Part shown: positions 1-36,187 of the stretch, piece after piece
Position numbering within the stretch: position 1 is the first letter of the stretch
Layout of the letters: every line of letters begins with the position of its first letter
DNA from: Pseudomonadota bacterium
GTDB taxonomy: Bacteria > Pseudomonadota > Alphaproteobacteria > Caulobacterales > Caulobacteraceae
NCBI GenBank assembly: GCA_019348195.1
Contig: JAHWJX010000020.1
Coordinates: forward strand, 1-36,187
Direction of reading: 5' to 3'
Length of the DNA: 36,187 nt
Notes under the pieces: model-generated
The model's database searches: none
The model's input: only the letters and a program-made list of their open reading frames with translations
What the model was told of the DNA's origin: nothing
Made by a program: the position numbers and the translations under genes

Positions 1-371
1 CTTTTGGGCCGGGTCTGCAGGACTGGCGAGCACCTCTGGGCTTCCTGAACGGTTTGACACCGCCCGAAATAGACCAACAAACTCAACGAGAGCTGTTTTG
101 GTGGTTTGACAGCCTAAGTGGTTGAACAGCTTGAGTTGGCGTATTCCTGCCGGGCCCACCACCCCCAGGGCTTGACACCGTAAGCTGCTGAGTACCTGTC
201 AGTTTCGTAGTCCAGGATGGCGCGGTTGGACATCCTAGTGGGCCATGGCGCAGGCGTCGATCCCTATCAGGCACCGCGGCAGCTTCTCGAAGAACGGCAG
301 CAGCCGTCATCGCGTGGTCTCTGTCAGACCAAAGCAGCAGGCGCGTGAGGGCGGGCCGCTAGCCCGGGCGC
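1..371. other. Non-coding or decayed stretch, no gene recognised
   Basis: I see no convincing gene here on either strand: the open frames are short and resemble no family I know. Two oddities are visible. TTGACA occurs three times (54-59, 106-111, 172-177), and an imperfect inverted repeat spans about 74-139, with arms CTCAA...GCTGTT and AACAGC-TTGAG interrupted by small bulges. The stretch lies just upstream of a transposase remnant, so it is probably decayed mobile-element or flanking DNA. The sequence begins at the window edge, so a gene end further left cannot be excluded. Confidence 0.4.
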
Positions 372-565
372 ATGCCCGCGCCGAAGAGCCCCTTCCGCTA
401 TTTCAGATTCTCGCCCGAGCTGATCCGCCTCGTGGTGGTGAATACGTGCAGTACCCGCTGTCGCTCTGGAATGTGGAGAACCTGCTGGTGGAGCCGCGGA
501 ATTCGACATCTGTCACGAGGCGGTGCTGTTCTGGCGGAAACGCTTCGGCCCGGCAGCCTCCTGGT
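372..565 (+). pseudogene. IS6-family transposase remnant, N-terminal part, frameshifted
   Basis: The first 23 codons from 372 read as the start of an IS6-family transposase (MPAPKSPFRYFRFSPELIRL). The match then jumps frame: YVQYPLSLWNVENLLVE is read in a second frame (about 441-494) and FDICHEAVLFWRKRFGPA in a third (about 502-561). Removing one extra c near 492 and one extra t near 501 restores the family's RGIDICHE-type motif. Similarity stops near 565, so only about 65 residues of a protein of roughly 230 remain and the DDE catalytic core is absent. It therefore cannot make a working transposase. I could not identify terminal inverted repeats with confidence. It marks past insertion or rearrangement at the edge of the copper cluster. 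The family assignment rests on remembered IS6 N-terminal motifs. Confidence 0.75.
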
Positions 566-802
566 CGCCCTGATTCTCTCTCCCATAGCAACACACGCCG
601 CCAAGCGGACCGGGGCTCTCGCCAGCGGGACGCCGGTTGACGAACCTTCCTTCCCAGCTGGGGGGTCTTGCCGCACCGATCGGCGGCCGCGGCGGTGCGG
701 TGAAGCCCACTGTGACCTCCGGCGCGCTCGCCCGCAGCCGCGAAGCCGCGCGGATGTAGGTCGCCCGGGGGGAGATCCTGGGCTTGCTCCGACGCAAGCT
801 GC
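566..802. other. Intergenic stretch with a GC-rich hairpin
   Basis: No gene is recognisable between the transposase remnant and the end of the DUF411 gene. A hairpin with 8-bp perfect arms, CCGCACCG at 671-678 and CGGTGCGG at 693-700, lies about 100 bases beyond the DUF411 stop. It has no T-rich tail on either strand, so it is not a clear intrinsic terminator. A 94-residue open frame exists on the minus strand (513-797) but runs into the transposase remnant and resembles no family I know. Confidence 0.35.
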
Positions 803-1261
803 TTAAGCGTGACGGGCGAACACCCGGGTGGAACCGTCCGGCAGCAGCAGCAGCACCTCAAAGGGCTCCCGTCGTCCCTGGGGGTTCTCCATACCGGGCG
901 AGCCCATCGGCATGCCGGGCACGAGCAGGGCCTTGGCCTTTGGCCGCTCCCGCAACAGACGCAGAACATCGGCGGGCGGCACATGGCCCTCCAGCGCATA
1001 GCCTCCCGAGACGCCGGTGTGGCAGGAGGCCTGCTCGAAACGGATCCCGTATTTGGCGCGGATCGGTGCGAGATCCTCCAGTTCGACGACCTTAGCGTTG
1101 AAGCCGGCGCGGCGCATGTGGGTGACCCAGCCGGAGCAGCAGCCGCACCAAGGCGTCTTATAGACGGTGAGCTCGCGCGCTTCGGCGCGGGCGCAGCCGG
1201 CCGCGAGAAACACGGGCGCCGAAAGCAGAAGAGCGCGGCGGCTAGGGCGAAGTGCGGTCAT
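803..1261 (-). CDS. DUF411 family metal-binding protein, exported
   Basis: This encodes 152 residues of the DUF411 family, small exported proteins often found beside copper and other metal-resistance genes; their biochemical role is not settled. The N-terminus has a twin-arginine-like signal (SRRALLLS, residues 7-14) followed by FLAAGC, which could also be a weak lipobox. The metal-binding signature WCGCC lies at about residues 38-42, with the family's second conserved stretch, GIRFEQASCHTGVSGGYALEGHVP, split here only for naming: SCHT and then EGHVP. I chose the ATG at 1261 because it gives the signal peptide directly; a longer frame upstream is Arg/Pro-rich and runs into the end of copD. 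It lies 53 bases after copD on the same strand and is probably the last gene of the leftward copper operon. The family call is confident, the function is not. Confidence 0.85.
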   Translation of the reverse strand: MTALRPSRRALLLSAPVFLAAGCARAEARELTVYKTPWCGCCSGWVTHMRRAGFNAKVVELEDLAPIRAKYGIRFEQASCHTGVSGGYALEGHVPPADVLRLLRERPKAKALLVPGMPMGSPGMENPQGRREPFEVLLLLPDGSTRVFARHA

Positions 1262-1314
1262 CGGGGGTAGATCCTCCGCTGGAGAGATGGGAGGGGCGGG
1301 GCCTGGCGGAAAGG

Positions 1315-2268
1315 TCAAAGCCCTCCGGCGGCGTCGATGGCCGGCGCCAGGACGCCCAGCACGCTCACGGCCAGGAGAACGCCCAGGCCGAGTTGGAACT
1401 CCCAACGGACATGCGCGCGCAGACGGACCAGCCAGACTTGGGGCGGAAGCCCCTGATCCAGCGCGGCCTGCAGCCTCGGGACGAGCCGCAGGCGGTTGTC
1501 GGCGGCCAGCCCGACCATGGCGGCGAACAGGGCCAGCTTGACCAGCAGCAGGCGGCCGTAAGCGGTGGTGAGCAGCGCGCGAACATCCCCCACCAGGAAC
1601 CAGCTGTTCACCAGGCCTGTCGCGATGAGGGTCGCAACGGCCAGGAGGCCGACCAGGTGGAAGCGTTGGAGCAACCGACCGGCGCGAAGCGCCTCAGACC
1701 CTGATCGGGAGGCGCTCAGCAGAAAGAGAAAAGGCGGCAAGGCGCCCAGCCACACCGCCGCCGCCGCCAGGTGTCCAGCGTCGGAGATCCGGTGCACCAG
1801 TCCCGCGATCCCGGTGCGGACCTGCGCGTGTCCCGTGAGCGCCAGGGTGGTGAGCACGGCCGCGGCCAGGAGCAGCACGACCCAGTCGCCCCCCCGAGAC
1901 CCCTGCGCCGTTCGCCTCGCCGCAAACCAGCCGACCAGAAGGGCGGCTACAACCAGCCGAAACAACCAAACCCGCCCGAAATCGGTTTCGACCAGAATGG
2001 TCTGCTGGGTGGGGAGGTCGACCATCCCGCTGAGCGCGCCCGCCATGTTGGCCCCAGTGAACGCCAGCACGAGGAACGCCGTCGCGAGCGCCGCCAGGCT
2101 GCTCCAGAACAGGCTCTGGCGCAGCGGGCGGACCAGTCCATCCCCCTGATCCGCCGGATCCTTCGAGTCCCGCGGAGCCGCGAAGAGGAGGAAGGTCGCC
2201 GCTCCGAAGAACACCGTCAACGCGGCGTAGTGGGCGAAGCGCGCGGCGACCAGGCCGGCGAGGATCAC
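1315..2268 (-). CDS. copD: CopD family copper resistance membrane protein
   Basis: This is a 317-residue inner-membrane protein of the CopD/PcoD family, thought to act with periplasmic CopC in copper import or handling. Hydrophobic segments follow one another throughout (for example VVLLLAAAVLTTLALTGHAQ and LLLVKLALFAAMVGLAADN), consistent with about eight membrane helices, which is usual for the family. The frame stays open far upstream, but that part is the antisense-like shadow of copC. The likely start is the GTG at 2268, which overlaps the copC stop as GTGA and gives a protein beginning with the first hydrophobic stretch (ILAGLVAARFAHYAALTVFF). The overlap implies translational coupling to copC. 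Membrane His residues occur in GHAQ and AGHLAA, as seen in CopD proteins. The family call is firm; the start is inferred. Confidence 0.88.
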   Translation of the reverse strand: MILAGLVAARFAHYAALTVFFGAATFLLFAAPRDSKDPADQGDGLVRPLRQSLFWSSLAALATAFLVLAFTGANMAGALSGMVDLPTQQTILVETDFGRVWLFRLVVAALLVGWFAARRTAQGSRGGDWVVLLLAAAVLTTLALTGHAQVRTGIAGLVHRISDAGHLAAAAVWLGALPPFLFLLSASRSGSEALRAGRLLQRFHLVGLLAVATLIATGLVNSWFLVGDVRALLTTAYGRLLLVKLALFAAMVGLAADNRLRLVPRLQAALDQGLPPQVWLVRLRAHVRWEFQLGLGVLLAVSVLGVLAPAIDAAGGL

Positions 2269-2630
2269 GGACGAACGGTGAAGGTGTAGGCGCCGCTCAT
2301 CTTGTGCATGTCCCCCGTGGCGGCGGTCCATTGGACCTTGTAGACGCCGGGCGCTCCGGCCCCATGCAGGGGCGCGGTCACCACAGCCTTGTTCTTCCGG
2401 TCGACGGACACAGGACCAGCGTGCAGCGGACGGCCGTCCGGGCCGGCGACCGTCAGGCTGGTGAACTTGGGGATGACGGCTTCGTTGAACTGCAGGCGCA
2501 GCGTCTTGGGCGCGGTCTTGACGACGGCGGCCGGCGCAGGATTGCCCGAGCGCAGAACGGCGTGCGCTTGGGCGGCCACACCAGTCAAGGCGGCGGCGCC
2601 AAGCGCGGCGGCGAAGACGAGGGCTTTCAT
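2265..2630 (-). CDS. copC: CopC family periplasmic copper-binding protein
   Basis: CopC is a small periplasmic beta-barrel that binds Cu(II). The 121-residue product starts with a Sec signal peptide (MKALVFAAALGAAALTG, then VAAQA) whose predicted cleavage leaves His23 as the new N-terminus. An N-terminal His is one of the Cu(II) ligands in this family. The C-terminal DMH motif (Asp107, His109) supplies the other known ligands, so the Cu(II) site looks complete. The Met-rich Cu(I) site of the Pseudomonas protein is not obvious, so this is probably a Cu(II)-only CopC. The start at 2630 is chosen over a longer frame because it gives the signal peptide. The stop overlaps the copD GTG start. The gene lies 67 bases downstream of the NTF2-like gene. 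Confidence 0.92.
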   Translation of the reverse strand: MKALVFAAALGAAALTGVAAQAHAVLRSGNPAPAAVVKTAPKTLRLQFNEAVIPKFTSLTVAGPDGRPLHAGPVSVDRKNKAVVTAPLHGAGAPGVYKVQWTAATGDMHKMSGAYTFTVRP

Positions 2631-2697
2631 GAGGTCGACTCCTGACCGCGGCGCGGTCCATTTGCGGCGGCTAGAAAGGGAAGGGCGGCCACGGAGC

Positions 2698-3192
2698 TCA
2701 TCCCTCAGGAGAGGCCCCACTAGACCAGTGGATATGAACGATGACCCAACCGGCGCCGCGGCGACGCAGCAGCACGGTTTCCGTGGTGACGCGGTTCAAG
2801 GCCTTGCCCTTCCACGTCCCGGTCGTGCGTCCTTCGCTGGCGATCCAGGCCAGGTCACCCTCGACCCGCCCGGTCCGTCTCACCCGAGTGCTCGGAACGG
2901 CCTGGGCGAAGGCGGCGTCGGCCGCCAGATGATGCGACGCGTACTCGGCCCTGCCCCGCTCCACGCCGCCGGACTCGAAGATCAGGGCGTCTTCGGCGAG
3001 AGCCGACAAGGCGGCGGCCGTGTCGCCGCGGTCCAAGGCCTGGTGAAAGCCGTCGACCACGCCCGCCGCCTGCGCCGCTTCGCCCGTCAAAGCGGCTGGC
3101 CACGGAGCGGCGGGCTTCGCCGGCTCGTGGGCCGCGGCCGGAGCCCAGGCGCAGGCCAGGACCAACGCCGCCGAGATTGCCCGAAGGTGCAT
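2698..3192 (-). CDS. Exported NTF2/SnoaL-like (DUF4440-type) protein
   Basis: This encodes 164 residues with a Sec signal peptide (MHLRAISAALVLACAWAPAAA) followed by a single NTF2/SnoaL-like fold. Family features visible are the helical start VVDGFHQALDRGDTAAALS, the ALIFESGG strand, and the C-terminal strand pattern GWVIVHIHWS. Such domains can be enzymes or ligand-binding pockets and the sequence does not say which. A His-x-His near the end (VHIHWS) could bind metal, but that is inference. An in-frame ATG ten codons upstream would put charged residues before the signal peptide, so I prefer the start at 3192. It is the first gene of the leftward copper unit and diverges from copA, so a copper-related periplasmic role is likely by context only. 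Confidence 0.8.
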   Translation of the reverse strand: MHLRAISAALVLACAWAPAAAHEPAKPAAPWPAALTGEAAQAAGVVDGFHQALDRGDTAAALSALAEDALIFESGGVERGRAEYASHHLAADAAFAQAVPSTRVRRTGRVEGDLAWIASEGRTTGTWKGKALNRVTTETVLLRRRGAGWVIVHIHWSSGASPEG

Positions 3193-3357
3193 GAAAGCCT
3201 CCGCTTCTTCGTCTAAACCCACATCAGACCTCTTATAGGCTGAAGCGGAACCCTTATGAGGGAAATGGCTGCGGCGCGTCGTCCCTTCCGAACCCTGCTC
3301 TTACCCTCCCGCGGTCGGACACCCCATCTCCCGTCCGCCTAGACGACAGGACACCTT
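3193..3357. promoter_or_regulatory. Divergent copper-cluster promoter region with inverted repeat
   Basis: These 165 bases separate the divergent NTF2-like/copCD and copAB units, so both promoters must lie here or be very close. An inverted pair is visible: CCTCTTATAGG at 3229-3239 and CCTTATGAGG at 3252-3261, separated by 12 bases. The second read on the minus strand is CCTCATAAGG, close to the first. This is a candidate operator for whatever factor senses copper. It does not look like a standard CueR site, and I cannot assign the regulator. The copA start at 3358 is preceded by a weak AGGA at about 3348. Confidence 0.35.
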
Positions 3358-5478
3358 ATGCGACCTTTCAGCCTCGTGCTGGCCGCCGCGGCGGCTCTGA
3401 CCACCGTGCCCGCTCTGGCTTGGGCGGGCGAGTATGAGCTCGTCATCGACGAGCAGGTGGTCAACATCACCGGCAAGCCTTTGAAGAAGATCACCGTCAA
3501 CGGGACCATCCCCGGCCCGGCGCTGCGCTTCAAGGAAGGCGAGCAGGTCGTCGTCCGCGTCACCAACCGCCTGAAGGAGAACACCTCCGTGCATTGGCAC
3601 GGCTTGATCCTGCCGCCGGAGCAGGACGGGGTGCCGGGCTTCAACGGCTTTCCGGGCATCAAGCCGGGCGAAACCTATACCTATCGCTTCCCAATCCAGC
3701 AGAGCGGGACCTACTGGTACCACGCGCACTCGGCCACCCAGGAGCAGTCCGGCCACTACGGGCCGCTGATCATCGAGCCCGCGGCCGCGCCAGCCGTGCA
3801 GGCGGATCGGGAGTACACTGTGCTCCTGTCCGACTTCACGGAGGAGGACCCCGAGGAGATCATCGAAAACCTCAAGGTCGACCCCGGCTTCTACAACTAC
3901 GAAAAGCGCACCCTGCCCGACTTCTTCCGCGACGCGCGCAAATTCGGGTTTCGCGCCGCCTGGCGGGATCGCAAGGCCTGGGGCCGCATGCGCATGGACC
4001 CGACCGACATCGCGGACGTCGCGAACTACCACTTCCTGGTCAACGGCAAGCCGGCCGCCAAAAATGAGACCTTCCTGTTCCGGCCGGGCGAGCGGGTGAA
4101 GCTGCGCTTCATCAACGCCGCAGCCATGACCTATTTCGACGTGCGCATCCCGGGGCTGAAGATGACGGTCGTGGCCGCCGACGGCCGCCCGGTCGAGCCG
4201 GTGGCCGTGGACGAATTCCGCTTCGCCGTTTCCGAGACCTACGACGTCATCGTGGAGCCCAAGACCGAGCAGGCCTTCACCGTGTTCGCCGAGTCGATCG
4301 ACCGCACCGGCTATGCGCGAGCCACCCTCGCTCCCCACGAGGGCATGGCGGCGCCCGTCCCTGCGATGCGCCCCCGCGCGCTCCTGACCATGGCCGAGAT
4401 GGGCCACAACATGAGCCGGATGGACGGCCACGCCGGCATGGGTCACGGGTCCGGGCCCGCGGCGGCCGGCGTCGATCACGCCGCCATGGGTCACGGCGCG
4501 CCGTCCGGAGCCGCCCAGCCGATGGATCACGCCGCCACCGGCCACGGTCCGGCCCCGGCGAGTGGGACGGATCACGCCGCCATGGATCATTCCGCCATGG
4601 GTCATGGCTCCACGCCTGCGCAGTCCGCGCAAGAGGGCGGAAGCGGGGCGGATCACTCCACGGTGGACCATTCCGGCATGGGCCATGGTCCCGCGCCCGC
4701 GCAGACCACTCAGCCCACCACGACGGATCACGCCCCCATGGATCATTCGGCCATGGGCCACGGCTCCGCTCACGCCGGAATGCATCAGCCGGTGCGCAAG
4801 CAGGCCGCAGGCCGCACCGCCTTGCCGCAGGTGGACTACGGCATGGGCAAGGCGGTGGACATGGCGGGGATGGACCACGGCTCCACGGGAGGGGACGGGG
4901 GCATGGACATGTTCGCCCTCGCTCCCGAAGGCGAATTCGACGGCTCCGGCCGGGTGTTCGGCTGGGCCTCGGGAGCGCCCCACGGCTCCAAGGTCTTGAG
5001 CTACGCCGACCTGCGCTCGGAGGCGCCGCAACAGGACCTCCGGCCCGCGGAGCGCGAGCTGATCGTGCGCCTAAGCGGCAACATGGAGCGCTACATCTGG
5101 ACGCTGAACGGGGCCAAGTTCGGCGAGGCCGAGCCTTTCCAACTGCGCTACGGCGAACGGGTGAAGCTCACCTTTGTCAATGAGACCATGATGGCCCACC
5201 CCATGCACCTGCATGGGATGTTCATGCAGCTGGACAACGGCCAACCGGCCGAGCGCCTTCCCGACAAGAACGTGGTGAGCGTGGCGCCCGGCAAGACCTA
5301 TTCGGTCCTGATCACGGCCGATCAGGCGGGCGAGTGGGCCTTCCACTGCCACCTGCTCTACCACATGGAGTCCGGCATGATGCAAAAGGTGGTGGTGGCC
5401 CGACTCGACGGGACGGCGGCATCCGGAACCGCGCCAGCCCAGCCCGACCCCCACGCTGGCCATGGAGGCGGCTCGTGA
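3358..5478 (+). CDS. copA: CopA/PcoA-type multicopper oxidase
   Basis: This encodes a 706-residue periplasmic multicopper oxidase of the copper-resistance CopA/PcoA group, which oxidises Cu(I) and binds copper. All four copper-ligand motifs are present: His79-Trp-His81-Gly, Tyr121-His122-Ala-His124, HPMHLHG starting at His614, and HCHLLYHMESGMM with His663, Cys664, His665, His669 and Met674. Three cupredoxin domains fit the length. Between about residues 344 and 520 there is a long Met/His-rich block made of DHxAMGHG-type repeats, expected to bind copper. The signal peptide (MRPFSLVLAAAAALTTVPALA) has no twin-arginine pair, whereas many CopA proteins use Tat export. The stop overlaps the copB GTG start. 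The family assignment is very secure, the export route less so. Confidence 0.96.
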   Translation: MRPFSLVLAAAAALTTVPALAWAGEYELVIDEQVVNITGKPLKKITVNGTIPGPALRFKEGEQVVVRVTNRLKENTSVHWHGLILPPEQDGVPGFNGFPGIKPGETYTYRFPIQQSGTYWYHAHSATQEQSGHYGPLIIEPAAAPAVQADREYTVLLSDFTEEDPEEIIENLKVDPGFYNYEKRTLPDFFRDARKFGFRAAWRDRKAWGRMRMDPTDIADVANYHFLVNGKPAAKNETFLFRPGERVKLRFINAAAMTYFDVRIPGLKMTVVAADGRPVEPVAVDEFRFAVSETYDVIVEPKTEQAFTVFAESIDRTGYARATLAPHEGMAAPVPAMRPRALLTMAEMGHNMSRMDGHAGMGHGSGPAAAGVDHAAMGHGAPSGAAQPMDHAATGHGPAPASGTDHAAMDHSAMGHGSTPAQSAQEGGSGADHSTVDHSGMGHGPAPAQTTQPTTTDHAPMDHSAMGHGSAHAGMHQPVRKQAAGRTALPQVDYGMGKAVDMAGMDHGSTGGDGGMDMFALAPEGEFDGSGRVFGWASGAPHGSKVLSYADLRSEAPQQDLRPAERELIVRLSGNMERYIWTLNGAKFGEAEPFQLRYGERVKLTFVNETMMAHPMHLHGMFMQLDNGQPAERLPDKNVVSVAPGKTYSVLITADQAGEWAFHCHLLYHMESGMMQKVVVARLDGTAASGTAPAQPDPHAGHGGGS
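4420..4763 (+). repeat. Met/His-rich degenerate tandem repeats inside copA
   Basis: This stretch encodes about six degenerate copies of a unit related to DHAAMGHG, several of them doubled as DHSAMDHSAMGHG-like forms, joined by Gly/Ala/Pro/Thr linkers. At DNA level the word GATCACGCCGCCATGG and close variants recur. Variation among copies (for example ACC replacing ATG in one unit) shows they are not recent exact duplications. The repeats are in frame with copA. Met and His side chains in such blocks bind Cu(I) and Cu(II) in related proteins. Copy number may vary between strains, which is inference from the repeat structure. Confidence 0.85.
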
Positions 5479-6248
5479 GCCGAACCCTAATCCTCCTTGC
5501 GAGCCTGGGGCTGACGCTCGGGGCCCCGGCGCTCGCCACGGCTCAGCCCGTGCAGGCGCCCGCCACGCCGGCCAGCCCCACGACCCGCGCGGACGCCGCC
5601 CATGACCAGGCCGTGATGGAGCACACGCGCAGCTTCAGCTTCCTCCGCGCCGACGTGGACGCGGGCTTCGAAGCGGACCATGAGGTTTTCACCTGGGACG
5701 TCGACGGCTGGCGCGGCGGGGACCGCAACAAGGTCTGGCTGAAGTCCGAGGGGGAAGCGGCGGACGGCGAACTCGAGGAGGCCGAAGTGCAGCTGCTCTA
5801 CAGCCGCAACGTGTCCACCTTCTTCGACGCCCAGGTGGGGATCCGCTACGACTTCGAACCCGGCCGGACGGCCTATCTCGTGGCCGGAATCCAGGGGCTG
5901 GCCCCCTACCAGTTCGAAACCGACGCCGCCGCCTTCCTGAGCGAGGAGGGCGATCTCAGCCTCCGTTACGAGCAGAGCCTCGATCTGCTGCTCACCCAGC
6001 GCCTGGTGATCGAGCCCGAGATCGAGCTGGAGGCCTTCGCCCGCGATGTCGAAGAGCGCGGGGTGGGCGCCGGATTGTCCTCCGCGGAAGCCTCCCTCCG
6101 CGTGCGCTACGAGATCACCCGCAAGTTCGCGCCCTATGCCGAAGTCGCCTACCAGCGGCTCCTGGGCGAGACCTCCGCCATCGCCCAACGCCGGGGAGAG
6201 GACGCCGAGGAAACCGCGTTCCGAGCCGGCGTGCGGGTGTGGTTCTAG
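5475..6248 (+). CDS. copB: CopB/PcoB family outer-membrane copper resistance protein
   Basis: CopB is an outer-membrane protein that works with CopA in copper resistance. The product of 257 residues begins with a signal peptide (VSRTLILLASLGLTLGAPALA, read as Met from GTG) and carries the family's typical sequence: DGWRGGDRNKVWLKSEGE, then LLYSRNVSTFFDAQVGIRYD, RLVIEPEIELEAF, and a C-terminal VRVWF-like strand ending in Phe, as expected for an outer-membrane barrel. It lacks the long Met/His-rich N-terminal region found in some CopB proteins; that function may be carried by the CopA repeats. The start is the GTG at 5475, overlapping the copA stop as GTGA, so the two are probably translationally coupled. 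An in-frame ATG far upstream inside copA gives no signal peptide. Confidence 0.93.
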   Translation: MSRTLILLASLGLTLGAPALATAQPVQAPATPASPTTRADAAHDQAVMEHTRSFSFLRADVDAGFEADHEVFTWDVDGWRGGDRNKVWLKSEGEAADGELEEAEVQLLYSRNVSTFFDAQVGIRYDFEPGRTAYLVAGIQGLAPYQFETDAAAFLSEEGDLSLRYEQSLDLLLTQRLVIEPEIELEAFARDVEERGVGAGLSSAEASLRVRYEITRKFAPYAEVAYQRLLGETSAIAQRRGEDAEETAFRAGVRVWF

Positions 6249-6556
6249 CCAGCGCTTGTTCGAGCTGAGCTGAAGTCGGCGCGCTGACCCGGCGTTTGTG
6301 CCGCCCGCCTCTACCCACCAAGAAGATCGTCACCCTTGGACCTGTTTCGAGGGCCCACGGTTCGGCAACACGGGTCCTTCAGGCTGAGAGGTGGATGATC
6401 TCACGTCCGGATGGCCCACGGCGGCGGAGCGGGCCAGAGGTCGGGCCGCAGGCTCGGCGGGGCTCCGTGGCGCCCGAGCCGTGCTCCCGTTCTTTTTCGA
6501 TGCGAGGCGCCGCATGGCGTTGACCAACTCGGGGTCGCTCTGCCACCCGACGGACC
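6249..6556. other. Gap between copB and the TonB receptor, no gene seen
   Basis: These 308 bases hold no gene I can support. A signal peptide for the downstream receptor would be expected near the right end, but the receptor frame is closed by a TGA at 6521-6523 and no other frame gives a convincing signal sequence. No clear intrinsic terminator follows copB. Short words resembling the thiamine-pyrophosphate riboswitch core occur here, but in the wrong order (see rejected items). Confidence 0.4.
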
Positions 6557-8557
6557 ATGTTCTCAGACCAACCTCCTCCGCCCGTCCAAGAGGTCATCGT
6601 GACCGCAGCCAGACTGCGCGCCGGCGCGGGCGAGGCGGCCTTCTCAGTGGTGCGGGTAGCGCCGGAAGACACGAGCCAAATCCGCCTGGACGAGGCCCTC
6701 AAGCAGGTGCCGGGCGTGTCGCTGTTCCGGCGCACGTCCAGCCTCGCCGCGAACCCGACCACCCAGGGTTTGACCCTGCGCGCAATCGCGCCTTCCGGCG
6801 CGGGTCGGGCGCTGGTCACGCTCGACGGCGTTCCGCAGAACGACCCCTTCGGCGGCTGGGTGATCTGGAGCCAACTGCCGCCGGAGACGATCGAGGCCGC
6901 CGCCGTTGTTCGCGGCGCCGGAGCCGGGCCGTACGGGGCCGGCGCGCTGACGGGGGTGGTCGCGCTGGACGAGCGCAGTCAGGGCGGGGCGGCGGACCTG
7001 CACCTGGGTGAACTCGGAGGAGCTCGCGCGGCCGGGGCCGCCGGTCTCCGGACGGGGGCCGCGCACGTCTTTGTCGCCGCAGCGGGCGAAAAGAGCCGCG
7101 GCTTTGTACCTGTGCGAGGCGCGGAGCGCGGGGCGGCGGACACGAAGGCCGACCTGGAGGCAGGCGCAGCGACCGGGCGGCTCACCGCCGATCTTGGCCC
7201 GGCGCTGATGTCTCTGCGGGTCAACGCCTACCATGAGGCGCGCGGGGCCGGCTTGGCGGGGGCTCGGTCCCGCGCCCGAGGCGGCTCCGCCAGCGCCACC
7301 CTGGCGCGCGCGCCTTCCCCCTCGCAGTTGGGCTGGCGCCTGCAGGGCTGGGTGCGAGAGAGCGACCTGGCCAACACCTCCGTCGCGGTGGCTTCGGACC
7401 GCAGCAGGACGACCCCGGCCAACGATCAGTTCGAAACACCGGCGGCGGCGCACGGGCTCAACGCTGCGCTGCGCCGGCAGGGCGACAACCTCGAATGGGA
7501 GATCGGCTTCGACGCCCGGAGCGCTGAAGGCGAAGTGCGCGAGCTTTTTCGATTTCAGAACAACGGCTTCACGCGACTGCGGCGGGCCGGCGGGCGGACC
7601 GCGGTGGCGGGCGCCTATGGTGAGGCGACCTGGACGGGCGGGCCTTGGCTGGTCACCGCCGGGGTGCGTGCGGACGCCTGGTCGGCCACCGAGGGGCTCC
7701 GGACGGAGATCGACCGGACCAGCGGGGCCGTGCTTCTCGACGCCCGGCCGGCGGACCGGGAGGGCGTTGTTCCCACAGGCAGGCTGGGCGCGCGCCTGGG
7801 ATTGGGGCGCGGCGTGTTCGGGCGCGCGGCCGCCTATGCGGGCTTTCGCCCTGCGACGCTGAACGAGCTGCATCGTCCGTTCCGCGTCGGCAACGACCTG
7901 ACCGAGGCCAATCCGGGACTGGAGCCCGAGCGGCTGTACGGCGTCGAAGCGGGCGTGCAGGGATCCGGGGCCGCCTTCCGGTGGAGCGGCGGAGTGTTCT
8001 TCAACCAGCTGGAGGAGGCGATCGCCAATGTGACGGTGGGCTTCGGGCCCGGAACCTTCCCCCGGGCCGGCTTCGTTCCGGCCGGCGGCGTGTTGCGGGA
8101 GCGGCGCAACGCCGGCGCCGTCCAGGCCGTCGGGCTTGAGGCCGAGGCCGAACGGGAATTCGGCGAGCTTTTCAGCCTGCGTGCCGCCCTCTCCGCCACG
8201 GACGCGCGACTGGACGGCGGGAGCCTGGCTCCGCAGCTGACGGGCAAGCGCCCCGCCCAGGCGCCGATCTGGACAATCACCGGCGGTGGGGCCTGGCGTC
8301 CGGCCCCCAACTGGACCGCCCGCGCCGACCTGCGCTGGGAGTCGGCGCGCTTCGAAGACGACCTGAACAGCCGCAGGCTGGGCGCCGCCTTGCAGGTCGA
8401 CGCCCGCGTCGAGCTGGCGGTCCGGCGAGGCGCATCGGCCTACATCGGCGCCGAGAACCTGTTGGACGCCGAGGTGGAAACGGGGGAGACGGGGACTGGG
8501 GTGGAGCAGTTCTCCGCCCCGCGGGTCCTGAGGGTCGGTCTCAGGCTGAGCTACTGA
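6557..8557 (+). CDS. TonB-dependent outer-membrane receptor, signal peptide not visible
   Basis: This encodes 666 residues forming a TonB-dependent receptor: an outer-membrane barrel with an N-terminal plug that imports a ligand using TonB energy. A TonB-box-like EVIVTA lies at residues 12-17. The plug follows, with LDEALKQVPGVSLFRR, TTQGLTLRAIAPSG and RALVTLDGVPQNDPFGGWV to about residue 130. The C-terminus has the usual GAENLLDAEVETG block and ends VLRVGLRLSY with a terminal aromatic residue. The first residues (MFSDQPPPPVQ) do not form a signal peptide, and a TGA at 6521 blocks extension upstream, so export is doubtful as written. A frameshift in or loss of the signal region is likely. The ligand is unknown; its position after copAB hints at a metal but does not prove it. 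Confidence 0.85.
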   Translation: MFSDQPPPPVQEVIVTAARLRAGAGEAAFSVVRVAPEDTSQIRLDEALKQVPGVSLFRRTSSLAANPTTQGLTLRAIAPSGAGRALVTLDGVPQNDPFGGWVIWSQLPPETIEAAAVVRGAGAGPYGAGALTGVVALDERSQGGAADLHLGELGGARAAGAAGLRTGAAHVFVAAAGEKSRGFVPVRGAERGAADTKADLEAGAATGRLTADLGPALMSLRVNAYHEARGAGLAGARSRARGGSASATLARAPSPSQLGWRLQGWVRESDLANTSVAVASDRSRTTPANDQFETPAAAHGLNAALRRQGDNLEWEIGFDARSAEGEVRELFRFQNNGFTRLRRAGGRTAVAGAYGEATWTGGPWLVTAGVRADAWSATEGLRTEIDRTSGAVLLDARPADREGVVPTGRLGARLGLGRGVFGRAAAYAGFRPATLNELHRPFRVGNDLTEANPGLEPERLYGVEAGVQGSGAAFRWSGGVFFNQLEEAIANVTVGFGPGTFPRAGFVPAGGVLRERRNAGAVQAVGLEAEAEREFGELFSLRAALSATDARLDGGSLAPQLTGKRPAQAPIWTITGGGAWRPAPNWTARADLRWESARFEDDLNSRRLGAALQVDARVELAVRRGASAYIGAENLLDAEVETGETGTGVEQFSAPRVLRVGLRLSY

Positions 8558-8632
8558 CGCCGGATGATGCAGGCAAATTCAGAGCGGCGCGCGAACCCGC
8601 ACGCCGCTCCGACCTCCCGGCTCGTCTCGCCC

Positions 8633-9049
8633 CTAGCGCGGAGCGCGGGCCGCGCGCCCGCCTTGGCCGAGGCCCATCTGCTTGGCCAGATCCGAGCGCG
8701 CCTTGGCGTAGTTGGGCGCCACCATCGGATAGTCCTTGGGCAGGCTCCACTTGGAGCGGTATTCCTCAGGGCTCATATTGTACCGGGTCCGCAGGTGCCG
8801 CTTGAGCGACTTGAACTTGCGACCGTCCTCCAGGCAGACGATGAAATCCGGGTGGACGGACTTCTTCACCGGCACGGCGGGCTCGCGCGGAGCGCTTTCG
8901 ACCACTTCCGGAGCCGTGGTCACTCCCGACAGCGCCCGATGCACGCTTTGGATGAGCGCGGGCAGTTCGGTCGCCGGCACTGAGTTGTTGCTAACAAAGG
9001 CGGATACGATGTCCGCCGTCATTTCGATCACTTCCGACCTGTCGTCCAT
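8633..9049 (-). CDS. MucR/Ros family transcriptional regulator
   Basis: This is a 138-residue DNA-binding regulator of the MucR/Ros family; in alphaproteobacteria these bind AT-rich promoter DNA and act on envelope, motility and cell-cycle genes. The start at 9049 gives the standard family beginning ([20 protein letters not shown]); an upstream ATG would add about 46 residues of no known similarity. The prokaryotic zinc-finger region reads [20 protein letters not shown], followed by [11 protein letters not shown] and [20 protein letters not shown]. The second Cys position is Asp (C-x-x-D), and the place of the last His is Arg/Tyr, so classical zinc coordination looks incomplete. Some family members are known to fold without zinc. 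The gene stands alone, 147 bases downstream of the sensor kinase gene, and several such paralogues are usual per genome. Confidence 0.92.
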
Positions 9050-9196
9050 GGTGGTCTTCAATCCTCGCTGGAGCCCGCGCGCACAATTGCGGATTCGTTT
9101 CGCTTGGGACGCGTCCCTATACAGGTTCGAGGCTGATGCCAACAGCAAAGCGTCAGTTCCGGAGAGATCGCCGGACATCGTGAACAAGATTTAGTC

Positions 9197-10573
9197 TCAT
9201 TCCGCGCGCGGAAGGACGATCTCCACCTTCAATCCACCCAGAGCGGCTGAGTCGAGCCGGACGTCGCCCCCGTAGGCGCGCGCAAGCTCATCGACGATCG
9301 ACAGTCCCAATCCGGAACCGGGCGCCGACTCGTCCAGCCGGGCGCCTCTCTGCATCACCTCCGCGCGGCGTTCCGGCGGGAGCCCCGGGCCGTCGTCCTC
9401 GATGGTCACGCGAAGCCGCTCGGGATGGTCGCCGACCACCGACGCCCGCGCGCGCACTCTGCGGCGGCACCATTTGCAAGCGTTCTCCAGGACATTGCCG
9501 ACCACCTCCAGCAGGTCCTGGCGCTCGCCCAGGAAGGCGAGGTCGTCGGGCGCGTCCCAATCGATCTCCACACCCTTGTCCTGATGAATGCGCTCCAGCG
9601 CGAGAACGAGCTCCTCCAGGATGGGCGCGACCTCGGTGCGCTCTCCCTGCCCCTGGGCCCGCGCGGCCGCTCGCGCCCGCCGAAGGTGGTGATCGACATG
9701 GTCGCGCATGGCGTTGGCCTGGCGGTGGATCACGTCCGCCAAATCCCCTGGATGGGCGCCGGCTTCAGTCAGCATGACGGAGATGGGCGTCTTCAGCGCG
9801 TGGGCGAGGTTGCCGACGTGAGTGCGTTGCCGCTCCACCACCTCCTGGTTGTGGTCCAGCAGCGCGTTCAGCTCCCCGGTGAGGGGAGCCAGCTCTTCCG
9901 GATAGGTTCCTGTGAGACGTTGCGCCTTGCCCCGTCGCACCCGAGCGATCTCGCGCCGGATGTCGAACACCGGTCGCAGCCCGAACCTGACCTGTACGAA
10001 GACGGCGACCACCAGCCCGCCCCCGAGCAGCAACAAGGCTATGGCGGTGGTGAGCGCGAAGCGAAGCGCGTCGGCGTCGAGCGGCGCGCGATCCTCGGCG
10101 GCCACGAACAGGATGGGCGCCGCGCGTCCGGGAAGCCGGGACAGCAAGGCGGCCGCCCGAAGCCGCTCCTCCGCCGGGCCGCGAAGATCGAAAAACAGCG
10201 TGCCGCCTGGATCGGCCTGAGCCTGCCGGATCACCGGCTGGGGAAGGACGAGTTCCGCGTCCCAGAGGGACCTGGACCGTGCAAGCGTGGTCGCGGTTCC
10301 GTTGGGGGCGACCTCCGCGATTTGATAGTAGCGCCCCGAATAGGCGCGCTGATGCCCTGCGTCGCCCAGCACCGCCGGCAGCAGGGCGCCGTCGGGATCG
10401 ATGTTGGTGCCCGCCAGCAGGGCGGTCACGGTCTCATCCAGGCCGCGATCGAACTGGCGCAGCGTGGCTTGTTGAAAGAAGGCGCTGAGCGCCACGCCGG
10501 TGAGCAGCAGGGCGGCGAGGATCCATCCGGCGGCCAGCCAGACCAGTCGCCGAACCAGCGAGCCCGGCCTCAT
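9197..10573 (-). CDS. Two-component sensor histidine kinase, PhoQ/QseC-like layout
   Basis: This encodes a 458-residue inner-membrane sensor kinase. A first membrane helix (about residues 10-32) is followed by a periplasmic domain of about 135 residues, a second helix (about 172-194) and a HAMP linker. The DHp domain carries AHALKTP with phosphoacceptor His258. The ATP-binding domain has the N box (NVLENACKW, Asn364), G1 (DDGPGLP, about 393-399) and G2 (GSGLGLS, about 419-425), so it looks fully active. Its start overlaps the response-regulator stop by four bases (ATGA), so the two are co-translated. The signal is unknown. Candidates in this operon type include cations, antimicrobial peptides and metals; the nearby copper cluster makes copper possible but nothing in the sensor domain shows it. 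Confidence 0.93.
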   Translation of the reverse strand: MRPGSLVRRLVWLAAGWILAALLLTGVALSAFFQQATLRQFDRGLDETVTALLAGTNIDPDGALLPAVLGDAGHQRAYSGRYYQIAEVAPNGTATTLARSRSLWDAELVLPQPVIRQAQADPGGTLFFDLRGPAEERLRAAALLSRLPGRAAPILFVAAEDRAPLDADALRFALTTAIALLLLGGGLVVAVFVQVRFGLRPVFDIRREIARVRRGKAQRLTGTYPEELAPLTGELNALLDHNQEVVERQRTHVGNLAHALKTPISVMLTEAGAHPGDLADVIHRQANAMRDHVDHHLRRARAAARAQGQGERTEVAPILEELVLALERIHQDKGVEIDWDAPDDLAFLGERQDLLEVVGNVLENACKWCRRRVRARASVVGDHPERLRVTIEDDGPGLPPERRAEVMQRGARLDESAPGSGLGLSIVDELARAYGGDVRLDSAALGGLKVEIVLPRAE

Positions 10574-11253
10574 GCCCCGGCGCCGGCCTCGTCCTCCAGG
10601 CAGACCAGACGATACCCCAGGCCGCGCACCGTCTCGATGCGGTCAGCGCCGATCTTCTTGCGGACACGACCCACGAACACTTCGATCGTGTTGCTGTCGC
10701 GGTCGAAGTCCTGATCGTACAGGTGTTCGACCAACTCCGTTCGGCTGATCACACGGCCCTGCTGCATCATCAGATAGTGGAGCAGCCGGTACTCCAGCGA
10801 GGTCAGCCGCAAGGGCTCGCCGTTGACGGAGGCCCTTGCAGACCGCGGATCCAGACGCAGGCCGCCGCAGGTCAGCGTTGGCGAGGCCTGACCCGCCGCC
10901 CGGCGCAAGAGCGCGCGCAGGCGCGCCAGCAGTTCCTCGGTGTGGAAGGGCTTGGTCAGGTAGTCGTCCGCGCCGGCGTCGAACCCCGCGACCTTCTCGC
11001 TCCAGGCGCCCCGGGCGGTGAGGATCAGGACCGGCGTGGTGCGTCCATCGCGGCGCCAACGCTCCAGAACGCTGACGCCGTCCACCTTGGGCAGCCCAAG
11101 GTCCAGAATGACGGCGTCGTACGGCTCCGTCTCCCCCAGGAACTGCGCTTCTTCGCCGTCGGGCGCGTGATCCACGGCGTAGCCGGCGTCGTCGAGCGAC
11201 GCTTTCAGCTGGCGCGACAGATCCGGATCGTCCTCGACCAGCAAAACGCGCAT
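10570..11253 (-). CDS. OmpR/PhoB family response regulator
   Basis: This encodes 227 residues: a receiver domain (about 1-115) and a winged-helix DNA-binding domain (about 130-220). The acidic pocket is Asp8/Asp9, the phosphorylated residue is Asp51 (VILDLGLP), and the conserved Thr and Lys lie in LILTARG and LTKPF. The output domain ends with NTIEVFVGRVRKKIGADRI and VRGLGYRL, typical of the OmpR family. The gene directly follows the PepSY gene (its ATG abuts the preceding TAG) and overlaps the kinase start, giving a tight three-gene operon. The direct repeat at 11629-11650 upstream of the operon has the spacing expected for binding by this family, so autoregulation is likely but inferred. 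Confidence 0.95.
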   Translation of the reverse strand: MRVLLVEDDPDLSRQLKASLDDAGYAVDHAPDGEEAQFLGETEPYDAVILDLGLPKVDGVSVLERWRRDGRTTPVLILTARGAWSEKVAGFDAGADDYLTKPFHTEELLARLRALLRRAAGQASPTLTCGGLRLDPRSARASVNGEPLRLTSLEYRLLHYLMMQQGRVISRTELVEHLYDQDFDRDSNTIEVFVGRVRKKIGADRIETVRGLGYRLVCLEDEAGAGA

Positions 11254-11604
11254 CTATTCTCCATCTGCGCGGATGACCGCGCCGGTTTGGGCGTCCACGA
11301 TGTAGTCGATGCGCCGTCCATCGGACGCCGCCCAACGCACGCGGTAGACGACCCGATCGCCTTGCAGTTCCTGGCCCACATCGAGATGCCGGCCCGGCGT
11401 GCGGCGGCGCAGCTGATCCAACACGCGGCCGAGAGGCACCTGCCGGCCCCGGCGCACGGCGTCGCGCGCCTCGTCCTGCTGCGCGCGGTAACCCGCGCCG
11501 AGTGAACTGGGCTGGCCCAGTTGGACGGGGAACAGGCTCGGGAACGCCGAAGCCGAAGCGGGCAAGGCGGTCAGAAGCGCGATGATGACTGCGAGCCTTC
11601 GCAT
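11254..11604 (-). CDS. PepSY domain periplasmic protein
   Basis: This is a 116-residue protein with a signal peptide (MRRLAVIIALLTALPASASA) and one PepSY domain: ARDAVRRGRQVPLGRVLDQL, then VGQELQGDRVVYRVRW and a final strand YIVDAQTGAVIRADGE. PepSY domains are small periplasmic modules often encoded with two-component systems of this type; they may inhibit proteases or modulate the sensor. The start at 11604 is preferred to an ATG eight codons upstream because it places the charged residues directly before the hydrophobic core. It is the first gene of the PepSY-regulator-kinase operon, with no gap to the regulator, so it is likely part of the same signalling circuit. Confidence 0.88.
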   Translation of the reverse strand: MRRLAVIIALLTALPASASAFPSLFPVQLGQPSSLGAGYRAQQDEARDAVRRGRQVPLGRVLDQLRRRTPGRHLDVGQELQGDRVVYRVRWAASDGRRIDYIVDAQTGAVIRADGE

Positions 11605-11628
11605 GACGTCGAAGCTATGCCGAAACAA

Positions 11629-11650
11629 CTGAACCCGGCCTGAATGCGGG
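11629..11650 (-). promoter_or_regulatory. 11-bp-period direct repeat upstream of the two-component operon
   Basis: On the minus strand TTCAG occurs twice with six bases between (TTCAG-GCCGGG-TTCAG), within two 11-base units at 11640-11650 and 11629-11639. The repeat ends 24 bases before the PepSY start codon. OmpR-family regulators typically bind two half-sites in direct orientation with a period of 10-11 bp, so this is a plausible autoregulatory site for the regulator encoded at 10570-11253. The promoter itself is not clear. No second copy of this exact repeat was noticed upstream of the copper genes. Confidence 0.45.
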
Positions 11651-11828
11651 ATTCACGCATAGGGTTGCGCCGGCGCGACCCGCCGGAGGGATCACTGCAT
11701 TTGGAGGCGCACAAACCGTCATCCGCGATCTCCCCCCAGCTTCAGCCCGCCGCGCGAGTCCGCAGGATGACCGTTTCGGGAAGGGAGCGGCGGGGCGAGC
11801 GCGAGCGACGGTCACCGGCCCTCGCCCC

Positions 11829-12731
11829 TCATCCGGCCCTGCGGGGCTGATAGGGCCGTTCGCGTCGCCAGCGTTCGGCGAAGGCCTCCAGCTCAGGATC
11901 CGGAGTCTCGGGCAAGGTGACGGCCAGACGTACAAACAAGTCGCCCCGCCGACCCGTGTCGCCGTCCACGGCGCCCCGGCCCTTGAGACGCAGCGTCTTG
12001 CCGGTGTTGGAGCCCTTGGGCACGGTGAGGGTCACGGGACCGTCGGGAGTGGGCGCTTCGATCTTGGCGCCCAGCACCGCGTCCGGCACCGAGACCGGCA
12101 GGTCCATCTGCAGGTCCGCGCCCTCGCGCCGGAACACGGGGTGGGGCCGGATCGCCAGCTCGATCATGGCGTCGCCGGAAGCCCCGCCCCGACCGGGAGC
12201 GCCCTGTCCCTTGAGCCGAAGAGTCTGGCCGTCCGCGGCCGCCGGCGGGATGACGACCTCCACCGTACGGCCGTCCGAGAATGCGATCCGCTTCTTGCCG
12301 CCCAGGATCGCCTCTTCGAGGTCGATTTCGAGCCGCGCGCGGACATCGGCGCCCCGCGACGCGCCGCGGGCGCTTCCGCCCATGGCCCCGAAGGGCCCGC
12401 CCCCGCCGAACATCTGGCTCAGGATGTCGTCGAAGTCCGCACCTTCGTAGCGGGCGCCCGCTCCATTGGTCGAGCCGCCGAAGCCGCTGCGGCCGAAGCC
12501 GGTCTCCCGGCCATCAGAGTCGATTTCGCCGCGGTCGTATTTCTCGCGCTTCTCCGCATCGCCCAAGACGTCGAAAGCGGCGTTGATCGACTTGAAGCGA
12601 TCTTCGGACTTGGTGTCGCCCGGGTTGCGGTCCGGATGCAGATCCTTGGCGAGCTTGCGGTAAGCGCTCCGGATCGTCTCCGCGTCCGCCGTCCGGGACA
12701 CGCCGAGCTCCTGGTAAAGATCTTTGGCCAT
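11829..12731 (-). CDS. DnaJ/CbpA-type J-domain co-chaperone
   Basis: This encodes 300 residues. The J domain covers about residues 1-70, with His32-Pro33-Asp34, which stimulates DnaK ATPase activity. A Gly-rich linker follows (about 80-135: GFGRSGFGGS and QMFGGGGPFGAMGG), then the two C-terminal substrate-binding beta domains (DVRARLEIDLEEAILGGKK, IPPAAADGQTLRLKGQG, LTVPKGSNTGKTLRLKGRG). There is no CxxCxGxG zinc-finger region, so this is a class B protein like CbpA and not DnaJ itself. The length matches CbpA-like proteins. It acts in the cytoplasm. The gene stands apart from the two-component operon by 224 bases, where I see no other gene. Confidence 0.93.
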   Translation of the reverse strand: MAKDLYQELGVSRTADAETIRSAYRKLAKDLHPDRNPGDTKSEDRFKSINAAFDVLGDAEKREKYDRGEIDSDGRETGFGRSGFGGSTNGAGARYEGADFDDILSQMFGGGGPFGAMGGSARGASRGADVRARLEIDLEEAILGGKKRIAFSDGRTVEVVIPPAAADGQTLRLKGQGAPGRGGASGDAMIELAIRPHPVFRREGADLQMDLPVSVPDAVLGAKIEAPTPDGPVTLTVPKGSNTGKTLRLKGRGAVDGDTGRRGDLFVRLAVTLPETPDPELEAFAERWRRERPYQPRRAG

Positions 12732-12793
12732 TTGCCGCTGAGGTAGGCTGGCGGCCCCGTCCGGGCAAGGCGGGCTGTGACCCTACAGCCACA

Positions 12794-12824
12794 GCGTTCC
12801 TGGGCGGAACGCCCCTCCGAGGGG
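12794..12824. other. Pair of small hairpins between DUF1697 and dnaJ-like genes
   Basis: Two stem-loops lie side by side: arms GCGTTCC (12794-12800) and GGAACGC (12806-12812) with a 5-base loop, and arms CCCCT (12812-12816) and AGGGG (12820-12824). They sit just after the stop of the leftward DUF1697 gene and before the J-domain gene. No T-run follows on the minus strand, so termination is possible but weakly supported; they could also be mRNA-stabilising structure. Confidence 0.35.
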
Positions 12825-12837
12825 GTTCGAACCGTCG

Positions 12838-13419
12838 TCAGTCCGGCCCCGCAGCCGCCCCCACCTCGGCCGCCAGCGCCCGCAGCCGCAACACCGTGTT
12901 CCAGTTCCGCCCCGTTCCGCTGCAGCCCAAGGTCCGCCGGTAGGCTGCGGGCGTGAGCCTGCTCAGGCTGTCCGGACCGCTGAACACGATCCAGGCCGTG
13001 TCGCCCACCACCCGCACCTTGTCCGGCGGCTGCACCAGCGCCTCAAAGGCCCGCGCGCCCGCCTCGCAGGGCGCCCGCTTCAGCAGCGTCGCCAGCAGCT
13101 TGCTGGGCCGCTCCGCCGCATCCTCGGGAAACGGGTTCCCCGCCATCATGGCGTCCCAGGCGGCCAGATCGCGGACCATGACGTCCAGCTCCGGCCCGAT
13201 CCGCTGCGCGATCTCCTGCTCCAGCAAGGTCTCCAGCTCCGCCCCGACCGGTCCCGAAGTTCTGAACACCGCATTGCCGCTGGCGATCAGCGTCCGAGCG
13301 CCGGCAAATCCCAGGTCCTCCAACAGGGCGCGCAACTCCGCCATGGGCACCCGGTTCTTGCCCGTGGGCATCACGCCCCGCAGCAGCGCGATCTGGATCA
13401 GGGCCGCTCTCCCCACCAC
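12838..13419 (-). CDS. DUF1697 family protein
   Basis: This is a cytoplasmic protein of unknown function in the DUF1697 family. Family features are the opening IALLRGVMPTGKNRVPMAEL, then TLIASGNAVFRTSG, an internal VMVRDLAAWDAMMAGNPFPE stretch, and the C-terminal RTLGCSGTGRNWNTVLRL, where family members usually have a T-x-RNW-x-T motif. The start is uncertain. The frame is open up to an ATG at 13473, inside the upstream gene, but a GTG at 13419 (or the next codon, also GTG) follows that gene's stop by about 20 bases and gives about 193 residues, close to the usual length of about 180. It may be cotranscribed with the two genes upstream. Confidence 0.82.
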   Translation of the reverse strand: MVGRAALIQIALLRGVMPTGKNRVPMAELRALLEDLGFAGARTLIASGNAVFRTSGPVGAELETLLEQEIAQRIGPELDVMVRDLAAWDAMMAGNPFPEDAAERPSKLLATLLKRAPCEAGARAFEALVQPPDKVRVVGDTAWIVFSGPDSLSRLTPAAYRRTLGCSGTGRNWNTVLRLRALAAEVGAAAGPD

Positions 13420-13439
13420 AATCCGATATCCGGTCGCGC

Positions 13440-14069
13440 TCAGCTTCCGAGTCGCCACACCATAGACACCCACACCGCCTTGCCCGCCTCCGTTTCATCG
13501 ACGGGATGGAGGCGGAAACGCCGCTGCGCCAATAGCCGGGTAGCCTCGCCGAAGCCGTACCCCGCTGGCGCTTCGAACAGAGATCGGCATCCGTCCAGAG
13601 AGCCGTTCGCACGAACGGTGCAAAGCACGTTCGCCTGCCCGCTCACGCCGCCTCGCCGAGCTCTGTCAGGATACAAGCGCGCCAAGTCGGCCCCGCTGGG
13701 TCGGGACGCCCATTCCAGCCCCTCGACCAGCGGCGGCGCGTCGGAGGGCGTGATCCGTTGCTGCCCAGCGTCCTCGACCGAGAGGTCGAAGCCAACGGGG
13801 ATGGTGAACACGTCGCCCTTCTTCGGCCCGCCGTTCGCCGGGGATTTCAGGCGCAAACGGGGCGCCATGCCCAGAGCCGCCGAACCGAAGCCTCGCGCCG
13901 GCGGCTGCTCGGAGAGGATCACGCAGTCCCGGGCGGTTCCATCGCCGCCCGCTTGGCAGCGCAGTTTCACCCGACCTTGTATGCGGGCCTCGGGACCGGG
14001 ACTTCCTTCCTCAGACGCCGCGGGCGTCGCCTGGAGCATGATCAGACAGGCTAGAACGGACGCAATCAT
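13440..14069 (-). CDS. Secreted protein with two TonB-C-like repeats
   Basis: This encodes 209 residues with a short signal peptide (MIASVLACLIMLQATPAAS). Two similar halves are visible. The first, about residues 28-100, has VKLRCQAGGDGTARDCVILSE, then GFGSAALGMAPRLRL and a strand FTIPVGFDL. The second, about 140-209, has VLCTVRANGSLDGCRSLFE, then GFGEATRLLAQRRFRL and VWVSMVWRL. The pattern of a strand, a Gly-rich turn with a Cys pair, a helix and a final strand resembles the C-terminal domain of TonB-family proteins. There is no N-terminal membrane anchor or Pro-rich span as in true TonB, so it is not an energy transducer of the usual type. A good ribosome site (GGAGG) lies before the ATG at 14069. 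The function is unknown. Confidence 0.72.
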   Translation of the reverse strand: MIASVLACLIMLQATPAASEEGSPGPEARIQGRVKLRCQAGGDGTARDCVILSEQPPARGFGSAALGMAPRLRLKSPANGGPKKGDVFTIPVGFDLSVEDAGQQRITPSDAPPLVEGLEWASRPSGADLARLYPDRARRGGVSGQANVLCTVRANGSLDGCRSLFEAPAGYGFGEATRLLAQRRFRLHPVDETEAGKAVWVSMVWRLGS

Positions 14070-14098
14070 CGAACCTCCCCCCTGGTCACGCCGCCGTT

Positions 14099-15721
14099 CT
14101 ACCCTCGCTCCTTGGTTTTCCCGAAGGTCACCTCGGGGTAGCGCTCTCCCACATAGCCGATCTCCCAAGCGCTCTTGGCCAGGAACACCGGGGCGCCGTC
14201 AATGTCCTCGGCCATGGCCGTCCGGTGCTTGCCCGCGAAGTCCTCCACCGCCGCTCGGTCGCCCGAAACCCAGCGCGCCTCCGCATAGGGCGCGCTCTCG
14301 AACACCACCTCCAGCCCGTATTCCTCGGTCAGCCGGTCCGCCATCACCTCGAACTGCAGGGGCCCCACCGCCCCCACAATGAAGTCGCTCGACCCCATGA
14401 CCGGCCGAAACAGCTGGGTCACCCCTTCCTCGGCCAGGCCTTCCAGCGCCCGCTTTAGGTGCTTGGCCTTGAGCGGATCCTTGACCCGGACCCGCCGCAG
14501 GATTTCGGGCGCGAAGTTCGGCAGTCCGGCGTAGCGCAAGGCTCCGCTTTCGCTCAGCGAGTCGCCCACCCGCAGCACCCCATGGTTGGGGATCCCGATC
14601 ACATCGCCCGCGAACGCCTCCTCGGCCAGCTCCCGCTCCGAGGCGAAGAACATCATGGGGTTGTGCACCGACAGCTGCCGGCCCGTGTTCTGCACCTTGA
14701 GCTTCATCCCCCGCGCGAACCGCCCCGAGCACAGCTTCACGAACGCGATCCGGTCGCGGTGGGCCGGGTCCATATTGGCCTGCACCTTGAAGACGAACCC
14801 GGTGACCTCCCGGTCTCCGGGCTCCACGATGATGGGCGCATCGGCCTTGACCGCCTCCACCGGCTCCGGCGGGGGGGCATAGCTGCCGATCCCCGCCAGC
14901 AGCTGCTCCACCCCGAACTTCCGCAGGGCCGAGCCGAAGAAAACGGGAGTCATGTGCCCCTCCCGGAAGCTCTGCAGGTCGAACGGCTTGGACGCCTCGC
15001 GAACCAGCTCCGCGCCTTCCTCCACTTCCGCGAGCTCCGCCTCGTCCAGGTGCATGGCGATGGAGTTGCCGCGGGTGGACACCGGCTCCGCGTCCAGCCC
15101 GTCTTCGCCTCGCTTGAACGGCAGGAACTGCTCGCCCTGCAGGTCCAGCATGCCCTTGAATCGGTTCCCCGATCCCGCCGGCCAGAACAGGGGCGCCGGA
15201 TCGAGCGCCAGCTTTCCCCCGATCTCGTCCAACAGTTCGAAGGGGTCCTGCGCTTCCCGGTCCATCTTGTTGATGAAGGTCACGATGGGAATGTCCCGCA
15301 GGCGACAGACCTCGAACAGCTTCAAGGTCTGCGGCTCGATCCCCTTGGCGGCGTCCAGCACCATGATGGCGGCGTCCGCAGCCGTCAGCGTCCGATAGGT
15401 GTCCTCCGAGAAATCTTCGTGCCCCGGCGTGTCCAGCAGGTTGAACAGGAGCCCGTCCCGCTCGAAGGTCATCACCGACGAGGACACCGAAATGCCCCGC
15501 TCCCGCTCGATCTTCATCCAGTCGGAGCGCGTGCGCCGGTTCTCGCCGCGGGCGCGCACCTGTCCCGCCGCCCGGATGGCGCCGCCGGCCAGCAGCAGGG
15601 TCTCGGTCAGGGTGGTCTTCCCCGCATCGGGGTGACTGATGATGGCGAAGGTGCGCCGCCGCCCGGCTTCGCGCGCCAGCTCGCCCCCGCGCGCGGGTGA
15701 GATCACAGAGGTTTCGGACAT
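14099..15721 (-). CDS. prfC: Peptide chain release factor 3 (RF3)
   Basis: RF3 is a GTPase that recycles RF1 and RF2 from the ribosome after termination. The 540-residue product has the usual length. GTP-binding motifs are complete: AIISHPDAGKTTLTE (P loop), RGISVSSSVMTF (switch I), DTPGHEDFSEDTYRTL (G3) and INKMDREAQDP (G4). The RF3-specific C-terminal part is recognisable from GVTQLFRPVMGSSDFIVGAV and LQFEVMADRLTEEYGLEV onwards. The start at 15721 gives a normal N-terminus (MSETSVISPARGGELA). The TonB-C-like gene begins 29 bases beyond its stop on the same strand, and the two may share a transcript. Confidence 0.97.
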   Translation of the reverse strand: MSETSVISPARGGELAREAGRRRTFAIISHPDAGKTTLTETLLLAGGAIRAAGQVRARGENRRTRSDWMKIERERGISVSSSVMTFERDGLLFNLLDTPGHEDFSEDTYRTLTAADAAIMVLDAAKGIEPQTLKLFEVCRLRDIPIVTFINKMDREAQDPFELLDEIGGKLALDPAPLFWPAGSGNRFKGMLDLQGEQFLPFKRGEDGLDAEPVSTRGNSIAMHLDEAELAEVEEGAELVREASKPFDLQSFREGHMTPVFFGSALRKFGVEQLLAGIGSYAPPPEPVEAVKADAPIIVEPGDREVTGFVFKVQANMDPAHRDRIAFVKLCSGRFARGMKLKVQNTGRQLSVHNPMMFFASERELAEEAFAGDVIGIPNHGVLRVGDSLSESGALRYAGLPNFAPEILRRVRVKDPLKAKHLKRALEGLAEEGVTQLFRPVMGSSDFIVGAVGPLQFEVMADRLTEEYGLEVVFESAPYAEARWVSGDRAAVEDFAGKHRTAMAEDIDGAPVFLAKSAWEIGYVGERYPEVTFGKTKERG

Positions 15722-15802
15722 GACCGCGCATATAGCCCCCCGGCCCGCCTCCGGCGAGAGCCGGCGCGGTCGCGACAGGGCGTGCGGGGACGCCGCTGGG
15801 CG

Positions 15803-16180
15803 TCAGGCCGCCAGGCGCCGCCAGACCTGGCGGTCGGCGATGACGGGGGTCAGGTTCCGCCGGTTCTGCTCGCCCTGGAGGTCGGCCATGACGTCGATGG
15901 ACAAGGACGCATAGCGGACCGCCACGGCTTGAGGGCTGCACCCCTTGGCGGGGGCGGCGAAAAGGGCCGCGTTGATTTCAGGGCTCTTGGAGATGATCAG
16001 CAGAGCCAGGCGCTGAGCTCGCCCGGGATCCCTGCGGTGCAGGAGCGGCTCTTCGGCGTACATGTCCTGCGCAAGGCGGGTCACGGCGTGGAGCGACAGG
16101 GCGTCCAGGCTGCGCAGATCCAGCGGCGGCTTGGCCCGCAGATCCAGCGTCAGCATCACGTCGTTCAGCAGAAAGAGCAT
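15803..16180 (-). CDS. Hypothetical protein, 125 residues
   Basis: I do not recognise this protein. It is 125 residues, without signal peptide or membrane segment, mixed helix-rich in appearance. Visible stretches are LDLRAKPPLDLRSLDALSLH, then LALLIISKSPEINAALFAAP and a C-terminal LTPVIADRQVWRRLAA. A second in-frame ATG eight codons downstream (16156) is an alternative start. The gene is flanked on the same strand by prfC and a DUF1491 gene with ordinary spacing, and no overlapping frame looks better. It is probably a conserved protein of the order, which a homologue search would settle. Confidence 0.6.
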   Translation of the reverse strand: MLFLLNDVMLTLDLRAKPPLDLRSLDALSLHAVTRLAQDMYAEEPLLHRRDPGRAQRLALLIISKSPEINAALFAAPAKGCSPQAVAVRYASLSIDVMADLQGEQNRRNLTPVIADRQVWRRLAA

Positions 16181-16288
16181 GAACCCCTCGAGACCCGACG
16201 ACCTCGGGCGAGGACAGGCTTACGCCGCCCCCGCTTTCGCCTGCGTTAGGAGGGATGGTTCACCGATTCTCACCGAGCCGTGGGCGCG

Positions 16289-16627
16289 TTAACCTTCGCG
16301 TCGCTCGACAGGCTCCGTCAGGAAATGGCGGCCCTTGGAGTCGTCCACCTCCACGATCCAGACGTCGGGGTCCCGTGACCAGGCCCGCTCGGCGTAGGCG
16401 TCCAGCACCGCCTCCTCCTTGGAGGCGACCGGCTCCATCCAGCCCGTCTCGCCACCGCCGCGCAGCGCCTCTGCGTAGAGTCGAGCCCAGCCTTCGCGCC
16501 GGTTCACCACCTTGACCAGGACGGCGCCCGCTCGGGCGTCTCCGCGACGGAGCACGGCGGCATAGGCGCCCCCCGCCTCGGCGCGGCGGATCAGCGCCTG
16601 AACCCAGAATTCGCTCGGCAGCAACAT
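16289..16627 (-). CDS. DUF1491 family protein
   Basis: This encodes 112 residues of the alphaproteobacterial DUF1491 family, cytoplasmic proteins of unknown function. Family features are LPSEFWVQALIRRAEAGG near the start, then AVLRRGDARAGAVLVKV and the C-terminal SRDPDVWIVEVDDSKGRHFL. The ATG at 16627 is chosen because it starts just before the conserved SEFWVQALIRR motif; the frame is open upstream but that part is antisense to the neighbouring secreted-protein gene. It diverges from that gene with 81 bases between starts. Confidence 0.82.
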   Translation of the reverse strand: MLLPSEFWVQALIRRAEAGGAYAAVLRRGDARAGAVLVKVVNRREGWARLYAEALRGGGETGWMEPVASKEEAVLDAYAERAWSRDPDVWIVEVDDSKGRHFLTEPVERREG

Positions 16628-16708
16628 GGCTCGGAAGGTCGCGCGGCGCTCGGTTCGCGGCAAGCCCGCTAACGCGCCGGTGACGGCTTTGGCCCAGGAT
16701 GACCGCTC

Positions 16709-17455
16709 ATGCGCGCACTGCTCACCTTGTTCGCCCTGTTTGCGGCCTCGCCCGCCTTGGCCGATCCGTCGGGCAGGCTCTATGAGCGCGCTCTCATGGC
16801 CGAGGCGGACCGCCGCTGCGGCCTGTTCACGCCCGAGATCCGCAGGGCCCTGGCTGTGGGGCGCATCCAGGCGCGCAATGCAACGCTGAGGGCCCGAGGC
16901 GACGCCGTCCGTGTGGAGCATCGCGCGCGAGAACGCGTGGCCGCCTTGGCCTGCACCTCCCCGGACCTGAGGGTCGCGGCGGGCCGGGTGCGGGAGGGAC
17001 ATGCGGGTTGGGCCCAACTCTACCGCATGGACTTCCCGGCCGCCACGTCCGGATGGCGCGCCGACCGCACACGTTCCGCCGAGACCCGCTGGAGGGTGGT
17101 CCAGACCACGCCCAAGGCGGCCCTGGGGCTGGCCGGGGCGGACGCGGGGCAGGCGGCCCTCTACGCCGTGGCCCGGTTTCGCAAGGCTGAGACCCCGGCC
17201 TCCGCGCGGCTGAGGGTGGGGCGCCGGACCTTCCTGGCCGCCTCGCGGGAGACGGCCCCAGTTGTGCTGAGCTCTGCAGGCAAGGGCCGAGCGTGGGCGT
17301 TCCGCTTTCCGCCCGCCGCCGTACAGGCGTTGGCGGCGGCCTCCACCCGGGACACGGCCGAGCTCAGCTTCATCCGGGCGGGGCGAGGCCAGACCCGCTC
17401 CGTGCCGATCGAGATCGGCGACTACGCCGCGGCCCAGGCCTTTATCGGGCGCTAG
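16709..17455 (+). CDS. Secreted hypothetical protein
   Basis: This encodes 248 residues with a clear signal peptide (MRALLTLFALFAASPALA), so it is exported to the periplasm. I recognise no family. After the signal, RLYERALMAEADRRCGLFTP and a second Cys in VAALACTSPDLRVAAGRVRE are about 50 residues apart and could pair, and the C-terminal half looks beta-rich (SARLRVGRRTFLAASRET, TAELSFIRAGRGQTRSVPIE). The stop overlaps the stop of the convergent DivJ-like kinase within a CTAG at 17452-17455. The start is supported by the signal peptide. Confidence 0.75.
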   Translation: MRALLTLFALFAASPALADPSGRLYERALMAEADRRCGLFTPEIRRALAVGRIQARNATLRARGDAVRVEHRARERVAALACTSPDLRVAAGRVREGHAGWAQLYRMDFPAATSGWRADRTRSAETRWRVVQTTPKAALGLAGADAGQAALYAVARFRKAETPASARLRVGRRTFLAASRETAPVVLSSAGKGRAWAFRFPPAAVQALAAASTRDTAELSFIRAGRGQTRSVPIEIGDYAAAQAFIGR

Positions 17456-18960
17456 CGGCCCGTGAAGGGGATCACCTGCGCGCCCCCAGCCGCGCTCCCG
17501 CCGGCGCTTCCCTCATCCTCGGTGAACAGGTCCGCTTCCGGCGCCAGCACGGGCAGACGCACCGTGACCGCAGTGCCCTCACCCAAGGTGCTTTCCAGGC
17601 TCATGGTCCCCTCATGCAAGCCGGCGAAAGCCCGCACCAGGCTGAGTCCCAGGCCGGCGCCGAGAGCGCGGGTGTCGGCGTCTCCCGCCTGTTCATAGGG
17701 CCGCCCCAGACGCTCCAGATCCTCCGGAGCGATGCCGATGCCGGTGTCGGAGACGACCAGTTCCAGGCAACCCTCCACCTCGTCCAAGGTGATCCGCACT
17801 TCGCCGCCCGCCGGAGTGAATTTCAGCGCATTGCCGAGCAGGTTGAGCGCGATCTGCTTGAGGGCCCGCTTGTCGGCCTCCACCGCCAGGCTTCGCTCCG
17901 GCGTCCGAGTCACAAGATCCACGCCGGCCTCCCTGGCCTGGGTCCGCATGAGCTTGACCACGGACTCGATCGCCTCGCGGGCATCGAAGCGCTCCCGCTC
18001 CAGCCGGTAGCGCTCCGCCTCGATCTTGGACAGGTCGAGCACATCGTTGATCAGGTCCAGCAGGTGCGCCCCGCTCTCGTGGATCAACTGGGAATATTCG
18101 GCGTAGCGCTCCGGCAGGGGGCCGAACAAGCGGTTACGCATGATGTCGGCGAAGCCCATCACCGCGTTCAGGGGCGTTCGCAGCTCATGGCTCATGGTGG
18201 CCAGGAACCGCGACTTGGCCAGATTGGCCGCTTCGGCCTGCGCCCGCGCAGCCTCCGCAGTTTCGAGCGCAGTGTTCAGAGACCCGATCTCGTCTCGCAG
18301 CCCATCGGTTTCGCTCCGGAGCGCCACCAGCTCCTCGCGGCGGCTATCCTCGCCCTGGCGCCGAAGCATCTCGGCATCGGCCCGGGACGCCTCCAATTCG
18401 AGTGCAAGCGCCCGAGCCCGCTCCGCTTCGCGTTGATCCACCACGGTCAGGGGCGTCGCTTGTTCGGAGCGCAGCCGACCGGCGCTGACCAGGGCCCAGA
18501 TGACGGTCGCCACAGCCGCCAAGGCCGTCATGCCCCCGGCAAGGCCGCCTGGAATGCTCCCCGCGACCGATGAGGCGTCGGCTGCAGCCGCAACAAAGGC
18601 CACAAGCGACGCACAGGCGGCGCGCTCCACCCATCCTCGACCCAGCACCGCCCCCACGGCCACGGGCAGCAAGGTCCAGACCGCGCCAGGTCCGGTGATC
18701 CCGCCCAGCGCGCCGGCCGCAAACAAGGCGGCCCCTGTCCAGACCGCCATCAGGATGCGGTCGTGGCCATGCAGCAGCCAGCCCAGCACCCCCGCCCCGG
18801 CCAGGACCGCGAAACTGGCCAGCACGCCGGTCGTAGGCTGTCCTGCCGCCAGAACCACAACGCCCACCGCCGCAACACAAACCAGCGCCCAGGACGCATG
18901 CCATCGCGCGACCGCCGGGTCCGCCTCGTCCGCCGTCATGCTCGGGAGAAAACTCACCAT
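17452..18960 (-). CDS. divJ: DivJ-like membrane sensor histidine kinase
   Basis: This is a 502-residue kinase with about six hydrophobic segments in residues 22-160, no periplasmic domain of note, a coiled-coil stretch (about 175-250) and a kinase core. The DHp domain has MSHELRTPLNAVMGF with His258 and continues RLFGPLPERYAEYSQLIHES, very like DivJ and PleC of Caulobacter. The ATP-binding domain has Asn377 (NLLGNALKFTP), DTGIGI (about 405-410) and GAGLGLS (about 434-440), so it looks active. In Caulobacter DivJ phosphorylates DivK and PleD and controls polar development. The membrane-only sensor region fits DivJ better than PleC, which has a periplasmic part and PAS domains. An in-frame ATG seven codons in (18939) is an alternative start. 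It diverges from a DHp-only gene. Confidence 0.72.
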   Translation of the reverse strand: MVSFLPSMTADEADPAVARWHASWALVCVAAVGVVVLAAGQPTTGVLASFAVLAGAGVLGWLLHGHDRILMAVWTGAALFAAGALGGITGPGAVWTLLPVAVGAVLGRGWVERAACASLVAFVAAAADASSVAGSIPGGLAGGMTALAAVATVIWALVSAGRLRSEQATPLTVVDQREAERARALALELEASRADAEMLRRQGEDSRREELVALRSETDGLRDEIGSLNTALETAEAARAQAEAANLAKSRFLATMSHELRTPLNAVMGFADIMRNRLFGPLPERYAEYSQLIHESGAHLLDLINDVLDLSKIEAERYRLERERFDAREAIESVVKLMRTQAREAGVDLVTRTPERSLAVEADKRALKQIALNLLGNALKFTPAGGEVRITLDEVEGCLELVVSDTGIGIAPEDLERLGRPYEQAGDADTRALGAGLGLSLVRAFAGLHEGTMSLESTLGEGTAVTVRLPVLAPEADLFTEDEGSAGGSAAGGAQVIPFTGR

Positions 18961-19106
18961 CGCCTTCTAGGACCTGCGTTAACCTCACGCGAGCCGGCTC
19001 CCGCCACAGGCGAGACGCCGCCCCCGCGAGGGCGCGACAGCTGCGGCCGAGAACGGTTCGGTAAGCCTGGGGGCCTACCCTCCAGTCTCGCCTCCGAGTT
19101 CGTCCG

Positions 19107-19373
19107 ATGTCGGCTTCCCCCGAGCCCGATCCGCTGCATACCGCCGATCGGCGCGCCTTTCTGAAGGCGGTCAGCCACGAACTGCGCACGCCGCTCAACG
19201 CCATCATCGGCTTCTCCGAGCTGATGAGCCACGAGCTGAACGGCCCCCTGCCCGAGGGCTACCGCGGCTACGCCGACATCATCAGCGAGAACGGCCGCCA
19301 CCTGCTGCAGCTGGTGGACGACTTCTTCGAGACCGCCATGGCCAAGGCCGCCGAAGAGGCTGCAGCGGCCTGA
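19107..19373 (+). CDS. Stand-alone histidine-kinase DHp (HisKA) domain protein
   Basis: This encodes only 88 residues, nearly all of them a HisKA dimerisation/phosphoacceptor domain: FLKAVSHELRTPLNAIIGFS with His24, then LNGPLPEGYRGYADIISENG and HLLQLVDDFFE, ending in an Ala/Glu-rich tail. No ATP-binding domain follows; the stop at 19371 comes before sufE. By hand alignment 31 of 58 residues match the DHp domain of the divergent DivJ-like kinase, and the HELRTP box is intact. It could dimerise with or compete with that kinase, accept or pass phosphate, or bind DivK/PleD-type receivers; these are inferences. It might instead be a truncated kinase, but the frame is clean and ends naturally. The ribosome site is weak. 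SufE starts 39 bases downstream, so the two may share a transcript. Confidence 0.82.
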   Translation: MSASPEPDPLHTADRRAFLKAVSHELRTPLNAIIGFSELMSHELNGPLPEGYRGYADIISENGRHLLQLVDDFFETAMAKAAEEAAAA

Positions 19374-19412
19374 GCGTTGCCCAGGAGCTTCGGCTCCCCT
19401 ACCTGCGCCCTC

Positions 19413-19862
19413 ATGACCGCCGCCGTCCTGGAGCAAGCTCCCTCGCCGCCCGAAGCCGCGCTGGCCGAACTCGCCGAGGAGTTCGAACTGTTGGGCGACT
19501 GGGAGGAGCGATACCGCCATGTCATCGACCTCGGCCGCGAGCTGCAGCCGCTCTCGCCTGTAGAACGCACGGACGCCAACAAGGTGCGCGGCTGCGCAAG
19601 CCAGGTGTGGCTGGTCACGGAACCCCAGCAAAATCGCCTGCAGTTCCGCGGCGACAGCGACGCCCACATCGTTCGCGGGCTGATCGCCATCCTGCTGCGC
19701 CTGTACTCCGGCCGCAGCCCCGACCAGATCCTCAACTTCGACGCCAAGGCGGCCTTGGCGGGGCTCGGCCTGTCGGGAGCCCTGTCCACCCAGCGCTCGA
19801 ACGGCCTCAACGCCATGCTGACCCGCATACGCGCTGACGCGGAGCGGCTCGCGGAGAATTGA
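19413..19862 (+). CDS. sufE: SufE family sulfur acceptor protein
   Basis: SufE accepts persulfide sulfur from the cysteine desulfurase SufS and passes it to the SufBCD scaffold for iron-sulfur cluster assembly in the cytoplasm. The 149-residue product has the family layout: ELAEEFELLGDWEERYRHVI, GRELQPLSP, and the catalytic-loop motif VRGCASQVWL with Cys61. The C-terminal LRLYSGRSPDQILNFDAKAA and GLSGALSTQRSNGLNAM are also typical. The ATG at 19413 is preferred to a TTG 12 codons upstream. No other suf gene is in the window. Confidence 0.95.
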   Translation: MTAAVLEQAPSPPEAALAELAEEFELLGDWEERYRHVIDLGRELQPLSPVERTDANKVRGCASQVWLVTEPQQNRLQFRGDSDAHIVRGLIAILLRLYSGRSPDQILNFDAKAALAGLGLSGALSTQRSNGLNAMLTRIRADAERLAEN

Positions 19863-19936
19863 CCGCGTCTCAACCCACTGTGCTTACCAAGTTTCTCGCT
19901 CTAGGGTCATGCTCGCGGTCTGATCCGGAGCTCCTC

Positions 19937-20101
19937 ATGACAGCTCGCTTCACCTGGCTAGCCGCCGCCCTGATAGCCGCAATGGCGAGCGGCGCCGCCC
20001 TCCGCGCTCGCCGCCGGCCGCAGCTCACGCCCAAGCTCGAGAAAGCGACCCGCCGGCTGGGCCGCACGGCCTCGGAGGATTGGGACGCGCTGTTCATCTG
20101 A
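19937..20101 (+). CDS. Small membrane or exported protein, 54 residues
   Basis: This is a short gene with a GGAG ribosome site at about 19926 before the ATG at 19937. The product begins MTARFTWLAAALIAAMASGA, a hydrophobic segment that is either a signal peptide or a membrane anchor, followed by a basic, soluble tail (RARRRPQLTPKLEKATRRLG) and a C-terminal EDWDALFI. I recognise no family. Its placement 74 bases after sufE on the same strand and the ribosome site support it, but so short a frame in GC-rich DNA could be chance. Confidence 0.5.
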   Translation: MTARFTWLAAALIAAMASGAALRARRRPQLTPKLEKATRRLGRTASEDWDALFI

Positions 20102-20182
20102 CCTGGCCCGCGTGCCTGGCCCGCGTGGAGGCGATCCAGGGTCGGCCTTCGGGGAGATGGATGGGCGATGCCCGCCCGGAGG

Positions 20183-20707
20183 TCAGGACGGACGGATGCC
20201 CGAACGCTGCTGCGCCGTGTTGTTCAAACCGACCAGGCCGTCATAGCCGAGGATCATGTCGACCTCGCGCCCGTTGGAGGCCAGGGGCAGCCGCAGCCAG
20301 ACCACTGAAAGGTGTCCCAGGCCGCGCCAGCTCAGCGAATGTACTCCCGCGCCTGGCTTGCGGCCCGACACCACCTTGTCCAGTTCGGCTCGCCAGTAGG
20401 GAGCGCTGGCCCCATAGGCCTGCTCCAGGGTCTTGCCCGTGATCTCCTGGCCATAGACTCCGTACAGGCCCGTGCCGGCCAGGCGCACGCGGTAGTCCAC
20501 CCGCCCCTCCGCGTCGCGCATCACATCGATCAGATTGATGGCGGGCAGGTGCCGCTTCATGTCCACAGGGTGGATATGCCGCCGTGCCGGCAGGTGCCCG
20601 CGGCGGCGGCGGCGCGAGGCCCAGTAGGCGAACAGCTCCTCATGCGCCCGCACCGCAAAGGTGGGCGTGGCCGTGTTCTCGGTGAAGCCCCCGTTTTGCG
20701 GCTGCAT
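20183..20707 (-). CDS. PAS_5-type PAS domain protein
   Basis: This encodes 174 residues consisting mainly of one PAS domain of the PAS_5 type, common in alphaproteobacteria. Features are AYWASRRRRRGHLPARRHIH, then MKRHLPAINLIDVMRD, VDYRVRLAGTGLYGVYGQEI and TGKTLEQAYG, matching the family's pattern of 'W-x-x-R-R-x-x-x-x-P-x-R' followed by 'R-x-x-G-T'. No output domain follows, so it may act as a stand-alone sensor or partner. The ATG at 20707 is preferred; an upstream in-frame start at 20773 adds 22 mostly basic residues. The role is unknown. Confidence 0.78.
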   Translation of the reverse strand: MQPQNGGFTENTATPTFAVRAHEELFAYWASRRRRRGHLPARRHIHPVDMKRHLPAINLIDVMRDAEGRVDYRVRLAGTGLYGVYGQEITGKTLEQAYGASAPYWRAELDKVVSGRKPGAGVHSLSWRGLGHLSVVWLRLPLASNGREVDMILGYDGLVGLNNTAQQRSGIRPS

Positions 20708-20834
20708 GTCCGCCTTCCCCCGCAAACCTTGATTTGCGTGGCGAGTTTTGCGCGAGAGCGCGGTGCTTCGCAAGCAGCGATTCGCGCGACAGGGAGGGTC
20801 GGTTCGGCGCCTGGAGGGTGAGCCAGGGGCGCAA

Positions 20835-21719
20835 TCATCGACCCCGCACCTTCGCCGCCCGGAAGTTGGGGCGGAAGGGCCGCGGGCGCCAGCCTAGGTC
20901 GCGCAGGGCGGGGGCGGAGTCGAAGGCGAGGTCGGCGTCCATGCGGGCGCCCATGGCCGGGTTCACACCGGGCAGGAAGGAGCGGGCCAACTCCAGGCCC
21001 AGCCGCCAGAGCCGGGGGGGGACGGTCAGGATGCGCGGGCGGCGGCCCAAGCCGTGGAAGATGCGCACCACCATGGCTCGATAGGTCAAGGTCTCGCCCC
21101 CGGGCAGGTCGTAGCTGCGGTTCAGGCTCTCCGGGCGGCGCAGCGCCTCGATGGCGGCCGTGGCCAGGTCGTCGGCGTGCACCGGCTGGCGAAGGCCTCC
21201 GCCCTCGCCCGCCAGGGGAAAGACGCCGAAGCGGGCGATCAGCCGGGCCATGCGGGAGACGTTGGCGTCATGGCCCTCCGCATAGATCAAGGTGGGACGC
21301 AGGACGGTCCAGCCGATCCCTTCCGCCTCGCAGAAGGCGGCGAGCGCCGCTTCACCCTCGGCCAGGCGCCGGGCCACCTCGCGCTCTTCCGGCTCGGGGG
21401 ACTGGGCCTTGGTGAACCGGCTGGTGGAGGAAAAGGCGACCAGGCGGGTCACCCCGGCCCGCTTGAGCGCGGGAAGCGCGGTTGGCAGCAGCCAGATCGG
21501 CGAAAGGCTGAGCGCCGCTTTCGCCGGAGGAAGGACCAGATCGGGCGCCTGAATGTCCGCTTGGACCCAGACCAGCTCCGCGCCGTCTCCGCCGGGCCGG
21601 CGCGACACCGCCCGGACCGAGACGCCCGCAGCGATCAGCCGGGGCAGGGCGAAGCGGCCGATCAGGCTGGTGGCGCCCAGGACCAGGACCCGCGCCGGAC
21701 TCGAACCTTCGTGCACCAC
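20835..21719 (-). CDS. NAD(P)-binding atypical SDR, NDUFA9-like
   Basis: This encodes 294 residues with an N-terminal Rossmann nucleotide-binding motif VLVLGATSLIGRF (about residues 11-23). The chain matches the atypical short-chain dehydrogenase group that includes the complex I accessory protein NDUFA9: WTVLRPTLIYAEGHDANVSR, PVHADDLATAAIEAL and YDLPGGETLTYRAMVVRI. The catalytic Tyr-x-x-x-Lys of classical SDRs is not evident, so it may bind NAD(P) or nucleotide sugars without being a standard dehydrogenase. Its start at 21719 lies 52 bases from the divergent Kbp-like gene. The substrate is unknown. Confidence 0.83.
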   Translation of the reverse strand: MVHEGSSPARVLVLGATSLIGRFALPRLIAAGVSVRAVSRRPGGDGAELVWVQADIQAPDLVLPPAKAALSLSPIWLLPTALPALKRAGVTRLVAFSSTSRFTKAQSPEPEEREVARRLAEGEAALAAFCEAEGIGWTVLRPTLIYAEGHDANVSRMARLIARFGVFPLAGEGGGLRQPVHADDLATAAIEALRRPESLNRSYDLPGGETLTYRAMVVRIFHGLGRRPRILTVPPRLWRLGLELARSFLPGVNPAMGARMDADLAFDSAPALRDLGWRPRPFRPNFRAAKVRGR

Positions 21720-21771
21720 GCGAGTTTAGGTCCCCGACCCTGCAGGCGGGTTGCAGCCGGAGACGCCCCCG

Positions 21772-22293
21772 ATGGGATTGTTCAACTTCACGCGGAACCT
21801 TGGCGAGAGCATTCGCAACGCCGTGACCGGGGGCGACGATCCCAGCGCCGATGATCTGAAGAAGGCGCTGCTGGGCAAGGGCGTGACGCTGCAGAATCTG
21901 CAGCTCAGCGTCAACGAGGGCACTGTGCAGATCGGCGGGATCGCCGACAACAACGCCGAACGCGAAAAGGCCATCCTGATCGTGGGCAACACCAAGGGCG
22001 TGGAGAAGGTGCAGGAAAGCATCCAGGTGCTGCAACCTCGCTTGGCGCCGGCCGCCACGACGGCGCAGCAGACCGCCGCGCCCGCCCAGGCTCAGGTCCA
22101 GCCGCGCACCCCTGCGCCCGAGGAGACCCGCTTCTATACGGTGCAATCGGGCGACACTCTGAGCAAGATCAGCAAGCAGTTCTACGGCGAAGCCAACAAA
22201 TACATGCAGATTTTCGAAGCCAACAAGCCGATGCTGTCGGACCCGGACAAGATCTATCCGGGCCAGGTGCTGCGGGTGCCCCCGGAGGTGTGA
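21772..22293 (+). CDS. kbp: BON-LysM protein, Kbp/YgaU-like
   Basis: This encodes 173 residues with a BON domain (about 20-90, including VNEGTVQIGGIADNNAEREK and VGNTKGVEKVQESIQV), an Ala/Gln/Pro linker and a C-terminal LysM domain (about 120-173: FYTVQSGDTLSKISKQFYGE, IFEANKPMLSDPDKIYPGQV). The order and the opening MGLFNFTRNLGESIRNAVTG match E. coli Kbp (YgaU), a cytoplasmic potassium-binding protein. There is no signal peptide, which agrees with Kbp. A TTG seven codons upstream (21751) is a less likely start. The gene stands alone. Confidence 0.9.
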   Translation: MGLFNFTRNLGESIRNAVTGGDDPSADDLKKALLGKGVTLQNLQLSVNEGTVQIGGIADNNAEREKAILIVGNTKGVEKVQESIQVLQPRLAPAATTAQQTAAPAQAQVQPRTPAPEETRFYTVQSGDTLSKISKQFYGEANKYMQIFEANKPMLSDPDKIYPGQVLRVPPEV

Positions 22294-22463
22294 CCCCGCG
22301 CCCATCCTCCCCCATTCACAGCGGTAGGGGATCGGGTTCCGGCGCGGCTTGGCCGGCATGACGACCAGGCTGGCGGGGAAGTCGGGCCTCCCACCGCCTC
22401 TCCCGCTCGGCGGGTGAGGATGTCGCGGTCGACAAGCTGCGAGAGCTGTGGCTAGCCTGCCTC

Positions 22464-24287
22464 ATGCGCCGCCGTTCCTTTCTCGCCGCCCTTCCCGCCA
22501 CCGCCGCCGCAACCGCTGCGGCCGCCCAGCAAACCAAGGAGCGGAACAACCGCCCGGTCACGGACGACGCGCCCGCGCGCGCGCAGCCGGCCGCCTCCCC
22601 TGACCCGGTGCGCCATCCGGACATCCGCTCCGGCGACCGGGTTTCCGGCGCGCCCTGGGCCAGCCGCTCCTCCGTCTGGGGCGTGAGCGGGGCGGCGGCC
22701 ACCGCCCATCCCACGGCCACCATGCTGGCCATCGACATCCTGCGGCGGGGCGGCTCGGCGGTGGACGCCGCCATCGCGGCCAACGCGGCGCTGGGTTTCC
22801 TGGAGCCCACGGGCTGCGGCATCGGCGGCGACCTTTTCGCCATGCTGTGGGATCCGAAGCTGGGCAAGGTCGTGGGGCTGAACGCGTCCGGACGCTCGCC
22901 GCGCGGGCTCTCCCTGGCGACCGTCCGGAGCCGGGCGAAGAACGGGGCCATCCCGTCCTTCGGGGCGATCTCCGTTTCCGTGCCGGGCTGCGTGGACGGC
23001 TGGGCCGAGATGCACGCCCGCTACGGCCGTTTGCCCTGGAAGGAGGTGATCGAGCCCGCCGCCGCCCTGGCCGAACAGGGCGTGCCCGTGCCCCAGACCA
23101 TCGCCTACTACCTGGAACGCAACTTCGCCCGTTTCGGCTCGGCCGGCGTGCCCATCGAGGAGCTGGAGAATGCGCGGGCCACCTATGCGCCGGGCGGGCG
23201 CACGGCGGCCGAAGGGCAGGTGTTCAAGAATCCGGACCTGGCGCGAACCTACCGGCTGATCGCGGCCGGCGGGCGCGACGCCTTCTACCAAGGGCCGATC
23301 GCGGAGACGATCGAGCGCTACTTCCGTCGGATCGGGGGCTGGATGACGCGGGCCGACCTGGCCGCGCACCGCTCGGAGTGGGTGGAGCCGCTGCGGACCA
23401 GCTACCGCGGCGAGGTGGAGGCTTACGGCCTGCCGCCCAACAGCCAGGGGCTGTCGACGCTGCAGCTGCTGAGCATCGCCGAGCAGTTCGACCTGAAGCG
23501 GATGGGCTTCCTCTCCGCCGCCTCCATCCACCACCAGGCGGAAGCCAAACGGATCGCCTTCGAGGACCGGGCGCGGTACTTCGCCGACCCGGCGTTCGGG
23601 CGCATCCCGCTGGAGTGGCTGAACAGCAAGGCGTACGCTCAAGAACGGGCGCGCCTAGTCCGGCCGGACCGCATCAACACGAGCTTGCGTCCCGGCCAGG
23701 CGCCTTCGCAGGGGGACACGACCTATTTCACCGTGGCCGACCGCGACGGGATGATGGTGAGCCTCATCCAGTCCAACTATCGGGGCATGGGCTCGGGGCT
23801 GGTGCCGGACCGGCTGGGCTTCATGTTCCAGGACCGGGGCGAGCTGTTCGCCCTGACCGACAGGCACCCCAACCTTTATGCGCCGGGCAAGCGCCCGTTC
23901 CAGACCATCATCCCGGGGTTCGCCACCCGGGGCGGCAAGCCCTGGCTCTCCTTCGGCGTCATGGGCGGAGGCATGCAGCCGCAGGGACAGGCGCAGATCA
24001 TCATCAACATGGTCGACTACGGGCTGGACCTGCAGGCCGCCGGCGACGCGCCGCGGTGGCAGCACGAGGGAAGCCCGGAGCCCACGGGCGCTCCGGCGGA
24101 GGGCGCGGGCGTGCTGCGGCTGGAGTCCGGGGTGCCGGACCCGGCGCGGCGCGGGCTGGCCGCCCTAGGTTGGAAGCTGGGCGAGCCGGACGGCGGCTTC
24201 GGCGGGTATCAGGCGATCCTGCGGGGGCCTGGCGCCTATGCGGCGGCCAGCGAGATGCGCAAGGACGGACTGGCGCTGGCTTACTGA
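22464..24287 (+). CDS. ggt: Gamma-glutamyltransferase, Tat-exported
   Basis: This encodes a 607-residue gamma-glutamyltransferase family enzyme, which hydrolyses or transfers the gamma-glutamyl group of glutathione and related compounds in the periplasm. It is made as a proenzyme that cleaves itself before a Thr; the motif GDTTYFTVADRDG places this at Thr419. Other family features are GGSAVDAAIAANAALGFLEP, GCGIGGDLFAMLWDP near the start and MGSGLVPDRLGFMFQDRG after the cleavage site. The N-terminus has a twin-arginine signal (RRRSFLAALPATAA). The strict glutathione-binding Gly/Ser-Ser pattern is not clear, so acylase-like or other substrates are possible. The next gene begins 60 bases downstream, so they may be cotranscribed. 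Confidence 0.92.
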   Translation: MRRRSFLAALPATAAATAAAAQQTKERNNRPVTDDAPARAQPAASPDPVRHPDIRSGDRVSGAPWASRSSVWGVSGAAATAHPTATMLAIDILRRGGSAVDAAIAANAALGFLEPTGCGIGGDLFAMLWDPKLGKVVGLNASGRSPRGLSLATVRSRAKNGAIPSFGAISVSVPGCVDGWAEMHARYGRLPWKEVIEPAAALAEQGVPVPQTIAYYLERNFARFGSAGVPIEELENARATYAPGGRTAAEGQVFKNPDLARTYRLIAAGGRDAFYQGPIAETIERYFRRIGGWMTRADLAAHRSEWVEPLRTSYRGEVEAYGLPPNSQGLSTLQLLSIAEQFDLKRMGFLSAASIHHQAEAKRIAFEDRARYFADPAFGRIPLEWLNSKAYAQERARLVRPDRINTSLRPGQAPSQGDTTYFTVADRDGMMVSLIQSNYRGMGSGLVPDRLGFMFQDRGELFALTDRHPNLYAPGKRPFQTIIPGFATRGGKPWLSFGVMGGGMQPQGQAQIIINMVDYGLDLQAAGDAPRWQHEGSPEPTGAPAEGAGVLRLESGVPDPARRGLAALGWKLGEPDGGFGGYQAILRGPGAYAAASEMRKDGLALAY

Positions 24288-24322
24288 TCGGTAACTTTAC
24301 GGCCGCGCTTCGTGTGTGTTCA

Positions 24323-24342
24323 ATCCCCCGGTCTTCGGGGAT
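24323..24342 (+). promoter_or_regulatory. Hairpin covering the ribosome-site region of the S9 peptidase gene
   Basis: Arms ATCCCC (24323-24328) and GGGGAT (24337-24342) can pair with an 8-base loop, ending five bases before the ATG at 24348. The right arm holds the only Shine-Dalgarno-like GGGGA, so the stem would hide it. This could lower or regulate translation. It is too weak and T-poor to act as a terminator for ggt. Confidence 0.35.
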
Positions 24343-24347
24343 CCATC

Positions 24348-26390
24348 ATGCGCACCGCCTTGCTCGCCGGCCTGCTCGCGGCCGTTTCGCTCACCACCGT
24401 GGCCCCGGCTCAGAACGTGCCCGCTGGGGGTCAGCCGCGGCTGATCGAGCGCACGGCCTTTTTCGGCAATCCGACGCGCACGGGCGGCCAGATCAGCCCC
24501 GACGGCCAGTGGATCTCCTTTATCGCCCCGCGCGACGGCGTGCTCAACGTCTGGGTCGCGCCGGCGTCCGATCCCAAGTCGGCACGCCCGCTGACCAATG
24601 AGCGGCAGCGCCCGATCCGCTCCTATTTCTGGTCGCCCGACAGTCGGCAGATCCTGTTCATCAACGACAAAGGCGGCGACGAGAATTTCCTGCTCTACGG
24701 GGTCGATGTCGGCTCCGGCGCGCAGCGTTCGCTGACCCCGTTCGAAAACACGCGCGTTCAGATCGTCGGCATCTCCAACCAGGTGAAGGACCGGATCCTG
24801 GTGGGCGTCAACAACCGCGACCCCAAGTGGCACGACACCCATGAGCTGAACCTGACCACGGGCCAGCTCCGCCCCGTGTTCCAGAACGAGGGCTACAGCG
24901 GGGTGCTGGCCGACGAGAGCTTGACCTTGCGCCTCGCCTCCAAGACCCGCGACGACGGCGCGCAGGAGTTCTACCGCTTCGCGAACGGCAAGCCGGAGGC
25001 CACGCCCTTCGCTACCGTGCCCTTTGAAGACAACGCGACCCGGCCGGCCGGCTTCAGCCGCGACGGCAAGACCCTGTACTGGATCGACACGCGCGGCCGC
25101 GACAAGGCGGCGATCACGGCCCAGGACATGGCCACCGGCCGCTCCCGGGTGGTCGCGGCCAGCGAACGGGCCGACGTCTCCAACCTGATGACCGACCCGC
25201 GAACAGACGAGCCGCAGGCCTACGCCGTCAACTACCTCAAGACCGAATGGACGCCGATCGGCAAGGCCGTTGCGGGCGACCTGGCCTTTCTGCGCAGCCA
25301 GCTGAAGGGCGAGATCAGCGTCACCTCCCGCTCACGCGCAGACGACAAGTGGACGGTGGCGGTGGATCCGGTGACCGGGCCCGCGACCACCTACCTTTAC
25401 GACCGTCCGGCCAAGCGACTCGTCAAACTGTTCGTGAGCCGGCCGGAGCTGGAAGGCGCGCCGCTGGCGGCCATGACCCCCGTCGAGGTCCGCAGCCGCG
25501 ACGGCAAGACCCTGGTCAGCTACGTCACCCTGCCGGTGGGGTCCGATCCCGACGGCGACGGGCGGCCGAACAGGCCGCTTGCCACCGTCCTCTATGTTCA
25601 CGGCGGCCCCTGGGCCCGGGACAACTACGGCTACAACGGCTGGCACCAGTGGCTGGCCAACCGCGGCTATGCGGTGATGAGCGTCAACTACCGGGGCTCC
25701 ACCGGCTTCGGGAAGAGCTTCACCCGCGCCTCCGACGGCGAATGGGCCGGCAAGATGCACGACGACCTGATCGACGCGGTCGACTGGGCGGTGAAGCGGG
25801 GCGTGTCAGACCCCGCAAAGGTCGCTATCGCCGGCGGGAGCTACGGCGGCTACGCCACCTTGGTGGGCATGACCTTCACCCCCGACCGCTTCGCCTGCGG
25901 GGTGGATATCGTGGGGCCGTCCAACCTGAAGACTCTCTACGACACCTTCCCGCCCTATTGGACCTCGGGCCTCAGCCAGTGGCGCAAGGCGCTGGGCGAC
26001 CCTTCCAAACCCGAGGGGCTGGCGCTGATGCAGGCGCGCTCGCCCATCAACAGGCTGGACGCGATCAAAAAGCCTCTGCTGATCGGCCACGGCGCCAACG
26101 ACCCGCGCGTGAAAAAGTCGGAGAGCGACCAGATCGTGGCGGCCATGCAGGCCAAGAACATCCCGGTCACCTACGTCCTGTTCCCGGACGAGGGCCACGG
26201 CTTCGCCCGGCCGGTGAACAGCATCGCCTTCAATGCGGTCACGGAAAACTTCCTCCAGGCCTGCCTGGGCGGCCGCGCGGAACCGATCGGGACGGCCCTA
26301 CACGCCTCCACGGCCCAGGTTCCGGTTGGAGCCGAGATCGTGCCAGGACTGAAAGAAGGGCTTCCCGTCCGCACCGCCGCCACCAACTAG
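24348..26390 (+). CDS. S9 family prolyl-oligopeptidase-type serine peptidase, exported
   Basis: This encodes 680 residues with a signal peptide (MRTALLAGLLAAVSLTTVAPA), a WD40-like beta-propeller of TolB-type repeats (ISPDGQWISFIAP, YFWSPDSRQILFINDKGGDE) and a C-terminal alpha/beta hydrolase. The catalytic triad is Ser498 (GGSYGGYATL), Asp585 (GANDPRV) and His617 (DEGHGFARP). This is the dipeptidyl/acylaminoacyl peptidase group of family S9, which cuts short peptides; the precise specificity cannot be read. The ATG at 24348 is preferred to an upstream one because it gives the signal peptide. The aldo/keto reductase gene follows by 47 bases on the same strand. Confidence 0.94.
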   Translation: MRTALLAGLLAAVSLTTVAPAQNVPAGGQPRLIERTAFFGNPTRTGGQISPDGQWISFIAPRDGVLNVWVAPASDPKSARPLTNERQRPIRSYFWSPDSRQILFINDKGGDENFLLYGVDVGSGAQRSLTPFENTRVQIVGISNQVKDRILVGVNNRDPKWHDTHELNLTTGQLRPVFQNEGYSGVLADESLTLRLASKTRDDGAQEFYRFANGKPEATPFATVPFEDNATRPAGFSRDGKTLYWIDTRGRDKAAITAQDMATGRSRVVAASERADVSNLMTDPRTDEPQAYAVNYLKTEWTPIGKAVAGDLAFLRSQLKGEISVTSRSRADDKWTVAVDPVTGPATTYLYDRPAKRLVKLFVSRPELEGAPLAAMTPVEVRSRDGKTLVSYVTLPVGSDPDGDGRPNRPLATVLYVHGGPWARDNYGYNGWHQWLANRGYAVMSVNYRGSTGFGKSFTRASDGEWAGKMHDDLIDAVDWAVKRGVSDPAKVAIAGGSYGGYATLVGMTFTPDRFACGVDIVGPSNLKTLYDTFPPYWTSGLSQWRKALGDPSKPEGLALMQARSPINRLDAIKKPLLIGHGANDPRVKKSESDQIVAAMQAKNIPVTYVLFPDEGHGFARPVNSIAFNAVTENFLQACLGGRAEPIGTALHASTAQVPVGAEIVPGLKEGLPVRTAATN

Positions 26391-26437
26391 GCGTCTTCGC
26401 GTTCCTCCCGCTCGGTCAGTCCGGGCGGGAGACGTTG

Positions 26438-27262
26438 ATGCAGACGATCAAGGCGGGCGGGGCGGAGATTCCCGCGATCGGGTTCGGCACCTGGCAGCTG
26501 GAAGGACCCGACGCCCAGCGCATGACGGAAGCGGCGCTGGCCATCGGCTACCGCCACATCGACACCGCCTACATCTATCGCAACGAGCGGGAGGTCGGGG
26601 CGGGCCTGCGCGCGGCCGGGCTCCCGGAAAGCGAGGTCTTCCTGACCACCAAGATCTGGACGGACGCCTTTGCGGACGGCGACCTGCAGCGCGCGGCGGA
26701 GGGCAGCGTCGAGCGACTTGGGCGCGTGCCCGACCTCTTGCTGCTGCACTGGCCCAAGCCGCAGCCGCCCCTGGCCGAAACCATCCGCGCGCTGAACGAC
26801 GCGCGGGCGCGCGGCTTCACGCGCAACATCGGCCTGTCCAACTTCACCTCGGCACAGATGGAGGAGGCGCAGGCGCTGTCCGAGGCCCCCATCGTCACCA
26901 ATCAGGTGGAGTACCATCCCTTCCTGACGCAGCGGCGGCTGCTGGACACCGCGGGGCGACTGGGATCGAGCCTGACCGCCTGGTCGCCTCTCGCGCAGGG
27001 CAAGGTGGTGGACGATCCGACGCTCGCCGCCGTCGCCCAGGCGCACGGCAAGACGGCCGGGCAGGTCACGCTTCGCTGGCTGATCCAACAGGGCGTGATC
27101 GCCATCCCGCGCACCACCAAGGAACATCGTGCGCGCGAGAACTTCGACCTGTTCGACTTCGAACTGTCGGGGGCGGAGATGGAGCGGATCTCGGCGTTGG
27201 GCTCGCCGCGGGGCCGCATCGGCGACTGGCTCGACCCCGCCTTTCAGTGGGACCCAGAGTAA
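26438..27262 (+). CDS. Aldo/keto reductase, 2,5-diketo-gluconate reductase-like
   Basis: This is a 274-residue NADPH-dependent aldo/keto reductase of the cytoplasm. The catalytic tetrad is visible: Asp42 and Tyr47 (HIDTAYIYRNE), Lys72 (LTTKIW) and His104 (LLLHWP). Cofactor-binding motifs near the C-terminus (AIPRTTKEHRARENFDLFDF) and the family's GLSNFTSAQ and NQVEYHPFL are present. The length fits the DkgA/DkgB-like group. The ATG at 26438 follows a GGGAGACG ribosome site. Physiological substrate unknown; small aldehydes or ketones are likely from family knowledge. Confidence 0.94.
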   Translation: MQTIKAGGAEIPAIGFGTWQLEGPDAQRMTEAALAIGYRHIDTAYIYRNEREVGAGLRAAGLPESEVFLTTKIWTDAFADGDLQRAAEGSVERLGRVPDLLLLHWPKPQPPLAETIRALNDARARGFTRNIGLSNFTSAQMEEAQALSEAPIVTNQVEYHPFLTQRRLLDTAGRLGSSLTAWSPLAQGKVVDDPTLAAVAQAHGKTAGQVTLRWLIQQGVIAIPRTTKEHRARENFDLFDFELSGAEMERISALGSPRGRIGDWLDPAFQWDPE

Positions 27263-27283
27263 GCGCAAGCCCGCGCGCGATCG

Positions 27284-28174
27284 TCAGCCGCCGGCCTTGT
27301 CGGATTGCGTGCCCACCGGCGTCGCCGGCCTGGCCGGAGCCGCAGTTCTCGGCCCTGGCCGATCGAGCATGGCGATCGCTTCGCGCACGTGCCGGGCGTG
27401 GACCACGACGCCGATCTCCAGTCGGTCGCCGCGGCTTTCCACCTGCTTGGTCAGAACGCCGGCTATGAAATAGACCCCGGGCCCGCCCTTGGCGGCCGCG
27501 CCCGCCCCTCGACCGCGATCGGGGTCGGCCATGAAAACCGGCCCTCCGGAGTTGCCGTCGAACACGCGGAAATCCATCAGAAAGGTCGGGAAGCTCTGCA
27601 CGGGGCTGAGCGGATAGCTGGCCACCCGGCCCCAGCGCAGGATGGGAAAGCCCGCCCGGTTGCTGGACAGGCCCCGAGGGAAGCCCAGAGCCATCATCTC
27701 GTCCCCCGGCCGGACGCCGTAACGCGTGAAGGTGCGGTCGTCCGCCAGCCAAGCCAGCGGGACGGCCGCCTTGGCGAACTCCGGCGGGGCCTGGATGGCG
27801 ATGGCGGCGATGTCCTGAGTGGGGTGGCGCACCCAGATCGGCCGGCCTTCGGAGGCGGAGATCATGGGCGTGGCCGCAGGGCTGGCTGAGGCGTTGGCGT
27901 CGACCGGCGAGGGGCCGGGCGTGCGAATGGTCAAGGGCCCCGGCGCGTAGCGCCAGTCCCCGACGGACGAGCCCAGGCGCCAGCCGATGCGCACCTCGGG
28001 CCTGGGCATGCGCTCGAACAGGTGGCCCGCCGTGACCAGCACGGTTCGCGGCCTTCCGTCCGGCGTGGGCGCGGAGACCAGAAAGGCCGTGCCCACCGTC
28101 TTGGTGTTGTTGCCCAGGTCCTGTTCGATCTGGACGGTGGCGTTGATGAGCTCGACGGGGAAGTCAGCGTCCAT
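27284..28174 (-). CDS. Trypsin-like serine peptidase without signal peptide
   Basis: This encodes 296 residues of the S1/trypsin-like fold. Catalytic residues fit His51 (VTAGHLFE), Asp121 (RHPTQDIAAIAI) and Ser209 (DGNSGGPVFM). The oxyanion motif GNSGGP is intact, so activity is plausible. There is no signal peptide, membrane helix or PDZ domain; the chain begins MDADFPVELINATVQIEQDL, directly at the first strand. Most bacterial proteases of this type are exported, so a cytoplasmic location, a non-classical route or a missed upstream start must be considered. The 20 bases beyond its stop separate it from the convergent aldo/keto reductase. It diverges from the oligopeptidase B gene. The substrate is unknown. 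Confidence 0.85.
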   Translation of the reverse strand: MDADFPVELINATVQIEQDLGNNTKTVGTAFLVSAPTPDGRPRTVLVTAGHLFERMPRPEVRIGWRLGSSVGDWRYAPGPLTIRTPGPSPVDANASASPAATPMISASEGRPIWVRHPTQDIAAIAIQAPPEFAKAAVPLAWLADDRTFTRYGVRPGDEMMALGFPRGLSSNRAGFPILRWGRVASYPLSPVQSFPTFLMDFRVFDGNSGGPVFMADPDRGRGAGAAAKGGPGVYFIAGVLTKQVESRGDRLEIGVVVHARHVREAIAMLDRPGPRTAAPARPATPVGTQSDKAGG

Positions 28175-28262
28175 GAGCCGGAGCTAAGCGCGTGATGATG
28201 ACCAGCTTATGTTCACCGCTCACCCCTTTGGCTAAAGGTGGCAGGCCACCCCGAGAACCCGA

Positions 28263-30461
28263 ATGACCCGCCGCCTGCTCCTCGCGACCGCCGCCGCCCT
28301 GCTTCCGCTCGCCGCCCTGGCGCAAACCCGATCGGCGGCGGGCAAAGCCCGGCCCGCCGGGCTCAGGCCTCCGGTCGCGCCCAAGCGGCCGAAGCGCATC
28401 GAACAATTGGGCCGGGTGCGCACGGACGACTACGCCTGGATGAAGGACGACAACTGGCAGAAGGTCATGCGCGACCCCAAGGTGCTGCGCGCCGACATCC
28501 GCACCCACCTCGAGGCCGAGAACGCCTACACCGCCGCCCAGCTGAAGAGCACCGAGCCGCTCCAGGCCAAGCTGTTCGAAGAGATGAAAGGCCGGATCAA
28601 GGAGGTGGACAGCTCGGTGCCCGCCAAGGACGGACCCTGGGCCTACTACCTCGACTATCAGAAAGGGGCGCAGCACCCTCGTTATCTGCGCCGCCGCTCC
28701 GTCGAGGAAGGCGCGACGCCCGAAGTGCTCATCGACGCCGACGCCCTGGCCAAGGGTCACGCCTTTTACGACATCGGCGCGGCCTCGCATTCCCCTGACC
28801 ACAAGCTGTTCGCCTACGCCGAGGACGACCAGGGTTCGGAGGTCTACACGATCCGGGTCAAGGACCTCGCCACGGGCCAGCTCCTGCCCGATCCCGTGGA
28901 CAGCTCCACCGGAGATTTCACTTTTTCGCCGGACAGCCGGCACCTGTTCTGGACCTTCCGGGACGAAAACGGCCGGCCGACCAAGATCTTCCGCCGGCCC
29001 GCCCGGGGCGGCAAGGCCGAGGACGTCCTCGTCTACCAGGAGACCGACCCCGGCATGTTCATCGGGGTGTCCCGCACGGCCGACGACCGCTTCATCACCA
29101 TCGGCATCGGCGACCAGGAGACCAGCGAAACCCGCTTCATCCCCGCCGCCACGCCCACGGCCGCTCCGGCCGTGCTGGCGCCGCGCAGCAAGGGCGTGAA
29201 GTACGACGCCGACCACTGGTCCGACCGCTGGGTGATCCGCACCAACGCCGACGGCGCGATCGACTTCAAACTGGTCACCGCCCCCACGGACCAGCCCGGC
29301 CGCGGGAACTGGCAGGACTGGATCGCGCACAAGCCCGGGAACTTCATCACCGGCTTCGCCCCCTACAAGGACCACCTCGTCCGGCTGGAGCGGGTGGACG
29401 CCAACAGCCGATTGGTCGTGGTCGAGCGCGCCGGCGGGGAGCATGCCGTCAGCTTCCCCGAGCCGGCCTACGCCCTGGGACTGGAGGGCGGGTATGAGTA
29501 CGACACGCCGCTGGCGCGCTTCGTCTATCAGTCCCCGACCACCCCGCGGCAGACCTTCGACTACGGCATGGCGAGCCGGGAGCGGACCCTGCGCAAGACC
29601 CAGGAGATCCCGTCGGGCCACGATCCGGCCAAGTATGAGGCGCGCCGCCTGCAGGCCCGCGCGCCGGACGGCGAGCTCGTGCCTGTGACCGTGCTCATGC
29701 AGCGCGGCCAAAAGCTCGACGGCTCCGCCCCCCTGCTGCTCTACGGCTATGGCTCCTACGGCATCCCCATGGACGCCGGCTTCAACACCAACCGCCTGAG
29801 TCTCGTGGACCGCGGCTGGATCTTCGCAGTGGCGCACATCCGCGGCGGGTCGGAGAAGGGCTGGAACTGGTTCCTCCAGGGCCGCCGCGAGAAGAAGCCC
29901 AACACCTTCACCGACTTCATCGCCGCGGCCGAGCACCTGTTGGCCGAGCGCTTCACCTCGCGCGAGCGGCTGGGCATCCGCGGCGGGAGCGCGGGCGGGC
30001 TGCTGATGGGCGCCGTCGTCAACATGCGCCCGGAGCTGTTCCGCGCCGTGGTGGCGGACGTGCCCTTCGTGGACGTGCTCAACACCATGAGCGACACCAG
30101 CCTGCCGCTGACCCCGCCGGAATGGCCCGAATGGGGCAACCCCATCGAGGACCCGGCCGCCTACGACCTGATCGCGAGTTACAGCCCGTACGACCAGGTC
30201 GGCCCCAAGGCCTACCCGGCCATCCTGGCGGAAGGGGGACTGTCGGACCCGCGTGTGACCTATTGGGAGCCCGCCAAATGGGCGGCCAAACTGCGGGAGC
30301 ATACGACCGGGTCCTCTCCCATCCTGCTGAAGATCAACATGGAGGCCGGCCACGGCGGCGCGTCGGGGCGGTTCGACTACCTCAAGGAGGTGGCCCGGGC
30401 CTACGCCTTTGCGATCTGGGCCCAGGAACGGAGCTGGGAGCGACCGTCTCGACCGGCTTGA
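28263..30461 (+). CDS. ptrB: Oligopeptidase B (S9A family), exported
   Basis: This encodes 732 residues of the oligopeptidase B group, serine peptidases that cut short peptides after Arg or Lys. An N-terminal signal peptide (MTRRLLLATAAALLPLAALA) predicts export, although the classical enzyme of E. coli is cytoplasmic. A beta-propeller (about 90-430) precedes the hydrolase domain. The triad is Ser576 (RGGSAGGLLMG), Asp662 (GLSDPRVTYW) and His697 (EAGHGGASGRF). The family block PFVDVLNTMSDTSLPLTPPE and EWPEWGNPIED is intact. The ATG at 28263 lies 88 bases from the divergent trypsin-like gene. Confidence 0.94.
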   Translation: MTRRLLLATAAALLPLAALAQTRSAAGKARPAGLRPPVAPKRPKRIEQLGRVRTDDYAWMKDDNWQKVMRDPKVLRADIRTHLEAENAYTAAQLKSTEPLQAKLFEEMKGRIKEVDSSVPAKDGPWAYYLDYQKGAQHPRYLRRRSVEEGATPEVLIDADALAKGHAFYDIGAASHSPDHKLFAYAEDDQGSEVYTIRVKDLATGQLLPDPVDSSTGDFTFSPDSRHLFWTFRDENGRPTKIFRRPARGGKAEDVLVYQETDPGMFIGVSRTADDRFITIGIGDQETSETRFIPAATPTAAPAVLAPRSKGVKYDADHWSDRWVIRTNADGAIDFKLVTAPTDQPGRGNWQDWIAHKPGNFITGFAPYKDHLVRLERVDANSRLVVVERAGGEHAVSFPEPAYALGLEGGYEYDTPLARFVYQSPTTPRQTFDYGMASRERTLRKTQEIPSGHDPAKYEARRLQARAPDGELVPVTVLMQRGQKLDGSAPLLLYGYGSYGIPMDAGFNTNRLSLVDRGWIFAVAHIRGGSEKGWNWFLQGRREKKPNTFTDFIAAAEHLLAERFTSRERLGIRGGSAGGLLMGAVVNMRPELFRAVVADVPFVDVLNTMSDTSLPLTPPEWPEWGNPIEDPAAYDLIASYSPYDQVGPKAYPAILAEGGLSDPRVTYWEPAKWAAKLREHTTGSSPILLKINMEAGHGGASGRFDYLKEVARAYAFAIWAQERSWERPSRPA

Positions 30462-30525
30462 GCCTCCAGGCCCCCATCGCGCGAGCCGTAAGCGCGTCGG
30501 TTGCGCATCCTTCGCAAGCCTGTCC

Positions 30526-30546
30526 AGATGAGAACCGTTCTCATCT
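30526..30546. promoter_or_regulatory. Perfect palindrome resembling a Fur box
   Basis: A 21-base palindrome has arms AGATGAGAAC and GTTCTCATCT around a single C. The inner part TGAGAAC-C-GTTCTCA matches the Fur 7-1-7 consensus TGATAAT-n-ATTATCA at five of seven positions per arm, close to known Fur-box variants. It lies 65 bases beyond the ptrB stop, where no promoter is expected, as the genes on both sides converge on the gap. It could instead be a stem for ptrB termination (followed by TTGTTT-like bases). The only start nearby is an ATG at 30566 of a short frame with no recognisable family. Confidence 0.45.
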
Positions 30547-30663
30547 TGTTTCGACGAAGACGGCGATGGTGGTTGTTCAGACACTGGGGGCCGCTTGGCT
30601 GGCCGCGCTCATGGGCGGCGACGCCAACCCTCGCCCGCCGCTCGTTCGCACCTGGAGAAAGAT

Positions 30664-30691
30664 GCGCCCCGGCCGTGAACGACCGGGGCGC
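30664..30691 (-). terminator. Likely intrinsic terminator of the M16 peptidase gene
   Basis: Perfect 9-bp arms GCGCCCCGG (30664-30672) and CCGGGGCGC (30683-30691) flank a 10-base loop. On the minus strand the stem comes 20 bases after the M16 peptidase stop and is followed by ATCTTTCT, a moderately T-rich tail. This fits an intrinsic terminator for that gene. On the plus strand no T-run follows. Confidence 0.75.
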
Positions 30692-30711
30692 TCAGCCTGG
30701 GCTGGAGGCGC

Positions 30712-33700
30712 TCAGTTCCGCGCTTCCGCCGCGCCGCCCGCTCCCGCCGGACCGGGCGTCACCGGAGCCGCCGCCCGAACCTCGACGGCGCCCAGGTTCA
30801 GCGCGCGCAGGGGCGCCTCGACCCGGGCACGGTCGCCCACCACCACCCAGGTCATCCGGGCAGGGTCGATGGCCCGCGCGGCCGCCGAGAGCTCAGCCGC
30901 GGAGAGGGCTTGATAGCGCGCCGGCAGCCGCTCGAGGTAGTCGTCCGGCCGGTTCAGAAGCGCGTTGCGCTCCAACGCGGCCAGCACCTCCGAGCTCGTC
31001 TCATAGTCCCCGGGCAGGGACCGGACGTTGCTGTTCACCATGCGGCTGATCTCGGCCGGAGTGGCCGGCTTCGGTCCCTGGAACTGCCGCACATTGTCGA
31101 TCAAGGCCTTGAGCGAGTCGGCCGTGCGGTCCGTCTGCACGGGCGCGTTGACTAGGAAGGGAAGCTGTTCGCGCACCCCCGTGACCTGGCTGCGCACGCC
31201 GTAGGACCAGCCCTTCACCTCCCGCAGATCGGTGTTCAGCCGGGAGGTGAAGCTGCCGCCCAGGATTTCGTTGGCGGCGCTCAACTGCAGCGGGTCGTCC
31301 GTCCCCTCGATCGGGAGAGGCAGGCCGCCGAGGATCACGCTTTGCGGCGAGTTGGGTCGGTCGATCAGCACGATCCGTCCCGCCGCCGGCGCCTGGGCGG
31401 TGGTGAAGACCTTGGTCCCGCGTGGGACCGCTGGAGCGCGCCACGTTCCGAAGGCTCGCTCCAACTGGGGCCGGAGTTCAGCCAAGGTCGTGTCGCCCAC
31501 CACGAACAGGGTGGCCGCGTCCGGACGGAGCCAGCGTTGTTGGTAGGCCTGGAGGTCGGCCCGGGTGATGGACTGCACGCCTTGCGGCGTGCCGGAGCCG
31601 GTCAGCGGCTTCCCATAGGGGTGGTTGGGACCGAAGATCAGCGGCGCGATCTCGCGCGAGGCGATGGCCGAGGGCTGGGTCAGCTCCTGGGCGATGCGGT
31701 TCAGCTGGATGGTCCGCAGCCGCTCCACATCGGCCGGATTGAAGGCCGGATTGCGGACCACGTCGGCCATGAGGTCGAGCGAGGCGGCGAGGTTGGGTTT
31801 TAGCGCGGACATGAACACGCGCGTGCGATCCAGGCTGGCGCCGGCGCCCAGGGTGGCGCCGAGTCGCTCGGCCTCCTCGGCGATCTGCACGGAGGTGCGC
31901 CGCGACGTTCCCTCGTCCAGCAGACTCGCCGTCAGGGTGGCCAGCCCCAGCTTGTCGGCAGGGTCGGACGCCGTGCCTGCGTCGAAGCTCAACGCCATCT
32001 GCACCACCGGCACGGTGGCGCGACGGATGAACTGCACCTCCAGGCCGTTGCTGAGCCGGATGCGCTCCACCGCGGGGAAGTCCAGGGCGGCGAAGCCCCG
32101 CACCGGCGGCTGCTGCTGGGGGCGGGTCGAGCGGCGTGGCCGGTTGGCCTCATCGGCCAGGGGCCGAGTTTCGGGCGCCTGGGCGTCCTGGGTGGCCTGG
32201 GCCGGCGGCTGGCCGGTGGGCTGCCGGGGCGCCACGGGCGCGGCCTGCTGGACGCCGGCGCCGGGGGTGTTGCGGGCTTCCCCCGGCGCGGGGCTGGCCG
32301 GGCGCGTCGGCTGCTCCGCAGCCCGCGGCGGGGTGGGCGAAGGCACGACCGGCTGCCCGGGCTGCCCGGTCCCGGCAGGCTGCTGGTAGAAGCGCGGCCG
32401 ATTGATTCCGCCCGCGCCGCCCGCCGCCGCTCCGGCCGCGGCGGACTCGTCGGCCGGACGCGCGCCGGGCAGCACCGTCAGGCGCAGGTCGCCGTCGTTG
32501 ATCCAGCCGCGGCTGGCGGCCAGCACGGTGGCGGGCGTCGCGCGAGCATAGATGTCCAGCTGCTTGCGGTAAAAGGCCGGGTCGTCCGCGTACAGCTCGC
32601 CCTCGGCCAGGGTCACGGCCTTGCCGCCGAACCCGCCTACCTCCTCCAGGCCGCGGATCGTGCCGGACACGGCCCGGGTCGCCACGCGCGAGACTTCGTC
32701 GGCCGTGGGACCGGTGCGCAGGAACTCGGCCATCAGTTGGTCCAGGCGCGCCTCCACGGCGGCCACGTCCACGCCGGGACGCACGTCCACCTCGAGCTGG
32801 AGCAAGCTGGAGAGCTGGTGCTCCTGCAGGTAGCCGCGCACCGCCACGGCCAGCTTCTTGTCGCGCACCAAGTCGTTGTACAGGCGCGATGTGGTCCCGC
32901 CGGCCAGCACTGCGGCGGCCGTGTCCAGCAGCGGGCCTTCGGGGCTCAGCCGGCCGGGAACCGCCCAGATGCGGTAGATGCGGGGGTTGGCGACCTGGTC
33001 GCGCATGGTGACGCGCGTGATCTCCGTGCGCTCGGGGACGCCCGCCGTTCCCTTGGGCGGGGTGCGGCCGCGCGGGATGGAGCCGAAGTACTTCTCCACC
33101 AGCGGTCGGGCGGTCCTGGCGTCGATGTCGCCCGCCAGCACCAGCACCGCGTTGTTGGGGCCGTAATGGGTGCGGAACCAGTCGCGCACCGTGTCCAGCG
33201 TGGCGGCGCTGAGGTCGGCCATGGAGCCGATGGTGCTGTGGCGGTAGGGGTGCCCCTCGGGGAAGAGCCCCTCCAGGATGGCGTATTCGGTGAGGCCATA
33301 GGGCTCGTTGTCGCCCTGACGCTTTTCGTTCTGCACCACCCCGATCTGGTTGGTCAGGTTCTGCTGGGTGACCGCCCCCAGCAGGTAGCCCATGCGGTCG
33401 GATTCCAGGAAAAGCGCCAGCTCCAGCGCCGGCGTGGGCACGTTCTGGAAGTAGTTGGTCCGGTCGAACCAGGTGGTCCCGTTGTAGTCGGTGGCGCCCA
33501 CGTTCTCGAGGGGTTCGAAGAATTCGCCCGGGGCGTTCTCCGAGCCGTTGAACATCAGGTGTTCGAACAGGTGCGCGAAGCCGGTCCGCCCCTTCGGCTC
33601 GTCCTTGGAGCCCACGCCGTACCAGACGCTCACGGCCACGATGGGGACCTTGCGGTCGGTGTGGGTGATGACCCGCAGGCCGTTCGGAAGGGTGAACTCC

Positions 33701-33864
33701 TCATAGGGAATGTTCACCGCCTGCACGAGGCTGGACACGGGAGCCGGCCGCGGCGGCGTCGGGGCTCGGGTCTGGGCCGAAGCCGTTCCCGCCAGGAGAA
33801 CGGCCGCCACCGCCGCCGTGCCGAAGAGTTCACGTCCGAACCGTTTGCGCGCACGTCCGCTCAT
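30712..33864 (-). CDS. M16 family zinc metallopeptidase, two fused modules
   Basis: This encodes 1050 residues with a signal peptide (about 1-30, AVAAVLLAGTASA). The first module has the inverted zinc motif HLFEH (His98, Glu101, His102) and the third ligand Glu at about 180 (VVQNEKRQ). It is followed by a Pro/Gln/Ala-rich linker at about 500-620. The second M16 module (from about 640, FAALDFPAVERIRLSNGLEV) lacks HxxEH and is probably the inactive partner, as in other two-domain M16 peptidases. It likely degrades peptides in the periplasm. The ATG at 33864 follows a GGGCGGTGAG ribosome site and gives the signal peptide; a longer frame upstream adds 28 residues. It is upstream-flanked by tRNA-Gln. 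Confidence 0.93.
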   Translation of the reverse strand: MSGRARKRFGRELFGTAAVAAVLLAGTASAQTRAPTPPRPAPVSSLVQAVNIPYEEFTLPNGLRVITHTDRKVPIVAVSVWYGVGSKDEPKGRTGFAHLFEHLMFNGSENAPGEFFEPLENVGATDYNGTTWFDRTNYFQNVPTPALELALFLESDRMGYLLGAVTQQNLTNQIGVVQNEKRQGDNEPYGLTEYAILEGLFPEGHPYRHSTIGSMADLSAATLDTVRDWFRTHYGPNNAVLVLAGDIDARTARPLVEKYFGSIPRGRTPPKGTAGVPERTEITRVTMRDQVANPRIYRIWAVPGRLSPEGPLLDTAAAVLAGGTTSRLYNDLVRDKKLAVAVRGYLQEHQLSSLLQLEVDVRPGVDVAAVEARLDQLMAEFLRTGPTADEVSRVATRAVSGTIRGLEEVGGFGGKAVTLAEGELYADDPAFYRKQLDIYARATPATVLAASRGWINDGDLRLTVLPGARPADESAAAGAAAGGAGGINRPRFYQQPAGTGQPGQPVVPSPTPPRAAEQPTRPASPAPGEARNTPGAGVQQAAPVAPRQPTGQPPAQATQDAQAPETRPLADEANRPRRSTRPQQQPPVRGFAALDFPAVERIRLSNGLEVQFIRRATVPVVQMALSFDAGTASDPADKLGLATLTASLLDEGTSRRTSVQIAEEAERLGATLGAGASLDRTRVFMSALKPNLAASLDLMADVVRNPAFNPADVERLRTIQLNRIAQELTQPSAIASREIAPLIFGPNHPYGKPLTGSGTPQGVQSITRADLQAYQQRWLRPDAATLFVVGDTTLAELRPQLERAFGTWRAPAVPRGTKVFTTAQAPAAGRIVLIDRPNSPQSVILGGLPLPIEGTDDPLQLSAANEILGGSFTSRLNTDLREVKGWSYGVRSQVTGVREQLPFLVNAPVQTDRTADSLKALIDNVRQFQGPKPATPAEISRMVNSNVRSLPGDYETSSEVLAALERNALLNRPDDYLERLPARYQALSAAELSAAARAIDPARMTWVVVGDRARVEAPLRALNLGAVEVRAAAPVTPGPAGAGGAAEARN

Positions 33865-33981
33865 CTCACCGCCCTTGTGATCGCTAAGCGGCGCAAGCTT
33901 TCGCCTCCCGGCCGCCCCTTGGCAAGGCGTCGGGACGCAGGTGAACAATCGTTAAGATTGGGTCCGAGCGGGCGGGGGAAG

Positions 33982-34055
33982 TGGCTGGGGAACTAGGGCT
34001 CGAACCTAGAATAGCGGTACCAAAAACCGCTGTGTTACCATTACACCATTCCCCA
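33982..34055 (-). tRNA. tRNA-Gln (anticodon TTG)
   Basis: On the minus strand the acceptor arms TGGGGAA and TTCCCCA pair, the D-arm and T-arm (TAGGTTCGAGCCCTA) are present, and the anticodon stem GCGGT/ACCGC holds the loop TTTTGGT with anticodon TTG, which reads CAA as Gln. The discriminator is G and the CCA end is encoded (33982-33984). Total 74 bases including CCA. Confidence 0.96.
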
Positions 34056-34173
34056 GCAGGGCCGCGGGCCGGGGGCCCGGGTGGGTGCGGAGCGCGGAGA
34101 TAGCGCAGGCCGCCGGGCAGGGCAACCGCCCATTGCTCAGCGAGGAAGCCGTCGCTATAAGCCCGGCCTTCGT

Positions 34174-34250
34174 CGGAGTGTGGCTCAGTCTGGTAGAGCA
34201 CCGCGTTCGGGACGCGGGGGTCGCAGGTTCGAATCCTGCCACTCCGACCA
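34174..34250 (+). tRNA. tRNA-Pro (anticodon CGG)
   Basis: The acceptor arms CGGAGTG and CACTCCG pair, the anticodon stem CCGCG/CGCGG holds TTCGGGA with anticodon CGG (reads CCG, Pro), and the T-arm GCAGGTTCGAATCCTGC is complete. The discriminator A and CCA are encoded, giving 77 bases. It diverges from the tRNA-Gln gene; no integrase or duplicated tRNA end is visible, so this is not an obvious integration site. Confidence 0.97.
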
Positions 34251-34330
34251 CCTATCCCGCATCAACGGCCGCATTTGCCGCTCGGGGGCGCCGTCCCTAG
34301 GTGTGGACCCCCATCGTCGCGGGCGCCTGT

Positions 34331-36112
34331 ATGAAACAGTTCCTGATCACCATCGCCGGCGTCTTCGTGGGGCTGCTGCTGTTCTTTGTGGCCATCCCGA
34401 TCCTCTTGATCGCCTCCGTGATCGGGGCGGCGTCCAAGGGCCCGGACATCCCCGCCCAGTCGGTCCTCATGCTCGATCTACGCGAGAGCCTGACCGACCA
34501 GGCGGGCTCCAGCCCGTTTGCCGCCTTCGGCGGCTCGGGCCTGTCGGTCATGAAGGTGGTCACCACCCTGCACGAGGCGGAGGACGACGAGCGGATCAAG
34601 GCCCTGTTCATCCGCCTGCCCGAGGGCGGCATGCCCCCGGCTGCGGCCGAGGAGATCCGCGGCGCGGTGAAGAGCTTCCGCGCCGCCGGCAAGCGGGTGG
34701 TCGCGCACAGCCAGGGCTTCCAACCCACCGGCGTCGTGACCTCCACCTATATGCTGGGCGCGGCCGCGGACGAGTTCTGGATGCAGGACACCGCCTCTTT
34801 CCAGGTCACGGGCATCGCCAATGAGGAGGTCTTCCTCAAGGGCTTGTTCGACCGCTACGGCGTGGTGGCCGACTTCCAGCAGCGCCACGAGTTCAAGAAC
34901 GCCGCCAACCCCTTCCTGTACGAGACCTTTACGCCGGAGCACCGGGCCGCGACTCTGTCCTGGATGAGCTCGGTCTATGACAACGCCCTGCTGAACGCCG
35001 CGGCCGACCGACGGCAGTCGCCGCAGGCCCTGCGCGCGGCGCTGGAAAGCGGCCCGATGAGCGCGCCCGAGGCGCAGGTCCGTCGGCTGGTGGACCGGCT
35101 GGGCCAGGTGGAGTTCGCGGAGGAGACCCTGCTGGACCGGTTCGGCGACGACGCCGAGACGCTGGAATTCGACGATTACGCGGCCACGGCCGGGGACGGC
35201 GGCGGGGACAGCGGTCCGGAGATCGCGGTGGTCGAGGCCGAAGGCGCTATCGTGACGGGCACTGGCGACACCGACCCGTTCGGCTCCAACGCCAATGCCT
35301 ATTCCGACGACGTGGCCGAGGCGCTCTACAAGGCGGCGAAGGACGACGATGTCCGCGCCGTGGTGTTCCGCGTCTCCTCGCCCGGCGGCTCCGACACCGC
35401 CTCTGACCAGATCCTGGCCGCGGTCCAGGCGGTGCAAAAGGCGAAAAAGCCCGTGGTGGTCAGCATGGGGACCTATGCGGCCTCCGGCGGCTACTGGATC
35501 AGCTCCAAGGCCGACGCCATCGTGGCCCAGCCCTCCACCCTGACGGGCTCCATCGGCGTGTTCGGCGGCAAGTTCGCCATCGGGCCCGCGCTGGAGCGCT
35601 ACGGCGTGAATGTGGAGAACGTGTCGGTGGGCGGCGAGTTCGCCGACGCCTTCACCTCCGAGCGCGCGTTCAACCCCTCGGAGCGGGCGGAGTTCTCCGA
35701 ATTCCTGGACCGCATCTACCAGGGCTTCATCACCCGCGTGGCCGAGGGCCGCGACCTGTCCGTGGCGCGCGTGAACGAGATCGCTCGCGGCCGCGTCTGG
35801 ACCGGGGCCCAGGCGCGCCAGCTGCAACTGGTCGATGAGACCGGCGGCTTCTATCAGGCCCTGGCCACGGCCAAGCGGCTGGCCAAGATCGACGCCGACA
35901 CGGAGGTGGACCTGCGCCGCTTCCCGGCCCAGAAGTCGCCCTTCGAAGCGCTGGAAGGCCTGTTCGGCGCCTCGGCCGCCTCGGTCCGTACCCTGGCCGC
36001 GGCGGCCTGGGTGTTCGGCGATCCCCGAGCCCAGGCGCTGCTGGACAAGATGGCGGAGACGCGGCTGCGGGCGGACGGGGCTACGGTGCTGGAGAGCGCG
36101 CGCGTGGACTGA
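34331..36112 (+). CDS. sppA: Signal peptide peptidase SppA, 67K type
   Basis: SppA is an inner-membrane serine/lysine protease that degrades signal peptides left after protein export. The 593-residue product has one N-terminal membrane helix (about 3-30: FLITIAGVFVGLLLFFVAIP) and two repeated domains facing the periplasm. Catalytic residues of the long form are present: Lys189 in HEFKNAANPF of the first domain and Ser385 in YAASGGYW of the second. The second domain also has RVSSPGGSDTASD and TGSIGVFGGKFAI, typical of S49 peptidases. The length matches the E. coli enzyme. The ATG at 34331 is preferred to an upstream one. The last 75 bases of the window after its stop hold nothing I can identify. 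Confidence 0.95.
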   Translation: MKQFLITIAGVFVGLLLFFVAIPILLIASVIGAASKGPDIPAQSVLMLDLRESLTDQAGSSPFAAFGGSGLSVMKVVTTLHEAEDDERIKALFIRLPEGGMPPAAAEEIRGAVKSFRAAGKRVVAHSQGFQPTGVVTSTYMLGAAADEFWMQDTASFQVTGIANEEVFLKGLFDRYGVVADFQQRHEFKNAANPFLYETFTPEHRAATLSWMSSVYDNALLNAAADRRQSPQALRAALESGPMSAPEAQVRRLVDRLGQVEFAEETLLDRFGDDAETLEFDDYAATAGDGGGDSGPEIAVVEAEGAIVTGTGDTDPFGSNANAYSDDVAEALYKAAKDDDVRAVVFRVSSPGGSDTASDQILAAVQAVQKAKKPVVVSMGTYAASGGYWISSKADAIVAQPSTLTGSIGVFGGKFAIGPALERYGVNVENVSVGGEFADAFTSERAFNPSERAEFSEFLDRIYQGFITRVAEGRDLSVARVNEIARGRVWTGAQARQLQLVDETGGFYQALATAKRLAKIDADTEVDLRRFPAQKSPFEALEGLFGASAASVRTLAAAAWVFGDPRAQALLDKMAETRLRADGATVLESARVD

Positions 36113-36187
36113 GCCGCTCGTCCGAGTGACGGGCCCCGTCGAGACCGGCGTTCTCCATTGCTGGGGGGGAGCTTGACGGGGCTGGGT

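Follow-up and report, generated by a model that had tools for sequence, protein, structure and literature searches.

The window analysed here is a 36,187-nucleotide stretch (contig JAHWJX010000020.1) of a 2.55-Mb, ~94% complete genome of the family Caulobacteraceae (GCA_019348195.1, hereafter G000), for which a sister genome of the same genus (G001) is available. It contains a short gene encoding a histidine kinase dimerisation and phosphoacceptor (DHp) domain, located between divJ and sufE. The features of the locus are as follows.

17452..18960, minus strand: DivJ orthologue of 502 residues with HisKA and HATPase_c domains, divergently transcribed (Pfam; best NCBIfam model NF050805 DivJ, below its cut-off; synteny)
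18961..19106, no strand assigned: intergenic region separating divJ from the divergently oriented short gene (sequence)
19107..19373, plus strand: DHp-only gene encoding 88 residues, most likely the orthologue of the cckN-slot gene without its catalytic/ATP-binding (CA) domain (open reading frame with HisKA match; identical-length frame in the sister genome; AlphaFold hairpin)
19176..19220, plus strand: codons His24 to Glu38, the HELRTPLN..IIGFSE block with phosphoacceptor His24, the adjacent Glu25 and Thr28 at H+4 (alignment)
19341..19373, plus strand: end of helix 2 and alanine-rich tail; full kinases continue into the CA domain here, and approximately 150 codons are missing
19413..19862, plus strand: sufE (Fe-S metabolism), the conserved downstream neighbour, with the start taken as the ATG at 19413 (an in-frame TTG lies at 19377; Pfam SufE; survey anchor)
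20183..20773, minus strand: PAS_5-domain gene, a frequent neighbour beyond sufE (Pfam; synteny)

The ATG of the short gene is the sole start codon (ATG, GTG and TTG considered) in a 102-codon open frame, and the encoded protein matched the Pfam HisKA profile (PF00512) over residues 15-78 (profile positions 2-62 of 66) with 62.4 bits against a cut-off of 26.9. This was the only Pfam match, with HATPase_c absent at E 0.001, and H24 lies inside HELRTP with T28 at H+4, in agreement with the sequence-only reading of a complete HisKA domain lacking an ATP-binding domain. Taking a histidine kinase as DHp plus CA, the protein falls outside the class, as the CA domain is missing C-terminal to the DHp. 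AlphaFold modelled two helices (residues 9-41 and 50-87; mean pLDDT 86.4, pTM 0.70), and the top Foldseek matches in the PDB were DHp domains (ERS1, GacS and RetS), the best at E 0.017 and none at 0.001. The gene has a high third-position G+C (0.90) and is the only one of the 34 HisKA matches in this genome to sit in a short frame (102 codons; the next is 364). A promoter/terminator scan and an Rfam search of the locus found no sigma-70-type site, terminator or Rfam match. The independently assembled sister genome carries the same frame, 97% identical and with the same start and stop, so the short frame is no assembly slip; an assembly frameshift hiding a CA domain is disfavoured by the agreement of the two assemblies and by the 39 bp that separate the stop from the sufE ATG.

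The left neighbour had been described as a DivJ-like kinase, a description upheld by both synteny and its best NCBIfam model (NF050805, 372 bits over residues 232-473). The score lies below the model cut-off of 1000, as does that of its Caulobacter counterpart (970 bits); in the window (17452-18960) the model matched over the catalytic core alone, the N-terminal sensor half having diverged. Most of the 40 stretches from relatives in a first comparison share, completely or partially, the arrangement RF3, small gene, DUF1491, unknown gene, DivJ (minus), slot (plus), SufE (plus) and PAS_5 (minus). A 248-residue protein without a Pfam match, convergent with divJ (4-bp end overlap), is encoded at 16709-17455 and recurs at many related loci. 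Elsewhere in the window, a kinase and a response regulator, forming a pair of their own, occupy 9197-11253 on the minus strand (HATPase_c at 9203-9523, receiver at 10918-11247).

To establish what the slot between divJ and sufE holds across the family, 129 genomes were drawn, of which the 125 with a SufE match were classified (G028, G070, G084 and G133 lacked one; for G011 and G088, with two matches each, one was used). A full DHp plus CA kinase was found at 63 of these loci, no kinase at 57, a DHp-only gene at two and a locus cut at a contig end at three. The full slot kinases are soluble and span 15 genera, including Caulobacter (16 of 16 loci) and Asticcacaulis (17 of 18), while both DHp-only loci belong to the window's genus, from which two genomes were sampled. 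From DHp start to stop the short protein measures 74 residues, compared with a median of 226 (223-244) in the 63 full kinases. Divergent pairing with the kinase, which the sequence-only reading had raised as a point to check, extends to 57 of the 63 full loci, the other six having no DivJ in the stretch examined. The lack of an ATPase domain, raised alongside it, is not conserved across the Caulobacteraceae surveyed: all 63 slot homologues outside the genus have a CA domain and both genomes of the genus are without one, which indicates that the domain was lost.

The class without a slot kinase refers to the sufE slot; in seven such genomes a full copy lies at another place, and the same holds for G104 (cut) and G070. 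By our own count from a profile search, at least 72 of the 129 genomes have a full copy somewhere among the matches listed, G068 being counted as such by its short frame although it scores under a PleC. In the same place-independent search no full CckN was found among the matches listed for G000 or G001, and a second full copy in the genus was rejected, as the best listed matches of both genomes are PleC-like 629-codon frames. Across 200 genomes of the order, the window's gene was alone among the matches listed in having a frame below 250 codons, in a sample without G001 and with a model that included the short form and so inflated its score. In g20 (L070 in G020 and L054 in G032) the divJ-cckN pair is kept and the sufE slot appears empty because sufE sits on a different contig. 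At L069 (G017), which has a very divergent DivJ, no slot kinase was recognised in the ~1.17 kb that separate the DivJ frame from the SufE match. A DHp-SufE fusion was also considered, since the two frames are in phase, and was disfavoured: the intervening stop is kept in G001, and in the 63 full copies the stop precedes the SufE match by a median of 49 bp (range -25 to 193).

The short gene occupies the CckN position, between divergent divJ and sufE and on the strand of sufE. We infer that the slot gene is CckN (CC_1062) from gene position rather than from comparison with the C. crescentus sequence itself, CC_1063, beside CC_1062 in that species, being presumably divJ. CC_1062 is the C. crescentus orphan kinase CckN, listed as a predicted PdhS kinase in the accessible portions of two reports (PMC3090404, PMC7003649). 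In a DHp tree of 73 rows (up to three per genus and class) the short form grouped with the slot kinases with support of 100/98, and again with 99/96 when PleC was added (47 rows, one per genus and class; L016 without a row). The sequence-only reading had proposed descent from the adjacent DivJ-like kinase on the basis of 31 identities; the identities were recovered (47% over residues 15-80, about 31, over a somewhat longer alignment), but that origin is probably wrong, and a free copy of DivJ's DHp is disfavoured by synteny and by the best trees, in which the short form is not nested with DivJ DHps. AU tests on the 74 DHp columns are not decisive, rejecting neither a grouping with DivJ (p 0.09) nor one with PleC (p 0.16), so that chromosomal position carries much of the argument. 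From the conserved divJ-sufE slot together with the DHp grouping, the short gene is most likely a CckN orthologue that has lost its entire CA domain, and for that missing domain we file it as CckN-derived and not as a CckN kinase. It shares with CckN, a soluble PdhS-type kinase/phosphatase, the slot by divJ and sufE, a probably CckN-type DHp with His and Thr intact and a genome encoding the presumed targets. It differs in lacking the whole CA domain and in having drifted at several conserved DHp columns: of 32 columns conserved among full CckNs it retains 24, compared with 26 of 31 or better in the full copies listed, although none is lost between His24 and Glu38.

The short form most simply predates the split of the two species, and the differences between G000 and G001 would then have arisen in the short gene. 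There are three synonymous and three nonsynonymous changes, which leaves dN/dS of the gene taken alone uninformative. Under neutrality, the synonymous rate in 10 flanking genes (190/2357 sites) predicts 16.0 nonsynonymous changes (P of three or fewer, 9e-5) and the intergenic rate (78/1243) 12.5 (P 0.0015). Weaker yardsticks gave 9.7 (intergenic rate minus the first stretch, P 0.013), 9.2 (the gene's own synonymous rate, P 0.018) and 7.7 (the two adjacent gaps, P 0.053). Purifying selection on the short gene is therefore likely rather than proven, given these weaker values and a single species pair with three changes.

A decaying remnant, functionless after loss of the CA domain and heading to the empty slot of many relatives, would be consistent with the 57 of 125 loci that lack a slot kinase, which suggest that cckN is dispensable in many lineages, as well as with the drift at conserved DHp columns (24 of 32 kept) and with the P of just 0.053 from the adjacent gaps. 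Set against it are a start, stop and length identical in two species, three nonsynonymous changes where 16 or 12.5 were expected, the intact His24-Glu38 block and the high third-position G+C, and we consider decay unlikely, though a serious contender. The simple truncation named as an alternative by the sequence-only reading is thus correct in so far as a CA domain is carried by all 63 slot homologues outside the genus, but the occurrence of the short form in both genomes and the probable purifying selection make a dead gene less likely; the short gene is probably not mere decay.

Signs of change at the ATP site extend to the full slot kinases. The His, Glu and Thr of the DHp are invariant in 63 of 63, while the Asp of the G1 box is replaced by Asn in 21 of 63, comprising all 17 Asticcacaulis copies (g15; L047, L052, L171, L180, L188, L195, L202, L207, L212, L216, L221, L226, L231, L236, L245, L250 and L255), both g4 copies, G097 and G116. 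A further slot kinase (G012) has lost N-box and G2 residues, bringing the damaged ATP sites to 22 of 63. DivJ at the same locus served as a control and has the G1 Asp in 91 of 92 sequences, the remaining one being a gap (91 of 91 readable). A tree obtained by a quick method requires four Asp/Asn changes, three of them forced by well-supported branches. Mean column entropy in the CA domain is 1.81 bits for slot kinases versus 1.17 for DivJ, and in the DHp 0.76 versus 0.60; in the alignments, the DHp is the part of the slot kinases that selection holds most evenly. Asticcacaulis and the few other G1-Asn slot kinases resemble the short protein in combining a compromised ATP site with a kept DHp, and differ from it in that their CA domain is present. 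Separately, an HATPase_c match broken by one TGA occurs in both genomes of the window's genus (G000:C76:14389-14709 and G001:C1:848922-849242) and is possibly a degraded or split kinase.

The presumed targets are encoded in both genomes. The DivK gene of G000 (1.4e-61 to 1m5t) adjoins that of PleD (679 bits to 9g85), the same pair of receiver frames is present in G001, and flagellin matches were found in both. The available text of a review describes CckN and PleC as phosphatases that hold down DivK~P and PleD~P during G1 and are cleared by ClpXP (PMC8973945). In a two-hybrid screen CC_1062 reportedly bound DivK (PMC3090404); a later coupling model describes a less clear signal for this pair, as far as its available text goes (PMC3963956). 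The DHp domains of EnvZ and NtrB were reported to suffice for phosphatase activity, which the CA domain greatly boosts, and DHp expression in vivo to yield a constitutive phosphatase phenotype (PMC3510030, in part).

Our best explanation, which we hold tentatively at somewhat under an even chance, is that the locus is cckN after CA loss and that its DHp remnant dephosphorylates DivK~P and PleD~P constitutively and independently of ATP. Loss of the CA domain (~150 codons) at the cckN locus of the genus would have left a soluble DHp hairpin, two of which are expected to assemble into a four-helix bundle. Such a dimer would still bind DivK~P and PleD~P and would speed their dephosphorylation by way of Thr28 and its neighbours, opposing DivJ as a constitutive phosphatase with autophosphorylation and nucleotide control gone. 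The activity could be weak, because the CA domain greatly raises that of DHp domains in the available account (PMC3510030). The alanine-rich end of the short protein would fit a ClpXP-type tail and offers a lead; 33 of the 63 full CckN copies end in Ala. A Caulobacterales survey, in its accessible part, places cckN among the regulators absent from lineages without flagella and holdfast (PMC12700997); in contrast to those lineages, the window's genus keeps flagellin genes and a cckN remnant. The expectation that a DHp-only protein beside a divJ orthologue is unusual, and likely tied to DivK and PleD, is in line with these observations.

Other roles for a selected DHp would leave catalysis aside or use His24 differently. 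As a decoy or mixed-dimer regulator, the free DHp would pair with the DHp helices of DivJ or PleC, or sequester DivK and PleD, damping kinase output. The DHp-type interface is kept in the alignment and the AlphaFold model, and a structure of an isolated GacS DHp bound to the RetS kinase region has been solved (7n0e, by entry title); however, this role by itself leaves the intact His24 and Thr28 unexplained, and at 47% identity between the short-form DHp and that of DivJ we regard it as improbable. A phosphotransfer step or phosphate buffer, in which the phosphoryl group of DivK~P or PleD~P returns to His24 and is kept there or handed on in the manner of a minimal ChpT or Spo0B, would account for the intact His24 and its box in genomes with DivK and PleD genes. 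It appears quite improbable, as the short protein has no match to HPTransfase (the ChpT family, PF10090) in Pfam at E 0.001, G001 has a separate ChpT gene (found there and not in the ~94% complete G000) and no extra receiver gene adjoins the locus. Split kinases are known elsewhere, as in Rv0600c/Rv0601c of M. tuberculosis, and a separate CA-only protein might phosphorylate His24 in trans. The 47 HATPase_c matches in G000 and 49 in G001 include no full-length one in a short frame in both genomes; the sole full match in a frame below 290 codons in G000 (196 codons, C125, possibly cut at a contig end) has no G001 counterpart, and a split kinase is hardly credible here.

Among known systems, ChpT and Spo0B-type histidine phosphotransferases likewise have a DHp-like hairpin with no kinase role; they retain a degenerate CA-like domain, of which the short protein has none. 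The DHp-only EnvZ and NtrB proteins share with it an isolated HisKA DHp, reported for those constructs as phosphatase-sufficient in the accessible text (PMC3510030), but are laboratory constructs acting on other response regulators, whereas the short gene is natural and its phosphatase activity putative. The literature searched for natural DHp-only or stand-alone DHp proteins yielded nothing relevant, which does not imply absence from print. What is new is that a histidine kinase family already known has, in nature, given rise to a protein of DHp alone. In one genus related to Caulobacter it appears to be a CckN remnant under probable selection, which suggests that it may switch off targets without acting as a kinase.

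Taken across the family, repeated loss of the ATP site with the DHp held, and complete loss of the CA domain in this genus, could reflect a CckN lineage turning from kinase into kinase-independent phosphatase and giving rise to a natural, free-standing DHp phosphatase that serves the DivK/PleD cell-fate switch without ATP, a broader reading that we advance as possible and with more reserve. Bifunctional histidine kinases are usually discussed as requiring the ATP-binding domain for their kinase/phosphatase balance. If the phosphatase reading is true, a natural, selected DHp-only CckN would mean that a cell-fate phosphatase can dispense with that domain, and would help to explain the existence of CckN beside DivJ and PleC. 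It predicts that Asticcacaulis CckN, with its G1 Asn, has little or no kinase activity and keeps phosphatase activity, and the 88-residue protein, being compact, would lend itself to structural studies together with DivK.
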